A stretch of 64,000 nucleotides of DNA from an uncultured Flavobacteriaceae bacterium (GTDB lineage Bacteria; Bacteroidota; Bacteroidia; Flavobacteriales; Flavobacteriaceae): NCBI GenBank assembly GCA_943787365.1, contig CALSMD010000006.1, forward strand, positions 509,984 through 573,983, in the 5' to 3' direction. The notes beneath the pieces were generated by a model that searched no databases, was not told where the DNA came from, and saw only the letters and a list, made by a program, of their open reading frames with translations. Within the stretch, counting starts at the first letter, position 1. Every line of letters begins with the position of its first letter. Of the stretch, positions 1 to 64,000 are shown one piece after another. The position numbers were made by a program, and so were the translations under genes.

Positions 1-174
1 AATTTGAATTTAAATAAAATTTGGATGGAACTTTATGAATATGATCACCAAAAAATCACATTTTTCACTGAAAAATTTAATTTTGAAAATGATGGGGTTT
101 TAAGAGAAAATTGCTTTGAAGGAGGTAAATATTGGAATTCAAATTTAATATCTTTACTGCGTAGAGACTTTTGA
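1..174 (+). CDS. GNAT-family N-acetyltransferase, C-terminal fragment (PseH-like)
   Basis: Frame 1 is open from the window edge to a TGA stop and gives the last 57 residues of a protein. The fragment has the pattern of the GNAT C-terminus: a hydrophobic strand with KIWMELYEYD, then ITFFTEKFNFENDGVLREN and a GGKYWN stretch. The closest family pattern I recognise is that of sugar-nucleotide N-acetyltransferases such as PseH, which acetylates the 4-amino sugar precursor of pseudaminic acid. The polysaccharide genes downstream, including a sialyltransferase-like protein, agree with a role in nonulosonic acid synthesis, but that is inference. The rest of the gene lies outside the window, so a RimJ/RimL-type acetyltransferase cannot be excluded. 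Confidence 0.6.
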   Translation, partial: NLNLNKIWMELYEYDHQKITFFTEKFNFENDGVLRENCFEGGKYWNSNLISLLRRDF

Positions 175-384
175 AGTAGATGTTAGGGCTAATTAAATGG
201 TTGTTTTAAATTCACCTTAGTTCTTTCATGCACATAAAACAACTCAATAGAATAACTAAACCCCACGTAATCAAATTCTATCGAAATTAGTTTGAAAAAC
301 CTTTCGTCAGACTCTGTTATTTGACGCACGTCTAGCGGCAGCCTAGTTTAATATTAACTGACGTTAAATTTTTAAACATTTAAA

Positions 385-1608
385 ATGAAAAAACTATTTT
401 CTAATCAAGTTATAAATATTTTTTTAAGAGGTACAACTGTGCTTTTGAAATTTGTACTTTCAGTTTTAGTGATAAAAAAACTGAGCATTGAAGAATTTGG
501 TGTTTTTGGGCTGTTTCAGAGTACTATTATTATTTCAACATTCATTCTTGGGTTTGACTTTTACAATTTTACATCAAGAGAGATCTTAAAAGAAAATGCT
601 AAAACAGTTGGTTATTATTTTACAAACCAACTTGCGTTTCATTTGGTTGTTTATATCCTTATTATCCCATTAACTTATTTTGTTTTTATTTCAGGGATAA
701 TACATTCTAACTATTTGTGGTTATTTGTGTTAATATTAATTTCTGAGCATTTGTCACAAGAACTATATCGCTTACTTATAATATTGAATAAATCAGTAGC
801 TGCCACAACATTACTTTTTCTTAGATCAGGAATATGGGTGCTGTTTTTATATTTTTTTTGGACTCAAAGTATATTAGCGGTTAACATTCATTCAATTTTA
901 TTATTGTGGTTGTTAGGAGCAATATCCTCGGTTTTACTGGGCTTTAAATTTGTCAACCTGAATAGAATTAATAAAATAAACTTTAAATGGATTATTTATG
1001 GGATTAAAGTTTCACTTCCTTTTTTCATAGGCACAATTTTATATAAAATTATTGAATTTTCAGGAAGATATTTTTTAAGCTTTTATCACTCCGAAACAGA
1101 AGTTGGAGTGTACACGTTTTTTACTAGTATATCAAACATTCTATTTGTGTTTGTTCAAACAATAGTTATCATAGAGCTATATCCTAAACTAATAAAAGCA
1201 AAAAATACTAGTCAAGATGAGTTTTTTATAACGCTGAAGATCTTTAAAAAACAAATAATCCAATATTCTATAATAGGGATTGTATTATCTATTATTTGCA
1301 TATATCCGCTCTTATGGTTTTTAGATAAAACAGCTTTATTTGAAAGCGTTTTATCCTATTTATTATTACTTGTTTCTACATTGTTTTTTTGTTTTTCATT
1401 TATATCTCATTATGCTCTGTATGTAAATAAGAAAGACCTCGACATACTAAAAGCTACAATAATTAGTTTTGTATTCAATATTTCCTTAAGTTTTGTATTA
1501 ATACCTAGATTTGCAGTCTTAGGTGCGGCCTTAGCGCAGCTATCAACTTTTGCTATTATGTTTATTGTTAAATCTACCTATTGGAAAAAACAGAAATTAA
1601 AGTTATGA
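385..1608 (+). CDS. Wzx-type oligosaccharide flippase
   Basis: An integral membrane protein of 407 residues, almost entirely hydrophobic, with about 11-12 predicted membrane helices, which is the usual size for the MATE/PST flippases that move lipid-linked repeat units across the inner membrane. The N-terminus (GTTVLLKFVLSVLVIKKLS, then FGVFGLFQS) is the familiar first-helix region of polysaccharide export proteins. It is the first complete gene of the surface-polysaccharide block and its stop overlaps the next start as ATGA, so the two are probably translationally coupled. The 210 bp upstream show no convincing gene. The repeat unit it carries cannot be read from sequence. A second, only distantly similar flippase lies at 25504-26976. 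Confidence 0.85.
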   Translation: MKKLFSNQVINIFLRGTTVLLKFVLSVLVIKKLSIEEFGVFGLFQSTIIISTFILGFDFYNFTSREILKENAKTVGYYFTNQLAFHLVVYILIIPLTYFVFISGIIHSNYLWLFVLILISEHLSQELYRLLIILNKSVAATTLLFLRSGIWVLFLYFFWTQSILAVNIHSILLLWLLGAISSVLLGFKFVNLNRINKINFKWIIYGIKVSLPFFIGTILYKIIEFSGRYFLSFYHSETEVGVYTFFTSISNILFVFVQTIVIIELYPKLIKAKNTSQDEFFITLKIFKKQIIQYSIIGIVLSIICIYPLLWFLDKTALFESVLSYLLLLVSTLFFCFSFISHYALYVNKKDLDILKATIISFVFNISLSFVLIPRFAVLGAALAQLSTFAIMFIVKSTYWKKQKLKL

Positions 1609-2615
1609 ATATATTTATATGTCAAACACCTTTTCAGTTGTTTTATGCTAAGGAGATAATTAACCATTTTACTGTTGCAAACTCAGTCGAAAATACGTCT
1701 TTAGTTTTTCACTCCAATTTAAATCTTATCCCGAATGATACTGCCAACAAAATTGAATATTTCAACTTAGGTAATGAACGAGGCGTACTTAATAGATTTA
1801 TTCGATTCAAAAAAGCCAAAAATAAAGTTGATAAAATTATAAGAACTCCAGCACAAAATATTAGTATTTTTATCCCCCATACATCTGGAGTATTAACGAA
1901 TTATATTTTTAATCTTAAAAACACATTTGATAACAAAAAGGTAAGTCTTAATTTGTTTTATGAAGGTATATTGTATTTATATGACTATCAAGAGCATTTC
2001 CAAAGACATCATATCAATAGGTTTTTATTAGGTCTCTTATTGGGCTTCATATACAGGCGTGATAAAATTATTCTTCCAAAGGATTCTGAAAAAGTTAAAC
2101 ATATATACACTCCGATAAAGAAGTTTACAACAGGTGATCGCTCAAAAACAATAGAGCTTCCGTTTGAACAAAAATCCCCTATAGAAATTAATCCAAACCA
2201 ATATTTAATTTTAGGAGGTCCAGTTGTTTTTTTGAGAAAATTTTATGAGGACTGTATTCGTCAAATAGCGAAATCATCAAATCAAGACTTTATAATTTAT
2301 TATAAAGGACACTCATCATTTGAAACGCATTATACTCAGTACAAAACGATGTTTCATGAAATCGCATCTAAACACAAGGTAAACTATGTTTTACTCAGTA
2401 GTAATGAACCAATAGAAAGTTTGATAGAGCAAATCAAACCCTCTGTAATCTATTCATACTATTCCTCTGCTTTATTAAATATTAGTTTAATGTTTCCAAA
2501 TAATTTTAAAATAATATGCTACTTAGATGAACTCAATCCCCATTTTAAAATGTTCAAATCAATTTTTAATCACTTTAACATTAAAACTATTTTTGTTAAT
2601 CAAAGTTTAAAATAA
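1605..2615 (+). CDS. Sialyltransferase-like glycosyltransferase (polysialyltransferase/GT52-like)
   Basis: I start the gene at the ATG at 1605, giving 336 residues, because the track start is a TTG inside the previous gene and ATG 1605 makes an ATGA overlap with its stop. The N-terminus MNIFICQTPFQLFYAKEII is typical of bacterial sialyltransferases of the polyST/GT52 type. Three short motifs of these families appear in order: an acidic-Gly motif (FYEG, near residue 120), a basic-His motif in the HP position (YYKGHSS, near 235) and a Ser-Ser motif (YSYYSSALL, near 285). The known families transfer sialic acid or related nonulosonates from CMP-sugars. The exact donor and linkage are not readable. 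Directly abutted by the Wzy gene. Confidence 0.65.
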   Translation: MNIFICQTPFQLFYAKEIINHFTVANSVENTSLVFHSNLNLIPNDTANKIEYFNLGNERGVLNRFIRFKKAKNKVDKIIRTPAQNISIFIPHTSGVLTNYIFNLKNTFDNKKVSLNLFYEGILYLYDYQEHFQRHHINRFLLGLLLGFIYRRDKIILPKDSEKVKHIYTPIKKFTTGDRSKTIELPFEQKSPIEINPNQYLILGGPVVFLRKFYEDCIRQIAKSSNQDFIIYYKGHSSFETHYTQYKTMFHEIASKHKVNYVLLSSNEPIESLIEQIKPSVIYSYYSSALLNISLMFPNNFKIICYLDELNPHFKMFKSIFNHFNIKTIFVNQSLK

Positions 2616-3836
2616 ATGGTGTTTCAAATTTTGTTTTCCGGGGTCGTCTTCTATTTCATTAATAAAGTTTTTAGTCTCAAAAACCTTTTCAACCCACTCG
2701 TGTTTATACTAATTTTTCATTTTATTTTTTTCTATGTTGGGTTATTTTATAAAGACATGTACAGTCATGTTAAAATTGAAAGCTTCACGATCTTTTTAAT
2801 AAACTATTCTTTTATTTCAATTCTTACAGGGGGTATACTTTCTCGCTACATAATGCAAAAGTTCAGACCCTATGTCCGATTTCCAATAGTTAACGCATCT
2901 CTTTTAATTAACAATAAAACTACGATAGTCGGGTTTATGTTTTTAATACTAGGATTGTTGTGTACGCTTAATTACATTATCAGCGCAGGAGGAATTATAA
3001 TTTTTATGGAGGATGTTGAAAACACTAGAATTATTACCAGAAAAGGAAAGGGGCTTACTATTCAGTTAGCAATAAATTTCTTTACATATGGTCTATTGAC
3101 AATTTTAATGATTAAAAGCTCAACTCCATTTAAATTATTGTTTTTAATAATTGTTTGTTTTTTTGTTTTGTCTTTCGGAAATAGAGGACCAGCTCTTTTT
3201 TTAATGGTATTCGCATTGTATATTTATCAATCTGTAAACAAGGTTGAGTTTTCTTTAAAAAAAATAGCTATTTATGGCTTTGTTATATTTTGTTTAATGG
3301 TTTTGTTTGGCTCTTTAAGAACGAATTATGATGCAGACCTCCTATCATTGTTTAAAGCTCGATTTGCGTGGAGACCTTTTGTTAATATTCAAAACTTTCA
3401 ATTTGTAATTGATTATTTCCCATCAAAACACGACTACCTATATGGCTATACTTATATTGTTGACCTACTTATGTTGACTCCAGGAAGTCACCCGAATAGC
3501 GGAACGTATTTAAAAGACTTGATGGGCCTTCAGTTTGATGGAGGAAGTATAACACCGTCCTACCTAGGGATGTCATATGTAAACTTTGGAGTCATGGGCT
3601 TAATTTTTTCTCCGCTTCTTCTTGGATTTATTTCTAATACGTTTTATGAAGTTTATGTTGCGAAACGTAACTTAAACAAGCCCTACAATCTAATTTTATT
3701 AATTTTAATTTCATTTAACTTTGCGTCAATTGTGTCTTCAGGAATAATGACGGTGTTAGTTCAAAACATTTCCGTTTTAGCTCTTGTTCATTTTTTATTT
3801 ATTATACTAATAAAATTACTTAAGAAAGTCACCTAA
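2616..3836 (+). CDS. Oligosaccharide repeat-unit polymerase (Wzy-like)
   Basis: A polytopic membrane protein of 406 residues with about 10-12 helices, starting on the base after the stop of the sialyltransferase-like gene. It resembles the oligosaccharide repeat unit polymerase family: SFGNRGPALFLMVFALY in the middle, then a large loop with RFAWRPFVNIQNFQ, GYTYIVDLLML and FDGGSITPSYLG, followed by NFGVMGLIFSPLLLGF. In Wzx/Wzy pathways such proteins join undecaprenyl-linked repeat units at the outer face of the inner membrane. The neighbours (flippase, transferases, initiating transferase) fit that pathway. The sugar linkage formed is unknown. Confidence 0.8.
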   Translation: MVFQILFSGVVFYFINKVFSLKNLFNPLVFILIFHFIFFYVGLFYKDMYSHVKIESFTIFLINYSFISILTGGILSRYIMQKFRPYVRFPIVNASLLINNKTTIVGFMFLILGLLCTLNYIISAGGIIIFMEDVENTRIITRKGKGLTIQLAINFFTYGLLTILMIKSSTPFKLLFLIIVCFFVLSFGNRGPALFLMVFALYIYQSVNKVEFSLKKIAIYGFVIFCLMVLFGSLRTNYDADLLSLFKARFAWRPFVNIQNFQFVIDYFPSKHDYLYGYTYIVDLLMLTPGSHPNSGTYLKDLMGLQFDGGSITPSYLGMSYVNFGVMGLIFSPLLLGFISNTFYEVYVAKRNLNKPYNLILLILISFNFASIVSSGIMTVLVQNISVLALVHFLFIILIKLLKKVT

Positions 3837-3839
3837 AAT

Positions 3840-5333
3840 ATGAATAACACATTTTTAAACAGAAAAACAAACACCACCCTAATAATCGTCCTGATTTTTA
3901 TTTACCTAGGTTGTATATGTCTCTCTGCTTTATCAATCGACAGTACTAATTTTTTGTTCAAAAACCAGTTTGATTTTATTGAACTTTCTTCAGCAGTTCT
4001 TTTTATTATTTCAATCATTGTTGGTTTTAAAGATATTAGGTTATTTGTTGTTTTTATGGTTTTCAATATTTTGGCACTTCCCGCCTGCGTAGATAATTTT
4101 TTCCCGAGCATTTTAATCTCAGCTTTAAATGATTCTAAGCAAGTCTATTTTCCAATGATAACCCATATCGATATTTATCTTGTTTTAGGAATTATTAAAT
4201 ATTGGGATAAAAAAGACAGGTTCTTTTTAGACTTTAGGAGATTAGAGACCAGACTCTTTTTTTTGTTATTATTGTTACTAGTGATATCAATTACTGGAAA
4301 CATATTCAAACACAACAATAAATACGACATTAGTTTAATTCTTTCCCATTCCTACCACTTAAGGTATTTATTATTATTAATGCTATTGTTTAGGAATACA
4401 TCTGTTATTAAGCACAAAAAGCCATTGTTTATAGGAGTATTAGTGACTGTGGGGTTTCTAATTCTTGAATCATTTTCGTATAGCTATTTCTTTTACTCTC
4501 CCTCACGTCTCACGAGTGGCACCTTAGGACATAATATGCTTGCAAACATCCTTACTTCAATTTGTTGTTATTTCTTCTTCTTAATTATAAGAAAACATAT
4601 AGCATTGAAATATTTGTTATTGGTTCTATTAATCATCTGTAGTATTGTGTTAACCAAAACAAGAAGTGCTATTTTCCTGCTTGTTACATACCTCCTTTTT
4701 GAGCTAATTAGACACATTATTCTTTTGTGTAAACAGAAAACTAAATTTAAATTTTCTTATTTGTTTTTCATTGTACCGTCATTATTGTTTATTTCTTTTT
4801 TCATCTATACACAAAACGAACGGCTATCGTTCCATAATTTCAAAATTGAGAAAATTAACTTCTCAGAAACAAGTTTAAATAAAATAATTGTTCTGGAACA
4901 AAATGACTTTAACGCTTCGTTGATATTAAGATTAAATCATTTTCAAACCTCACTAAATATGATAAACGATCAGCCATTATTTGGAATTGGGCCCGGGCGA
5001 TGGAACACCTATAAGCAGACATATGGTTCTAAAGAACTTAAACTCATGGACTCACATAATGATCTTTTGGCTACAATGTCACAATATGGAGTGCTTACAG
5101 GTCTTTTTTTGTGTTTTGTTATTTATTTTTTGCCTTTATTTATGGTCGTAAAAATGAAAAAAGAATCAATAATTTTGAACAACAAAATGAAATATTTGTT
5201 TTTGATTAGTTTTGTAATGTCCTTTACTGGACTAACAAATACAGGGCTTTTTAAACATCAAATATTTGGGTTTCTTTCATTAATCTTGATCTTAACAATT
5301 TTTAATGCAAATCAATTAAAGCTTAATAAATGA
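3840..5333 (+). CDS. O-antigen ligase family membrane protein (Wzy_C)
   Basis: A 497-residue membrane protein with about 12 helices. A long loop leads to the O-antigen-ligase signature region: DQPLFGIGPGRWNTYKQTYG, followed by the SHNDLLATMSQYGVLTGLFL segment, which carries the conserved histidine-containing loop of WaaL/Wzy_C proteins. Such proteins either ligate polymer to lipid A core or polymerise; with a Wzy candidate just upstream, ligase is the more likely role here, but this is not certain. It begins 3 bp after the Wzy stop and its TGA overlaps the next ATG (ATGA). A decayed relative lies at 6404-7643. Confidence 0.8.
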   Translation: MNNTFLNRKTNTTLIIVLIFIYLGCICLSALSIDSTNFLFKNQFDFIELSSAVLFIISIIVGFKDIRLFVVFMVFNILALPACVDNFFPSILISALNDSKQVYFPMITHIDIYLVLGIIKYWDKKDRFFLDFRRLETRLFFLLLLLLVISITGNIFKHNNKYDISLILSHSYHLRYLLLLMLLFRNTSVIKHKKPLFIGVLVTVGFLILESFSYSYFFYSPSRLTSGTLGHNMLANILTSICCYFFFLIIRKHIALKYLLLVLLIICSIVLTKTRSAIFLLVTYLLFELIRHIILLCKQKTKFKFSYLFFIVPSLLFISFFIYTQNERLSFHNFKIEKINFSETSLNKIIVLEQNDFNASLILRLNHFQTSLNMINDQPLFGIGPGRWNTYKQTYGSKELKLMDSHNDLLATMSQYGVLTGLFLCFVIYFLPLFMVVKMKKESIILNNKMKYLFLISFVMSFTGLTNTGLFKHQIFGFLSLILILTIFNANQLKLNK

Positions 5334-6388
5334 GGATAGCAATTTTAGGAACCAAAGGAGTGCCCAACAACCATGGGGGTTTTGAGCAATTTGCAGAATA
5401 TCTTTCTGAATACCTCGCAAATAGAGGCCATGACGTTTCAGTTTATAGCCCTCACAACCACACTTACCAACACAAAAAATGGAAAGGAGTTAATATTATT
5501 CATCAATACGATCCAGAGATTATATTAGGTTCTGCAGGACAATTTATCTATGATTTAAACTGTATACTTCACATTAGAAAGTCAAATTTTGATATTGTAT
5601 TACAATTAGGATATACCAGTAGTTCAATTTGGGGGAAACTTTTGCCCAGAAAATCAATTATTGTTACAAACATGGATGGTCTAGAATGGAAAAGGTCTAA
5701 ATATAACAAACTAACCCAAGTTTTTTTAAAATTTGCTGAGGCTTTAGCAATAAATACAAGTGACTTTTTAATCTCAGACTCAATCGGAATTCAAAACCAC
5801 TTGAAAGAAAAATATGACAAACGGTCTGAATATATTGCTTATGGTGCAAATGTTTTTTTGAATCCTGAAGAACGTATAATTAAAGAGTATCACATTTCAC
5901 CAAATAATTATAATTTATTAATTGCAAGATTAGAGCCTGAAAACAACATAGAAACAATACTAGACGGAGTTGAGCTAAATAATAATGGAATGCCATTTTT
6001 AGTGATTGGTAAACACAACACTAAATACGGAAAGTATCTATTAGGTAAGTTTAAATCAAACAGTAAAATTATATTTCTTGGAGCTATTTATAATCAAAGT
6101 CATTTAAATAACCTAAGATATTATTCCAACTTATATTTTCACGGCCACTCTGTTGGAGGAACAAACCCATCACTACTAGAAGCCATGGCGTCAAGCGCTT
6201 TAATCGTTGCTAACGATAATATTTTCAATAGAAGCATTCTTAATGATGATGCGTTTTACTTTAACAACTCTATCGAAGTATCTCAACTCCTTAACAAAAT
6301 AAAACTCCAGCACACAAGTCTTGTGAAAAACAATAAAAGCAAAATAGTCAATCAGTACACTTTGAGTGCTATAAACGGGCAAATATGA
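5330..6388 (+). CDS. DUF1972/GT4 glycosyltransferase (rhamnosyltransferase-like), frameshifted C-terminus
   Basis: The start MRIAILGTKGVPNNHGGFEQF is the signature of the DUF1972 N-terminal domain of WchF/Cps2T-type glycosyltransferases, which often add L-rhamnose. The GT4 C-terminal half has ARLEPENNIETILDG and the donor-binding GHSVGGTNPSLLEAMA segment. The protein stops at 352 residues in KIVNQYTLSAINGQI. Skipping one A at about 6381-6383 restores the usual ending (GQYEKFLKECLKK) to a TAA at 6417-6419, which then overlaps the ATG of the next gene. This points to a one-base insertion or a sequence error that removes about 11 residues. The catalytic regions are intact, so activity may be kept. 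Confidence 0.8.
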   Translation: MRIAILGTKGVPNNHGGFEQFAEYLSEYLANRGHDVSVYSPHNHTYQHKKWKGVNIIHQYDPEIILGSAGQFIYDLNCILHIRKSNFDIVLQLGYTSSSIWGKLLPRKSIIVTNMDGLEWKRSKYNKLTQVFLKFAEALAINTSDFLISDSIGIQNHLKEKYDKRSEYIAYGANVFLNPEERIIKEYHISPNNYNLLIARLEPENNIETILDGVELNNNGMPFLVIGKHNTKYGKYLLGKFKSNSKIIFLGAIYNQSHLNNLRYYSNLYFHGHSVGGTNPSLLEAMASSALIVANDNIFNRSILNDDAFYFNNSIEVSQLLNKIKLQHTSLVKNNKSKIVNQYTLSAINGQI

Positions 6389-6403
6389 AAAATTTTTAAA
6401 AGA

Positions 6404-7643
6404 ATGTTTGAAAAAATAAAAAACAGTACATCAATCCGCTACTTTGAGTATTCAGCATACTTACTCACGGCTTCATTTTTTTTAGGTCATGCAGCACTTT
6501 CTGTTTGTTATGTCTTTTTTTTTATTGACATCTTTTAAAAGCGTTATAAAGAACTTTAGTTTAAAAGAATTTTTTATCGAATAAAGCCTTAATTATTTCC
6601 TTGTATATTTTTTATTTTTAATTTAATAATAGTAATAATTTTAGGAGACCAGCCCAAACGATGTTTTAAAAACTGAAAAGATTCTCTGCCTACTTATTTT
6701 TCCTATAATCTTTTTTTCAACAAAAGAACATTTTCAGGGACCCAAATCACTCTTTTTTAATATAAAGAAAACCTTTGTCTTAACAGCTTTTTTTTACGTT
6801 TTCTATTAGTTTTGCTTATGGTCTTTACAGGGTTTTTTTATGCTGAAAAACGCTTTAAATAGTATATATATCACCTATGACCATTTAGCTGACTTATTTG
6901 GTGTGCAACCCTTGTATTTGGCTGTATTTTACCTTATGGCAGTTATATTTAGCATTGATATATCTAAAAGTAAGCCTCGCCAAAGGAATAAATATTTTAT
7001 AATTAGCGGTATTCTGGTTTGTGGAATAGTATTGTTGTCTTCTAGGACAGGTTTACTTCTTTCTCTAATAGTATTAATTGTAATAGGGTCTAAAATTAAA
7101 TCCAAAATAAATAATAAAACAGTTTTTTCTGTTTCTCTATTGTTCTTAATCTTATGTCTAATTCTAACATTTTCTATACCCACATTAAAAAATAGAGTTT
7201 TAAAGTTAAATGAAAATATATCTTCTTATTCGGGACTTTCATTCAGAACTAAAATATGGAAAAATACCATTTTTGTTTTTCAAGAGTCTTCTTTATTTGG
7301 ATACGGGTTATACCTATCTCAAGACAAATTAATGAATCAGTATATAAAAACAAATTTTCGAAGAGGATATATATACAATCTAAACACTCATAATCAGTAT
7401 TTACAGACTCTATTAGACACAGGACTAATTGGGCTGATAATCTTAATTTTTATGTTGGTTTACCCTATTAGAGATATAAAAAACACTCCAATTACAGAAC
7501 TGCTCTTTACAGTCATAATTCTTGTATCGCTCATTCCCGAATCTTTTTTTTTAAGACAATATGGGGTTTTGTCCTATAGTTTTTTTTCCTGTGTTTTTCA
7601 AGTTTCTAGAAAAAAATTGGCGCCCAAAATAAAACTCTCGTAA
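6404..7643 (+). pseudogene. Decayed O-antigen ligase/polymerase (Wzy_C-like) gene
   Basis: Pieces of one ligase-like protein are spread over all three frames. From ATG 6404 the frame reads MFEKIKNSTSIRYFEYS and a hydrophobic helix, then stops at 6536-6538. Further pieces in other frames read IKNFSLKEFF and, later, SPNDVLKTEKILCLLIFP. The last and longest piece is the track ORF from 6840, with ITYDHLADLFGVQPLYLAV, SSRTGLLLSLIVL and NTHNQYLQTLLDTGLIGLII, the conserved core and His loop of the family. The total span fits a protein of about 410 residues. At least four frame changes are needed, several near T runs of 8-9 bases. Translation of a useful protein is unlikely unless these are sequencing errors. 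Confidence 0.8.
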
Positions 7644-7753
7644 TTAAAACAAATTTGTTGCGATTTTGCTTTCTAATAAATTGATTTTTTTAATTTTTTA
7701 AGCTCCTTTGAACTTAAAGCGCAATCCAAATCAATCTTGGAATAATATTTTCT

Positions 7754-7761
7754 TACCTTTG
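7754..7761 (+). promoter_or_regulatory. Bacteroidota -7 promoter box (TACCTTTG) before the UDP-glucuronate decarboxylase gene
   Basis: TACCTTTG matches the TAnnTTTG -7 consensus of flavobacterial housekeeping promoters and lies 18 bp before the ATG at 7780. A TTGG lies about 14 bp upstream, closer than the usual spacing for the -33 element. It would let the decarboxylase and initiating transferase be expressed independently of the damaged genes before them. Confidence 0.5.
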
Positions 7762-7779
7762 TAGATTATTGTACTATTT

Positions 7780-8769
7780 ATGTCCAAAACCATACTTATT
7801 ACCGGTGCCGCAGGATTTTTAGGATCCCATTTATGTGATCGCTTCATCGTTGAAGGGTTTAGAATTTTGGGGATGGATAATTTTATCACAGGTGATAAAG
7901 ACAACATCCAACATTTATTTGACCACCCAAATTTTCATTTCATCGAGCATGATGTAACAGTTCATATAGACATTAAAGAACCCATAGACTATATTTTACA
8001 TTTTGCATCCCCTGCCAGTCCTATTGATTATCTAAAAATACCCATCCAAACTCTCAAGGTAGGCTCCTTAGGTACGCATAATCTGTTGGGACTTGCCAAA
8101 GCCAAAAATGCACGCATACTCATTGCTTCTACATCTGAGGTCTATGGAGACCCCTTGGTGCACCCACAATCCGAAGATTATTTTGGAAATGTGAATTCTA
8201 TTGGCCCAAGAGGGGTTTATGATGAGGCCAAGCGATTCCAAGAAGCCATCACAATGGCGTATCACCGGTTTCATGGACTGGAAACCCGTATTGCACGCAT
8301 ATTTAACACCTATGGACCTCGAATGCGTCTGAACGATGGGCGTGTGATACCCGCCTTTATGGGGCAAGCTCTTAGGGGAGAGAATCTATCTGTGTTTGGG
8401 AAAGGAACTCAAACACGTTCCTTTTGTTATGTAGATGATTTAATCGAAGGAATTTATCGTTTGTTATTTAGTGATTACTCTAATCCAGTCAATCTAGGAA
8501 ACCCTGATGAAATCACAATCATTGAGTTTGCCGATGAAATTTTAAAATTGACCAACTCCAATCAAAAGATAATTTTCAAATCACTTCCGGAAGATGACCC
8601 TTTAAAACGCCAGCCAGACATTACATTAGCAAAAAAATTGTTAAATTGGACACCTCAAATATCTCGAGCTGAGGGAATGAAACTAACGTTCAATTATTTT
8701 CAGAACTTATCGAAGGAAAAATTAACCAAGATTGATCACAAAGATTTTTCGAAACACATAAAACAGTAA
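7780..8769 (+). CDS. UDP-glucuronate decarboxylase (UDP-xylose synthase), extended SDR
   Basis: The 329-residue product has the NAD-binding [10 protein letters not shown] motif at the N-terminus, the [11 protein letters not shown] segment typical of UXS enzymes, a catalytic STSEVYGDP segment and YDEAK (the YxxxK pair), and later IFNTYGPRM. These enzymes convert UDP-glucuronate to UDP-xylose (or the 4-keto intermediate) in the cytoplasm, supplying a donor for polysaccharide synthesis. It has its own likely promoter. Its TAA is followed at once by the GTG start of the initiating transferase, so the two form an operon. A related NDP-sugar epimerase is the alternative, but the ASPASP segment favours the decarboxylase. 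Confidence 0.87.
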
Positions 8770-10128
8770 GTGAGTTTATTTAAACACGGTCGATATTCAG
8801 GATTTATTAAACCCATTTCGTATGTTACTGATTTGGCGCTTATAAATGCGTTTGGTCTTCTTTATTTTTTCAAAGAAATAAACACCCTCACTTTCATAGC
8901 ATTTATCTCTTTTGGATGGGTTGTAACAACTTTTGTATCAAGGTTTTATGATGTTCATAGGTTTTCTACTGTCATTAGAATTCTAAAGTTATTGTTCAGA
9001 CAAATTCTTCTCTTTAGTTTATTGATATTTGCGTATTCAGGACTTAACCTCAATCTTAACCTCAATCCAAAAGAAATTATTAAGTATATATTAGTGTCGT
9101 TTTTTTGCATTTCGATTTTTAAATACTTAATGTTTTATTTACTAAAAAGGTATCGATCAATTTTTAAAGGGAACATTCGGAAAACCATTATTTTAGGGAA
9201 ATCTCCTCAATCTAAATCATTAGAAAAAGTTTTCTTAGACACGCCCGCATACGGATTTTTAAATAAAAAAATTGTTTGTTTTAAAGACCGATCTCAACTA
9301 AATTTAGAGGCTACTTTTGATTACATCTCAAAAGAAGGAATTGATGAAATTTTTTGTTCTATTTCAGAACTTAATGACGAAGACCTTTCGGCGGTGGTAA
9401 ACTACGCAGATAACAACCTTAAAGTCGTTAAATTTATCCCCGACAGAAGCAAGGTGCTGTCAAAAAAATTACAACATGACTATTACGGAATTATTCCAAT
9501 TCTAACGTTTAGAACCATTCCCTTAGACGACCCTTTCAGCTCAATATTAAAACGCTTGTTTGATATCGTCTTTTCTTTAGGTGTTATTATATTTATTTTG
9601 TCCTGGCTTACCCCACTAATCGCTCTGGTCATTAAAGTCGAATCTAACGGCCCTATCTTTTTCACCCAATTACGAAATGGCTATAACTTTAAATCGTTTA
9701 GATGTTTTAAATTTAGATCCATGGTTAAAAACCCCAATGCCGATTTAGTTCAAGTCTCTCGTGACGACGACCGTGTTACTATGTTCGGGCAACTACTGCG
9801 TAAAACAAGCCTTGATGAGATGCCTCAATTTTTCAATGTACTTTTAGGAGACATGTCAGTAGTAGGGCCACGCCCTCATATGTTGAGTCATACAGAGATG
9901 TATGCCAAAAAAATTGACAAATTTATGGTGCGTCACTTTGTAAAACCCGGAATCACTGGCTTAGCTCAAGTGAGTGGGTACAGAGGTGAGGTTGAGTCTG
10001 ACGAAGATATTATAGGACGTGTCCAGCACGATATTTTTTATATCGAAAACTGGTCCTTTTTCTTAGATTTAAAAATTATTTTTCAAACCTTTTTTAATAC
10101 GATTAGAGGCGAAGAAAAAGCATATTAA
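8770..10128 (+). CDS. Polyprenyl glycosylphosphotransferase initiating polysaccharide synthesis
   Basis: This 452-residue protein uses a GTG start immediately after the preceding stop. The N-terminal half has four to five membrane helices and a CoA-binding-like soluble domain; a further helix at about residues 265-285 precedes the bacterial sugar transferase domain. That domain contains FKFRSM, DDDRVTMFGQLLRKTSLDEMPQ, the DMSVVGPRPHM motif and the KPGITGLAQVSGYRG motif of WbaP/WcaJ enzymes. These transfer a hexose-1-phosphate from a UDP-sugar to undecaprenyl phosphate at the inner membrane, the first step of the repeat unit. It closes the locus. Glucose is the commonest substrate in this type, but the sugar is not proven. 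Confidence 0.9.
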   Translation: MSLFKHGRYSGFIKPISYVTDLALINAFGLLYFFKEINTLTFIAFISFGWVVTTFVSRFYDVHRFSTVIRILKLLFRQILLFSLLIFAYSGLNLNLNLNPKEIIKYILVSFFCISIFKYLMFYLLKRYRSIFKGNIRKTIILGKSPQSKSLEKVFLDTPAYGFLNKKIVCFKDRSQLNLEATFDYISKEGIDEIFCSISELNDEDLSAVVNYADNNLKVVKFIPDRSKVLSKKLQHDYYGIIPILTFRTIPLDDPFSSILKRLFDIVFSLGVIIFILSWLTPLIALVIKVESNGPIFFTQLRNGYNFKSFRCFKFRSMVKNPNADLVQVSRDDDRVTMFGQLLRKTSLDEMPQFFNVLLGDMSVVGPRPHMLSHTEMYAKKIDKFMVRHFVKPGITGLAQVSGYRGEVESDEDIIGRVQHDIFYIENWSFFLDLKIIFQTFFNTIRGEEKAY

Positions 10129-10141
10129 TCAAAATAGTTTC

Positions 10142-11413
10142 ATGAATATTTTAATATTAGGTGCCGGAGGTAGAGAACACACGTTTGCTTGGAAAGTTTC
10201 CCAAAGCCCATTATGTAATGCCTTATTTGTGGCGCCAGGCAATTCTGGAACAGCAGCAATAGCTACCAATCTCGATATTTCTGTTACAGATTTCGAAGGA
10301 CTTAAAAAACAGGTTATTGCGCATGCTATTTCAATGGTTGTTGTTGGTCCAGAAGACCCACTTGTAAAGGGCATTTACGATTTCTTTTTAAACGATGACC
10401 AACTGCAACATGTTGCGGTGATTGGCCCTCAAAAAGCAGCAGCTCAACTTGAAGGCAGTAAAGAATTTGCCAAAGAATTTTTAGTCCGTCACAACATCCC
10501 AACAGCTGCATATGAAAGTTTTACCAAACACAATATCGAGGCAGGGTTTGCATTCCTAGACACTCTAAAACCACCCTATGTACTTAAAGCAGATGGTCTT
10601 GCCGCAGGGAAAGGCGTACTCATCCTGACGGATATAAATGAAGCCAAGCAAGAACTTAAAAATATGCTGTTGGATTCTAAATTTGGAGCTGCAAGTTCAA
10701 AGGTTGTAATTGAAGAGTTTTTAGACGGAATTGAATTGAGTTGTTTTGTTTTAACCGATGGAAAACATTACAAAATACTACCTACAGCCAAAGACTATAA
10801 ACGAATAGAAGAGGGCGATACAGGCCTTAACACCGGAGGTATGGGAGCCATTTCTCCAGTACCTTTTGCAGATGATGTATTGTTAAAAAAGATAGAAGAT
10901 AGGATTGTAAAACCAACAGTTGATGGTCTTGCAAAAGACCAATTGCCTTATAAAGGGTTCATCTTTATTGGACTTATTATGGTTGATTCAGAGCCCATTG
11001 TGATCGAGTACAACGTTCGTATGGGAGATCCTGAAACAGAAGCTGTTTTACCAAGATTAAAAACAGACCTGGTTGAAATATTTCAAGCGATTGACAAACA
11101 ATGTTTGAATGAAATCGATATTGAAATTGACTCTCAAACGGTGGTAACAGTTATGTTAGTTTCGGGGGGCTATCCTGAAGCCTATGAAAAAGGAAAAGAA
11201 ATTACAGGACTGGATAAAGTGGAACACTCGATTGTATTCCATGCAGGGGCAAATAATTCAGACGGAAAAATTGTAACATCTGGAGGGCGCGTCATGTCCA
11301 TCACATCCTTTGGATCGGATTTTAAATCAGCATTAAACACCTCTTATAAATCAATAGAATTGATCAAATTTGAAGGGATGAACTATCGTAAAGATATTGG
11401 ATTCGATCTATAG
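10142..11413 (+). CDS. purD: Phosphoribosylamine-glycine ligase
   Basis: The 423-residue product has the PurD N-terminal ILGAGGREHTFAWKV, VAPGNSGTA and VVGPEDPLVKGI segments, then the ATP-grasp core with LKADGLAAGKGVLIL, EEFLDGIELSCFV and the NTGGMGAISPVP motif, and the metal-binding EYNVRMGDPETE. It catalyses ATP-dependent joining of glycine to phosphoribosylamine in de novo purine synthesis in the cytoplasm. Length is normal for the family. It lies 13 bp after the sugar transferase gene and its 3' end overlaps the opposing DUF6341 gene by 6 bp. Confidence 0.97.
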   Translation: MNILILGAGGREHTFAWKVSQSPLCNALFVAPGNSGTAAIATNLDISVTDFEGLKKQVIAHAISMVVVGPEDPLVKGIYDFFLNDDQLQHVAVIGPQKAAAQLEGSKEFAKEFLVRHNIPTAAYESFTKHNIEAGFAFLDTLKPPYVLKADGLAAGKGVLILTDINEAKQELKNMLLDSKFGAASSKVVIEEFLDGIELSCFVLTDGKHYKILPTAKDYKRIEEGDTGLNTGGMGAISPVPFADDVLLKKIEDRIVKPTVDGLAKDQLPYKGFIFIGLIMVDSEPIVIEYNVRMGDPETEAVLPRLKTDLVEIFQAIDKQCLNEIDIEIDSQTVVTVMLVSGGYPEAYEKGKEITGLDKVEHSIVFHAGANNSDGKIVTSGGRVMSITSFGSDFKSALNTSYKSIELIKFEGMNYRKDIGFDL

Positions 11414-11635
11414 GTAAGAATGAGAAGAGATGCTTTTATCTTCTTCATCATTGTCGCTAAAAGACTTTAATTGTAACATCCAATACACAAAGGCAACCAA
11501 TCCAATACTCATAAATAGCCAAGACATAATGTTTGCGCCAAACCAGTTTTCTACCTCAAGAGCTCTTAAAGCATCAAAAGGAACGAGTAATACAGTTTCG
11601 AAAAGGTCTTGAATGGCATTAAAAAAATCTTTCAT
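11408..11635 (-). CDS. DUF6341-family small membrane protein
   Basis: A 75-residue protein with an amphipathic N-terminus (MKDFFNAIQDLFETVLLVPF) and one membrane helix (about residues 36-54, MSWLFMSIGLVAFVYWML), ending in an acidic tail with EEDKSISSHSYL. I recognise this as the small conserved flavobacterial family often found beside purD and sometimes misnamed uracil phosphoribosyltransferase; it has no phosphoribosyltransferase motif. Function unknown. It converges on purD, overlapping it by 6 bp. The plus-strand ORF in the same place is its shadow. Confidence 0.8.
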   Translation of the reverse strand: MKDFFNAIQDLFETVLLVPFDALRALEVENWFGANIMSWLFMSIGLVAFVYWMLQLKSFSDNDEEDKSISSHSYL

Positions 11636-11756
11636 GGGTCTTTAGTTTAAAGTTTTTAGGTTACGAAATTTAAAATGCCACTGTTGATTCACAAAATTCA
11701 CAAGACATTTTTATAATAACCTTATATTTACACGGCAAATATAGTTAACACTTTAT

Positions 11757-12704
11757 ATGATTACAAGCTTTTTTAAAACATCTAAACCAATTCACTACAT
11801 AATTTTCTTAATTGTACTGATTTGTTTGTTTGTTTATCAACGAATTATTATTGTTAATTATCAAGGAAACCTCTCAAATACGCTAAATGAAATAGGGGAT
11901 CTATTAATCCTATTGGCATCTTTTTTTACATTAATTTTTATAGTAACCAAAAATAATTTAACCTATAACAATGGTTATGCGGCACTTTACTTTTGTTTGT
12001 TTATTGGGCTCATACCATCTTGTTTAGAAGAAAATTCCATACTACTCTCAAACTTATTCATACTGCTTTCCTTTCGAAGAATTATGAGTTTAAAAACCAA
12101 TTCAAACATCAAAAAAAAGCTATTGGATGCCTCTATGTGGATCTGTCTTGCGGCTATTTTTGAGCCGTGGGCTATTTTATTTTTTTTGGTGTTGTTTTTT
12201 GGGATGGTATTTTATTCCGTTACTCAAATTAAAAATACGATGATTCCTTTTTGTGGAATTTTAGCTGTTGCGATCCTTTTGACATCATATCGATTACTCA
12301 CAGAAAATGCATTTCCAAGTGTTACCGAATTTTTACCCACCCTTCGTTTTGATAACACTTCATTCAATAACACAATTACAAAAACAGAATCATTACAATT
12401 TCTAGCAGTTGTTTTATTTGGAATTGTGAGCTTTTTTGGAAAAGTGGTTCTAAAAAATAGACTTAAAATCCCTAGCGTATTCGTTATTCTATTAGCAATT
12501 CTTATTGGAATTACTATGGTGTTTATAAACTCCAACCACGGCGCCTCTAGGTATTATTTATTTGCGTTTGCGCCTACCTCCATAATACTAGCAAATTTTT
12601 CCGAAACAACCATGTATCGCTGGTTGTCAGATCTTGTTATAGGATTGCTACTTTTTGCGGTCCTAATTCAATGGAGCCTGAATATTTCCTTTCTCATAAA
12701 CTAA
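11757..12704 (+). CDS. DUF6427-family integral membrane protein
   Basis: A 315-residue protein with about eight or nine hydrophobic helices and short loops, beginning MITSFFKTSKPIHYIIFL, which is characteristic of the flavobacterial DUF6427 family. No catalytic motif is visible. In this window it sits between the DUF6341 gene (divergent) and the DUF4254 and GT9 genes (same strand), an arrangement I know from other flavobacteria and which hints at a cell-envelope role. A TATATTTAC sequence about 25 bp upstream resembles a weak -7 box. Function unknown. Confidence 0.75.
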   Translation: MITSFFKTSKPIHYIIFLIVLICLFVYQRIIIVNYQGNLSNTLNEIGDLLILLASFFTLIFIVTKNNLTYNNGYAALYFCLFIGLIPSCLEENSILLSNLFILLSFRRIMSLKTNSNIKKKLLDASMWICLAAIFEPWAILFFLVLFFGMVFYSVTQIKNTMIPFCGILAVAILLTSYRLLTENAFPSVTEFLPTLRFDNTSFNNTITKTESLQFLAVVLFGIVSFFGKVVLKNRLKIPSVFVILLAILIGITMVFINSNHGASRYYLFAFAPTSIILANFSETTMYRWLSDLVIGLLLFAVLIQWSLNISFLIN

Positions 12705-12720
12705 ACTAAAGAATTACACT

Positions 12721-12728
12721 TATATTTG
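12721..12728 (+). promoter_or_regulatory. Probable -7 promoter box (TATATTTG) before the DUF4254 gene
   Basis: TATATTTG fits the TAnnTTTG consensus and lies 18 bp before the ATG at 12747. No clear TTG element is seen at the expected -33 distance. The track's TTG start at 12726 falls inside this box, which supports the later ATG. Confidence 0.4.
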
Positions 12729-12746
12729 CCACATAAATCAAATAGT

Positions 12747-13355
12747 ATGTTTTCAAACAAAGCCAATTCCATTTTTCAAGACGTTATAGCAACCTATAAA
12801 GTTTTAAATTCAGTAGATCAACCGTTCCACAACAAATACGATAAAAGTGAAGACCTCATCGGTCATTTACTCTATAGAAAATGTTGGATTGATACCGTTC
12901 AATGGGCGTATGAAGATATTATTAGAGACCCTAATATAGACCCAGTCGCAGCCTTAAAGTTAAAACGAAAGATTGACGCTTCTAACCAAGATCGTACAGA
13001 TACAGTTGAATTTATTGACAGTTATTTTTTAGACCTTCACAAAAACGTTCAGGCAAAACCGACAGCCAAAATCAACTCAGAAAGCCCAGCATGGGTAATT
13101 GACCGTTTATCCATTTTAGCTCTAAAAATTTACCACATGCAACTCGAAACAGTTCGACAAGATGCTTCCGATACCCATAAACAAAGCTGCCAAACAAAAC
13201 TAAATACACTTTTAGAACAACGTACAGATTTGTCCACAGCAATAGATGACTTGTTAGAAGACATTGCAAACGGCGACAAATACATGAAAGTCTATAAGCA
13301 AATGAAAATGTATAATGACGATGAATTAAACCCCGTTTTAAGAGGGATTAAATAA
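12747..13355 (+). CDS. DUF4254 domain-containing protein
   Basis: The start is moved to the ATG at 12747 (MFSNKANSIFQDVI), giving 202 residues, because the TTG at 12726 lies in a promoter-like box and adds an unconserved peptide. The protein is predicted to be soluble and mainly helical, with the conserved DLIGHLLYRKCWIDTVQWAYED stretch split by charged residues, KRKIDASNQDRTD in the middle and a C-terminal helical tail ending NDDELNPVLRG. DUF4254 proteins are widespread in Bacteroidota and have no established activity. It precedes a GT9 glycosyltransferase by 13 bp, so the two are probably co-transcribed. Confidence 0.8.
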   Translation: MFSNKANSIFQDVIATYKVLNSVDQPFHNKYDKSEDLIGHLLYRKCWIDTVQWAYEDIIRDPNIDPVAALKLKRKIDASNQDRTDTVEFIDSYFLDLHKNVQAKPTAKINSESPAWVIDRLSILALKIYHMQLETVRQDASDTHKQSCQTKLNTLLEQRTDLSTAIDDLLEDIANGDKYMKVYKQMKMYNDDELNPVLRGIK

Positions 13356-13368
13356 TTTATTTTTATTC

Positions 13369-14385
13369 GTGTCGGATCTCAAACACATACTAGTCATAAG
13401 ACTCTCGTCCATGGGAGATGTTGCAATGACCGTTCCTGTATTATCCGCTTTCTCAAACGCTCACCCGAAGGTTACACTCACAGTACTGACCAAAAAAAAG
13501 TTTGCACCGTTATTTAGAGACTTGAAAATGGTGACGGTTATTTCGGCAGACTTCAACACAACTCACAAAGGAGTCCTGGGTTTATATAGACTCTCAAAAT
13601 TATTGCGAAACACTCAAGTAGAAGCGGTTGCAGACCTCCACAATGTATTACGAACAAAGATTTTAAAATTCTTTTTATCAGGAATTAAATTTCATCAAAT
13701 TGATAAAGGCCGCTTCGAAAAAAAAGCATTAATTACGGGAAAAACAAAAACACCCCTGCGTACAACAACACAACGCTATGCGGATGTTTTTAGAAGTCTT
13801 GGATTTGAGTTTGAAATAGATTCCCCCTCTTTTCCTGCTCCTAAACAATTAGATACTGCAATCACAAAAGAACTTGGAGCATTTTCTAACTCCGTTATTG
13901 GGGTTGCACCTTTTGCAGCGTATGCGTCCAAAACGTATTCCATTTCAAAAATGGATCAAGTAATTTCTAAACTCCAAAAAGAGTCAAAAGTAGTATTGTT
14001 TGGAGGAGGAGCAAATGAAACGAAACAACTAGAAGCGATTGCGTCTAAATATTCAAATGTATTTTGTGTCGCTGGTAAATTTAGTTTGGAACAAGAATTA
14101 GATATTATTTCTAATTTAAAAGTGATGCTCTCTATGGACTCTAGCAATGGACACATGGCGGCGATGTTCGGAGTCAATGTAGTCACGCTTTGGGGCGTTA
14201 CACATCCCTCTGCGGGCTTTGCTCCGTTTCATCAAAAAGAGACGAATAATATACTATCAGATCAAGATAAATATCCCAAAATACCAACCTCAATTTATGG
14301 AAACAGGTACCCCGAAGGGTATGAGTTTGCAATGCAAACCATTACAGTTGAAACCGTTGTAAAAACGGTTCAAGAGACACTTTAA
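13369..14385 (+). CDS. Family 9 glycosyltransferase (heptosyltransferase-like)
   Basis: Start is GTG. The 338-residue product has the GT9 N-terminal ILVIRLSSMGDVAMTVPVL motif, an ADLHNVLRT segment, and the C-terminal donor site SMDSSNGHMAAMFG followed by VVTLWGVTHP. GT9 enzymes such as WaaC and WaaF add heptose or related sugars to the lipopolysaccharide core at the cytoplasmic face. Flavobacteria usually lack heptose in the core, so the real donor is uncertain. It is downstream of DUF4254 and its 3' end overlaps the opposing reductase gene by 4 bp. Confidence 0.87.
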   Translation: MSDLKHILVIRLSSMGDVAMTVPVLSAFSNAHPKVTLTVLTKKKFAPLFRDLKMVTVISADFNTTHKGVLGLYRLSKLLRNTQVEAVADLHNVLRTKILKFFLSGIKFHQIDKGRFEKKALITGKTKTPLRTTTQRYADVFRSLGFEFEIDSPSFPAPKQLDTAITKELGAFSNSVIGVAPFAAYASKTYSISKMDQVISKLQKESKVVLFGGGANETKQLEAIASKYSNVFCVAGKFSLEQELDIISNLKVMLSMDSSNGHMAAMFGVNVVTLWGVTHPSAGFAPFHQKETNNILSDQDKYPKIPTSIYGNRYPEGYEFAMQTITVETVVKTVQETL

Positions 14386-15434
14386 ATATCGTCAAAATCA
14401 ACTTTGATAGTTGTTGAGGTTGGCTCTGCTTGACAGCTTAAAACCAAACCTTCAGCAACTTCATTATCTGTTAAAATATTATTTTGTCGCATAGTTGTAG
14501 TCCCCTCAGTCACCCGGCAAATACAACTGCTACAAACACCCCCTTGACACGAATACGGAACATCGAGATCATTTGCAAGAGCGGCTTCTAAAATGGTTTG
14601 TTGTTGTGACATTACTAAAGTCGTTTCTTCTTCATCCACTAAAATCGTAATGTTCGAATCTCCTTCGTTAGTACTTACGCTGGGTGATTCCACCGTAGAA
14701 GCCGTAAACAATTCAAATAGAATTTTAGACGGTTCAACCTCTTTTTCTGTTAGAATAGTATTTACGGTATGGATCATGCCTTCAGGGCCACACAAATAAA
14801 ACTTTTGAGAGTCATGGATAGCAAAATTATTTTTAAGAATGTACTGAACGTTCCCGCTATCAATACGTCCAAACAACGCCTGATTTTCATCGGCCTCACT
14901 AAATAAAAACTGCACCTTAAAACGATCGTTATAAAGTGTTTGTAGCTTTAAAATCGCATCATAAAAAATGGTTTCTTTGGGACTTTTATTTCCATAAATC
15001 AACACAAAGTTTGTGTCGGTTTTCGTTTCAAGTACCGTTTGTACAATACTCATTATAGGGGTAATTCCACTTCCTGCAGCAAAGGCTACAATTGTAGTTT
15101 CAGAGTCCGTTTTTGGATTATAAACAAAACGGCCATTAGGCGCTCCAACTTCAAGCGTGTCCCCAACTTTTAATTGTGTATTGGCATAGGTTGAAAACAC
15201 ACCGTTTTCAATTTCTTTAACAGTTACCGTTAGCAATTCACTGTGAGGGCTTGAGCTTAGAGAATAATCCCTACGAACTTCTTTAGTATCAATCCTTGTT
15301 TTTAAAGTAATGTATTGACCAGCCGAAAATGCAAAGTCAGTTTTTAAGGCTGTTGGAACCTCAAAAGTGATGCTCACCGCTTTGTCGGTTTGTCTTAAAA
15401 TGGATTTTATTTTTAAAGAATGAAATTGAGCCAT
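14382..15434 (-). CDS. Ferredoxin/flavodoxin-type NAD(P)H oxidoreductase with C-terminal 2Fe-2S domain (PaaE-like)
   Basis: A 350-residue three-domain protein. The FAD-binding domain carries RRDYSLSSSP (RxYS motif) near residue 75. The NAD(P)-binding domain has AAGSGITPIMSIV near 125 and FYLCGPEGMI near 215. The C-terminal plant-type ferredoxin domain has cysteines in the C-x4-C-x2-C pattern (SCQGGVCSSCIC) and a fourth in VLSCQAEP. This architecture matches the PaaE reductase of phenylacetyl-CoA epoxidase and related oxygenase reductases. No paaABCD genes are nearby, so a general electron-transfer role for an unlinked oxygenase or desaturase is as likely. Confidence 0.88.
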   Translation of the reverse strand: MAQFHSLKIKSILRQTDKAVSITFEVPTALKTDFAFSAGQYITLKTRIDTKEVRRDYSLSSSPHSELLTVTVKEIENGVFSTYANTQLKVGDTLEVGAPNGRFVYNPKTDSETTIVAFAAGSGITPIMSIVQTVLETKTDTNFVLIYGNKSPKETIFYDAILKLQTLYNDRFKVQFLFSEADENQALFGRIDSGNVQYILKNNFAIHDSQKFYLCGPEGMIHTVNTILTEKEVEPSKILFELFTASTVESPSVSTNEGDSNITILVDEEETTLVMSQQQTILEAALANDLDVPYSCQGGVCSSCICRVTEGTTTMRQNNILTDNEVAEGLVLSCQAEPTSTTIKVDFDDI

Positions 15435-15630
15435 GAAATTTTTTTAACAAAAATAAGAAAGATTTAAGGGAATCATCTGTTAAGACTTCCCCAAAATTAA
15501 AAAGGATGCTTCGATTATTTAACTCAAAACACTCTATTTTACTAGTTTTCTACAAAAAGATGATTATTTTTACATCCTTGCATACGATAATGTGCCATCT
15601 TTTAGTTATGAATAAACAAACCCGTTTCTG

Positions 15631-18141
15631 TTGAAGAATAGTTTTAGTTATATAGTTATTGGGGTTCTAATACTCTCAATTGTTTCAAGTTGTTCTAGGA
15701 AAAAAGATCGCTTCCTAAACCGCTCTTGGCACTCTGTAAACACAAAGTATAATGTTCTCTTCAATGGGAATGTTGCTTTGGAATCAGGGAAAAACGCTGT
15801 TATTACTGCTTATAAAGATAACTATTGGGAAATTCTTCCTGTTGAACGTTTACAAACGACCGATGCCATTGTTTTAGGAAATAAAGCAAAAAACCCAAGC
15901 ATTGGACTTGCCGAAGTAAAAGCCGTAAAAGCCATCCAAAAACATGGGATGAATATTAAGGGAAAAGAAAAAAACCCTCAAATTGACGAAGCTTATATGT
16001 TATTGGGGAAAGCCCGTTATTTTGATAACCGTTTTATACCTGCATTAGAAGCGTTCAATTATATTTTGTTCAAATATCCTGCAAGTAGCAATATTAATTT
16101 AGCCAAAATTTGGCGCGCTAAAACGAACCTTCGCCTTCAAAACGAAGAGGGTGCAATTCAAAACTTAAAGAAACTTATAGAGTTAGAGGAACTGTCTAAA
16201 TACGATATAGTAGAAGCATCCTCAGCCTTAGCACAAGCCTATATTACAACCAAATCCTTAGACAGTGCAATTACACAGTTGCAAGTGGCTGCGCAGCTTA
16301 CCAAAAACAACGAACAACGGGGACGATTGCATTTCATAGAAGGTCAGCTCTATTCTACTTTAGGCAAAAAAGACAGTGCAAACCTTGCGTTTGATAAGGT
16401 GATTGCCCTTAATCGGAGAAGCCCAAGAATTTATATGATTAACGCCCATTTAGAGAAAATTAAAAATTTTGATCCCAAAAATGGAGATAAAATCGCACTT
16501 CAAGATCTTTTAGAAGATTTAGAAACCAACAGAGAAAACAGACCTTTTTTAGATAGAATTTACCATCAAATTGCGCAATATAAACTTCAGAATCAATCCG
16601 ATTCAATAGCCATTTCTTATTTCAATAAATCCTTACGAACCAACTCCGAAGACGATTATTTGACAGCGAAAAACTACCAAATTTTAGGAGATTTAAATTT
16701 TGATTATTCGGAGTACAGTTTGGCAGGATCTTATTATGACAGCACCTTATTAAAACTCGTAGAAAACAGTAAACCGTACCGTGCCATCAAACGCAAACGA
16801 GACAATTTAGAGGATGTCATTTATTACGAATCTATCGCACAAGAAAATGATAGTATTTTAAGTGTAGTAGCGATGTCTGACACAGAAAAAGAAACGTATT
16901 TTCAATCCTATATTGAAACCTTGAAATCAGAAGCATTAAAAAAAGCAGCTCAATCTTCTGAAAATGCATTTGCGGCCTCTCAAAACTCAGTCACTAAAAA
17001 AGGGAAATCGTTTTATTTTTATAATCAAACAACAGTAGCATTTGGAAAGAATGAATTTATTAGAATTTGGGGCGATCGTGCTTTAGAAACCAACTGGCGC
17101 TGGTCTAGTAAATCCAAAAAATCAGATTTAAAACAAGCCGAAGAAATTGCAAAGGCAGCTGAAGAAGAACAACAGAAACGTTTCTCAGTGGATTATTATC
17201 TAGCACAACTTCCTACCCAAGAAAAAGTACTAGACAGCATCTCTAAAGAACGGAATTTTGCCTATTACCAATTAGGTCTTATATATAAAGACAAATTTAA
17301 AGAGTATAAACTTGCCAAAGATAAGCTTGAGCAATTGTTGAAACAAAACCCCGAAGAGCGTCTTGTTTTGCCAGCAAAATATAACCTATATAAATTATAT
17401 GCGTTGTTAGATCTTAAGCGTTTGCAGGCACTTATTAAAAATGACATTATTGAAAACCATCCGGATTCTCGATATGCAGAAATTTTGTTAAACCCAGAGT
17501 CCGCACTGTCAAATAACGAGAATAGCCCCGAAACACGTTATAATAATTTATATGCGCAGTTTGAGTTGGGCGAATACCAACAGGTAATTGAGGGCTGTGA
17601 TATACAGATTATTCGACTGGATGGTGATCAAATTGTACCCAAGTTAGAGTTTTTAAAAGTAACTGCTAAAGCGCGATTATTTGGCTTTGAAACCTATAAA
17701 GAAGGCTTGAATTTTGTGGCATTAAATTATCCAAGTAGTATTGAAGGCAAAAAAGCGGCACATATGTACGAAACCGTTATTCCTCAACTTGAAAGCGCGG
17801 AGTTTGTTCAGGACTCAACTCAAACGAATTTCAAAACTATTTTTAAATTTGAGGCGTCTGAAGCAGATGAGATTAAGGAGTTTAAAGAAACTCTAAGCAC
17901 TGCTATTGAGGATGTTGACTATTTTAAATTGAGTGTTTCTAAGGATCGTTACGATACAAACACTATATTTGTAGTCGTTCATGGTTTAAAAAGTGTTCAA
18001 GGCGCATTTGGATTTGTAGAGATTTTAAAAGACAAAAATGACCTTGAAATATCCAAACCATTTTTTGGAATTTCTTCCAAAAACTATCAAACGGTTCAAA
18101 TTCATAAGAATTTAGAGTCCTACTTAGAAACAATTAATTAA
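15631..18141 (+). CDS. sprE: Gliding motility/type IX secretion TPR lipoprotein (SprE/PorW-like)
   Basis: Start is TTG; an upstream ATG at 15608 runs into a stop. The 836-residue product has a lipoprotein signal with lipobox near SIVSSC, the N-terminal RFLNRSWHSVNTKYNVLFNG segment characteristic of SprE/PorW, and then many TPR helices (for example YMLLGKARYFDNRFIPALEAF). SprE is an outer-membrane-associated component needed for gliding and for the type IX secretion system of Bacteroidota. The size matches the family. It is followed after 12 bp by the bactofilin and may be co-transcribed with it. TPR proteins diverge quickly, but the N-terminus makes the call fairly firm. Confidence 0.85.
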   Translation: MKNSFSYIVIGVLILSIVSSCSRKKDRFLNRSWHSVNTKYNVLFNGNVALESGKNAVITAYKDNYWEILPVERLQTTDAIVLGNKAKNPSIGLAEVKAVKAIQKHGMNIKGKEKNPQIDEAYMLLGKARYFDNRFIPALEAFNYILFKYPASSNINLAKIWRAKTNLRLQNEEGAIQNLKKLIELEELSKYDIVEASSALAQAYITTKSLDSAITQLQVAAQLTKNNEQRGRLHFIEGQLYSTLGKKDSANLAFDKVIALNRRSPRIYMINAHLEKIKNFDPKNGDKIALQDLLEDLETNRENRPFLDRIYHQIAQYKLQNQSDSIAISYFNKSLRTNSEDDYLTAKNYQILGDLNFDYSEYSLAGSYYDSTLLKLVENSKPYRAIKRKRDNLEDVIYYESIAQENDSILSVVAMSDTEKETYFQSYIETLKSEALKKAAQSSENAFAASQNSVTKKGKSFYFYNQTTVAFGKNEFIRIWGDRALETNWRWSSKSKKSDLKQAEEIAKAAEEEQQKRFSVDYYLAQLPTQEKVLDSISKERNFAYYQLGLIYKDKFKEYKLAKDKLEQLLKQNPEERLVLPAKYNLYKLYALLDLKRLQALIKNDIIENHPDSRYAEILLNPESALSNNENSPETRYNNLYAQFELGEYQQVIEGCDIQIIRLDGDQIVPKLEFLKVTAKARLFGFETYKEGLNFVALNYPSSIEGKKAAHMYETVIPQLESAEFVQDSTQTNFKTIFKFEASEADEIKEFKETLSTAIEDVDYFKLSVSKDRYDTNTIFVVVHGLKSVQGAFGFVEILKDKNDLEISKPFFGISSKNYQTVQIHKNLESYLETIN

Positions 18142-18153
18142 AAAACGAAATCT

Positions 18154-18582
18154 ATGTTTGCAGAAAACAAAAAATCAAACTCGAATTCATTTTCTCAACA
18201 AAACACAATTGCTCAAGGGACAACCTTTACGGGCGATTTAACAAGTGAAGGTGACTTTCGAATCGAAGGGGTTATCAATGGATCTTTGACGACTTCAGGC
18301 AAAGTTGTCATCGGTAAAACAGGAGCTTTAGAAGGCGTTCTAATCTGTGACAATGCGGATATGGAAGGGAAGTTCAAAGGAACGTTAAACGTTTCAGACA
18401 CCCTAAACCTGCGGTCGTCTGCACATATAGAAGGAGAAGTGCAAATAGGGAAATTATCTGTAGAGCCAGGTGCAACATTTAATGCCAGCTGCCTCATGAA
18501 AAGTTCTGTAAAAGAACTGAAAAATGAACCAGAAGAAACCGCCTTATCTCAAAACAACTCCCAAAGTGGACAATCCGCTTAA
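18154..18582 (+). CDS. Bactofilin (polymer-forming cytoskeletal protein)
   Basis: A 142-residue protein with a short polar N-terminal tail and a central bactofilin (DUF583) domain of about 100 residues made of short beta repeats: GTTFTGDLTSEGDFRIEG, then VINGSLTTSGKVVIG, GALEGVL and SAHIEGEVQIGKLSV. Bactofilins self-assemble into filaments that scaffold envelope enzymes. Its last 59 bp overlap the AtpZ gene in another frame. Length and repeat pattern are normal for the family. Confidence 0.9.
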   Translation: MFAENKKSNSNSFSQQNTIAQGTTFTGDLTSEGDFRIEGVINGSLTTSGKVVIGKTGALEGVLICDNADMEGKFKGTLNVSDTLNLRSSAHIEGEVQIGKLSVEPGATFNASCLMKSSVKELKNEPEETALSQNNSQSGQSA

Positions 18583-18772
18583 ACAACTCGGAATTCTATC
18601 GGCAATAGGCCTTCAGATGGGGGTGATTATCTACTTGTTTGTTCGCTTAGGAAAGTGGCTTGACCAAAGTTTTTTTCCTGACCAAAAATTATTTCTAATC
18701 CTTTGTACACTTTTGGGTGTTGCGATTTCGCTTTATGTTGTCGTGAAACAGCTCAATAGAATCAAATATTAA
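18524..18772 (+). CDS. AtpZ/AtpI-family membrane protein
   Basis: An 82-residue protein with two membrane helices (about residues 22-44 and 54-74) separated by a short loop with GKWLDQSFFPDQK. AtpZ/AtpI proteins sit next to F-type ATP synthase genes and help c-ring assembly or cation supply. The gene begins inside the bactofilin gene, a 59-bp overlap; no ATG, GTG or TTG is obvious between the end of bactofilin and the first helix. It precedes a small DUF6168-like gene and the atp operon. Confidence 0.8.
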   Translation: MNQKKPPYLKTTPKVDNPLKQLGILSAIGLQMGVIIYLFVRLGKWLDQSFFPDQKLFLILCTLLGVAISLYVVVKQLNRIKY

Positions 18773-18787
18773 GACCCCTTTATTCTC

Positions 18788-19174
18788 ATGCTAAAGCACC
18801 CCGTAATATCATTTTCTATCCGCTTAGTTCTAATGCTATCTTTTACATTCGTTTTGCATATAGTACTGCTTCAAATTATGGAGTACCCCCTGTTAGAAAA
18901 TAAAATTGTAGCATCCTATATAATCAACACATTTTTGACGATTGCTATTTTTTATGGACTCTACCTTATGAGGGATAAATACAGCAGTCAAATTGGGTTT
19001 TTATTTCTTGGAACGAGTTTCCTTAAATTTGCTGTTTTTTTCATTGTTTTTTATGGGAGTTATAAGGCAAGCGGATCCATTGATACATTAGAGTTTTTTG
19101 CCTTTTTCACACCCTATAGTATTTGTTTAATTTTAGAAACGATTTACTTAAGTAAATGGTTGAATGAAATGTAG
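18788..19174 (+). CDS. DUF6168-like small membrane protein before the atp operon
   Basis: A 128-residue protein with four predicted membrane helices and almost no soluble part. It follows AtpZ by 15 bp and precedes the atpB promoter. Proteins of this size and place in flavobacteria belong to the DUF6168 family; the position is that of AtpI, subunit I of the synthase cluster, but I see no AtpI motif. Function unknown; a role in assembling the membrane sector is inferred from position only. Confidence 0.7.
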   Translation: MLKHPVISFSIRLVLMLSFTFVLHIVLLQIMEYPLLENKIVASYIINTFLTIAIFYGLYLMRDKYSSQIGFLFLGTSFLKFAVFFIVFYGSYKASGSIDTLEFFAFFTPYSICLILETIYLSKWLNEM

Positions 19175-19232
19175 ATTTTAACTTTAACTTCTCACGGCGG
19201 ATTTAGGATTAAAATAAACTCTGAAATTGTTT

Positions 19233-19260
19233 TTGTTTTTGATATAAAACCATAACTTTG
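19233..19260 (+). promoter_or_regulatory. Promoter of the atpBEFHAG operon (TTG - 17 bp - TAACTTTG)
   Basis: TTG at 19233-19235 and TAACTTTG at 19253-19260 are 17 bp apart, close to the flavobacterial -33/-7 consensus (TTG and TAnnTTTG). The ATG of atpB is 33 bp beyond the -7 box, leaving a leader of about 25 nt. This is the best-formed promoter seen in the window. Confidence 0.7.
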
Positions 19261-19292
19261 CAGCGATTTTTAAGTAACCATTAAGCAGGTCA

Positions 19293-20399
19293 ATGCAGCG
19301 TAAATTAAGTTTAAAAGCGAGTCTATTATTTATATTTTTAATTCCATTTATGTCTATGGCTGGAGGAGATACTCCTAAAACGGACAAAAAATCGGAAATC
19401 AAAGCCTATATCCAACATCATTTACAGGACTCTTACGACTTTAGTTTGTTTTCATACACGACCGAAGATGGATCTCATAAATATGTTGGTGCACCATTAC
19501 CAGTAATTCTCTGGGATAATGGATTGGTCGTATTTGCCTCAAGCAAATTTCACCATGGTGAAACCGTAGCCGAGGTCGATGGAAATTTTTATAAATTATA
19601 CCACAATAAAATCTATAAAACAGATGCCTTAGGAACCATCAATTATGACGATCATCAACACCCAACAAACCTAAAACCTTTAGATTTATCTATCACTAAA
19701 GGAGTTGTCATGATTTTAATTACAGCCCTCTTAATGTTTTTCTTGTTTAGAGGTTTAGCACGTTCTTATGCTCAAAATAAAGGAATCGCAACGGGTACTG
19801 GACGTTTCTTTGAGCCGATTGTTCTTTATATCCGAGACGATATAGCCATTCCAAATATTGGTCAGAAAAAACACATGCGTTATATGCCGTTTTTATTAAC
19901 CGTTTTCTTTTTTGTCTGGTTTTTAAACATATTTGGTTTAACTCCACTAGGAGTGAATGTCACTGGCAACATAGCAGTCACAACAGCTTTGGCAATTATG
20001 ACATTTTTAATTACAAATTTTACTGGAACAAAAGATTACTGGAAACACATCTTTGATCCGTTAGGGGACTCTATGCCTTGGTATGGAAAAGTCCCACTAT
20101 ATATCATACTAATTCCTATTGAAGTTTTAGGGGTTTTTATCAAACCATTCTCATTACTCATCCGTTTGTATGCAAACATGCAAGCAGGCCATATTGTATT
20201 AATGAGTTTAATAGGTTTAATGTTTATTTTTAAAAGTTGGTTGGGAAGTCCATTATCCTTTGGATTGGCCTTTGCAATTTCACTTATTGAAATTTTGGTA
20301 GCTTTGTTACAAGCATATATTTTTACAATGCTATCCGCTTTATATTTTGGATTTGCTTCAGAAGAGCACGACCATCATGATGAAGCACACGCTCATTAA
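19293..20399 (+). CDS. atpB: F1Fo ATP synthase subunit a
   Basis: The 368-residue product is longer than the roughly 270 residues of E. coli subunit a. A signal peptide-like N-terminus (SLLFIFLIPFMSMAGG) and a polar segment to about residue 130 precede the membrane helices. The conserved core includes FFFVWFLNIFGLTPLG, and PFSLLIRLYANMQAGHIV with the essential arginine facing the c-ring. The tail is histidine-rich (HDHHDEAHAH). Subunit a forms the proton half-channels in the inner membrane. It heads the operon atpB-atpE-atpF-atpH-atpA-atpG. Confidence 0.96.
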   Translation: MQRKLSLKASLLFIFLIPFMSMAGGDTPKTDKKSEIKAYIQHHLQDSYDFSLFSYTTEDGSHKYVGAPLPVILWDNGLVVFASSKFHHGETVAEVDGNFYKLYHNKIYKTDALGTINYDDHQHPTNLKPLDLSITKGVVMILITALLMFFLFRGLARSYAQNKGIATGTGRFFEPIVLYIRDDIAIPNIGQKKHMRYMPFLLTVFFFVWFLNIFGLTPLGVNVTGNIAVTTALAIMTFLITNFTGTKDYWKHIFDPLGDSMPWYGKVPLYIILIPIEVLGVFIKPFSLLIRLYANMQAGHIVLMSLIGLMFIFKSWLGSPLSFGLAFAISLIEILVALLQAYIFTMLSALYFGFASEEHDHHDEAHAH

Positions 20400-20441
20400 T
20401 TTGAGCTTTGAATTGAATGTTTAATTTTTAAATACATATTT

Positions 20442-20636
20442 ATGGAAATTCCAGTAATGGTAGGTGCAGGTTTAGTTGTAATCGGAGTAGGTTTAGGTAT
20501 TGGTAGAATTGGTGGGTCCGCAATGGATGCTATCGCACGTCAACCAGAATCTTACGGAAAGATTCAAACAGCTATGCTTATTGCAGCTGCGTTAATTGAA
20601 GGTATTGGATTTGCTGCATTGTTTGCAGTAAGCTAA
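20442..20636 (+). CDS. atpE: F1Fo ATP synthase subunit c
   Basis: A 64-residue hairpin of two membrane helices joined by the polar loop ARQPES. The ion-binding carboxylate is the glutamate in AALIEGIGFAALF. It is followed by Gly-Ile rather than the Ser-Thr seen in sodium-binding c subunits, so a proton-coupled ring is expected (inference from known families). The ring is the rotor of Fo in the inner membrane and needs many copies per complex. A strong hairpin follows in the gap to atpF. Confidence 0.96.
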   Translation: MEIPVMVGAGLVVIGVGLGIGRIGGSAMDAIARQPESYGKIQTAMLIAAALIEGIGFAALFAVS

Positions 20637-20648
20637 AACAACCTATGA

Positions 20649-20685
20649 AAAACAATCTTGCAACGGTTGGTTGTAAGATTGTTTT
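20649..20685 (+). terminator. Strong intercistronic hairpin between atpE and atpF
   Basis: AACAATCTTGCAAC (20651-20664) and GTTGTAAGATTGTT (20670-20683) pair over 14 positions with one G-U, extended by two A-T pairs, around a 5-nt loop; it is followed by TTTTAATTAAAAAA. It may act as a leaky terminator or as an mRNA-stabilising stem that raises subunit c output over the distal genes, a plausible way to meet c-ring stoichiometry. The function is inferred; the stem is directly visible. Confidence 0.75.
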
Positions 20686-20726
20686 AATTAAAAAATTAAA
20701 AAAAAATTAGCATCGTTTAAAATATT

Positions 20727-21227
20727 ATGGAAAAATTATTAGAAGACTTTTCATTAGGATTATTTGTTTGGCAAACGGTCTTATTCGTTGGATTACTATT
20801 TTTATTAAAAAAATATGCTTGGGGGCCAATTCTTAGTGCAGTCAATGAAAGAGAAGCAGGCATTAAAGACGCTTTAAACTTAGCTGAAAAAGCTAAAATG
20901 GAGATGGAAAATCTTCAAGCAGACAACCAAAAGCTTCTAAAAGAAGCACGTGCAGAACGTGAAGCCATGCTCAAAGAAGCCCGTGAGTTAAAAAGTAGCA
21001 TGATAGAATCCGCAAAAACAGAAGCAAAAGAAGAGGCTAATAAATTAGTCGCTAATGCACAAGCCGCGATCGAAACAGAAAAGAAAGCAGCCATAGCAGA
21101 TTTAAAATCAGTTGTTGCCGAACTTTCAATTTCTATTGCAGAAACAGTGGTTCGTGAAGAACTTTCAGACAAATCAAAACAAGAAAAATTAGTGGAATCA
21201 ATGTTGAAAGACGCTACACTAAACTAA
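20727..21227 (+). CDS. atpF: F1Fo ATP synthase subunit b
   Basis: A 166-residue protein with one N-terminal membrane helix (LGLFVWQTVLFVGLLFLLKK) followed by a long charged helix rich in Lys, Glu and Ala (residues 40-150), the dimeric peripheral stalk. It links the membrane sector to F1 through the delta subunit. atpH starts 6 bp after its stop. Normal length. Confidence 0.95.
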   Translation: MEKLLEDFSLGLFVWQTVLFVGLLFLLKKYAWGPILSAVNEREAGIKDALNLAEKAKMEMENLQADNQKLLKEARAEREAMLKEARELKSSMIESAKTEAKEEANKLVANAQAAIETEKKAAIADLKSVVAELSISIAETVVREELSDKSKQEKLVESMLKDATLN

Positions 21228-21233
21228 TTAATC

Positions 21234-21770
21234 ATGGCAGGAACAAGAGCAGCAATAAGATATGCGAAAGCCGTATTAAGCTTAGCATCAGATAACAATC
21301 AGGCAGACGCAGTGCATGCAGATATGACACGTATCGGTCAAACAATTGCAGACAACGCATCCTTGGAAGCAGTGCTCAAAAGCCCGGTGGTAAAACTATC
21401 TGAAAAAGCAGACGTATTGAATGCTACATTTCCTTCTGTAAGTTCAGAAAGCAAATCCTTGTTCAATATTCTTGTGACAAACAAAAGAGTCGATATATTA
21501 GGTCAAGTAGCTACCCAATTTGGGATTCTATACGACCTAGCTAACAATAAAGAAAATGCCTTTGTAACCACGGCGATTCCAATGACTTCTGAATTAGAAG
21601 CCAAAGTAATGGCAAAGCTTAAAACCTTAACAACAAAGGAAGTGACACTTAGCAATACTGTAGATGAAAACATCCTTGGGGGTTTCATTTTACGAGTTGG
21701 AGATCAACAATATGATGCGAGTGTTTCGAATCAATTAAACACGTTAAAACGTAAATTTACAATTAACTAA
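21234..21770 (+). CDS. atpH: F1Fo ATP synthase subunit delta
   Basis: A 178-residue protein with the OSCP/delta N-terminal helical domain (AAIRYAKAVLSLASDN) and the C-terminal conserved end with LGGFILRVGDQQYDASV and a final LNTLKRKF. Delta caps F1 and ties it to the b stalk. The order b-delta-alpha-gamma is the canonical one; the beta and epsilon genes are elsewhere (59-61 kb). Confidence 0.95.
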   Translation: MAGTRAAIRYAKAVLSLASDNNQADAVHADMTRIGQTIADNASLEAVLKSPVVKLSEKADVLNATFPSVSSESKSLFNILVTNKRVDILGQVATQFGILYDLANNKENAFVTTAIPMTSELEAKVMAKLKTLTTKEVTLSNTVDENILGGFILRVGDQQYDASVSNQLNTLKRKFTIN

Positions 21771-21811
21771 AACTATACTGAGATTCAATCAGAAGTATAA
21801 AATAAATTAAG

Positions 21812-23392
21812 ATGGCAGAAGTAAAAGCAGCTGAGATATCAGCAATTTTAAAAGAACAACTTTCAGGTTTCGAAGCAACAGCTTCCTTGGATGAGGTCGG
21901 AACGGTATTAACTGTAGGAGATGGTATTGTACGTGCATATGGACTTACCAATGCAGAGTATGGTGAGCTTGTACAATTTGAAGGCGGTCTTGAAGGGATT
22001 GTATTAAACCTTGAAGAAGACAATGTTGGAATCGTACTTTTAGGAGCTTCTAGTGTAATAAAAGAAGGTTCAACTGTAAAGCGTACAGGACGTATTGCTT
22101 CGATCAATGTTGGGGAAGGAATTGTTGGTCGTGTGGTTGATACACTTGGCGCACCGATTGATGGTAAAGGCTCCATAGAGGGGAAACTTTATCAAATGCC
22201 TTTAGAGCGTAAAGCCCCTGGAGTTATTTTCCGTGAGCCCGTTACAGAACCCTTACAAACCGGAATTAAATCCATTGATGCGATGATCCCAGTAGGTCGT
22301 GGACAACGTGAGTTGGTCATTGGAGATCGCCAAACAGGAAAAACAGCGGTTTGTATTGACACCATTTTAAATCAAAAAGAATTTTACGATGCAGGGGAGC
22401 CTGTATATTGTATCTATGTTGCCGTAGGACAGAAAGCCTCAACAGTAGCATTAATTGCAAAAACACTTGAAGAAAAAGGTGCTTTAGCTTATACAACAAT
22501 CGTTGCTGCAAACGCATCAGATCCAGCTCCAATGCAAGTATATGCACCTTTTGCAGGCGCCGCTATTGGAGAGTATTTTAGAGATACCGGTCGTCCAGCA
22601 TTGATTGTATATGATGATTTATCAAAACAAGCCGTTGCTTACCGTGAAGTTTCTCTTTTATTACGTCGTCCTCCAGGACGTGAGGCGTATCCAGGAGATG
22701 TATTTTACTTACACTCCCGTTTATTAGAGCGTGCAGCAAAAGTCATCAACAATGATGAAATTGCAAAAGATATGAACGACTTACCAGAATCATTAAAACC
22801 AATTGTAAAAGGAGGAGGATCTTTAACAGCCTTGCCAATTATTGAAACACAAGCAGGAGATGTTTCTGCCTATATTCCAACCAATGTAATTTCGATTACG
22901 GATGGTCAAATATTCCTAGATGGTGATTTGTTTAACTCTGGAGTTCGTCCAGCAATTAACGTTGGTATTTCCGTATCACGTGTTGGTGGAAATGCACAGA
23001 TTAAATCCATGAAAAAAGTATCTGGAACCTTAAAATTAGACCAGGCACAATTCCGTGAATTAGAAGCCTTTGCTAAGTTTGGGTCGGATTTAGATGCCGT
23101 AACCTTAAATGTAATTGAAAAAGGAAAGCGTAATGTTGAAATTTTGAAGCAAGCACAAAATGACCCTTTTAAAGTAGAAGATCAAGTTGCAATCATTTAT
23201 GCAGGGTCTAAAAACTTGTTAAGCGCAGTTCCTGTTGATAAAGTGAAAGAATTTGAAACCGAATATATCGAGTTTTTAAGAGCAAAACATAGCAATGTGT
23301 TAGCCACCTTAAAAGCAGGAAAACTAACGGATGAAGTTACAGACACCCTAACAGCAGTTGCAAAAGAATTGTCAGGGAAATATAACGATTAG
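21812..23392 (+). CDS. atpA: F1Fo ATP synthase subunit alpha
   Basis: The 526-residue product has the N-terminal beta-barrel, the nucleotide-binding P-loop [10 protein letters not shown] near residue 170, the [13 protein letters not shown] segment, [20 protein letters not shown], and the alpha-subunit signature [14 protein letters not shown]. Alpha subunits alternate with beta in the F1 head and hold non-catalytic nucleotides. The gene ends at 23392, and a heptamer array of an inserted element begins 2 bp later, separating it from atpG. Confidence 0.98.
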
Positions 23393-23393
23393 A

Positions 23394-23449
23394 AGTTATG
23401 AGTTATGAGTTCTGAGTTCTGAGTTCGGAGTTCGGAGTTCAGAGTTGTG
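23394..23449 (+). repeat. Phased 7-bp tandem array, left end of the atp-operon four-helix-bundle element
   Basis: Eight consecutive heptamers without spacers: AGTTATG twice, AGTTCTG twice, AGTTCGG twice, AGTTCAG, AGTTGTG. The first 11 bases of the block (from 23393) are the perfect reverse complement of 23837-23847 at the other end of the element, so the ends can pair. The array lies 2 bp after atpA, upstream of the four-helix-bundle reading frame and in its sense orientation. Confidence 0.9.
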
Positions 23450-23487
23450 TACTGATAGTTTTAACGTAGTAATATAAACTTAAAATA

Positions 23488-23823
23488 ATGTCTCTAAATA
23501 ACAGTCCAATACGAGTAAAGAGTTTTCAATTTGCTTGTGAGATTGTTCATTTTACGGATAAACTAAAAAAAAATAAGGATTTTGAGTTAGCTTCTCAATT
23601 GTAAAAAAGCGGAACGAGTATTGGAGCCAATACAAGAGAAGCGCAAAGAGGAGTTAGCACAAAGGACTTTAAAAATAAATTTGGAATTGCTTTAAAAGAA
23701 GCTGATGAAACTAAATATTGGTTAGAAATTCTTGAAGCTACAGGAAGAGAAGTTCCAACAGAAATGATGAATAAATGTGAAGAGTTAATAAAAATTTTAG
23801 TAGCAATCATTAAAAACTCATAA
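23488..23823 (+). pseudogene. Four-helix-bundle (23S rRNA IVS/PF05635-like) gene with an internal stop
   Basis: Read from ATG 23488, the frame gives VKSFQFACEIVHFTDKLK, a TAA at 23602-23604 (codon 39), then KSGTSIGANTREAQRG, KNKFGIALKEADETKYWLEI and a terminal helix, ending at TAA 23821-23823. The family normally reads QLLRSGTSIGAN here, so TAA probably replaces a Leu codon (TTA) by one base change. With that codon restored the product would be 111 residues, normal for the family. Its members are encoded by 23S rRNA intervening sequences and as free-standing genes; their biochemical role is unclear. It sits between atpA and atpG in the operon's sense, flanked by inverted heptamer arrays. The track shows only antisense shadows here. 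Confidence 0.88.
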
Positions 23824-23849
23824 CTCAACACTTAGCACTCATAACTTGA
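23815..23849 (-). repeat. Phased 7-bp array in inverse orientation, right end of the atp-operon element
   Basis: On the minus strand the units read TCAAGTT, ATGAGTG, CTAAGTG, TTGAGTT, ATGAGTT, that is the AGTTATG-like series of the left end with the frame shifted. The array overlaps the stop codon of the four-helix-bundle frame and ends 3 bp before the atpG ATG. Confidence 0.8.
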
Positions 23850-23852
23850 ACT

Positions 23853-24707
23853 ATGGCAAATTTAAAAGAAATCCGAAATAGAATAGGATCCGTATCCTCA
23901 ACGATGCAGATTACAAGTGCTATGAAAATGGTATCGGCTGCTAAGTTGAAAAAAGCACAAGATGCCATCACAGCCATGCGTCCGTATGCGGATAAACTAA
24001 CAGAGCTTTTACAAAATCTGAGTGCCACTTTAGACGCCGATTCTGGAAGTAAATATTCAGAACAACGCGAAATAAAAAATGTACTTCTTGTTGCCATAAC
24101 CTCAAACAGAGGTCTGTGTGGCGCCTTTAATTCTAATATTATTAAGCAAGCGAATTTAGTTGCGGAACGTTATGATGCTAACGTATCAGTTGTGGCCATT
24201 GGTAAAAAAGCAAATGATGCCCTCTCAAAAAACTTCGAGGTTATTTCTAATCAAAGTGCTGTTTATGATGAGTTAACATTCGATAATGTTGCTGAAATTG
24301 CAGAGATGCTCATGGAAAAATTTGAGTCCAAAGCCGTTGATAAAATTGAAATTATTTATAATAAATTCAAAAATGCTGCGACCCAAGAAATCATGACGGA
24401 GCAGTTTTTACCAATTGAACCCCTAGAAGGCGATACCAATACAAACCTCGATTATATTTTTGAGCCATCTAAAGATTCCATTGTAGAAACCTTGATTCCA
24501 AAGTCGTTAAAAACACAATTATTCAAAGCCATTCGCGATAGTTTTGCAAGTGAGCACGGCGCACGAATGACCGCAATGCACAAAGCAACAGACAATGCCA
24601 CTGAGCTTAGAGATCAGCTTAAATTGACCTACAACAAAGCACGTCAAGCAGCGATTACCAATGAAATTCTTGAAATTGTTGGTGGGGCAGAAGCGTTGAA
24701 TGGATAG
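23853..24707 (+). CDS. atpG: F1Fo ATP synthase subunit gamma
   Basis: The 284-residue product has the conserved N-terminal helix (LKEIRNRIGSVSSTMQITSAM followed by KMVSAAKLKKAQ), the central ITSNRGLCGAFNSNI motif, and the C-terminal helix with HGARMTAMHKATDNATE. Gamma is the rotor shaft inside F1. It is the last gene of this operon and is followed by a rho-independent terminator. Its start lies just beyond the right array of the inserted element. Confidence 0.97.
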   Translation: MANLKEIRNRIGSVSSTMQITSAMKMVSAAKLKKAQDAITAMRPYADKLTELLQNLSATLDADSGSKYSEQREIKNVLLVAITSNRGLCGAFNSNIIKQANLVAERYDANVSVVAIGKKANDALSKNFEVISNQSAVYDELTFDNVAEIAEMLMEKFESKAVDKIEIIYNKFKNAATQEIMTEQFLPIEPLEGDTNTNLDYIFEPSKDSIVETLIPKSLKTQLFKAIRDSFASEHGARMTAMHKATDNATELRDQLKLTYNKARQAAITNEILEIVGGAEALNG

Positions 24708-24737
24708 GATTGACCTTTGGTAAAATTATAAAATTAG

Positions 24738-24763
24738 AAGCCTTGCATTGCAAGGCTTTTTTA
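24738..24763 (+). terminator. Rho-independent terminator after atpG
   Basis: AAGCCTTGC and GCAAGGCTT form a 9-bp stem around a 3-nt loop and are followed by a run of T. It lies 31 bp after the atpG stop and should end the atpBEFHAG transcript. Confidence 0.85.
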
Positions 24764-24884
24764 TGGCATAAAAGTTGTTTCATTTCAAACTCAATTAAAA
24801 TCCGTATGTTTATGAGTATAAATTCAAACACATGAAACGAGCATGCGAAAATTAGGACCATCCAAAAGAATGACTAATAGCGAA

Positions 24885-24903
24885 CCTGCCTGCGGCAGGC
24901 AGG
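24885..24903. repeat. GC-rich perfect palindrome CCTGCCTGC-G-GCAGGCAGG
   Basis: A 9-bp arm and its exact reverse complement around one G, strongly GC-rich in an AT-rich surrounding. No T run follows, so it is not a standard terminator. It lies between two copies of the 11-mer ACACATGAAAC (24828-24838 and 24937-24947), the second of which includes the start codon of the next gene. Similar GC-rich palindromes recur in many flavobacterial intergenic regions; the function is unknown. Confidence 0.7.
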
Positions 24904-24940
24904 CAGCATGTGACCTTTTAAAAACAATAGATACAGACAC

Positions 24941-25444
24941 ATGAAACTTATATCTGCTTTTATTTTAGGCTTTGTTTTTTTAAGTATGGTCAATTGTAAA
25001 ACTTCCAAAGAATCGGCAATACAATTCCAATCGACTGCACCTTTAGAAATTTCAGCACCCTATTTCAATTCGTGGATTGCAGGAGTTAATGGCGGTGGCT
25101 CAGGAATAAATGTGTTTTTGCCCCTCAAAGAAAATGGAAACATCAGTATTGACAGCCTCCATTTTAGAGGTCTAAAAACTGCGGTAGAAACAAGAGACAA
25201 ATTACTTATAGGTCGGTTTAAACAGTTCTCCAATCACAAAAAAGACCTTATAATGAGTTCCAACCCAGAGGACGAATACAATAACAAAATGGAGTTAAAA
25301 CAAGATACGTCTCCTTTTAACCTCCCACAAAATGCCTGTGTCATCAGTTATCAAATCAATGGCAACCGTTTTTATTATAAAATTTCCAACCTTAAAAAAG
25401 GCGAAACGATTGCCTATCCTTCCGCAGCGCCAAAAAACCGCTGA
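24941..25444 (+). CDS. Hypothetical lipoprotein
   Basis: A 167-residue protein with a lipoprotein signal peptide (FILGFVFLSMVNC, lipobox cysteine at about residue 19) and a soluble domain with alternating hydrophobic strands, including FNSWIAGVNGGGSGINVFLP and a C-terminal YQINGNRFYYKISNLKKG. I recognise no characterised family; the pattern is that of small flavobacterial lipoproteins of unknown function. It stands alone between the atp terminator and the flippase gene. Confidence 0.7.
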   Translation: MKLISAFILGFVFLSMVNCKTSKESAIQFQSTAPLEISAPYFNSWIAGVNGGGSGINVFLPLKENGNISIDSLHFRGLKTAVETRDKLLIGRFKQFSNHKKDLIMSSNPEDEYNNKMELKQDTSPFNLPQNACVISYQINGNRFYYKISNLKKGETIAYPSAAPKNR

Positions 25445-25503
25445 ACAACAATTATAGATTGTTCGTTAAAATGTGTATTTTTATGGGATAAAATAAAAGA
25501 GCC

Positions 25504-26976
25504 GTGAGCGTCCTAAAAACAGTATACAAACAAACCTTCATTTATGGACTGGCAACGGTAGTTCCAAGAATGTTGAGTTTTCTTTTGGTGCGTTTACATA
25601 CCGATAAATCCGTGCTACAAAACGTCTCGGATTACGGAGATGTGTCTATCGTTTTCGCTTATTTTGTACTGTTTAACGTCATCCTTGCGTATGGAATGGA
25701 AACCGCTTTTTTCCGTTTTTTTAATAAAGAATCATCGAAAGCAAACGTTCTAAGCACCGCCACCATTTCAATTTTGGTATCCTCTCTAGGGTTTTTAGCA
25801 CTCGGGCTGCTGTTTAAACAACAGATCGCAGACATCACACATATTCATGTCAATTACATTAGCCTGGTGGTTTGGATTTTGTTTTTAGATGCCTTGGTCA
25901 TTATCCCATTTGCCGCTCTCAGAGCCTATGGGAAACCGGTAAAATATACAGTTATTAAACTAACCAACGTCGTTGTCAACCTAGGGCTGAACATCTTTTT
26001 ACTCCTCTATTTAAAAGCACTGTCTGTTGGCAACAGTTTTTGGGATTCCATCTATGTTGACAATTTTGAAGTCAGTTATATTTTCATTGCCAACCTCATT
26101 GCGAGTGGGGTTACCTTACTGATTCTTTTGCCATTTTACTTTAAAATCAACTTTAAAGTAGATACAGTACTTTGGAAAAAAATGCTGAAATATGCCCTGC
26201 CAGTCTTGGTGGCTGGGGTGGCTTTCTCCATTAATGAAACCTTTGATCGGGTGCTGTTAGAACGTCTTCTTCCGGAGTCCATTGCCAAAACATCTGTCGG
26301 GATGTACTCCGCCTGTTACAAACTCGCTCTGTTTATGATGTTGTTTGCAACGGCCTACCGCTTGGGAATTGAACCCTTCTTTTTTAGTCAATCCAAAACC
26401 AAGGATGCCACCAAAAACTATGCAAAAACCTTGGAGTTTTTTGTGATCTGTGGAGCGCTTATTCTATTGGTCGTCGTAGTTTTTGTCGATGTTTTAAAAA
26501 GTATTCTCATCCCAAACGAAGCCTATTGGGAGGCGATGAAAGTGGTGCCAATTTTATTACTGGCCTATCTTTTTCTCGGAATATATCACAATCTATCTGT
26601 GTGGTACAAAATCACGGACCGCACGAAATTTGGAGCTTACATTTCGGTTATTGGTGCAGGAATAACTCTTTTGGTAAATCTAATGTTTATCGCCTCATTT
26701 AATTATATGGCTTCTGCTATGGCAACCTTATCGGCTTATGTTTCCATGACACTGCTCTCGTATTATTTTGGACGTAAACATTATCCAATCCCTTATAATA
26801 TAAAAAAAATAAGCCTCTATTTAGTCCTTTCCATAGGACTATCAGCCCTATCATTTTATCAATTTAGAACCCAGTATTTCATAGGGTCTGCCCTTATTGG
26901 ACTCTTGTTGCTCATTATTTGGAACAATGAAAAAACCACCATCAAACAATTTTTAAAACCTTCCCATGACAATTAA
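25504..26976 (+). CDS. Polysaccharide biosynthesis flippase (MATE/PST family)
   Basis: Start is GTG. A 490-residue membrane protein with about 14 helices. The N-terminus ([21 protein letters not shown]) and [14 protein letters not shown] are typical of the lipopolysaccharide/oligosaccharide flippases found beside dut in flavobacteria. It is likely to move a lipid-linked sugar across the inner membrane; the substrate is unknown. It overlaps dut by 11 bp and thus heads a run of genes through the EnvC homologue. It is more GC-rich and less phenylalanine/isoleucine-dominated than the flippase at 385-1608, suggesting a core-genome rather than locus-specific role. Confidence 0.85.
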
Positions 26977-27397
26977 AATTATAAATAAATCCGAACATAA
27001 ACTTCCTGAATATGAAACAGGCGCCTCTGCAGGAATGGATCTTCGGGCCAATATTTCAGAAGCCGTTATTTTGAAACCCTTAGCACGTGCCATTATTAAA
27101 ACAGGGTTGTTTATTGAACTCCCCGTAGGGTTTGAAGCACAAGTACGCCCACGAAGTGGTTTGGCAGCAAAACACGGACTCACAGTTTTGAACAGCCCTG
27201 GAACTGTGGATGCAGATTACCGTGGTGAAATAGGCGTCATTTTGGTGAACCTATCCAACACCGATTTTAAAATTGAAAATGGTGAACGCATTGCGCAATT
27301 AGTCATTGCAAAACACGAACGAGCAACTTGGCTCGAAGTCAATCAACTCAACGAAACCTCCCGAGGAGAAGGGGGGTTTGGAAGTACTGGAAAATAA
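26966..27397 (+). CDS. dut: dUTP diphosphatase
   Basis: A 143-residue trimeric dUTPase with the family motifs in order: AGMDLRA (motif 1), [11 protein letters not shown] (motif 2), [13 protein letters not shown] with the catalytic Asp (motif 3), GERIAQLVI (motif 4) and the P-loop-like [11 protein letters not shown] at the C-terminus (motif 5). It hydrolyses dUTP to dUMP, keeping uracil out of DNA and feeding thymidylate synthesis. Its TAA shares one base with the ATG of the next gene (TAATG). Confidence 0.97.
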
Positions 27398-28755
27398 TGA
27401 ACAAAGTACAACATGGTTTTGTAGCACTTAGCCTCCTAATAAGTTCGTTTGGGACGCAAGCACAAGTTGAGACCGACTCCCTCTTGTCGGCTTCAAATAA
27501 CAGTACCCATGTCAAATTTCAAAATTATTTTTTTGAAGCATTAAAACAAAAAGCACTCGAAAATTACTCCAAAGCAATCGACGCATTAGTACTTTGTAAG
27601 TCGTTAAATCCAACCGAATCGGTTGTTTACCATGAGTTAGGCACCAACTATTTTAAATTGAAACAATTTGAAAACTCAGAATTTAATTTTCAAAAAGCGA
27701 TTGCCTTAGACGAGGGTAATTTTTGGTACAAAGAAAGTTTGTATCATTTGTATATAGAGCAAAACCGTTTTGAAGATGCGATTTTAGCGCTTAAACCTTT
27801 ACTGACGCAGCACCCAGACTATAAACAAGACCTAGTGAACCTCTATCTAGAGGCTGGACGCTATGACGACGCGTTAGACGTTTTGGATGATTTAGATAAA
27901 ACGCTAGGGATAAAGGCCTCTAGAGATAAGATTCGGAACCAACTATATGATTTAAGTGGAGATGAAAATAAGCGTATTCATCATCTTAAAAAACGCCTTG
28001 AAGAAACCCCTGAAGACGCCACTAATTTTTTGAATCTCATTTATGCTTACAGCAATTTAGATCAAAAAAAAGAAGCATTTGAGACCGCTGAAGCCTTTTT
28101 AGAGCAACATCCAAAATCGCATTTGGTTCATATAGCCTTGTATAAATTTTATTTAGATGCTCAGGATTATGAAAAGGCAATCACCTCCATGAAAATTGTC
28201 ACCACAAGTACCGTTGTTTTGCCCAGCCTTAAAGTGAAAGTGCTGAACGATTTTATGAATTTTATAACAGAATTTCCAGAATATGAATCTGCATTGTTGG
28301 AGGTTACAAATTCGGTCAGTGAAAACACGCCAAGCCGTTCCGATTTAGAATGGGGCGATTATTATTACAATCAAAAGGCCTATTTAAAGGCGATTTCCTC
28401 CTATGTAAAAGCATTGGAATTCGACCCCGATAATTTTACAATCATTAAAAACCTAGCCCTTTTGTACTTAGAAACCAACCAGTTTGAAACGGCCATACTA
28501 TTTACTAACAATCAGATGGAATTATACCCTTCTCAACCTCTTTTATATTTAGTCAATGGCACTGCAAACAGACAACTAAATAACTTAGATTTAGCCATTG
28601 AAAACCTTTCAATGGGATTGGATTATATTTATGATAATAAAAAATTACAACACGATTTTTATAAGCAACTTAGCACTGCTTTTAGGTTAAAAGGTAATAT
28701 TGAGGCAGCTCAAACGTTTACTAATAAAGCAATGGCATTAGAAAATAATCAATGA
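27397..28755 (+). CDS. Tetratricopeptide-repeat protein with signal peptide
   Basis: The start is taken at ATG 27397, which overlaps the dut stop; the track start lies inside dut and would hide the signal peptide. The 452-residue protein has a cleavable signal ([19 protein letters not shown], ending near TQA) and TPR units from about residue 40 to the end, for example FEDAILALKPLLTQHPDYK and YLKAISSYVKALEFDP. It is probably periplasmic. Its stop overlaps the next gene by 4 bp. Conserved position with dut and EnvC suggests an envelope role, but no specific function is known. Confidence 0.85.
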   Translation: MNKVQHGFVALSLLISSFGTQAQVETDSLLSASNNSTHVKFQNYFFEALKQKALENYSKAIDALVLCKSLNPTESVVYHELGTNYFKLKQFENSEFNFQKAIALDEGNFWYKESLYHLYIEQNRFEDAILALKPLLTQHPDYKQDLVNLYLEAGRYDDALDVLDDLDKTLGIKASRDKIRNQLYDLSGDENKRIHHLKKRLEETPEDATNFLNLIYAYSNLDQKKEAFETAEAFLEQHPKSHLVHIALYKFYLDAQDYEKAITSMKIVTTSTVVLPSLKVKVLNDFMNFITEFPEYESALLEVTNSVSENTPSRSDLEWGDYYYNQKAYLKAISSYVKALEFDPDNFTIIKNLALLYLETNQFETAILFTNNQMELYPSQPLLYLVNGTANRQLNNLDLAIENLSMGLDYIYDNKKLQHDFYKQLSTAFRLKGNIEAAQTFTNKAMALENNQ

Positions 28756-29528
28756 CACAAGTGAAAAAAATTATATACAGTACCATTTTTGGACTCCTTT
28801 TTTTAGGATGTAAAACCACAAAAACTGTGCAGTCTAATAAGATCTTAGACCCAAAAATGTCCGTGAAGCAAATCGTTAAAAAGCACAACAAATCACAATC
28901 TGAATTCAACACCCTACAAGGCCGACTAAAAGTAGAGTACACTCAAGGCGACCGATCAGAAGCACATACTTTGACACTGCGAATGGAACATGATAAAACC
29001 ATTTGGATCAATGCATTACTGAATATGGTACGCGTCAAAATCACACCCGATCGCGTGCGTTTTTATAACAAATTAGACAACACCTATTTTGATGGAGATT
29101 ATACCTTAATCAGTAATTTTTTAGGCACTGAACTTCAGTTTGAAAACCTTCAAAACTTACTCCTAGGAGAAGCTATTTTTGACATCAACCCTAAAGAGTT
29201 TAAAAAGAATATCCATCCAAATTCGTATATGCTAACAGCTAAACGAGAAAATCCTCTTTTTGATTTTTTATATTTAATCAACCCTAGCTATTTTAAATTG
29301 GACGCTCAATTATTAAGCCAATCATTGAAACAAAACGTCTTAAAAATTCAGTACCGATCCTATCAAAAAGTAGAGGGATTGGTTCTTCCTGAAAGTATGA
29401 ACATCACTGCCACCAACACGAATGAGCAAACAACTTTAAATTTAAACATAAAATCCGTAAGTTTGAATCAATCTTTACGTTTTCCTTTTAATATTCCAAA
29501 AGGATATAAAGCTATTGAATTACAATGA
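28752..29528 (+). CDS. DUF4292 lipoprotein
   Basis: A 258-residue protein with a lipoprotein signal peptide (IFGLLFLGCKTTK, lipobox cysteine near residue 20). The body resembles DUF4292, a LolA/LolB-like fold: FNTLQGRLKVEYTQGDRSE, then IWINALLNMVRVKITPDRV and a C-terminal FPFNIPKGYKAIEL. Proteins with this fold bind lipids or lipoproteins in the periplasm, so an envelope-transport role is plausible but unproven. It lies in the dut-TPR-DUF4292-EnvC run, overlapping both neighbours by 4 bp. Confidence 0.85.
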   Translation: MTQVKKIIYSTIFGLLFLGCKTTKTVQSNKILDPKMSVKQIVKKHNKSQSEFNTLQGRLKVEYTQGDRSEAHTLTLRMEHDKTIWINALLNMVRVKITPDRVRFYNKLDNTYFDGDYTLISNFLGTELQFENLQNLLLGEAIFDINPKEFKKNIHPNSYMLTAKRENPLFDFLYLINPSYFKLDAQLLSQSLKQNVLKIQYRSYQKVEGLVLPESMNITATNTNEQTTLNLNIKSVSLNQSLRFPFNIPKGYKAIELQ

Positions 29529-30754
29529 AATTAACCCATACACCTTTTACCTTAACAGTCTTTTTACTCACGTTAATGCTGCATATTAGTAGTTTTTCTC
29601 AAAGTAAGAAGCAACAAGAATTAGAAGAGCGACGCCGTGAACTGACCCGTGAAATTCAACAAATTGGCGTATTGTTATTTGAAGGCAAAAAAGAACAAAA
29701 ATCCGTACTGTCTGTTGTGGAAGATTTGGATTTTAAGATTAAAGTTAGAAAAAACCTCATCAGTATTACCAATCAACAAGCCAATTTATTAACGCGTGAA
29801 ATCAATAGCAATCAGACCCAAATCTCTAAACTAAGATTGCGACTCAAATCTTTGAAGGATGATTATGCGAAGATGGTTGTCAAGTCCTACAAGAGTCGAG
29901 CCGATCAAAGTAAGCTCATGTTTTTACTCTCATCCACTAATTTTCAACAGGCTTATAAACGTTTGCAATACATAAAACAATATGCGGATTATCAAAAACT
30001 CCAAGCGGCTTTGATCAAAGAAGAAACCATTCAAATGCAGCAACTTAACATTGAACTTGTCAAACAAAAAAAGAATAAACAAAAGCTTATTGAAGAAAAT
30101 AGGACTGCAAAGTCTATTCTTGACCAAGAACGTGCACAGCAAAATGTATTAATAGCCGATATAAAAAACAATCTATCCAAGTTTACAACACAGTTAAAAG
30201 CCAAACAACGGGAGTCTAATAAAATTGATAAAGAAATTCGTAAAATTATTCAAGCGGCTATTGCAGCCTCTAATAAAAAAGCAGGGAAATCGTCAAAATC
30301 AAAAGTATTTTCATTGACTCCAGAGCAAAAGATTTTAGCCGCGAATTTCACTTCTAACAAAGGGAAACTTCCGTGGCCTGTGACCAATGGTGTTGTGAAA
30401 TTACGCTATGGAAATAACCCATCTCCAATTGATCGGTCGTTAACGATTAAAAGCAACGGAGTCCGAATTGCAACCAACAAAGGAGCCGAGGTTCGTGCAG
30501 TGTTTGAAGGCGTTGTACAGGGAATTATGACTCCAAAAAATGGAAACAATACCATCATGGTCAGACATGGAAATTATATTACAGTCTACAAAAACTTGTC
30601 TAAATTTTATGTCCAAAAAGGGGATAAGGTGAAGACAAAACAAGTCATCGGTGAAGTGATTACGAATAAGGCATCTGGTGAAACCATCCTTAGTTTTGGG
30701 ATTTATAAAGACAGTGCAACCCAAAATCCTTCACAGTGGATTTACCGTTTATAA
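29525..30754 (+). CDS. EnvC-like murein hydrolase activator (M23/LytM, probably inactive)
   Basis: A 409-residue protein with a signal peptide ending near SFSQS, a long coiled coil (about residues 22-245) and a C-terminal LytM/M23 domain (about 280-405). In that domain the zinc ligands of active M23 peptidases are not recognisable: the first site reads SNGVRIAT instead of HxxxD, and the last reads VRHGNYITVY rather than HxH. This is the pattern of EnvC/NlpD, which activate amidases for septum splitting instead of cutting peptidoglycan themselves. It acts in the periplasm. The convergent thioesterase gene ends 4 bp away. Confidence 0.88.
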   Translation: MKLTHTPFTLTVFLLTLMLHISSFSQSKKQQELEERRRELTREIQQIGVLLFEGKKEQKSVLSVVEDLDFKIKVRKNLISITNQQANLLTREINSNQTQISKLRLRLKSLKDDYAKMVVKSYKSRADQSKLMFLLSSTNFQQAYKRLQYIKQYADYQKLQAALIKEETIQMQQLNIELVKQKKNKQKLIEENRTAKSILDQERAQQNVLIADIKNNLSKFTTQLKAKQRESNKIDKEIRKIIQAAIAASNKKAGKSSKSKVFSLTPEQKILAANFTSNKGKLPWPVTNGVVKLRYGNNPSPIDRSLTIKSNGVRIATNKGAEVRAVFEGVVQGIMTPKNGNNTIMVRHGNYITVYKNLSKFYVQKGDKVKTKQVIGEVITNKASGETILSFGIYKDSATQNPSQWIYRL

Positions 30755-30758
30755 TCTT

Positions 30759-31268
30759 TTAACTAAAAAGGGCTTTTAGTTCTGTAGCATCTTGCGCTTT
30801 CATTTTCCCTGCCAAAACTAAGCTCAATTGTTTGCGTCTTAAGGCGCCTTCAAAACGTTGAATTTCTTCTTTTGTTTCAGGAACTAATTGTGGGATTTTT
30901 ACAGGAGTTCCTTTGTCATCTACTGCGACAAATGTAAAAATAGCTTCATTTACTTTTACGGATCTTTTGGTGGTCTTATCATCGACCCAAACATCGATAT
31001 ATACTTCCATTGAGCTTTTAAAAGCACGTGATACCTTAGCTTCAACGGTGACTATACTTCCCAAAGGGACGGAATGTTTAAATGCCACATGATTAACAGA
31101 TGCAGTTACCACTATTTGCCCAGAATGTCGTTGTGCAGAGATACTAGCAGCGCGATCCATTCGTGCCAAAAGCTCGCCTCCAAAAAGCGTGTGAATTGCA
31201 TTTGTCTCACTAGGCAAAACCAAGTCAGTCATAATTGTTTTTGAGGCTTGTGGGTGTTTAGTTTTCAT
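30759..31268 (-). CDS. Acyl-CoA thioesterase (YciA-like hotdog)
   Basis: A 169-residue single hotdog-domain protein. The segment TMTDLVLPSETNAIHTLFGG followed by ELLARMDRAASISAQRHS is the catalytic region of YciA/BACH-type acyl-CoA thioesterases, and VTASVNHVAFKHSVPLGSIV follows. These hydrolyse acyl-CoA thioesters in the cytoplasm. Normal length. Single gene, convergent with the EnvC-like gene. Confidence 0.9.
   Translation of the reverse strand: MKTKHPQASKTIMTDLVLPSETNAIHTLFGGELLARMDRAASISAQRHSGQIVVTASVNHVAFKHSVPLGSIVTVEAKVSRAFKSSMEVYIDVWVDDKTTKRSVKVNEAIFTFVAVDDKGTPVKIPQLVPETKEEIQRFEGALRRKQLSLVLAGKMKAQDATELKALFS
30761..30781. terminator. Possible bidirectional terminator between envC-like and thioesterase genes
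   Basis: AACTAAAA and TTTTAGTT form an 8-bp stem around AGGGC, just past the EnvC-like stop and within the last codons of the opposing thioesterase gene. It is AT-rich and has no long T run, so support is modest. Confidence 0.4.
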
Positions 31269-31335
31269 AAGTTAATGTATAAGTATGTAAGGTACAGAAG
31301 CCTGTACCAAATTGAGCGTTAAAAAATGAAATGAG

Positions 31336-32244
31336 TTATGGAAGGTCTTTTATCAACAACCATGCGGCACGATCTTGTGACTTTCTAATTTTGAACAACG
31401 CTTTTTCTGCTTCTTTTCGAGTCTCATAACTTTCATAGACTACCTGGTGTAATCCGTATCTATTGACACCAATCAAACGCGCACTGAAGCCTAACGCTTT
31501 CAGTTGTTGTAATTTTCGTTCGCTATTTGCTTTCACTCTAAATGCTCCAGCAACGATATGAAAATTGCCACTTTGTTTTTTTAAATTCACCATTACAGCA
31601 GGTAAGGGATTATTAATTACAAAAGTAGCTTCTTGTATTTTAGTGTCTAAGGTAGCATTGGCATTGTTAAGTGCTATACTGTTTTGTTGTTCAATTTGAG
31701 AGAGGTATAAGTTAGATCCAATAGAGCCTCCTAAGCCAAGGGTAAGTAGTGCCATGGCTGCATATTTCATGTAGATAGCAGATGTACGTCTTTTAGGAGT
31801 CAAAACAACAGTTTGATGAGGTTGTCGTTCCACAGAAGGGGATACAAAAGAAGCCAAGCCAAAAGCTTCGGTCATATAATTCAAACTGTCAGACGGTACA
31901 AACAAGAGCTTACCTTCTTCAGAAAATGTTAATTCTCCAATATGATTGAATTTAACCGTATTGCCTTTTTCTAAGCGTGACTTTAACTGAGAAACTTGTT
32001 GCTCAATTTTGCGAGTAGCCCCCTCAAAACTTATGTTTTCTAGTTCTGAAATATAGGAAGCCAAAAGGCCATCGTTAGATTGAAGCTGTTCATTAAACGA
32101 CAGTTGTTTTTGAGGCGGATAAAAATCACTTGTAGCCTCATTAATTCTTGCCGATATAGGATGCGATAAAAACGCTCCAAAGTTAGGGAGTGTTACGCAT
32201 TCGTAGCGGTAAAGTAAATCGCTTATGTACTGACTAATTTGCAT
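31336..32244 (-). CDS. HU-CCDC81 and SPOR domain protein
   Basis: Start is placed at ATG 32244 (MQISQYISDLLYRYECVTLP), 36 bp inside the track ORF, where the conserved HU-CCDC81 sequence begins. The 302-residue protein has two HU/IHF-like subdomains in the first 130 residues (VTLPNFGAFLSHPISARIN; VKFNHIGELTFSEEGKLLF), a membrane helix near 170-190 (YAAMALLTLGLGGSIGSNLY), and a C-terminal SPOR domain (FHIVAGAFRVKANSERKLQQ) that in other proteins binds denuded peptidoglycan at the division site. So it may link the nucleoid or cytoplasm to the septum. The TM splits cytoplasmic HU from periplasmic SPOR, as in the known family. Confidence 0.87.
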   Translation of the reverse strand: MQISQYISDLLYRYECVTLPNFGAFLSHPISARINEATSDFYPPQKQLSFNEQLQSNDGLLASYISELENISFEGATRKIEQQVSQLKSRLEKGNTVKFNHIGELTFSEEGKLLFVPSDSLNYMTEAFGLASFVSPSVERQPHQTVVLTPKRRTSAIYMKYAAMALLTLGLGGSIGSNLYLSQIEQQNSIALNNANATLDTKIQEATFVINNPLPAVMVNLKKQSGNFHIVAGAFRVKANSERKLQQLKALGFSARLIGVNRYGLHQVVYESYETRKEAEKALFKIRKSQDRAAWLLIKDLP

Positions 32245-32592
32245 AAATTCAAAGTTAGTTTTTTTTTTGGTAAAAATCAATTAGATTTCCTTACTTTTGA
32301 TAAGTTTCAGAATTAATTTCAAAACTTACCCTCCCTCAAAATATCTTCCATTGATTTATTTATGCTAACAACACCCCTAATTTTAGGAGTGTTTATTGTT
32401 TGAGATTATTATCAGTATATCAATTTTGACAACACAAACACGCATCACAAACACTAAATTGCAACTAATCACATTAGGGTTGTTTTTATATTCCAGCTCA
32501 GTTTTGTAGAACAAAACGCTATTGAAGCCTTATATTTTGAAGATTCCAACTATCCCTTTAAGCTTAAACATTGTATTGATGGTCCCATTGTA
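32245..32592. other. Gene-free stretch upstream of the truncated dprA, with a terminator-like hairpin
   Basis: No complete gene is seen. AACACCCCTAA (32370-32380) and TTAGGAGTGTT (32383-32393) form a hairpin with one mismatch followed by TATTGTTT, like a terminator on the plus strand, yet no plus-strand gene ends here. From 32458 the dprA frame is open but lacks ATG, GTG or TTG until 32593; from about 32512 it already encodes DprA-like sequence (EALYFEDSNYPFKLKHCIDG). The upstream part does not resemble the helix-hairpin-helix N-terminal domain expected for DprA. Confidence 0.6.
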
Positions 32593-33387
32593 TTGTTTCA
32601 AAAAGGGAACATAAACTGGGATACGCAGCCGATAATTAGTGTGGTAGGCACCCGAAAACTAACAACTTATGGACTTGCACAGTGTAAAAAAATAATAGAA
32701 ACCCTCGCGGTTTTCAATCCCATTATAGTGTCCGGATTTGCTTATGGTACAGACATTGCCGCACACAAATTTGCTCTCAAACATCAACTGCAAACGGTGG
32801 GTTGCATGGCTCAAGGACTTCAACATACCTATCCTAAATCACACCTTAAATATCGAAATCCAATAGAGAACCAAGGCGGGTTTGTCACCGATTTTTGGAG
32901 TACAGCGGTAATGGAACCCTCAAATTTTCTAAGACGAAACCGTCTTATTGCAGGACTTAGTGAAGCAACCATTGTTATTGAATCGGCAGAAAAAGGCGGG
33001 AGTTTGGCAACGGCTTCAATGGCATTTGGGTACAATAGAGAAGTGTTTGCACTGCCGGGTCGTATTACGGACAGTCAAAGTCAAGGCTGTCTAAATTTGA
33101 TAAAAACCAAAAATGCACATTTGGTTTCTAATCCAGCTGACATTCCTTATATTTTAAACTGGTCGTTGGAAACTCAACAAAAAGTCGTCCAAAAAAAGTT
33201 ATTTGTAGAACTCGATTCAGACGAGAAAATCATTTATAACTATTTAAAAAAAGAAAATAAATCAGCTTTAGACGTTATTGCCATTGCCTGTGAAATGCCG
33301 ACCTCTAAAGTGGCTTATTTGTTATTAAATTTGGAATTAAAAGGCGTTTGTCGCCCTCTGCCCGGAAAAGAATTTGAATTGGTTTAG
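32593..33387 (+). CDS. dprA: DNA-processing protein DprA, N-terminally truncated
   Basis: The Rossmann-fold core of DprA is present: SVVGTRKLTTYG, IVSGFAYGTDIAAHKFAL, NFLRRNRLIAGLSEATIVIE and EKGGSLATASMAFGYNREVFALPG, plus a winged-helix-like C-terminus. DprA loads RecA on incoming single strands during natural transformation. The first available start (TTG 32593) cuts into the conserved sequence; 27 in-frame codons before it still match DprA, but no start codon exists back to the TAA at 32455-32457. The N-terminal SAM-like domain of roughly 100 residues is absent. The gene may be a pseudogene, or may make a shortened protein. It overlaps the end of trpS by 4 bp. Confidence 0.8.
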   Translation: MFQKGNINWDTQPIISVVGTRKLTTYGLAQCKKIIETLAVFNPIIVSGFAYGTDIAAHKFALKHQLQTVGCMAQGLQHTYPKSHLKYRNPIENQGGFVTDFWSTAVMEPSNFLRRNRLIAGLSEATIVIESAEKGGSLATASMAFGYNREVFALPGRITDSQSQGCLNLIKTKNAHLVSNPADIPYILNWSLETQQKVVQKKLFVELDSDEKIIYNYLKKENKSALDVIAIACEMPTSKVAYLLLNLELKGVCRPLPGKEFELV

Positions 33388-34352
33388 TAGCCTATTTTTT
33401 CTCGAACACGTGCTAAGACCGCATCTGCAACAGTGGCCGCTTTTTTAGCCCCAACCGCCAGTGCTTGATCCACTTCTTCTAAGTTGGACATATAATAGGT
33501 GTACCGTGCTCTTTGTTCGGAGAAGCGATCACAAATCACTTCAAACAACGCTTGTTTGGCATGTCCATAGCCATAACCTCCCGCTTCGTAGTTTTGTTTC
33601 ATCTCTGTTATTTGAGCCTCTGAAGCCACGAGTTTGTAAATGGCAAAACAGTTACAACTCGCCCAGTCTTTAGGGGCTTCTAAAGCAGTGCTATCAGTTT
33701 GAATGGACATAATTTGCTTTCGTAACGCCTTATCCGTTTGAAAAATATCAATCACATTGCCTTTGCTCTTGCTCATTTTTTGACCATCAATCCCAGGAAT
33801 GAGCATATTTTCTTCTTGGATTTTCGCTTCAGGAATTACAAAAACCTCACCGATTTTAGCGTGTACTCTAGAGGCGACATCTCGGGTCATTTCAATATGT
33901 TGGAGCTGGTCTTTTCCAACAGGAATAATAGTTGCATCGTACAGTAAGATGTCTGCCGCCATTAACATTGGATAAGTAAACAATCCGCCATTGACATCCT
34001 CCAAGCGGTCGGCTTTATCTTTGAAACTGTGGGCCAATTCCAATCTAGAAAATGGAAAAAAGCAACTTAAATACCAAGACAGCTCTGTGACTTGTGGCAC
34101 ATCACTTTGTCTGTAAAACACTGTTTTTTGGATGTCCAAACCAAATGCCAACCAAGTCGCTGCTGTGGCATAGGTATTTTCACGCAGAGTCTTTGCCTCT
34201 TTAATTTGAGTGAGCGAATGCATATCGGCAATAAAAAGGTAAGAATCGTTTTTTGGGTCGTTACTCATTTCAATTGCAGGGACAATCGCACCTAAAATAT
34301 TTCCGAGGTGCGGAGTGCCTGTACTCTGTACGCCTGTTAAAATTCTTGCCAT
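33384..34352 (-). CDS. trpS: Tryptophanyl-tRNA synthetase
   Basis: A 322-residue class Ic synthetase. The N-terminus has ILTGVQSTGTPHLGNILGAI, the HIGH-equivalent region (HLGN), followed by DMHSLTQ; the KMSKS loop is present as GQKMSKSKGN. It charges tRNA-Trp in the cytoplasm. Length is typical. It converges on dprA with a 4-bp overlap. Confidence 0.97.
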   Translation of the reverse strand: MARILTGVQSTGTPHLGNILGAIVPAIEMSNDPKNDSYLFIADMHSLTQIKEAKTLRENTYATAATWLAFGLDIQKTVFYRQSDVPQVTELSWYLSCFFPFSRLELAHSFKDKADRLEDVNGGLFTYPMLMAADILLYDATIIPVGKDQLQHIEMTRDVASRVHAKIGEVFVIPEAKIQEENMLIPGIDGQKMSKSKGNVIDIFQTDKALRKQIMSIQTDSTALEAPKDWASCNCFAIYKLVASEAQITEMKQNYEAGGYGYGHAKQALFEVICDRFSEQRARYTYYMSNLEEVDQALAVGAKKAATVADAVLARVREKIGY

Positions 34353-34425
34353 TTAAAGTTTTATTTGTTCGATTTATAAGCAAAGGTACTTTTTTTGACG
34401 CAATCACTCAATATTTTTAGTAGTT

Positions 34426-35169
34426 TTGAATGTGATTAAAATTATAAAATATCCATTGTGGCTTTTGTATAGAATTTGGTTTTATGTACTCGTCGCTATC
34501 CCTATTATTTTAATGTTCCCATTATTGTTTTTGTCTGTCTTAAAACAAAAATGGTATCCCTATTTTTTCAAACTTGCACGCATTTGGGCCAAGTGTATCC
34601 TAATTGGAATGGGGTATTATTGGAACGTGAAACGTGCTCAACCACTCATAAAAGGACAAAGCTATGTGTTTGTAGCCAACCACACGTCTATGACCGACAT
34701 CATGCTAATGTTGGTAACTTTTAAAAACCATCCCTTTGTATTTATAGGTAAAAAAGAATTGGTTAAAATTCCAATCTTTGGATTTTTTTATAAACGCACC
34801 TGTATTTTGGTCGATCGCAGTAGCCCCGAAAGTCGAAAAGCTGTATTTATGCGGGCTCAAAACCGCATCAAACAAGGGTCAAGTATTTGTATTTTTCCAG
34901 AAGGGGGAGTCCCAGAGGAGTCTGTTGTTTTAGACCGTTTTAAAGCAGGTGCCTTCCGACTTGCAATTAATCACAAAGTACCTTTAGTACCCATGACATT
35001 TTTTGATAATAAAAAGCGACTGTCTTATACATTTTTTAGTGGAAGTCCTGGGAAAATGCGTGTACAAGTTCATCCAACCCTCCCCACAGAACATTTATCG
35101 ATTGAGGATACAACAGAGTTTAGTAATGAAGTTTATAACATCATTTTAAATTCTTTAGAAGCAGACTAG
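34426..35169 (+). CDS. 1-acyl-sn-glycerol-3-phosphate acyltransferase (PlsC family)
   Basis: A 247-residue membrane-associated acyltransferase. An N-terminal hydrophobic segment (about residues 18-38) precedes the HX4D motif in FVANHTSMTDIM, the RSSPESRK segment and the FPEGG motif of the glycerolipid acyltransferase family. It transfers an acyl group to lysophosphatidic acid in phospholipid synthesis. The start is TTG 34426 or, equally possible, GTG 34432. Other acyl acceptors are possible in this broad family. Confidence 0.9.
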   Translation: MNVIKIIKYPLWLLYRIWFYVLVAIPIILMFPLLFLSVLKQKWYPYFFKLARIWAKCILIGMGYYWNVKRAQPLIKGQSYVFVANHTSMTDIMLMLVTFKNHPFVFIGKKELVKIPIFGFFYKRTCILVDRSSPESRKAVFMRAQNRIKQGSSICIFPEGGVPEESVVLDRFKAGAFRLAINHKVPLVPMTFFDNKKRLSYTFFSGSPGKMRVQVHPTLPTEHLSIEDTTEFSNEVYNIILNSLEAD

Positions 35170-35177
35170 AAGGCAAA

Positions 35178-35203
35178 AAAAATCCCGACGCATCGGGATT
35201 TTT
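35178..35203. terminator. Bidirectional terminator between plsC-like and recA
   Basis: AAAAATCCCGA and TCGGGATTTTT form an 11-bp stem around CGCA, with A and T tracts on both sides, placed between two convergent genes so it can end both transcripts. Confidence 0.9.
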
Positions 35204-35220
35204 AATGAAGGTATGATTTT

Positions 35221-36225
35221 TTAAGCCTCTACTTTCAAAATTGCTTTTATCTTTTCTTCTAGCTCATCCATCAATTCTGGATTGTCTTTAATCATTTGCT
35301 TTACAGCATCTCGACCTTGACCGAGTTTTGTGTCTTCATAGCTAAACCATGAACCACTCTTCTTAACGATTTCATGTTCTACAGCCACATCTAAAATTTC
35401 ACCAACTTTAGAAACACCTTGACCATACATAATGTCAAATTCTGCCAAACGGAATGGTGGTGCAACTTTGTTTTTCACAACTTTTACACGTGTTTTATTT
35501 CCTAAAACATTTCCATCACTATCTTTTATTTGTGTAGATCGACGAATGTCTAAACGGACAGAAGCATAAAATTTTAAGGCATTACCCCCTGTAGTTGTTT
35601 CAGGATTACCGAACATCACACCAATTTTTTCACGTAATTGATTAATGAAAATCATCGTACAATTTGTTTTACTGATCGATCCTGTTAATTTTCTTAGTGC
35701 TTGCGACATTAAACGGGCATGGAGTCCCATTTTAGAATCTCCCATCTCACCTTCAATTTCACTTTTTGGTGTCAGTGCTGCTACAGAATCAATCACAACC
35801 ATATCAATGGCTCCAGAACGCACCAAATTATCGGCGATTTCAAGTGCTTGCTCACCATTATCTGGCTGAGAAATAATAAGGTTGTCAATGTCAACTCCTA
35901 AGTCTTGAGCATAAAAACGATCAAAGGCATGTTCTGCATCAATAAAGGCTGCAATACCACCTGCTTTTTGGGTTTCTGCAATAGCATGTAATGTCAGGGT
36001 GGTTTTTCCTGAAGATTCCGGGCCATATATTTCAATCACACGACCTCTAGGGTAGCCTCCAACACCTAAGGCAATATCCAACCCTAAGGATCCTGAAGAG
36101 GTAACTTCTACATCCACCACAGGGGCGTCACTCATTCTCATTACGGTGCCTTTTCCGTATGCTTTATCAAGCTTGTCTAGGGTTAGCTTGAGGGCTTTTA
36201 ATTTTGCATCTTTTTCGCTGCTCAT
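35221..36225 (-). CDS. recA: Recombinase RecA
   Basis: The 334-residue product has the Walker A sequence [13 protein letters not shown], the [20 protein letters not shown] segment, the loop-2 region [28 protein letters not shown] (conserved in all RecA) and a typical acidic-helical C-terminus. RecA forms filaments on single-stranded DNA for strand exchange and for induction of LexA-type responses. No LexA-like box was recognised upstream. It is 17 bp past a bidirectional terminator. Confidence 0.98.
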
Positions 36226-36361
36226 AAGTCTTTTGTATCTAATTCTTTCTTCTTGCTAAAATAAGATTTCTTTTGTTAATTTTGAAAATTTTAACCAACC
36301 TTTTTGTAATATTTTCGAAACGCTTTGTATTCACTTTTTTCGAGCGTGTTCTAAAAATTAT

Positions 36362-36369
36362 TACCTTTG
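36362..36369 (+). promoter_or_regulatory. Probable -7 promoter box (TACCTTTG) before trhO
   Basis: TACCTTTG fits TAnnTTTG and lies 37 bp before the ATG at 36407. No convincing TTG occurs at the usual -33 spacing. The same octamer is found before the UDP-glucuronate decarboxylase gene. Confidence 0.5.
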
Positions 36370-36406
36370 TATTTCAATTTAATATAAACTTAAAAATTAG
36401 TATAGC

Positions 36407-37483
36407 ATGCAACTGTACAATACATTAAGCAATATTGAAAGAGCGGAGCTTATCCAACAAGCTGGCAAAGAACGCCTGACAATCTCTTTCTACAAGTATT
36501 CAAAAATTAGCAACCCCGAGTTGTTAAGAAATCATTTATTTTTATTTTGGGATAGCATAGACGTTCTAGGGCGGATCTATGTTGCTCACGAAGGTATTAA
36601 TGCACAACTTTCAGTTCCTGCAGATAATTTCGAGACGTTTAAAAGCCATTTAGACACCATTGATTTTCTGGAAAATGTGCGTTTAAACATCGCTATTGAA
36701 CACGATTTATTTTCGTTTTTAAAACTTAAAGTCAAGGTCCGAGATAAGATTGTTTCAGACGGTTTAAATGATGCTACTTTTGACCCTTCAGACATTGGCA
36801 CACACGTGAATGCGTCAGAATTCAATGCACTCATAGAAGATGAAAACACAGTTGTGGTGGACATGCGAAATCATTACGAGAGTGAAATTGGGCATTTTAA
36901 AAATGCAGTTACTCCTGACGTGGATACCTTTAGAGAATCTTTGGATTTAATCGAAGAAGATTTGAAAGATCATAAAGAAACTAAAAAATTAGTCATGTAT
37001 TGTACTGGAGGGATTCGTTGTGAAAAAGCCAGTGCCTATTACAAGCATAAAGGATTCAAAAATGTATATCAATTGGAAGGTGGGATTATTAATTATGCCC
37101 GACAAGTTGAAAATCAATCAATCGAAAATAAATTCATTGGAAAGAATTTTGTATTCGATCAGCGCCGTGCTGAAAAGATATCAGACGATATCATTGCGAA
37201 CTGTCACCAATGTGGTGCACCTGCAGACATTCATGTAAATTGTGCCAACGACGCCTGCCATTTACTTTTTATTCAATGTGATTCTTGTAAAAAAACGATG
37301 GAAAACTGCTGTTCTACAGCTTGTATGGAGGTCAATCGTATGTCGTTTGAAGAGCAAAAAGTACTCCGAAAGGGTCAAGGGAATAGCAATGATATTTTCA
37401 AAAAAGGCCGTGCAGATCATTTGCCATACAAGAAAGATCTAAGGAATATCTTTACGACTCTTGCAAAACCATCACAGTCTTAA
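36407..37483 (+). CDS. trhO: tRNA uridine(34) hydroxylase (rhodanese-domain, TrhO/YceA)
   Basis: A 358-residue protein with the N-terminal acylphosphatase-like domain (ISFYKYSKISNPELLRNHLF, then VAHEGINAQLSVP) and a rhodanese domain whose active loop is YCTGGIRCEKASAYYK, a hallmark of TrhO. The C-terminus is cysteine-rich (CHQCGAPADIHVNC, CDSCKKTMENCC) and may bind zinc. TrhO uses O2 to make 5-hydroxyuridine at position 34 of tRNAs. Length is typical. Confidence 0.92.
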   Translation: MQLYNTLSNIERAELIQQAGKERLTISFYKYSKISNPELLRNHLFLFWDSIDVLGRIYVAHEGINAQLSVPADNFETFKSHLDTIDFLENVRLNIAIEHDLFSFLKLKVKVRDKIVSDGLNDATFDPSDIGTHVNASEFNALIEDENTVVVDMRNHYESEIGHFKNAVTPDVDTFRESLDLIEEDLKDHKETKKLVMYCTGGIRCEKASAYYKHKGFKNVYQLEGGIINYARQVENQSIENKFIGKNFVFDQRRAEKISDDIIANCHQCGAPADIHVNCANDACHLLFIQCDSCKKTMENCCSTACMEVNRMSFEEQKVLRKGQGNSNDIFKKGRADHLPYKKDLRNIFTTLAKPSQS

Positions 37484-37635
37484 TTTAATAGAACCGTTTA
37501 AGTTTTTGTGAGTTCAGAAAATAGCGATCGCCTCATTTTTTAAGTCCTCAAATAATCTTATATTTACGTTTTAGATCATAGAGTTAACGCGCATTTGTAA
37601 TGCTGTTGCATTGACAAATTCAATATATATAAATT

Positions 37636-38829
37636 ATGGGATGTACGAACTGTTCAACAGGGAAAGACGGGCAGCCAAAAGGCTGTAAAAACAATGGAAC
37701 ATGCGGGACCGATAGCTGCAATAAGCTAACTGTTTTTGATTGGCTTTCAAATATGACACTCCCTAACGGCTCAACCCCTTTTGATTGGGTAGAGGTTCGT
37801 TTTAAAAATGGCCGAAAAGTATACTACAAAAACACTGAAAACCTAACCTTAAGTATTGGAGATGTCGTAGCAACTCAAGCTGCTTCAGGACACGATATTG
37901 GTATGGTTACACTATCGGGGGAGTTGGTAAAGGTTCAAATGAAACGAAAGAAAATCTCTGAAACTCCCGAAGAAATTTTTAAAATTTACCGAAAAGCCTC
38001 TCAAAAAGATATTGATATTTGGATCCAAGCCAGAGACAAGGAAGAAGGAATGAAAGTCAAAGCAAGACAATTTGCAATTGACCTTCGGTTGAAAATGAAA
38101 ATTTCTGACATTGAATTTCAAGGAGATGCCAGTAAGGCTACGTTCTATTATACAGCCGATGAACGGGTTGATTTTAGAGAACTTATCAAATTATTTGCTA
38201 GAGAATTCAGAACCCGAATCGAAATGAAACAAGTAGGTTTGCGACAAGAAGCCGCACGACTTGGGGGAATTGGCTCCTGTGGACGCGAACTTTGTTGTTC
38301 TACTTGGTTGACCGATTTTAGATCTGTAAACACCTCTGCAGCTCGCTATCAACAGCTCTCTTTGAACCCTTTAAAATTAGCAGGACAGTGCGGGAAATTG
38401 AAGTGTTGTTTAAACTATGAATTGGACGCATATTTAGATGCTTTAAAAGCATTCCCAAAAACAGAAGTCAAATTAAGAACTGCAAAAGGGACTGCCGTTT
38501 GTCAAAAAACAGATATTTTCAAAGGTCATATGTGGTATGCTTACGAAGGCGAATGGATGAATTGGCACAAGTTAACCACAACTCAAGCCAATGAAATTAT
38601 TGCGATTAATGCGAAAAATGAAAAGGTTGCGAGTTTAGAAGAATATGCAATTGATTTAGTCGAAGATACTAAAGTAGATTTTGAAAACGTTGTGGGTCAA
38701 GATAGTTTAACGCGATTTGACACCCCTAAAAATCATAGACGTAAAAACAACAATCGACGTAAAAACAATAACAATAGAAAGAACAAGAATAACAGAAAAT
38801 CTAGACCCCAGAACAACAATGCAAAGTAA
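37636..38829 (+). CDS. PSP1-domain protein (RicT/YaaT family)
   Basis: A 397-residue protein. The N-terminus is cysteine-rich (MGCTNCSTGKDGQPKGCKNN). The PSP1 domain (about residues 50-290) includes VEVRFKNGRKVYY, RVDFRELIKLFAREF, LGGIGSCGRELCC and GQCGKLKCCLNYELD, whose cysteines match the Fe-S-binding residues of Bacillus RicT. The last 30 residues are an unusual low-complexity basic tail of Arg, Lys and Asn. RicT in Bacillus affects RNA processing; the role in Bacteroidota is not established. The gldH start lies inside its last codons. Confidence 0.9.
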   Translation: MGCTNCSTGKDGQPKGCKNNGTCGTDSCNKLTVFDWLSNMTLPNGSTPFDWVEVRFKNGRKVYYKNTENLTLSIGDVVATQAASGHDIGMVTLSGELVKVQMKRKKISETPEEIFKIYRKASQKDIDIWIQARDKEEGMKVKARQFAIDLRLKMKISDIEFQGDASKATFYYTADERVDFRELIKLFAREFRTRIEMKQVGLRQEAARLGGIGSCGRELCCSTWLTDFRSVNTSAARYQQLSLNPLKLAGQCGKLKCCLNYELDAYLDALKAFPKTEVKLRTAKGTAVCQKTDIFKGHMWYAYEGEWMNWHKLTTTQANEIIAINAKNEKVASLEEYAIDLVEDTKVDFENVVGQDSLTRFDTPKNHRRKNNNRRKNNNNRKNKNNRKSRPQNNNAK

Positions 38830-39316
38830 AACAGTATTTTGGATTCTTCTTTTTGCTTTTGTAGCATTCTCATGTCAGCAAAATAAAGTGTTTGACCGCT
38901 ACACGTCCATTTCAGATGTCTGGAATAAAAAAGACGTAATTAGCTACCATTTTATAGCCCCTGACACCATAAACCCTTATAATTTAGTTGTCAAATTAAG
39001 AACGACTAATGCTTATAAATTTAGTAATTTATTTTTAATCGTTGAATTAGATTATCCAAACGGAAAAGTTACAAAAGACACCCTTGAGTATCTCATGGCA
39101 AAACCAAATGGGGAGCTTCTAGGTTCGGGATTTACATCTGTCAAAGAACATAAGCTCAGTTTCAAAGGGTACGATCATCCTTTTATATTTACCGAAGAAG
39201 GAACTTATAAGGTACAGATTCAACAAGCAATGCGCCATCGAGGAGAGCCAAATGGGCTTGCTCAACTCGAAGGAATTATTGACGTTGGATTTAGTATTGA
39301 ATCTCTGACTAAATAG
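38819..39316 (+). CDS. gldH: Gliding motility lipoprotein GldH
   Basis: Start is placed at ATG 38819, giving 165 residues with a lipoprotein signal (WILLFAFVAFSC); the upstream track extension has no signal and lies in the PSP1 gene. The mature part has DRYTSISDVWNKKDVISYHF and a terminal GLAQLEGIIDVGFSIE, as in GldH. GldH is a lipoprotein needed for gliding in Flavobacterium, now linked to the type IX secretion machinery. It overlaps the PSP1 gene by 11 bp and is followed after 5 bp by the penicillin-binding protein, the standard flavobacterial order. Confidence 0.92.
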   Translation: MQSKTVFWILLFAFVAFSCQQNKVFDRYTSISDVWNKKDVISYHFIAPDTINPYNLVVKLRTTNAYKFSNLFLIVELDYPNGKVTKDTLEYLMAKPNGELLGSGFTSVKEHKLSFKGYDHPFIFTEEGTYKVQIQQAMRHRGEPNGLAQLEGIIDVGFSIESLTK

Positions 39317-39321
39317 TTATT

Positions 39322-41661
39322 ATGGCAAAAAAGAAAACAGCATCTCTTAATTTTTCAAAACCGATTCGTTGGTTTTGGATGTGTTTTTTAGCAGCTGTTT
39401 TTGGAGTAGCCCTCATTTTTCTATCTGCTTCCTTAGGGTTTTTTGGTGAAATGCCAGACACGACTGCTTTAGAAAATCCACGAACAAATTTAGCCACTGA
39501 AATCATTTCGTCCGATGGAGAAACACTTGGAAAATTTTATTATCAAGACAATAGAACTCCAGTCGCTTTTAGTAAACTACCCAAACATCTTGTAGAGGCG
39601 CTTATTGCAACTGAAGACGTGAGACATTATGAGCATGCAGGGATTGATGCTCGTGGCACCTTAAGAGCCGTTATTAAACTAGGTAAAGGCGGAGGGGCAA
39701 GCACCATTTCCCAACAATTAGCCAAACAACTTTTTCATGGAGAAGGCTCTCGAAACACAATTGGTAGAATAACTCAAAAAATAAAAGAATGGGTAATTGC
39801 AACGCGTTTGGAACGTCAATACACCAAAGAAGAAATTATTGCCCAATATTTTAATATTTATGATTTTGGAAATAATGCGGACGGCATTCGATCGGCATCC
39901 AGAATTTATTTTGGGAAAGAACCAATGGATTTATCAATCAATGAGTCTGCGATGTTAGTAGGCATGTTTAAAAATTCTTCGCTCTATAATCCACGTCCAA
40001 AACGAAACCCTGAAGGGACCAAAAACCGTCGAAATGTTGTATTAAGCCAAATGGCTAAATATGGTTTTATAGAGGAAACATTAAAAGATTCATTGCAACA
40101 ATTACCCTTGGGGCTCAACTATACTCCCGAATCACATCGTGAAGGAATTGCGACCTATTTTAGAGCGTATCTTAGAGAGTTTATGAAAGAATGGGTTAAC
40201 AATCCTCAAAACAGAAAACCGAATGGAGATAAATATAACATCTACAAAGATGGTCTTAAAATTCACACCACGATTGATTCTCGCATGCAAACTTTTGCAG
40301 AAACAGCAACCAAGGAGCACATGTCTAATTTACAAGCAGAGTTTTTTGTTCAAAATACACCAAGACGAAATCGAACGGCCCCCTTTTTGGATTTAGAACC
40401 TGAAGAAATCACGGATTTATTAAACACTAGTATGCGCCGTTCTGAGCGTTGGCGTAAAATGAAGTATGATCTTAAAAAATCAAATGCCGAAATTAAAGCC
40501 TCGTTTGATAAGCCAGTTGCTATGAAAATATTTTCTTGGGATGCTAAAAATAATGAAATAGACACCGTTATGACCCCCAGAGATTCTATGCGTTATTACA
40601 AGTCTTTTTTAAGATCCGGAATGCTATCGATGGAACCACAAACAGGATTTGTGAAAGCATGGGTTGGAGGCATTAACTACAAACACTTCCAATATGATAT
40701 GGCAAAGCAAGGGAAACGCCAAGTAGGATCTACTTTTAAACCATTTGTATATGCCGCCGCTATTGATCAACTTCACCTGTCTCCCTGTGACACGTTTCCA
40801 AAATCCCAAATTACAATTGAAGCCATGAAACATGGAAACATGAAACCATGGTCTCCAAAAAACTCAGGTGGAAATTATGGAGGATTTGAAACCCTCAAAT
40901 CGGCTTTGGCAAATTCAAGAAATACCATTACAGCCCGCTTGATGAATGAAATTGGACCTCAACCCGTTATTGATTTAGCACGGAGTTTAGGTGTGGAACA
41001 AAATATTCCTGCAGTGCCTTCGATCGCCCTAGGAACCCCCGACTTAAGTGTCTATGAAATGGTAGCCGCATATTCTACTTTTGCAAATCAAGGGGTCTAT
41101 ACCAAGCCTGTTATGGTGACTCAAATAGAAGATAAAAACGGTACAATCCTTTATCAATATGCCCCTGAAACAAAAGATGTTCTGAGTAAAGAAGTAGCCT
41201 ATGTGAGTGTTAAACTGATGGAAGGTGTAACCCAGTTTGGTTCAGGTCAGCGCTTGCGCCACAATACCGCTAAAGATCAACTTGTTTATAAAGAAATTGT
41301 CACGGGCTATCCTTACGAATTCACAAATCCAATTGCAGGAAAAACAGGAACGACTCAAAACCAAAGTGATGGCTGGTTTATGGGAATGGTCCCTAATTTG
41401 GTTACAGGTGTATGGGTTGGTGGAGAAGATCGTGCCACCCATTTTAAAACAATTACGTACGGACAAGGTGCTGCTATGGCACTTCCTATCTGGGCAAATT
41501 ACATGCGAAGCTGTTATATGTTGGAGGAATTAGGAATTTCAAAAGAAGATTTTATTGCTCCTGAAGACCTCACTATTAAAGTAGAGTGCAAACCCATCGT
41601 TGAAGAGGGAGATCCGATTCCCGAAGAGGAAACACCGATTACGCCAGACATCGATTTCTAA
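39322..41661 (+). CDS. Class A penicillin-binding protein (PBP1A-like)
   Basis: A 779-residue bifunctional peptidoglycan synthase. One N-terminal membrane helix is followed by the GT51 glycosyltransferase domain with ATEDVRHYEHAGIDARGTL (catalytic Glu) and GGGASTISQQLAKQLF. The transpeptidase domain has the SxxK serine in VGSTFKPFVYA, the SxN motif in LANSRNT and KTGT in AGKTGTTQNQSDGW. It polymerises and cross-links peptidoglycan on the outer face of the inner membrane. The C-terminal tail is acidic and proline-rich. Operon with gldH. Confidence 0.95.
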   Translation: MAKKKTASLNFSKPIRWFWMCFLAAVFGVALIFLSASLGFFGEMPDTTALENPRTNLATEIISSDGETLGKFYYQDNRTPVAFSKLPKHLVEALIATEDVRHYEHAGIDARGTLRAVIKLGKGGGASTISQQLAKQLFHGEGSRNTIGRITQKIKEWVIATRLERQYTKEEIIAQYFNIYDFGNNADGIRSASRIYFGKEPMDLSINESAMLVGMFKNSSLYNPRPKRNPEGTKNRRNVVLSQMAKYGFIEETLKDSLQQLPLGLNYTPESHREGIATYFRAYLREFMKEWVNNPQNRKPNGDKYNIYKDGLKIHTTIDSRMQTFAETATKEHMSNLQAEFFVQNTPRRNRTAPFLDLEPEEITDLLNTSMRRSERWRKMKYDLKKSNAEIKASFDKPVAMKIFSWDAKNNEIDTVMTPRDSMRYYKSFLRSGMLSMEPQTGFVKAWVGGINYKHFQYDMAKQGKRQVGSTFKPFVYAAAIDQLHLSPCDTFPKSQITIEAMKHGNMKPWSPKNSGGNYGGFETLKSALANSRNTITARLMNEIGPQPVIDLARSLGVEQNIPAVPSIALGTPDLSVYEMVAAYSTFANQGVYTKPVMVTQIEDKNGTILYQYAPETKDVLSKEVAYVSVKLMEGVTQFGSGQRLRHNTAKDQLVYKEIVTGYPYEFTNPIAGKTGTTQNQSDGWFMGMVPNLVTGVWVGGEDRATHFKTITYGQGAAMALPIWANYMRSCYMLEELGISKEDFIAPEDLTIKVECKPIVEEGDPIPEEETPITPDIDF

Positions 41662-41717
41662 CGAAATTATTCAAATAATAAGATTTTTTTTGTACTTTTT
41701 TGTCCTAAATTAAAGTC

Positions 41718-42419
41718 ATGATAAATAAACAAGTAGCAGACGTAAAAGAAGCCCTCAATGGCGTCTCCAACGGAATGACCTTAATGCTCGGTGGTTTTGG
41801 ATTGTGTGGAATTCCCGAAAACACAATCTCTGAACTGGTGGATATGGACGTTAAGGAACTCACCTGTATTTCAAACAATGCTGGAGTTGATGATTTTGGA
41901 CTTGGACTATTACTTCAAAAGCACCAAATCAAAAAAATGATTTCATCTTATGTTGGTGAAAATGATGAGTTTGAACGTCAAATGCTTTCGGGAGAATTGG
42001 ATGTAGAACTAATCCCTCAAGGCACTTTAGCCGAACGTTGTCGTGCGGCGCAAGCAGGATTTCCAGCCATTTATACTCCTGCGGGTTATGGAACTGAGGT
42101 AGCGGAAGGAAAAGAGACCCGCGAATTTGATGGTAAAATGTATGTTTTAGAAAGGGCATTTAAGGCCGATTTTTCTTTTGTGAAAGCCTGGAAAGGGGAT
42201 GCCGCAGGAAATTTAATATTTAAAGGAACCGCTAGAAATTTTAATCCAAATATGTGTGGTGCGGCTACAATTACGGTTGCTGAGGTTGAGGAATTAGTCC
42301 CTGTTGGAGCTCTGGATCCCAATCAAATTCACATCCCTGGAATTTTTGTACAACGTATTTTCCAAGGAAAGGATTACGAAAAACGTATTGAAAAACGAAC
42401 CCTAAGACAAAAATCATAA
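41718..42419 (+). CDS. scoA: 3-oxoacid CoA-transferase subunit A
   Basis: A 233-residue family I CoA-transferase alpha subunit. It has [16 protein letters not shown] near the N-terminus, [14 protein letters not shown], the [20 protein letters not shown] segment and [16 protein letters not shown]. With the beta subunit it moves CoA between succinate and acetoacetate in ketone-body or acetoacetate use in the cytoplasm. scoB begins 2 bp after its stop. Confidence 0.93.
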
Positions 42420-42421
42420 TC

Positions 42422-43075
42422 ATGTTAGACAAAAATGGGATTGCTAAACGTATCGCAGAAGAAGTCCAAAATGGATATTACGTGAATCTTGGTATTGGGA
42501 TTCCAACGCTTGTTGCCAACTTTGTTCGCGACGATATTGAAGTTGAATTTCAAAGTGAAAATGGTGTTTTGGGAATGGGTCCTTTTCCTTTTGAAGGCGA
42601 AGAAGATGCCGATCTTATAAATGCAGGAAAACAAACCATTACTACGCTTGATGGGGCTAGTTTTTTTGATTCCGCTACCAGTTTCTCAATGATTCGAGGT
42701 CAGCATGTGCACCTTACAATTTTAGGAGCAATGGAAGTTTCAGAAAATGGGGATATTGCCAATTGGAAAATTCCGGGTTATATGGTTAAAGGCATGGGAG
42801 GTGCGATGGACTTGGTTGCCAGCGCCGAAAACATTATCGTTGCCATGATGCATACCAATAAAAAAGGAGAATCTAAACTTTTAAAGCGGTGTTCACTGCC
42901 ATTGACAGGTGTAGCATGTGTTAAAAAAATTGTAACCAATTTAGCTGTTTTAGAGGTTACCAAAGACGGTTTTAAACTCTTAGAACGCGCGCCGGGAATC
43001 TCTGTAGAAACCATTCAACAAGCCACAGAAGGCCATCTTATTGTTGAGGGTGTTGTTCCTGAAATGAAATTATAA
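42422..43075 (+). CDS. scoB: 3-oxoacid CoA-transferase subunit B
   Basis: A 217-residue beta subunit with YVNLGIGIPTLVANF, and QSENGVLGMGPFPFEGEED containing the catalytic glutamate (SENG) of family I CoA-transferases, then LTILGAMEVSENGDIANW and MGGAMDLV. It pairs with ScoA. It converges on the ABC ATPase gene with a 6-bp overlap. Confidence 0.94.
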   Translation: MLDKNGIAKRIAEEVQNGYYVNLGIGIPTLVANFVRDDIEVEFQSENGVLGMGPFPFEGEEDADLINAGKQTITTLDGASFFDSATSFSMIRGQHVHLTILGAMEVSENGDIANWKIPGYMVKGMGGAMDLVASAENIIVAMMHTNKKGESKLLKRCSLPLTGVACVKKIVTNLAVLEVTKDGFKLLERAPGISVETIQQATEGHLIVEGVVPEMKL

Positions 43076-44761
43076 TCCTTTCGGAATTGCATCAATCAGC
43101 GCTTTAGTATAGGCTTTTTGAGGGTTGTCATAAATGGCATCTGCTTCACCAAGTTCCTCTATTTTTCCTTTGTTCATCACCATCAACTGATCGGACATAA
43201 ACTTTACGACGGCCAAATCATGAGATATAAAAATATAGGTAAATCCATAATCTTCTTTTAGCACATTTAATAAATTCAGCACTTGTGCTTGCACCGAAAT
43301 ATCGAGTGCAGATACGGATTCGTCACAAATAATTAATTTTGGTTCTACGGCGATGGTTCTCGCAATACCAATTCGTTGTCGTTGCCCTCCAGAGAATTCG
43401 TGAGGATAGCGGTCAAAATGGGAGGGGTCTAAACCTACTTTTTCTAAAATTTCTAGGGTTTTTGTTTTGCGTTCTTTATCAGATGAAAAGAGCCTATGCA
43501 CTTTCATAGGTTCCATAATTGCATCTCCTACCGTAAGTCGTGGGTTGAGTGAGGCATAGGGATCCTGAAAGATAATCTGAATTTCTTTTCGCAACGCGCG
43601 CATCTCTTTTTTATGGAGGTTTGTAATGTCTTTTCCTTTATAGTTTAGAGTCCCAGCGGTTGCTTTGTCGAGTTGTAAAATGGCTTTTCCTAGGGTTGAT
43701 TTTCCACAACCAGATTCACCCACCAGACCCATTGTTTCTCCAGCATAGACTTTAAAACTCACAGTATCCACTGCCTTGAAAGCAGTTTTTGTGCCAAAAA
43801 AAGAAGGGTTTGAAAAATATATTTTCTCTAGATTAATCACTTCCAACAGTGGTGCTTGACTGTATATTTCTTTATGTTTCTTAGCTCTGGTGTTTTTGGA
43901 AATGACACTTTTGGAAATGGTATTAGATAAAAAATCACTGATGGTAGGGAGTTGTTTCAATCGTGATTTTAGGGTTGGTCGTGCACCTATGAGTGCTTTT
44001 GTATAGTCTTCCTTAGGAGTTTTAAAAATGGATTTTGTAGGGCCACTTTCAATAATACTTCCTTGATACATTACTAGGATTCGATCTGCAATTTCAGAGA
44101 CCAAAGCCAAATCATGACTTATAAAAATCACGCTCATTTTGCATTCTTTTTGCAGGGTTTTTAAGAGTGCGATAATGTCTTTTTGAACCGTCACATCAAG
44201 CGCTGTAGTTGGTTCATCTGCAATCAGAATATCAGGCTTACAAGCAATTGCCATAGCAATCATGACACGCTGTTGTTGACCTCCAGATATTTCATGAGGA
44301 TATTTTTTAAAGGTTTCATGCGGTGTGGGAATTTTCACCTCATTAAATAACTGTATTACCTTGTCTTTCACTTCTTTTTTTGAGAGCGAAGTGTGTTGAA
44401 ACAAAAGTTCTTCCACTTGTGCTCCACAGGACATTGAGGGGTTCAAAGCACTCATGGGTTCTTGAAAAATCATGCCTATTTTTTGACCTCGAAGCGCCTC
44501 CAACTCTTTCTGTGAATAATGAAGGAGATTTTCATTTTTGAATAGAATTTCTCCAGCACTAACCACACTCTTTTTAGGAGGTAACAAGCCCATAATTGCG
44601 AGTGATGCTACGGATTTTCCACTACCAGATTCGCCTACAATCCCAAGAATTTCATTTGGAAACAAATCGTATGAGATGCCATGCAGTACTTCATTTAAAC
44701 CCGTATTGGATTTAAAGGCAACGCGCAGATTTTGAATGTTTAAAATAGGTGTTTGATCCAT
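43070..44761 (-). CDS. Fused double ABC ATPase of the oligopeptide/dipeptide type
   Basis: A 563-residue protein with two complete ABC domains. Domain 1 has GESGSGKSVASLAI, signature SGGQQQR and Walker B ILIADEPTTALD. Domain 2 has GESGCGKSTLGKAI, SGGQRQRIGIA and LIICDESVSALD, each followed by the oligopeptide-transporter C-terminal extension. The layout matches DppD-DppF fusions such as GsiA and YejF, which energise import of peptides or related solutes. No permease or binding-protein gene is beside it, so the partners must be elsewhere. It is 3 bp from the downstream exonuclease gene. Confidence 0.92.
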   Translation of the reverse strand: MDQTPILNIQNLRVAFKSNTGLNEVLHGISYDLFPNEILGIVGESGSGKSVASLAIMGLLPPKKSVVSAGEILFKNENLLHYSQKELEALRGQKIGMIFQEPMSALNPSMSCGAQVEELLFQHTSLSKKEVKDKVIQLFNEVKIPTPHETFKKYPHEISGGQQQRVMIAMAIACKPDILIADEPTTALDVTVQKDIIALLKTLQKECKMSVIFISHDLALVSEIADRILVMYQGSIIESGPTKSIFKTPKEDYTKALIGARPTLKSRLKQLPTISDFLSNTISKSVISKNTRAKKHKEIYSQAPLLEVINLEKIYFSNPSFFGTKTAFKAVDTVSFKVYAGETMGLVGESGCGKSTLGKAILQLDKATAGTLNYKGKDITNLHKKEMRALRKEIQIIFQDPYASLNPRLTVGDAIMEPMKVHRLFSSDKERKTKTLEILEKVGLDPSHFDRYPHEFSGGQRQRIGIARTIAVEPKLIICDESVSALDISVQAQVLNLLNVLKEDYGFTYIFISHDLAVVKFMSDQLMVMNKGKIEELGEADAIYDNPQKAYTKALIDAIPKGL

Positions 44762-44764
44762 TGC

Positions 44765-45478
44765 TTAAATATAAGCAATTTCATCCGTTTCTAATAAGGC
44801 TTCTCCACGGAGTCTTAAAATAATTTGTGCTACGGCAATGGTATCTTTTTGGCAATAGGTTACAATCCGGTCGATGTTATTTTCTTCGTAATAGACGCGA
44901 AATATTTCACTGCCATCAATATCATCTTTAGGAGATGGAATCCCCAACACACTGGTTAATAGCTTCAAAGAAGTATAATGCTTATAGTCGCCAAATTTCC
45001 ATAATTCTAGGGTGTCTAGGTGCGGAACTTCCCACGGTTTTTTGCCAAATAAATTCAGCTTCGATGGTAATGGAATGTTGTGTATAATCATTCTTCGTGC
45101 GATATAGGGGAAGTCAAATTCTTTTCCATTATGTGCGCAGAACAAGTGTTTTGGTCTTGAAAAATGCGTTTCAATAAGGGTTTTAAACTCTAAAAGAAGG
45201 CTGTGTTCTTCGCCATAAAATGAGGTGATTCTAAATCGACGTTCGGAGTTTACAAAGGTAAAATAGCCGACAGAAATACAGATAATTTTTCCAAATTCTG
45301 CCCAAATCCCTGCACGGTCATAGAACGCTTCTGGACTGTAATCTTCTTTGCGTTGGTATTTTGATTTTTGCTCCCAAAGTAGTTGTTTGTTTTCAGAAAG
45401 CTCCGAATAGTGTTCGGTTTCGGGAACCGTTTCAATGTCTAAAAACAGTAGGTTTTCAAGGTTGAGTTTTTGGAGCAT
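44765..45478 (-). CDS. 3'-5' exonuclease of the PolB-exonuclease-like (DEDDy) family
   Basis: Start is placed at ATG 45478 (MLQKLNLENLLFLDIETVPE); the track's upstream extension lies in the neighbouring hydrolase gene. The 237-residue protein has DIETVPE (Exo I, Asp-Glu), CAHNGKEFDFPYIARR (Exo II) and the late YCQKDTIAVAQ (Exo III, Tyr-Asp), as in the predicted 3'-5' exonucleases related to the PolB proofreading domain. The substrate is unknown; DNA repair or RNA trimming are possible. It overlaps the hydrolase gene by 23 bp. Confidence 0.85.
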   Translation of the reverse strand: MLQKLNLENLLFLDIETVPETEHYSELSENKQLLWEQKSKYQRKEDYSPEAFYDRAGIWAEFGKIICISVGYFTFVNSERRFRITSFYGEEHSLLLEFKTLIETHFSRPKHLFCAHNGKEFDFPYIARRMIIHNIPLPSKLNLFGKKPWEVPHLDTLELWKFGDYKHYTSLKLLTSVLGIPSPKDDIDGSEIFRVYYEENNIDRIVTYCQKDTIAVAQIILRLRGEALLETDEIAYI

Positions 45479-46616
45479 GAGATAACATTTTATAAGCTTC
45501 TTCGATGTACACTGAAATATCATCCGAAAAAATTTGTGAGCTAGCATTAGGAGATTTCTCATCTCCGAGTCTTACAATAATTACATTATCCGTTGGCTCC
45601 ACAATTACATATTGTCCCAAATGTCCTCGCATCATAAAAAATGATTTGTCCTCTCGTTTTTGTAGCCACCATCCATAACCATATTGAGGGCTCTCCGAAA
45701 ATCGAGGTGTTAAGGATTTTGCAATAAATGCAGAATCTAACACTTGTTTACCATTCCATTTCCCATGGTCTTTATAGAGTTTTCCAAAGCGTGCAAAGTC
45801 TTTTGCGTTACTCGCAATACAGCAGTAGGCTTTAACGAGGTCATTCTCTTTACTATCCACTTGCCAGAGGGTTTGATTTTCGCTCCCCAAGGGTTTCCAA
45901 AAACTTTCTGTAAGATAATCGTATAGTTTTTTCCCTGTTGCTTTTTCTATGACCATTGCCAACAACTGCGTGTCTCCACTCGCATATTTATAAGATTTTC
46001 CAGGTTCATTCACGACTTTGAGTCCCAAAATCACGTTTTCTAAATCATCGTCAAAATAGGCACGGGTTGTGATGGAGAGTGGTGAATAATATTTTTCGTC
46101 CCAATTGGTCCCTGATGCCATTGATGACAAATCTCCTACGGTCATTTGTGCGGCTAATCCTTCACTAAATTCAGGGAAGAATTCTCCTACAGGCTGGTCT
46201 AAACTTTTGATGTATCCATCGCTAATTGCTTTCCCTAAAAGTCCCGACACATAACTTTTGGCCATTGAAAATGAATTGGTTTTGGAATTTTCATCAAATC
46301 CGTCATAATAGTTTTCAAACCAGATACTGTCATTTTTGATGATTACATAGGCAATCGTTCCTGTTTTTTTGTTGAAATCACTTAAGACTTCTGTCTCTGG
46401 GACGCTGTTAAAATCTTCATGAACAGGCCACGGTTGTGGCACATCATTTTCAATCACTACATTGTCAAATTCTTTATAGTCTTCTAAATAGGCTGTTGTG
46501 TACCCTTTGGCATATATAGTGCGGACTGCCTTTAAAAGGTAATCGGTATCTGTGATATAGAGAATTGCAATGAGTACTGCAACGAGAATTAATAGTCGTG
46601 TTATGAATTTTTTCAT
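45456..46616 (-). CDS. Membrane-anchored serine hydrolase of the beta-lactamase/PBP4-like family
   Basis: Start is placed at ATG 46616 (MKKFITRLLILVAVLIAIL), giving 386 residues with an N-terminal anchor or signal. The SxxK motif is SMAKSY near residue 120; a Tyr motif occurs as SYKYASGDTQ and the third box as RGHLGQY in place of KTG. This is the PF00144 (class C beta-lactamase, esterase, D-peptidase) pattern. Members range from esterases to D-aminopeptidases, so the substrate cannot be named, and beta-lactam resistance should not be assumed. Periplasmic. Confidence 0.85.
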   Translation of the reverse strand: MKKFITRLLILVAVLIAILYITDTDYLLKAVRTIYAKGYTTAYLEDYKEFDNVVIENDVPQPWPVHEDFNSVPETEVLSDFNKKTGTIAYVIIKNDSIWFENYYDGFDENSKTNSFSMAKSYVSGLLGKAISDGYIKSLDQPVGEFFPEFSEGLAAQMTVGDLSSMASGTNWDEKYYSPLSITTRAYFDDDLENVILGLKVVNEPGKSYKYASGDTQLLAMVIEKATGKKLYDYLTESFWKPLGSENQTLWQVDSKENDLVKAYCCIASNAKDFARFGKLYKDHGKWNGKQVLDSAFIAKSLTPRFSESPQYGYGWWLQKREDKSFFMMRGHLGQYVIVEPTDNVIIVRLGDEKSPNASSQIFSDDISVYIEEAYKMLSHAPKTQP

Positions 46617-46670
46617 TTGTGTGTGTTTATAACATTGTAAATATAAAATAAATCCGACACCCAATACTTC

Positions 46671-46778
46671 TTATTTTAGTAAATAAAAAATCCCGCCGTT
46701 ATAGCTTGGTGCAGCATAAATAACTTTTCCAGAGATTGCAGAATGGGAGCCCACCTCACCCCTAAATAAAAAACAATA
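46671..46778 (-). other. Possible remnant of a protein C-terminus
   Basis: In the gap between hemB and the hydrolase gene one minus-strand frame is open for 36 codons and ends RGEVGSHSAISGKVIYAAPSY, NGGIFYLLK, stop. The peptide looks protein-like, with a beta-propeller or esterase flavour, and there is no start codon. It could be the end of a deleted gene or chance. Low confidence. Confidence 0.25.
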
Positions 46779-46809
46779 TTAGCTAATTTTAATCAAAAAA
46801 ACGAAAGCA

Positions 46810-47799
46810 CTAACGTATTAGTTTTACAACATCTTTAGCAAAATAGCTTGCAATGAGGTCTGCCCCAGCGCGTTTAAAGGCCATTGTTGTTTCTAGCATT
46901 GCTTGATCGTGATTGAGCCATCCTTTTTCGCTTGCAGCTTTGATCATGGCATATTCGCCACTCACTTGATAAGCCGCCACAGGCACATCAAATTCGTTTT
47001 TAATTTCCCGAAGTATATCTAAATATGCCAAACCTGGCTTCACCATTACAATGTCTGCACCTTCGTCAATGTCCATTTCGGTTTCCCTTAATGCCTCAAA
47101 ACGGTTGGCGTAATCCATCTGATAGGTTTTTTTGTCTTTTGGAATATTTTTAGAATCTACAGGAGCAGAATCTAAGGCATCTCTAAAAGGTCCATAAAAT
47201 GAAGAGGCGTATTTGGCACTGTAACTCATGATCCCCGCATCAACATAGTCGTTGTCTTCAAAGGCTTCACGAATGCTGAGAATCCGTCCGTCCATCATAT
47301 CACTAGGCGCCACAAAATCTGCACCTGCCTCAATGTGAGATAAACTCATTCCTGTCAAAATTTCTACGGTAGTATCATTTTGAATAATTCCATTAGAAAC
47401 AATTCCATCGTGACCATAAATTGAATAAGGATCCAGTGCGACATCTGTCATGACGAGCATTTCTGGACAAACATTTTTGATGGTTTTTACAGCACGTTGC
47501 ATCAAGCCGTTTGAATTTAAAGCTTCCGTGCCTTTATTATCTTTAAGAATATCGGCTACTTTCACAAAGACGAGCACGGACTTTAATCCTAAACTCCAAA
47601 GTAGTTTTACTTCAGATTCAAGAGTGTCCAAACTAAATCTAAAATAGTTGGGCATGGAAGGGATTTCATCCTTGATCCCTTTCCCTTCTACAACAAACAA
47701 AGGGACTAAAAAATCATTTGGTGTCAGAACGGTTTCTCTTACCAAGCTACGGATTGATTCATTGGATCGTAAACGTCTATTTCTTTTGATTGGATACAT
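46810..47799 (-). CDS. hemB: Porphobilinogen synthase (delta-aminolevulinate dehydratase)
   Basis: Start is placed at ATG 47799 (MYPIKRNRRLRSNESIRSLV), giving 329 residues; the track TTG lies in the adjoining heptamer array. Conserved parts are NDFLVPLFVVEG, TDVALDPYSIYGHDGIV, the Schiff-base lysine region SYSAKYASSFYGPFRDA and ADIVMVKPGLAYLD with the second lysine. It condenses two 5-aminolevulinates to porphobilinogen. It is the last gene of the minus-strand hem run and is separated from hemF by the four-helix-bundle element. Confidence 0.97.
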   Translation of the reverse strand: MYPIKRNRRLRSNESIRSLVRETVLTPNDFLVPLFVVEGKGIKDEIPSMPNYFRFSLDTLESEVKLLWSLGLKSVLVFVKVADILKDNKGTEALNSNGLMQRAVKTIKNVCPEMLVMTDVALDPYSIYGHDGIVSNGIIQNDTTVEILTGMSLSHIEAGADFVAPSDMMDGRILSIREAFEDNDYVDAGIMSYSAKYASSFYGPFRDALDSAPVDSKNIPKDKKTYQMDYANRFEALRETEMDIDEGADIVMVKPGLAYLDILREIKNEFDVPVAAYQVSGEYAMIKAASEKGWLNHDQAMLETTMAFKRAGADLIASYFAKDVVKLIR

Positions 47800-47805
47800 A
47801 ATATT

Positions 47806-47840
47806 AGTTTTAAGCTTCAAGCTAAAAGCTTAAAGTGATT
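47806..47840 (+). repeat. Phased 7-bp array, hemB-side end of the hem-operon four-helix-bundle element
   Basis: Five consecutive heptamers read AGTTTTA, AGCTTCA, AGCTAAA, AGCTTAA, AGTGATT. Within them TTTAAGCTT (47809-47817) and AAGCTTAAA (47826-47834) make a 9-bp hairpin over the stop codon of the gene. AAGCTTAAAG (47826-47835) is the exact reverse complement of 48206-48215 at the other end. The array is downstream of the gene and inverted relative to it. Confidence 0.8.
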
Positions 47841-48189
47841 TTTTAATGGTTTTGATTAATGAAAACAACATTTTTTTAATCTCATCTATTTTTTTTAAAA
47901 GTGCTTTAGAATCTTTTGTAGAGATAAATTTTAATTCATTTGACACCAAAATCAAGTACTCTAATTCATGAGCAGAACCTGATGAAATATAGAGAAATCT
48001 TATAAATTCCTTTTGAGTTTCTCTGCCACAACCTTCTACAATGTTGGTTGGGACAGATAAGCTTGCGCGGTTAATTTGTGAAACAAGATTGAATTGCTCA
48101 GACTTTGGAAAAGCTGATGTTATCTGATAAATATCAATCACAAGATCATGAGACTTTTGCCATACTTTGTAATTTTTATAATCTACCAT
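47830..48189 (-). CDS. Four-helix-bundle protein (23S rRNA IVS/PF05635-like)
   Basis: An intact 119-residue helical protein: VDYKNYKVWQKSHDLVIDIY, FPKSEQFNLVSQINRASLSV, PTNIVEGCGRETQKEFIRFL and ELEYLILVSNELKFIS, the classic pattern of proteins encoded in 23S rRNA intervening sequences and free-standing in many genomes, related in fold to bAvd of diversity-generating retroelements. No retroelement is nearby. The start codon is part of an AGTTATG heptamer (minus strand). It interrupts the hemF-hemB run in the same direction. The molecular role is unknown; nucleic-acid binding has been suggested for the fold. It is a diverged, undamaged counterpart of the copy at 23488-23823. Confidence 0.9.
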   Translation of the reverse strand: MVDYKNYKVWQKSHDLVIDIYQITSAFPKSEQFNLVSQINRASLSVPTNIVEGCGRETQKEFIRFLYISSGSAHELEYLILVSNELKFISTKDSKALLKKIDEIKKMLFSLIKTIKKSL

Positions 48190-48214
48190 AACTTTTAACT
48201 TATTGCTTTAAGCT
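48187..48214 (-). repeat. Phased 7-bp array, hemF-side end of the hem-operon element
   Basis: On the minus strand the units read AGCTTAA, AGCAATA, AGTTAAA, AGTTATG; the last contains the ATG of the four-helix-bundle gene. AGTTATG is the same heptamer that begins the array of the atp-operon element 24 kb away. Confidence 0.8.
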
Positions 48215-48220
48215 TTAAAC

Positions 48221-49126
48221 CTAAGAAACCCATTCAACAGGGTTTTTTAACACCCGTATTAATTGTTCTTCTCTACTGTTTGGTTGGGGATGATGGTCAT
48301 ATACCCACTGTACGTGAGGAGGCAAACTCATCAAAATACTTTCTATTCTTCCATTTGTTTTCAACCCAAAAAGGGTGCCTTTGTCATGCACTAAATTAAA
48401 CTCCACATAACGTCCCCTTCGAATTTCTTGCCAGTTGCGTTCTTCTGGCGTATAGGGTAAATGGATTCGTTTTTCTAAAATAGGAACATAGGCTTCTAAA
48501 AAACGATCTCCCACCTCACTTACAAAATTAAACCACTGTTCCATATTTATATCTTCTGTGGCCTTGCAATAATCAAAAAACAGCCCGCCAATTCCTCGTG
48601 CTTCGTTTCTATGGCTGTTGTAAAAATAATCATCACAACGGTTCTTATAGGTCGTATAAAAATCAGGATTGTGTGCGTCACAGGCCTTTTTGCAGGTTTG
48701 ATGAAAATGGGTTGCATCCTCTTCAAACAGATAATAGGGGGTTAAATCTAGTCCACCACCAAACCATTGATCGACGATTCCTCCTTCTTTGTTATACATT
48801 TCAAAATAGCGCCAATTTGCATGCACTGTGGGTGCCATTGGATTCTTTGGATGCAAGACTAAACTTAGTCCACAAGCAAAAAAATCAACATCACCAACCT
48901 TAAAGTAGGCTTGCATTGAGTCAGGCAACTTGCCATGAACACCTGAAATATTAACACCTCCTTTTTCGAAAACCGCTCCATTTTCTATCACTCGGGTACG
49001 TCCACCACCACCTTCTGGGCGTTTCCAAATATCTTCTTTGAAAGAAGCACTCCCATCAATTTCTTCAAGCTTTGAAGTGATGGTGTCTTGTAAATTTTCG
49101 ATGTAATTATAAAATAGATCTTTCAT
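48221..49126 (-). CDS. hemF: Oxygen-dependent coproporphyrinogen III oxidase
   Basis: The 301-residue product has the HemF hallmarks: RPEGGGGRTRVIENGAVFEK, ACGLSLVLHPKNPMAPTVHANWR, WFGGGLDLTPYYLFEED and the C-terminal YVEFNLVHDKGTLFGLK, SILMSLPPHVQW. It decarboxylates coproporphyrinogen III to protoporphyrinogen IX with O2, implying heme synthesis under aerobic conditions. It lies in the run hemA-hemCD-hemE-hemF, 18 bp after hemE. Confidence 0.97.
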   Translation of the reverse strand: MKDLFYNYIENLQDTITSKLEEIDGSASFKEDIWKRPEGGGGRTRVIENGAVFEKGGVNISGVHGKLPDSMQAYFKVGDVDFFACGLSLVLHPKNPMAPTVHANWRYFEMYNKEGGIVDQWFGGGLDLTPYYLFEEDATHFHQTCKKACDAHNPDFYTTYKNRCDDYFYNSHRNEARGIGGLFFDYCKATEDINMEQWFNFVSEVGDRFLEAYVPILEKRIHLPYTPEERNWQEIRRGRYVEFNLVHDKGTLFGLKTNGRIESILMSLPPHVQWVYDHHPQPNSREEQLIRVLKNPVEWVS

Positions 49127-49144
49127 TATAATAGATTTAGGGGG

Positions 49145-50170
49145 TTATGAACGATATTCTTTTACAGCGTCAATAAATGCTTTTGCATGGTCAGTAGGTA
49201 TGTTTGGTAAAATTCCATGTCCTAGGTTGACAATGTACTTGTCTTTTCCAAATTCATTAATCATTTGGTGTACCATTTTTTTGATTTCAGCAGGGGGGGA
49301 CAACAATCTAGAAGGGTCAAAATTTCCTTGAAGTGTTATATTTCCACCAGTTAAATATCGAGCATTTCGAGCCGAACAGGTCCAGTCAATTCCAAGAGCC
49401 GAAGCATTGGATTTTGCCATCTCACCCAAAGCAAACCAACATCCTTTTCCAAAAGCAATTACAGGGGCGTCCTCTTTTAATGCTTCTATAATTTGATTGA
49501 TATACTGCCATGAAAATTCCTGATAATCTGTTGGAGACAACATCCCGCCCCAAGAATCAAATAGTTGAACTGCATTGACACCTGCTTTGACTTTTTCTTT
49601 AAGATAAGCAATGGTCGTATCTGTAATTTTTTGTAATAATTGATGTGCTGCCATCGGGTTTGTAAAACAAAACTCCTTAGCTTTATCAAAGTTTTTACTT
49701 CCTTGTCCTTGCACACAATAACATAAAATTGTCCAAGGCGAGCCTGCAAAACCGATTAAAGGAATGTCGTTGTTTAACAATTCTTTGGTCGCTTTGATGG
49801 CTTGATACACATAATCCAATTCTACGGTCACATCCGGAACAATAACATTGTCAACGTCTCTTTGTGTACGTACAGGGTTTGGTAAATAGGGTCCAAAATT
49901 GGGCTTCATTTGAACTTCAATATTCATTGCTTGTGGGATTACCAAAATATCACAAAACAAAATAGCAGCATCCATTCCGTAGCGTCGAATCGGTTGTACT
50001 GTAATTTCGCTCGCGAGTTCAGGTGTTCGACAACGGGTAAAAAAATCATACTTTTCACGAATGGCGATAAATTCTGGTAAGTAACGTCCTGCCTGACGCA
50101 TCATCCAAACAGGGGGACGCTCGACAGTTTCTCCTTTTAGGGCTCTTAAAAATAAATCGTTTTTAATCAT
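49145..50170 (-). CDS. hemE: Uroporphyrinogen decarboxylase
   Basis: The 341-residue product has the family signature [16 protein letters not shown] near the N-terminus, the [15 protein letters not shown] segment with the conserved Asp, [29 protein letters not shown] and [14 protein letters not shown]. It removes four carboxyls from uroporphyrinogen III in the cytoplasm. It is 5 bp from hemCD. Confidence 0.98.
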
Positions 50171-50175
50171 AACGT

Positions 50176-51750
50176 TTAAATATAATTTTGATTCACAAGT
50201 TCGATGACGCTTTCTACGGTAGGGATTTTCGCGACACGTACATCTTTAAAATATTTTTTTGCTTCCTTAGCGGTGCTTTCCCCAATACAATATGCGATAC
50301 AGTCGGGGGTGTTTTTTTGTAAAAAACTTTGAATTGTAGAGGGACTGTAAAACATAACGCCCTCTATTGAACTCTCTAGTTTAGGGGCTTCTAGTTTCGT
50401 GCTATAAGCTTCAATTTCTTGAACTTTAATGTTGTTTTTTTCTAAAATAGTAGGTAAATCATCCATTCGAATGTCACTACAAAAATAGGTCACTTCAGAA
50501 CCTTCAATAAATTCTACTAGATAATTTGCCAATGCTTTAGCATTTTTTTCGGAGTGTTTGACAGGTCCAATTTTCTGCTCAATCAGGCGTTTGGTGCGTC
50601 TGCCAACACAATAAATGGTTTCAAAATTTAGGTCTTCAACAGGGCAGTTATTTAAGAGAGCTTCTACGCCATTTTTGCTAGTGATAACCACATTTTTATG
50701 AGCGGCTTTTAAAAACAGCGGCTTGATTCTATTTGTGGCTGTTTTGACAAAGTCAGAACTCTCAACTTTAAGGGTGTTGTTAAATAAATCTTTTTGACCT
50801 TGACTTAATAATTTTGAAGAAAAAATAGTGGTTGGAAGCGTTTCTATTGCTGTGGTACCTATCAGTGTTTTGCCTCCACGACTTAAAATAAATTCAACAC
50901 AATCATCAACAAGGGCATGGTGTTCGCCAAGTTTTGCGGTGCGTTTTGCTTCAATTTTTTTAGTTCCATCTGTGCTTAAAATAATCCCATGGAAATGAAC
51001 TTCTTCTTCTTTGATATAGGCGAGTGCTCCAATGGGTGCGCTACAGCCACCCTCTAATTTATTTAAAAACTCACGTTCAATTCTTGTAGATATTTCAGTT
51101 TCTTCATGGTTAAGCGGCGCACAGGCTTCCATAGCTTCAAGATTCGATTTTAAGGTTGCAATCATCAGCGCCCCTTGTGCTGGTGCGGGAACCATCCATT
51201 CCAAATTTACAGAGTTTTCAGGGGTTAGTTCTAGACGCCCCAATCCGGCTGCTGCAAAGATGGCACCATTCCAATCGCTGTTTTTTAATTTTTCAAGACG
51301 GGTATTTACATTTCCTCTTAAACCTACGATACTATGGGTAGGGTAGCGGTTGAGCCATTGTGCTTTTCTTCGTAAACTTCCGGTTGCAATCACAGCATTT
51401 TTTTGAGCTAGAAACTCTTCATTTTTTTTAAAAACAAGTGTATCTCTAATGTTTCCACGTTTCAAAACAGCTGCTTGAACGATCCCTTCTGGCAGCACCG
51501 TAGGCACATCTTTTAAGGAATGAACAGCAATATCAATTTCCTCATTTAGCAATGCAATATCCAAAGTACGTGTAAAAACTCCTGTAATCCCAAGTTCATA
51601 AATGGGTTTATTTAAAACCAAGTCCCCTGTAGACTTTACCGGAACCAATACGGTTTCATGCCCTAAATGTTGGAGTTGTGATTGGACGGTTTTTGCTTGC
51701 CAAAGCGCAAGAGCACTATCACGTGTACCGATTCGAATAATTTTAGACAT
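50176..51750 (-). CDS. hemC: Hydroxymethylbilane synthase fused to uroporphyrinogen-III synthase
   Basis: A 524-residue fusion. Residues 1 to about 300 are porphobilinogen deaminase: [41 protein letters not shown], and [14 protein letters not shown] with the cysteine that carries the dipyrromethane cofactor. From about 310 the sequence is a divergent HemD domain ([39 protein letters not shown]). One polypeptide would make hydroxymethylbilane and close it to uroporphyrinogen III. HemC-HemD fusions are known in flavobacteria. It overlaps hemA by 8 bp. Confidence 0.95.
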
Positions 51751-53002
51751 GGCTTTTAGAATCTAATTGAAACACCTTTTTGATGAGTTCGAGACTTTCA
51801 CTTCTAGAGTTTGTTTCGTCCTTTAGATGGTGTGCAAAGTGGTTGGTTATTTTCTGAACTAAATTGGCACTGATTAACTCCGCTTGTGCTTCATTAAATT
51901 CATTTGTTTTTTTTCGTTGAGCATCCACTTCAGCAGTAGCAAACACTTCTAATTTTTGTTTGAGTGCTTTGATTGTGGGCGCAAATTTTCGGTTATCTAC
52001 CCAGGCTTCAAACTCCGTTTGAATGTCACTAATGATACTTTCAGCAATCGGAATATATACCTTTCTTTTCTCTAATGTTTCATCGGTCATTTGAGATAAA
52101 TGGTCTAAGTGTACCAAGGTGACCAATGGCAGTTCCATCACGTTTTCATTAACGTTTTTAGGAATTGATAAATCAAGAATCAGTAAAGGTTTTTTGTTTT
52201 GAATAAGGTGTTTATCAATTGTTGGGTTTTGTGCTCCAGTTGCCACAATTAAAATATCGGTATTCCCGATTTCCTCTTGTAATTGACTGTAATCTTTGAC
52301 CAGAAGTTTAAATTTCCCTGCGATTTTATCTGCTCTGTCACGTGTGCGATTTATAAGCGTAATGTGCTCGTTTTTCGTGTGCTTTATAAGGTTTTCACAA
52401 GTGTTTCGTCCAATTTTTCCAGTTCCAAAAAGCAAGATGTTTTTGGAAGAAATTTCATTTATAGTTTTTTTGATATAATGTACAGAAGCAAAAGAGACGG
52501 AGGTGGCTCCTGACGACAATTCTGTTTCTGTTTTTATGCGTTTACTAGCTTGAATCACCGCATTAATCAAACGCTCTAAATAGGCGTTAAGTAGTTGGTG
52601 TTTTTTAGAAACTTTTGCACTTAGTTTTAGTTGGCTAATAATTTCAAAATCGCCTAAAATCTGACTGTCTAAACCAGCACCAACTTTAAACATATGCTGA
52701 ATGGCATCACTATTTTTATAGACATATGCCACACTTTGAAAATCCTCAACAGTGCCTTGTGTATTGTCACAAAGTAATTTAATAAGTTCAAAAGGGTGTC
52801 TAGCAAAACCGTATATTTCGGTGCGGTTACATGTAGAGGTTGCCACTAAACTTTTTATGCCACTAGCTTTGGCTTGAACCAATAAATTTGTTTTAGCAGT
52901 TTTGTCTAAACTAAATTCCCCACGCATTTTAGCATCGGCCTTTTTATAGCTGAGGCCAATCACATAGAAATAGGTTTTTTCTGATTTATTGAATTGTTCC
53001 AT
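51743..53002 (-). CDS. hemA: Glutamyl-tRNA reductase
   Basis: The 419-residue product has the catalytic region SLVATSTCNRTEIYGF, where the cysteine forms the thioester, then the GAGLDSQILGDFEIISQLK segment and the NADPH-binding LLFGTGKIGRNTCENL; a helical dimerisation tail follows. It reduces glutamyl-tRNA to glutamate semialdehyde, the first committed step of C5-pathway heme synthesis. Its partner hemL is not in this window. It heads the minus-strand hem operon and is divergent from the AraC-type regulator. Confidence 0.96.
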   Translation of the reverse strand: MEQFNKSEKTYFYVIGLSYKKADAKMRGEFSLDKTAKTNLLVQAKASGIKSLVATSTCNRTEIYGFARHPFELIKLLCDNTQGTVEDFQSVAYVYKNSDAIQHMFKVGAGLDSQILGDFEIISQLKLSAKVSKKHQLLNAYLERLINAVIQASKRIKTETELSSGATSVSFASVHYIKKTINEISSKNILLFGTGKIGRNTCENLIKHTKNEHITLINRTRDRADKIAGKFKLLVKDYSQLQEEIGNTDILIVATGAQNPTIDKHLIQNKKPLLILDLSIPKNVNENVMELPLVTLVHLDHLSQMTDETLEKRKVYIPIAESIISDIQTEFEAWVDNRKFAPTIKALKQKLEVFATAEVDAQRKKTNEFNEAQAELISANLVQKITNHFAHHLKDETNSRSESLELIKKVFQLDSKSHV

Positions 53003-53027
53003 TAATATATTTGGAAATATTTCGTCA

Positions 53028-53035
53028 CAAAAATA
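53028..53035 (-). promoter_or_regulatory. Possible -7 box for hemA (TATTTTTG)
   Basis: On the minus strand TATTTTTG matches TAnnTTTG and lies 25 bp before the hemA ATG. No TTG is seen at the usual upstream spacing. The 171-bp divergent region 53003-53173 would hold control sites for both directions. Confidence 0.35.
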
Positions 53036-53127
53036 ATTGCTTTGATTTGTAAAAAATAACGCTAGAAGAACTTTATATGTCGTTTAGAGGTTTGCATGTA
53101 TTATTTACTTATTTTTGTTCAAATTAT

Positions 53128-53135
53128 TATTTTTG
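53128..53135 (+). promoter_or_regulatory. Possible -7 box for the AraC-type regulator (TATTTTTG)
   Basis: TATTTTTG matches TAnnTTTG and is 38 bp before the ATG at 53174. The -33 element is not clear (a TTTTG occurs only about 10 bp upstream). Confidence 0.35.
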
Positions 53136-53173
53136 CAGGTAAAAATAAAGACAACTAATAATTTTTATTTATA

Positions 53174-54094
53174 ATGAGTCTAAATAAAGACAGCTTCAAA
53201 AGTGCGGAATCTCTTCCAAAAAATATCGCTCAAGGATCTTTTTTAGAAACAGCGGTCGAGACGGGATTTATTGTTATGACGTATCAGAACGAAACTTCTG
53301 AAGTTCAACTCCTTGAAAAGGAAATAGATAGCTCGTACATTCAATTTCACTTTTGCTTGAAAGGACAGAGTAAGTTTGTGTTTAACAACGGAACTTACAG
53401 TCTTAACATTTCTGAAGAAAATTCACTATTACTTTACAACCCCCAAAGAGATTTGCCGATTTATTTAGAGGTTGACCCAAAAACTTGGGTTGTATCGTTA
53501 TTAATTTCTATTAAAAAATTCCACGGATTATTTTCCCATGAAGCGGATTATATCACATTTTTAAGCGAAGACAATCAAGATAAAAAATATTATAAAGACG
53601 GACATATTTCTCCCTCTATGGCCATTGTTTTAAACCAACTTATTAATTACAATTTAAATTCCACCATCAAGTCTTTATATTTTAAAGGGAAAGCGTATGA
53701 GTTGTTAAGTTTGTATTTTAATAGGGGTGAAGAAGTAAACATTGAGCAATGTCCTTTTTTGGTTGATGATTCAAATGTTGTTAGAATCAGGCAAGCCAAA
53801 GACATTATTATCAACCGTCTTTCGGAGCCTCCAACCTTATCGGCTTTAGCCGTTGAAATTGATTTGAGCCTCAAGAAACTCAAAGAAGGATTTAAGCAAA
53901 TTTACGGGACAACGGTTTATGGATTTTTATTTGATTATAAAATGGAACTTGCTCGAAAATTATTAGAATCTGGCGCTCATAACGTCAATGAAGTTGGACT
54001 TAAAGTAGGCTACAGTACGGCCAGTCATTTTATTTCAGCATTTAAAAAACAATATGGGACCACTCCCAAAAAATACATTCAATCTCTTAATTAA
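53174..54094 (+). CDS. AraC-family transcriptional regulator
   Basis: A 306-residue protein with an unclassified N-terminal sensing domain of cupin-like strands (IQFHFCLKGQSKFVFNNGTY) and a C-terminal AraC DNA-binding domain with two helix-turn-helix units: PPTLSALAVEIDLSLKKLKE, then VNEVGLKVGYSTASHFISAF and FKKQYGTTPKKY. It is divergent from hemA and 5 bp before hemH, so it probably controls the heme genes, possibly in answer to heme, iron or a siderophore as AraC-type iron regulators do. The effector is not known from the sequence. Confidence 0.88.
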   Translation: MSLNKDSFKSAESLPKNIAQGSFLETAVETGFIVMTYQNETSEVQLLEKEIDSSYIQFHFCLKGQSKFVFNNGTYSLNISEENSLLLYNPQRDLPIYLEVDPKTWVVSLLISIKKFHGLFSHEADYITFLSEDNQDKKYYKDGHISPSMAIVLNQLINYNLNSTIKSLYFKGKAYELLSLYFNRGEEVNIEQCPFLVDDSNVVRIRQAKDIIINRLSEPPTLSALAVEIDLSLKKLKEGFKQIYGTTVYGFLFDYKMELARKLLESGAHNVNEVGLKVGYSTASHFISAFKKQYGTTPKKYIQSLN

Positions 54095-54099
54095 CCAAT

Positions 54100-55116
54100 A
54101 TGAAAGGCGTTTTATTAGTAAACCTCGGGTCTCCAGATAGTCCCACTCCAAAAGATGTTAAAAAATATTTAGGTGAATTTTTGATGGACGAACGCGTAAT
54201 CGATGTTCCTCTATGGGCACGAACCCTTTTAGTCAAAGGCATTATTTTAAATACACGCCCTAAACAATCGGCAAAAGCGTATAAAAAAATATGGTGGGAA
54301 GAAGGGTCTCCATTGATTGTTTTATCCGAACGTTTAGAAAATAAACTTAAAAAAGAAGTCGAATTGCCCGTAGCACTCGCCATGCGTTATGGCAGCATGA
54401 CCATTAAAAATGGACTTCAAAAATTAGTCGATCAAGGGGTTGATGAGGTTTTAATTGTTCCCTTATATCCACAATATGCAATGGCTACGACCGAAACAAT
54501 TTTGGTACTCGCTAAAGAATTAAGAGATGCATACTTTCCACAATTGACACTTTCGGACTTACCCCCATTTTACAACAATCCGGAATATATTAAAGTCTTA
54601 TCCAATACGATTAAAGAATCGTTAAAAGGAAAAACATACGAACATTTATTGTTTTCTTATCACGGAATTCCAGAACGTCACATCCGTAAAAGTGACATCA
54701 CGAAGTCCCATTGTAAAATTGACAAGTCGTGTTGTGTTACCCCTTCAGAAGCACATGCCTATTGTTATAAACACCAATGTCTTGAAGTCACCCGTTTGGT
54801 GGGCGAAGAATTAGGTCTTGAGGATGCGGTCTATTCAACTTCGTTTCAATCGCGTTTAGGATTTGATCCTTGGTTGCAGCCTTACACCGACCGTACAATT
54901 GAGCGTTTAGGAAAAGAAGGCACAAAATCCATGGCGATTGCAACTCCCGCTTTTGTAAGTGATTGCCTTGAAACCCTAGAAGAAATTGCAATGGAAGGCG
55001 AAGAAATTTTTCACGAAGTAGGGGGTAAAGATTTCACAACCATTCCCTGTTTAAATGACGATCCGGCTTGGGTATCGCTTCTTGCTAAATGGGTTACAGA
55101 ATGGGCTTCAAAATAA
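54100..55116 (+). CDS. hemH: Ferrochelatase
   Basis: The 338-residue product has VNLGSPDSPTPKDVKKYL at the N-terminus, LIVPLYPQYAMATTET, the metal-site FSYHGIPERHIRKSD with the catalytic histidine, and YSTSFQSRLGFDPWLQPYTD, then TPAFVSDCLETLEEI. A cysteine-containing insertion (KIDKSCCVTP) is present in the middle. It inserts Fe2+ into protoporphyrin IX. It follows the AraC-type regulator by 5 bp. Confidence 0.97.
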   Translation: MKGVLLVNLGSPDSPTPKDVKKYLGEFLMDERVIDVPLWARTLLVKGIILNTRPKQSAKAYKKIWWEEGSPLIVLSERLENKLKKEVELPVALAMRYGSMTIKNGLQKLVDQGVDEVLIVPLYPQYAMATTETILVLAKELRDAYFPQLTLSDLPPFYNNPEYIKVLSNTIKESLKGKTYEHLLFSYHGIPERHIRKSDITKSHCKIDKSCCVTPSEAHAYCYKHQCLEVTRLVGEELGLEDAVYSTSFQSRLGFDPWLQPYTDRTIERLGKEGTKSMAIATPAFVSDCLETLEEIAMEGEEIFHEVGGKDFTTIPCLNDDPAWVSLLAKWVTEWASK

Positions 55117-55126
55117 TTTAGACTGG

Positions 55127-56476
55127 ATGCAAAAATCTACCTCACAAGACTTTGGCACTGAAACGATTGGTAAACTATTAATCAAACAGGCTGTTCCAGC
55201 ATCCATTGGAATTTTAGTCATGTCGCTTAATATTTTAGTTGATACAATTTTTGTGGGGCATTGGATTGGTTCGCAAGCCATTGCGGCAATTAATGTGGTA
55301 CTGCCAGTCTCATTTTTTATTGCTGCTTTGGGAATGTCTATAGGGATTGGAGGATCTTCTATTATTTCTAGAGCACTCGGAGCAAAAGAGGTGCCAAAAG
55401 CCTTTAAAACGTTTGGAAATCAAATTACAATGACTTTGTTGTTGACGGTTGTACTTGTGTTTTTTGGGTTGTATTATATTGATGGGATTATACCAACGTT
55501 TGGTGGCAAAGGGACTATTTTTGAGCCTGCAAAAATATACTACAGAATTGTACTCTATGGAGTTCCTTTTTTAGCCTTGTCTATGATGGGAAATACGGTG
55601 ATTAGAGCCGAAGGCAAACCCAAATTCGCGATGTATGCGATGATGATTCCATCGGTTTCAAATTTAGTATTAGATGTCCTTCTAATAAATGTGATGGATT
55701 TGGGAATGATGGGTGCAGCTTGGGCTACAACAGGTTCTTATGTACTATGTTTTTCGTTTATTTTATGGTTTTTTCTTTCCAAAAATTCTGAAATGAAAAT
55801 TTCATGGCCACATTTTAAACTCCAAAAAACAATTGTATCAGAAATCAGTAATCTAGGTTCAGTGACCCTATCACGACAAGCCATTGTGAGTATTACCTAT
55901 TTGTTAATGAACACTATTTTATATGATTTCGGCGGAGAAACATCGGTGACATCCTATGCAATAGTCTCTCGAATGCTAATGTTTGCACTGTTTCCGATTT
56001 TTGGAATTACACAAGGTTTTGTTCCCATAGCAGGTTATAATTATGGGGCTCATAATTATGAACGCGTCAAAAAAACCATCCGAATTGCAATTACATATTC
56101 GATGGCGTTGGCGTTTCTAATCTTTGTGTTGTTGATTGGGTTCCCAGAACTGATTACGCGCATGTTTACTACAGATCCTTTGGTAATTGAAAAAACACCT
56201 GTTGCGATGCGTTGGGTCTTTGCAGCCACTCCCATTATCGCAATTCAGCTGATTGGATCCGCCTATTTTCAGGCCGTAGGGAAAGCAGTACCCGCTCTTT
56301 TGTTGACCTTGTCTCGACAAGGGTTTTTCTTTATTCCTCTCATTTTTATACTACCTTTATGGTATGGGGAACTCGGTGTTTGGATGGCGTTTCCAGCCTC
56401 AGATGTGTTATCTACTCTAGTCACCGCATTTATTTTATATAGAGAAGTCAAGACTAAATTAATTTCAAAATCATAA
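55127..56476 (+). CDS. MATE-family multidrug/metabolite efflux transporter
   Basis: Start is placed at ATG 55127 (MQKSTSQDFGTETIGKLL), 10 bp after the hemH stop; the track start lies inside hemH. The 449-residue protein has 12 predicted helices and the MATE pattern VPASIGILVMSLNILVDTIF near the N-terminus with a matching second half (FGITQGFVPIAGYNYGA). It exports cationic compounds using an H+ or Na+ gradient; the substrate is unknown. It is set between hemH and hemJ, so porphyrin efflux or simple gene insertion are both possible. Confidence 0.9.
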   Translation: MQKSTSQDFGTETIGKLLIKQAVPASIGILVMSLNILVDTIFVGHWIGSQAIAAINVVLPVSFFIAALGMSIGIGGSSIISRALGAKEVPKAFKTFGNQITMTLLLTVVLVFFGLYYIDGIIPTFGGKGTIFEPAKIYYRIVLYGVPFLALSMMGNTVIRAEGKPKFAMYAMMIPSVSNLVLDVLLINVMDLGMMGAAWATTGSYVLCFSFILWFFLSKNSEMKISWPHFKLQKTIVSEISNLGSVTLSRQAIVSITYLLMNTILYDFGGETSVTSYAIVSRMLMFALFPIFGITQGFVPIAGYNYGAHNYERVKKTIRIAITYSMALAFLIFVLLIGFPELITRMFTTDPLVIEKTPVAMRWVFAATPIIAIQLIGSAYFQAVGKAVPALLLTLSRQGFFFIPLIFILPLWYGELGVWMAFPASDVLSTLVTAFILYREVKTKLISKS

Positions 56477-56478
56477 TT

Positions 56479-57015
56479 ATGGATTCTTATAACTATATTA
56501 AATCGCTTCATTTGATTTTTGTAATCACATGGTTTGCGGGGTTATTTTATATTCCTCGTATTTTTATATATCACATTGAATCGTCCCAAAAAGCATCTCC
56601 CGACAAAGAAATTTTATCAACACAGATGAAGCTAATGGCAAAACGCTTGTGGTATATTATTACATGGCCCTCTGCAATTTTAGCTATAGTCTTTGGTCTT
56701 TGGCTTTTGGTCTTAGCACCCATTTGGCTCGAACAGTCTTGGATGCATGCAAAGTTAGGGTTTGTGGTATTGCTCATTATGTATCACATCAAAACACATC
56801 TTATTTTTAAGGAACTTCAAAAAGACCAAATTAAATACACCTCTAATTTTATGCGTATTTGGAATGAAGGCGCGACGCTCATTCTTTTTGCAGTTGTATT
56901 TTTAGTATTATTAAAAAACACCCTCAATATGGCTTATGGAATGTTGGGGCTTGTTGGGTTGGCAATTCTTTTAATGTTCGGAATTAAATTATACAAACGC
57001 ACACGTTCTGAGTAA
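56479..57015 (+). CDS. hemJ: Protoporphyrinogen IX oxidase HemJ (CopD-like membrane protein)
   Basis: A 178-residue membrane protein with four to five helices. It has the HemJ/UPF0093 motifs: KSLHLIFVITWFAGLFYIPR with the conserved histidine near the N-terminus, MAKRLWYIITWPSAILA, and WMHAKLGFVVLLIMYH in the middle. HemJ oxidises protoporphyrinogen IX to protoporphyrin IX in the membrane. The location after hemH and the absence of hemG or hemY from the cluster support this. It starts 2 bp after the MATE stop. Confidence 0.9.
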   Translation: MDSYNYIKSLHLIFVITWFAGLFYIPRIFIYHIESSQKASPDKEILSTQMKLMAKRLWYIITWPSAILAIVFGLWLLVLAPIWLEQSWMHAKLGFVVLLIMYHIKTHLIFKELQKDQIKYTSNFMRIWNEGATLILFAVVFLVLLKNTLNMAYGMLGLVGLAILLMFGIKLYKRTRSE

Positions 57016-57068
57016 TCATTAAGTGATGTCCTCGTTTTTTTTTCTATATTTAACAAAAGTCTATTTTT

Positions 57069-58535
57069 ATGGCAAAACGTAAATTGTCTTTAAGCTCTCG
57101 TATTTTTATATATATGATTATGTTGGTTGTTGTCGCCTCCATACTTATTGCTGGTGTCACAATTTATCAATATAATGAGCAGTCTCAAGACTACCACCGA
57201 TTGCGTTTGGAACGAAAGGAGGCACAACTTATTTCGAGTATAAATTATGTTTTAAAAGAAACAACTTGGGAGGTTAAAACAGAGAATCTCCCTCTGATTT
57301 TTAAAGATAAAATATATGAGATTGCCAATATTCACAACGTGAATTTTAACCTCTATGATTTAAAGGGCGACCTGATTAAAATGTCGAAACCTAATTTCGA
57401 TAAAAACACCATTGATACGCGCCTATCAGAGGATATTTTAGATAAACTTAAACAAAGTGTCTCCAAGCGTTTTGTTGAAAAAATCAAACGATTTGGGGAA
57501 GATTATAGGTCTTCGTATATGATATTTACTGACAGTAACGCCAAACCCCTTGGCGTATTAAACGTCCCTTATTTTGATGACGATTCTTTGAATTATGGCG
57601 AACTTAAAGCATTTTTAATTCGGCTGAGTTATGCGTATATCATCATGATTTTACTGGCTATAGCCTTTGCGTATTTTGTATCTAAATACATTACAAAATC
57701 ACTTCAAACGATTCAAGAAAAAATGAAGGAAACGCGCTTGGGAAAACGCAATCAAAAAATAGAACTTAAAGGAGCAAGTTCAGAGATTTCCGCTTTGGTT
57801 GAATCCTACAATAATATGATTGATGAATTGGAGGACAGTGTTAAAAAGTTGGCTTCAAGTCAGCGAGAACAAGCCTGGCGCGAAATGGCAAAACAAGTGG
57901 CTCATGAAATCAAAAACCCATTGACCCCTATGCGTTTAAGCGTACAAAGTTTTCAGCATAAATTTGACCCACAAGATCCAGATATTCACAAAAAAGTTAA
58001 TGAATACACCAAGACATTAATCCAACAAATAGATACCATGAGCTCTATTGCATCGGCTTTTTCAGATTTTGCGAAAATGCCTGCTCAAAAACTCGAAGTT
58101 TTAAATGTGGTTGAAGTTGTGGAGTTGGCTCTGGAGATTTTTCCAGAAAAAGACCTAAAATTCATTTCAAAAGAGCCTGAAATCATTGCTAATTTTGACC
58201 GGTCTCAATTGATTCGAATTATTACCAATTTAGTGAAAAATGCCGTCCAATCCATCCCTAAAGATCGCTCACCTCAGATTAGTATTCACCTGTTTTCTGA
58301 TGATACAGACGTTATAATTGAGGTTAAGGATAACGGCAGTGGGATTACAAAAGCCATCGAAGACCGAATTTTTGAACCTAAGTTCACAACCAAAACAAGT
58401 GGTATGGGACTGGGCTTACCAATGATAAAAAACATGATTGACACGTATAATGGTAGTATTAACTTCTCTTCTGTTATAGATGAGGGAAGCCAGTTTACCG
58501 TACGTTTCCCTAAATATTTTAAAGATGAAGTATAA
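57069..58535 (+). CDS. Membrane sensor histidine kinase (NtrY-like)
   Basis: A 488-residue kinase with two membrane helices (about residues 12-32 and 188-208) around a periplasmic sensor region, then a HAMP domain, a HisKA domain with the phosphorylated His in QVAHEIKNPLTPMRLSVQSF, and an HATPase_c domain with NLVKNAVQSIPK (N box), VKDNGSGITK (G1) and GMGLGLPM (G2). The HEIKNPLTPM form resembles NtrY-type kinases. No response regulator is adjacent, so the partner is elsewhere. Signal unknown. Its end overlaps the next gene by 11 bp. Confidence 0.92.
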   Translation: MAKRKLSLSSRIFIYMIMLVVVASILIAGVTIYQYNEQSQDYHRLRLERKEAQLISSINYVLKETTWEVKTENLPLIFKDKIYEIANIHNVNFNLYDLKGDLIKMSKPNFDKNTIDTRLSEDILDKLKQSVSKRFVEKIKRFGEDYRSSYMIFTDSNAKPLGVLNVPYFDDDSLNYGELKAFLIRLSYAYIIMILLAIAFAYFVSKYITKSLQTIQEKMKETRLGKRNQKIELKGASSEISALVESYNNMIDELEDSVKKLASSQREQAWREMAKQVAHEIKNPLTPMRLSVQSFQHKFDPQDPDIHKKVNEYTKTLIQQIDTMSSIASAFSDFAKMPAQKLEVLNVVEVVELALEIFPEKDLKFISKEPEIIANFDRSQLIRIITNLVKNAVQSIPKDRSPQISIHLFSDDTDVIIEVKDNGSGITKAIEDRIFEPKFTTKTSGMGLGLPMIKNMIDTYNGSINFSSVIDEGSQFTVRFPKYFKDEV

Positions 58536-59307
58536 CATGATTTTAAGTGATTTTAGTGATGGAGTTACCACGATCACAATCAATAGACCCACAAAGTTAA
58601 ATGCATTAAACAGTGCCACTATTTTTGAATTGCATACGGCTTTAAAGGCTGCTGAATCGGATTTAGACACCAAAGTAATCATCATTACGGGCAGTGGCGA
58701 AAAGGCTTTTGTGGCAGGGGCTGATATTAGTGAGTTTGCACATTTTGATCAAACAGAAGGGCGTTCATTGTCTAAAGAAGGTCAGGATTTATTGTTTGAT
58801 TTTATAGAGAATTTATCCACTCCGGTTATTGCGGCTGTCAATGGATTTGCGCTTGGAGGTGGGTTGGAATTGGCTATGGCTGCACATTTCAGATTGGCGA
58901 GTACGAATGTCCGTATGGGTTTGCCAGAAGTATCTCTGGGGTTGATTCCTGGCTATGGAGGAACGCAACGCTTGGCACAGCTCATAGGAAAAGGACGTGC
59001 TATGGAAATGATCATGACAGCAACTATGATTGATGGCGAAAAAGCACTCGCTTATGGGCTTGTAAACCATGTAGTACCTCAAGAGGAATTATTGCCAAAG
59101 TGTTTTGCTTTAGCAGATAAAATTAAATCAAACTCTTCTTTAGCAATCTCTGCGGCGATCAAAGCAGTTAATGCAAATTTTGCTGATGGGGTGAATGGTT
59201 ATGACGTTGAAATTTCTGAATTCGGAAAGTGTTTTGATACTGAAGATTTTGAAGAAGGAACGACTGCTTTTTTAGAAAAACGTAAGGCTAAGTTTTCAGG
59301 GAAATAA
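58525..59307 (+). CDS. Enoyl-CoA hydratase/isomerase family protein
   Basis: I take ATG 58525 (MKYNMILSDFSDGVTTITIN), 260 residues; ATG 58537 is also possible, and the track start extends into the kinase gene. The crotonase fold motifs are TKLNALNSATI, GEKAFVAGADISEF and FALGGGLELAMAAHFRLAS, LPEVSLGLIPGYGGTQRL with both catalytic-glutamate positions occupied (GGLELA, PEVSLG). It probably hydrates 2-enoyl-CoA in beta-oxidation or in amino-acid breakdown in the cytoplasm. It is followed by a terminator shared with the opposing atp genes. Confidence 0.92.
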   Translation: MKYNMILSDFSDGVTTITINRPTKLNALNSATIFELHTALKAAESDLDTKVIIITGSGEKAFVAGADISEFAHFDQTEGRSLSKEGQDLLFDFIENLSTPVIAAVNGFALGGGLELAMAAHFRLASTNVRMGLPEVSLGLIPGYGGTQRLAQLIGKGRAMEMIMTATMIDGEKALAYGLVNHVVPQEELLPKCFALADKIKSNSSLAISAAIKAVNANFADGVNGYDVEISEFGKCFDTEDFEEGTTAFLEKRKAKFSGK

Positions 59308-59332
59308 AAAAGCCCAAACAGTTGTTTGAGCT
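59305..59332. terminator. Terminator between the enoyl-CoA hydratase gene and atpC
   Basis: On the minus strand AGCTCAAACA and TGTTTGGGCT pair (one U-G) and are followed by TTTTTTA, a rho-independent terminator for atpDC. On the plus strand the stem has one mismatch and a weak tract, so termination of the plus-strand genes is less certain. Confidence 0.8.
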
Positions 59333-59362
59333 TTCAGTTTTGTATCATCAAAAGGTATTGTA

Positions 59363-59638
59363 TTAGTCAGCTAATACAATGATTTTATTAGCATTCATTT
59401 CAATAGCACCAGAATCAATGGCAAACCAATAGCCTTTTCCTTTTTTTTCAAAAAATTCTTTATTTGCATCATCGAGTGTAATATCTCCCGCGATTTTTAC
59501 AGATCCTTTTTTAAGAATCGATACAATTGCGGCGTGATTATTTAGCATTTCAAAATCACCATTCACACCAGGAACAGAGACACTGTCTACCTCTCCTTTA
59601 AATATGGTTGCTTCTGGAGTTACAATTTCTAAATACAT
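59363..59638 (-). CDS. atpC: F1Fo ATP synthase subunit epsilon
   Basis: A 91-residue protein with the beta-sandwich sequence MYLEIVTPEATIFKGEVDSV, VPGVNGDFEMLNNHAAIVS and GAIEMNANKIIVLAD. It is shorter than the roughly 135 residues of E. coli epsilon because the C-terminal inhibitory helix pair is absent, as is usual in Bacteroidota. It connects gamma with the c-ring. It follows atpD by 10 bp. Confidence 0.93.
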   Translation of the reverse strand: MYLEIVTPEATIFKGEVDSVSVPGVNGDFEMLNNHAAIVSILKKGSVKIAGDITLDDANKEFFEKKGKGYWFAIDSGAIEMNANKIIVLAD

Positions 59639-59648
59639 AGTCTATTTT

Positions 59649-61235
<1,587 letters not shown>

Positions 61236-61237
61236 TT

Positions 61238-61268
61238 AAAAAACCCAGAGCATTGCTCCGGGTTTTTT
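61238..61268 (-). terminator. Terminator of the SGNH lipoprotein operon
   Basis: On the minus strand AACCCGGAGC and GCTCTGGGTT pair (one U-G wobble) around AAT and end in TTTTTAATT, just downstream of the SGNH lipoprotein gene. It separates that operon from the atpDC promoter. Confidence 0.85.
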
Positions 61269-61291
61269 AGGTTTTTTATATTCAGAAAAAT

Positions 61292-62815
61292 TTATTCCAA
61301 CATTGGGGAATAATTTGTTGGATAATCTCCTGCTTTAGCAACATTTCCTGAAGCTACAAAATTAGATCCATAGTGATTATCAATAGCTAGTAAGAAAGAG
61401 TTTGCCATATACGCATAGCCTCTTGCTGTTAAATGTACTCCGTCTAAACTTACTAAACCTCCAGTTACAAGATTAGCATCTAATGTGTAATCATCAAATA
61501 CAATTCCAGTAGTTGATGCTTGTGTTAAAATTGCTTGTAAGTCTACATAAGCAATTCCATAACTTTCAGCAGCTGCTTGAACACTCATGTTCATAGCGTC
61601 AGTTGCGTTAATGATTTCTTCTAATTCTAGTTCAGTAACGACCCATTTATCAGCTAAAGGTACTGCAACTCCATTTACAGAAAGAGGATTGTTTGGATCT
61701 GCTAATGTACCTATGAAAGATGCACTTGTAAGTACCAATAAATCTTCTGCGGTTGCTTGTCTGTATTTAGGCAAAGCAGCAAATACAGGGTTTATTGCAC
61801 CAAGATCTGTAAGATCTTCATCAACAATTACAACGGCATTTTGACCTGCTGCAAATGTAATTGTTCTTTGTTCTGCTTCTTCAGCAGTGAAGAATCCAGT
61901 CCCATCAAGTGCAGCTAAAGCGGCTTGAATTCCACCGTTATATGCCGCATATCCACCATTAAGTGCAGTCGCTGTAGTTTCATCTAAAGGTACAGCATTA
62001 AAAGGCACTGCGTTAAAATACGGTAAATCTGTAACATACGGCGTTCCTGAAACCACTCCATCAGCTCCATTGGCAGTTAATGCTGTTAAAGCAATATCAA
62101 GAACTGCTTCAAAAGTCGCTAAGTCAGTAATTTGATCTGCAGCTTGATCTGCTCCACCCGTAGCATACCCTAAAACATCATTTCCTCCAAATAGAGATAA
62201 AGTGAAAAATGATGGATTTTGAGCTGCTGCGAGTTCTATGATGGATGCGTTTGGTGTACTTCCAGTCAGTCGAGTAGCGTAAGGGTTTGCAGCTCCAAGA
62301 GCCACATTCGCAATATTTCCATATCCTGGTGCTACAAAGTGAAAACTTCTTGCGCCAGGCACTCCTAAATTATTGAAAGGTCCTTCGGGATTATTTAAGA
62401 TATCTGTTGTCACCGTGACTGGTCCAATCACAGACTCCAACGGTGCTGGTCCTGATCCATTAAAAACAAGTCTTGGTCCTACAATTCGAGTCCCTCCAAG
62501 AGCGAGTCCTCCAAAGTTATCACTCATTGTGGGTTGTCTAAATTCACCACCTCCAGCTTTTGCAAATTCTTTAGACATAATGTTAGGCCAAGAATTTTCT
62601 TGACTTGCTAAGAATACAGTTCCGTCGGAAACTCCTGCACTAAACGAAGGGCCAACAGCAATGTAATTAGAGAAATCTAAATCTCCTGCATTTAATGCTG
62701 GAAGCATTGTTGTTTCGACGGTTTCTCCATTCGCTTCAAGGACGTCTTCTACGTCATTACATGCCGTAAATCCAAGAACTACCGCACTAAGTAATATATA
62801 TTTAATATGTTTCAT
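61292..62815 (-). CDS. SGNH/GDSL-hydrolase-like outer-membrane lipoprotein
   Basis: A 507-residue lipoprotein (signal MKHIKYILLSAVVLGFTAC). The SGNH blocks are recognisable: block I NYIAVGPSFSAGVSDG with the serine, block III LFGGNDVLGYA (GxND), and block V SLDGVHLTARGYAYMAN (DxxH). In block I the usual GDS is GPS. It fits the G-D-S-L lipolytic lipoproteins coupled to TonB-dependent receptors in flavobacteria. It may hydrolyse an ester at the cell surface, but the substrate is unknown. It is 11 bp after the receptor gene. It is rich in Ala and Gly. Confidence 0.85.
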   Translation of the reverse strand: MKHIKYILLSAVVLGFTACNDVEDVLEANGETVETTMLPALNAGDLDFSNYIAVGPSFSAGVSDGTVFLASQENSWPNIMSKEFAKAGGGEFRQPTMSDNFGGLALGGTRIVGPRLVFNGSGPAPLESVIGPVTVTTDILNNPEGPFNNLGVPGARSFHFVAPGYGNIANVALGAANPYATRLTGSTPNASIIELAAAQNPSFFTLSLFGGNDVLGYATGGADQAADQITDLATFEAVLDIALTALTANGADGVVSGTPYVTDLPYFNAVPFNAVPLDETTATALNGGYAAYNGGIQAALAALDGTGFFTAEEAEQRTITFAAGQNAVVIVDEDLTDLGAINPVFAALPKYRQATAEDLLVLTSASFIGTLADPNNPLSVNGVAVPLADKWVVTELELEEIINATDAMNMSVQAAAESYGIAYVDLQAILTQASTTGIVFDDYTLDANLVTGGLVSLDGVHLTARGYAYMANSFLLAIDNHYGSNFVASGNVAKAGDYPTNYSPMLE

Positions 62816-62826
62816 AATTTTGATTA

Positions 62827-64000
62827 TTAGTTGTTAATAGTCCATGATAGGAAATATATAGATCCTATGTTTCCAGTTCCAAATGCTGTATTGTATTCAG
62901 TTCCTAACAAGTTTGTAGCACCTGCTTTGAATGTTGATTTTATACTTGGTACTGCATAATTGATTTGTGCATCAACGGTATGGAATTCTTCTACAACACC
63001 ATTTCCAAAGGATGCTTCCCAGAAGTAGTCATCACTAAATCTGTACGACACGTTAAATCCAAAGTTTTCAAATAAGGCTGTATTTCCAAAAGAGGCCTTG
63101 AATTTATGTTCTGGAGTGTTAAAGTTTGTATTGAAATCAGGAAAGTTTTTATCTTCATCCATTTTAGCATAAGTATAACTACCGCTTAAATCGAAATCAC
63201 TAAACACTTTTGTTGACAATCCAATAGAAGCTCCATAAGATGTAATCTCTGCTCTAGAGTTCGTGTATGCACTATAGGCTGTATAATCGCCATTGGCAAT
63301 AGAAGCAACTGAAAGTCCGCCATCTCCAACAACCCCATATAAAGGTGCAACTACAATTTCTGTAGAGATAAAGTCTTTATATGTGTTATGGTACGCACTA
63401 AAATCAACAATTAAGTTGTCAAATTTTCCACGGTATCCTACTTCAAATGCTGTGACTTGTTCTGGCTTTACGACGTCTGGATTTGCAACGACTAAGTCTG
63501 CTGGATTTCCAGTAACTCCTAACATTCCTACTGAGCTTGCAGTATAAGAATTGTTATACGCAGCGGACCCCGTTTGAGTTATTTGAGCTGGTTGTCCAAA
63601 AGCAGCTTGTCCTGTTTGAGAAATATCAAACACATTTGAATAACGCTCTAAGTTGTTTGGTGCAGACCCTACAAGTAAGGCACGTCCTGCATCCAATCCA
63701 ATAAATAGATCTTGTGTGGTTGGATTTCTAAAACCAGTTTGTCCAGAGAGTCTAATGTTATGATTTCTGTTTAGTGTTAAACCAGCAGCTAATCTAGGTG
63801 AAAAAAAGCCATCGAAAAATTCTGATTTATCATAACGAACAGATCCTGTAAATTTTAATTTTGCGTCAGCGCTTAATTCAAGTTCTTTTTGAAGTTGTGT
63901 ATAAACTCCAAATTCAGAGTAGTTTATTGCACCATCATAATCTGTATAGATGGTTCCTGAAGAATTTAAGCTGTATTGTCTAAATGATCCCCCAACTTGA
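62827..64000 (-). CDS. TonB-dependent receptor, C-terminal part (cut by window edge)
   Basis: The minus-strand frame is open to the right edge, about 391 codons; the track start at 63696 is only an internal TTG. The sequence is beta-barrel-like, with repeated aromatic strands and turns (FTGSVRYDKSEFFDGFFSPR, SGQTGFRNPTTQDLFIGLDAG, VTAFEVGYRGKFDNLIVDFS) and the terminal barrel strand ending NIGSIYFLSWTINN. TonB receptors import scarce ligands across the outer membrane. The plug, signal and any CarboxypepD-like domain are outside the window. The ligand is unknown; the paired SGNH lipoprotein suggests an esterified or lipidic substrate (inference). Confidence 0.88.
   Translation of the reverse strand, partial: QVGGSFRQYSLNSSGTIYTDYDGAINYSEFGVYTQLQKELELSADAKLKFTGSVRYDKSEFFDGFFSPRLAAGLTLNRNHNIRLSGQTGFRNPTTQDLFIGLDAGRALLVGSAPNNLERYSNVFDISQTGQAAFGQPAQITQTGSAAYNNSYTASSVGMLGVTGNPADLVVANPDVVKPEQVTAFEVGYRGKFDNLIVDFSAYHNTYKDFISTEIVVAPLYGVVGDGGLSVASIANGDYTAYSAYTNSRAEITSYGASIGLSTKVFSDFDLSGSYTYAKMDEDKNFPDFNTNFNTPEHKFKASFGNTALFENFGFNVSYRFSDDYFWEASFGNGVVEEFHTVDAQINYAVPSIKSTFKAGATNLLGTEYNTAFGTGNIGSIYFLSWTINN

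What the first reader, a model, noticed from the sequence alone, without database searches (positions are those of the whole stretch)
1605..2615. Candidate nonulosonate (sialic/pseudaminic acid) transferase in the surface-polysaccharide locus
The protein has the N-terminal pattern and the acidic-Gly, His and Ser-Ser motifs of bacterial sialyltransferases, with the HP motif changed to H-S (YYKGHSS). The gene fragment at the left edge looks like PseH, which makes a pseudaminic acid precursor. Together they suggest a nonulosonate-capped or nonulosonate-containing glycan, possibly using a non-sialic donor.
Basis: partly seen in the sequence, partly recalled or inferred. Interest (0 to 1): 0.6.

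Follow-up and report, generated by a model that had tools for sequence, protein, structure and literature searches.

The report
Sialyltransferase-like enzyme beside unusual sugar-acid cassette
A marine Bacteroidota genome carries a distant relative of bacterial sialic-acid-attaching enzymes next to a five-gene cassette that appears to make a sialic-acid-like sugar by a route lacking the usual aminotransferase, and this cassette recurs across several bacterial phyla.

Summary
Window 1605-2615 encodes a 336-aa protein above Pfam's cut-off for polysialyltransferase (PF07388). Its AlphaFold model's best PDB match is the Mannheimia polysialyltransferase, and a 15-member profile matches only sialyltransferases of three families below E=1e-4. 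The gene sits between Wzx and Wzy and overlaps Wzx by 4 bp.

So a NulO transferase is well supported. Canonical pseudaminic acid is not: no PseC or PseG passes its cut-off, and the synthase falls below both NeuB and PseI cut-offs.

Eighty close relatives of the synthase from several phyla nearly all share the PseB-SDR-synthase arrangement, mostly without an aminotransferase. Replacing amination by ketoreduction predicts a 7-hydroxy, 9-deoxy NulO, like the trideoxy fusaminic acid of Fusobacterium nucleatum 25586. Shown: genes, families, linkage, predicted fold. Inferred: donor, product, stereochemistry. Unexplained: UDP removal and the GNAT's role. Transferase call strong; sugar call moderate.

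The parts
1..174 (+). 3' end of a GNAT N-acetyltransferase gene (whole gene G000:C6:509627-510157), last gene of the NulO cassette
   Evidence: Acetyltransf_3; PseH model 55.8 bits, cut-off 93.1. Cassette genes left of the window on contig C6: PseB 505970-506998, PseF 507000-507695, RmlD-like SDR 507692-508588, NulO synthase 508566-509630
385..1608 (+). Wzx-type flippase
   Evidence: PF01943 E 1.4e-8
1605..2615 (+). candidate CMP-nonulosonate transferase, PF07388 / GT38-like GT-B protein
   Evidence: Pfam; motifs; model pLDDT 78.4, pTM 0.79; top PDB fold hit 5wc6 polysialyltransferase E 1.4e-8; profile to SiaD 2.5e-16
2616..3836 (+). Wzy-type repeat-unit polymerase
   Evidence: TIGR04370 65.5 bits, cut-off 40
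3840..5333 (+). Wzy_C O-antigen ligase/polymerase-like membrane protein
   Evidence: PF04932 E 8.2e-16
5330..6388 (+). GT4-type glycosyltransferase, rhamnosyltransferase-like (DUF1972)
   Evidence: PF09314 E 1.6e-22; NF046071 Cps2T 191.6 bits, below its cut-off of 500
7780..8769 (+). NAD-dependent sugar-nucleotide epimerase/dehydratase-like SDR
   Evidence: PF01370, PF16363; no equivalog cut-off reached among those shown
8770..10128 (+). WcaJ-like initiating sugar-phosphate transferase
   Evidence: PF02397 E 2.1e-63; TIGR03025 343 bits, cut-off 295.6

Best explanation
The protein is a GT-B glycosyltransferase of the bacterial sialyltransferase superfamily that moves a nonulosonic acid from a CMP donor onto a lipid-linked repeat unit, which Wzx then flips and Wzy polymerises. 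The donor is made by the adjacent cassette. PseB (inverting 4,6-dehydratase/5-epimerase) gives the UDP-4-keto-6-deoxy-L-HexNAc. The RmlD-like SDR reduces the 4-keto group in place of PseC amination. After loss of UDP the Asp-type NulO synthase condenses the sugar with PEP, and PseF activates it with CMP. The product would be a 5-acetamido-3,5,9-trideoxy-nonulosonic acid with OH at C7, perhaps acylated by the GNAT. Shown: the genes, families, linkage, predicted fold and conservation. Inferred: CMP donor use, reductase step and product. Open: the UDP-releasing enzyme, the stereochemistry, the GNAT's role.
For: PF07388 above cut-off. AF2 model with polysialyltransferase 5wc6 as top PDB match and Pasteurella sialyltransferase 2ii6 fourth. 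The 15-member profile hits SiaD 2.5e-16, GT52 NST 6e-6 and PmST 1e-5, and every hit below 1e-4 is a sialyltransferase. PseB 497 bits over 408 and PseF 278 over 206. Only one NeuB-family gene in the genome, two genes upstream of Wzx. Of 75 usable relatives of the synthase, 66 have the SDR directly upstream; of 55 with 5 kb on both sides, 52 have PseB and only 11 any DegT. 0 of 18 host genomes have PseC or PseG over cut-off. The window's SDR keeps TGxxGxxG and YxxxK. The synthase clade has Asp at NeuB Glu25 wherever the motif could be read (78 of 80) and CNTNY in all 80, and is separated from 12 other synthases at 100/100 support. L051 repeats the order cassette-Wzx-PST-Wzy, with the cassette 72-84% and PST only 26% identical. 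7 of 13 PF07388 loci in the family read with long flanks hold a NulO synthase within about 10 kb. F. nucleatum 25586 O-chain holds both 6-deoxy-L-AltNAc and a 3,5,9-trideoxy NulO (PMC13014188; PMC7371886).
Against: No UDP-sugar hydrolase was found: no PseG, and only a frame-broken epimerase with a weak NeuC match in this genome. A GNAT is hard to place if no 4-amine is made. The synthase has Gly where PseI has Phe, a position reported to sense C2 configuration, which sits badly with an L-altro substrate. Other DegT enzymes exist in the genome and one could act in trans. The transferase is too divergent for direct homology to any solved enzyme by single sequence, the model's TM-score to 5wc6 is only 0.55, and only 1 of 80 cassette loci has a PST that this profile recognises.
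Confidence: 0.6

Rival explanations
1. The donor is ordinary CMP-Pse: an aminotransferase and a hydrolase encoded elsewhere complete the pathway, the GNAT is PseH, and the SDR serves another sugar.
For: PseB and PseF pass their equivalog cut-offs and the GNAT's best equivalog is PseH; three full-length DegT proteins exist elsewhere; some related cassettes (L057, L063, L099) include a DegT.
Against: No DegT passes PseC's cut-off here; no PseC or PseG over cut-off in 18 related genomes; the synthase scores 221 against PseI's cut-off of 340 and lacks the Pse-type Phe; the SDR is directly upstream of the synthase in 66 of 75 loci.
Confidence: 0.2
2. The donor is Neu5Ac, Leg or another known NulO, and the SDR/PseB pair makes a separate deoxysugar for the same glycan.
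For: The synthase scores slightly higher with NeuB (244 bits) than PseI (221) and has the Neu/Leg-type Gly; a LegC-type aminotransferase above cut-off lies on contig C4.
Against: 244 bits is far below NeuB's cut-off of 400; no hydrolysing NeuC above cut-off in this genome; the C4 LegC lies in a separate polysaccharide locus without a synthase; the CMP transferase is PseF-type.
Confidence: 0.1
3. The protein is a GT-B transferase that does not use CMP-NulO (for example another CMP- or UDP-sugar), and lies near the cassette through locus shuffling.
For: Polysialyltransferase-like folds resemble many GT-B enzymes; several PF07388 relatives in the family have no NulO synthase nearby.
Against: Profile hits below 1e-4 are exclusively sialyltransferases; the gene lies between Wzx and Wzy right after the cassette here and in L051; the only other glycosyltransferase in the locus besides the initiating enzyme is rhamnosyltransferase-like.
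Confidence: 0.1

Closest known systems
GT38 polysialyltransferases (SiaD of Mannheimia haemolytica, 5wc6/5wcn; Pfam PF07388)
   Same: Pfam family above cut-off, top fold match, acidic-Gly, invariant His, SS motif
   Different: Very low identity, Pro of HP is Ser, lies in a Wzx/Wzy locus rather than a homopolymer capsule locus, donor probably not Neu5Ac
GT52 and GT80 bacterial sialyltransferases (NST 2yk4, PmST1 2ii6)
   Same: Weaker profile matches in the same superfamily; 2ii6 is the fourth fold match
   Different: PF07922 (GT52) does not match the window protein
Six-enzyme pseudaminic acid pathway PseB-C-H-G-I-F
   Same: PseB and PseF equivalogs; PseH-like GNAT; NeuB-family synthase
   Different: No PseC, no PseG; an RmlD-like SDR instead; synthase below PseI cut-off
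Trideoxy fusaminic acid of F. nucleatum ATCC 25586 O-chain (Vinogradov 2017, cited in PMC7371886 and PMC13014188)
   Same: Chemistry expected of PseB plus ketoreductase: 9-deoxy, no 7-amine, co-occurs with 6-deoxy-L-AltNAc
   Different: Its biosynthetic genes could not be examined here; it bears a 5-acetimidoyl group; stereochemistry of our product is unknown
KpsS1 GT118 pseudaminyltransferase (cited in PMC12887879)
   Same: Also a bacterial capsule NulO transferase
   Different: KpsC-related retaining family; no KpsC match was found for the window protein by Pfam, PDB profile or among the best 50 fold hits

Membership tests
PF07388 polysialyltransferase-like family | Score above Pfam gathering cut-off | tested here: met
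   31.9 bits against 23.3
PF07388 polysialyltransferase-like family | GT-B fold like solved GT38 enzymes | tested here: met
   Foldseek top hit 5wc6, E 1.4e-8, TM 0.55 on a predicted model of pLDDT 78
PF07388 polysialyltransferase-like family | Acidic-Gly, HP and S/T sequence motifs | tested here: inconclusive
   Gly121, His236, SS present; Pro of HP replaced by Ser, and by Arg in some relatives
GT38 alpha-2,8-polysialyltransferase (activity) | Processive transfer of Neu5Ac from CMP-Neu5Ac | not testable with these tools
   Indirectly unlikely: genome lacks NeuC above cut-off and the locus is Wzx/Wzy type
GT52 (PF07922) | Match to PF07922 | tested here: not met
   No PF07922 match at E up to 1
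Pseudaminic acid pathway | PseB, inverting UDP-GlcNAc 4,6-dehydratase | tested here: met
   497.4 against 407.8 bits
Pseudaminic acid pathway | PseC aminotransferase | tested here: not met
   Best DegT 231.8 against 423.5 bits; MAG 88.8% complete
Pseudaminic acid pathway | PseG UDP-sugar hydrolase | tested here: not met
   Best 18.6 against 153.6 bits
Pseudaminic acid pathway | PseI synthase | tested here: not met
   221 against 340 bits; Gly instead of Phe at the C2-sensing position
Pseudaminic acid pathway | PseF cytidylyltransferase | tested here: met
   277.7 against 205.7 bits
Pseudaminic acid pathway | PseH N-acetyltransferase | tested here: inconclusive
   55.8 against 93.1 bits; best equivalog but below cut-off
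N-acetylneuraminic acid pathway | NeuB synthase above cut-off and hydrolysing NeuC | tested here: not met
   NeuB 244 against 400 bits; NeuC 42.5 against 235.9 bits

The most novel reading that the evidence does not exclude
A widespread aminotransferase-free nonulosonate pathway (PseB, RmlD-like ketoreductase, Asp-type NulO synthase, PseF- or SpsF-type CMP transferase) makes 7-hydroxy-9-deoxy nonulosonic acids in Bacteroidota, Chloroflexota, Omnitrophota and other phyla. It would account for trideoxy fusaminic acid, for which I found no assigned genes, and the window's transferase is one of several unrelated enzymes that attach this sugar.
Probability: 0.45. Interest if true: 0.72.

Novelty: new variant of a known kind. 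Interest (0 to 1): 0.55.

Why it matters
Pathway prediction for bacterial sialic-acid-like sugars rests on the Neu, Leg and Pse gene sets. A fourth set in which ketoreduction replaces amination would explain a class of NulO known from a single reported structure (as of PMC7371886), would let genome surveys predict it, and supplies a defined candidate transferase for a clean in vitro test.

Tried and rejected
Single-sequence search of the PDB gave only TagH (E 0.09), taken as chance. No close homologue of the transferase among 396 Bacteroidota-phylum genomes beyond weak partial hits. Shewanella sfm flagellin genes were considered as a precedent and set aside: their reported product is a singly acetylated, 274-Da Pse-like residue and no RmlD-type gene is described in the passages read. 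The C1 and C6 DegT genes were considered as PseC: both far below cut-off; the C6 one lies beside a waaA-like gene (named by eye) and has a 448-bit relative in L086, so it looks like a conserved gene of other function. The PF07388 hit in L048 was set aside: the ORF reads as a UDP-GlcNAc 2-epimerase (by eye). An attempt to identify the Winogradskyella transferase-slot protein by structure gave a low-confidence model (pLDDT 55) and no clear answer.

Full report
What is there. Window = G000:C6:509984-573983 of a 2.3-Mb assembly, 88.8% complete, 7.5% contaminated; the nearest relatives of its NulO synthase are Flavobacteriaceae. ORF 1605-2615 (+) encodes 336 aa. Its ATG overlaps the Wzx stop (ATGA) and its stop abuts the Wzy start.

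Family and fold. Pfam gives one family, PF07388, E 1.3e-7 over residues 2-299, above the curated cut-off. NCBIfam gives nothing credible. A profile from the protein and 14 distant relatives matches, in the PDB, SiaD polysialyltransferase (2.5e-16), the GT52 sialyltransferase NST (6e-6) and Pasteurella GT80 sialyltransferases (1e-5); every hit below 1e-4 is a sialyltransferase. The profile includes stronger PF07388 members, so I also folded the window protein: mean pLDDT 78.4, pTM 0.79, with 5wc6 polysialyltransferase as the best PDB match (E 1.4e-8, TM 0.55) and 2ii6 sialyltransferase fourth among many GT-B enzymes. Invariant in the 15-row alignment are Gly121, His236 and Glu271, with Ser287 nearly so; Pro after the His is not conserved. 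The H-S change is therefore a variation of the family, not by itself a sign of a new donor.

Neighbourhood. The genes to the left, read from the whole genome, are rmlB-A-C-D, a lipoprotein, PseB, PseF, an RmlD-like SDR, a NeuB-family synthase and a GNAT, most of them overlapping or nearly so; then 210 bp; then Wzx, the transferase, Wzy, a Wzy_C protein and a rhamnosyltransferase-like GT4 (the rml names are by eye). The locus ends with a WcaJ-like initiating transferase (window 8770-10128). With two transferases plus the initiating enzyme, a repeat of about three sugars is plausible (inference). PseB and PseF pass their equivalog cut-offs; the synthase passes neither NeuB nor PseI; the GNAT is below PseH. 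It is the only NeuB-family gene in the genome. PseG is absent. Three full-length DegT aminotransferases exist elsewhere, none PseC above cut-off; one LegC-type lies in a second polysaccharide locus on contig C4.

The cassette elsewhere. A scan of 84,980 species genomes with the synthase gave 80 loci, 55-83% identical, from Bacteroidota, Chloroflexota, Omnitrophota, Bacillota, Pseudomonadota and candidate phyla. Of 75 with enough upstream sequence, 66 have the SDR directly upstream and about five more have it close by on inspection; four loci (L069, L100, L106, L108) lack it. Of 55 loci with 5 kb on each side, 52 have PseB and 11 have any DegT. A Pfam tally of 120 neighbours in 14 loci shows NeuB 13, cytidylyltransferase 13, GNAT 10, and no DegT or PseG among the 25 commonest families; the 14 loci were chosen mainly for lacking DegT by the earlier search, so that tally is only a check on it. 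In 18 host genomes PseC and PseG never pass cut-off; hydrolysing NeuC passes in 5 of 19, not in ours. The window's SDR keeps the cofactor and YxxxK motifs, and 57 of 70 relatives pass an automatic check for both; the rest, on inspection, mostly failed it through truncated or misplaced starts. Of the 80 synthases, 78 have a readable motif, all with Asp where NeuB has active-site Glu25, and all 80 have CNTNY; of the NulO synthases outside the clade in the same data, those with a readable motif mostly have Glu (Glu25 as an active-site residue: PMC6795526). The clade is one side of a branch with 100/100 support against 12 other synthases, though the tree has long branches.

Mechanism. The Pse pathway aminates the PseB product with PseC, acetylates it with PseH, removes UDP with PseG, then condenses and activates it (PMC5109656). 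Here an SDR of the ketoreductase type stands next to the synthase and PseC/PseG are missing. The simplest reading is ketoreduction at C4, hence OH rather than acetamido at C7 of a 9-deoxy NulO. Just such a trideoxy NulO, together with 2-acetamido-2,6-dideoxy-L-altrose (the expected reduction product, if the new OH takes the altro configuration), occurs in the F. nucleatum 25586 O-chain. I found no paper in the held library that assigns genes to it; subscription literature was not searchable. Weak points: no UDP-releasing enzyme, an unexplained GNAT, and a Gly where PseI has Phe, reported to matter for C2 configuration (PMC7371886), so the stereochemistry is open.

Is the transferase tied to this donor? 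L051 repeats cassette-Wzx-PST-Wzy; cassette proteins are 72-84% identical while Wzx is 33% and PST 26%. In the family, 7 of 13 PF07388 loci read with long flanks hold a NulO synthase nearby. But among the 80 cassette loci only L051 has a PST recognised by this profile, so other strains use other enzymes. The link is by linkage and family, not by experiment.

Distribution. The synthase is absent (E 1e-60) from 17 other genomes of the genus and the transferase has no close relative in 396 phylum genomes: consistent with a horizontally shuffled surface-polysaccharide locus, as is usual for such loci.

Noticed in passing
L052:12993-14345, L054:12990-14342, L059:13297-14643, L053:11607-12941: A Pfam-orphan family of about 450 aa occupies the transferase position between membrane proteins in cassette loci without a PST. 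Its profile matches KpsC Kdo transferases weakly (E 0.0017), but a low-confidence model resembles UDP-GlcNAc 2-epimerases; it may be another NulO transferase or the missing hydrolase.
   Followed up: partly
6404-7643: A second Wzy_C (ligase-like) gene appears broken: short ORFs at 6404-6538 and 6489-6584 precede the 267-aa ORF 6840-7643 that holds the Wzy_C domain.
   Followed up: no
L057:5307-9112, L063:5283-9097, L099:6166-9968: Variant cassettes insert an aldo/keto reductase, an SpsF-like cytidylyltransferase and a DegT aminotransferase near PseB and the SDR, suggesting a differently decorated NulO.
   Followed up: partly
L006:7842-10820 (contig C4): A second polysaccharide locus carries a LegC-type aminotransferase above cut-off, a hexapeptide-type acetyltransferase and a 403-aa dehydratase, a bacillosamine-like set; a UDP-GlcNAc 2-epimerase gene nearby is frame-broken.
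   Followed up: partly
L110:5389-11065: In Halanaerobacter the cassette follows small ORFs that look like flagellar FlaG/FliS genes (by eye, not searched), suggesting use of the sugar on flagellin.
   Followed up: no
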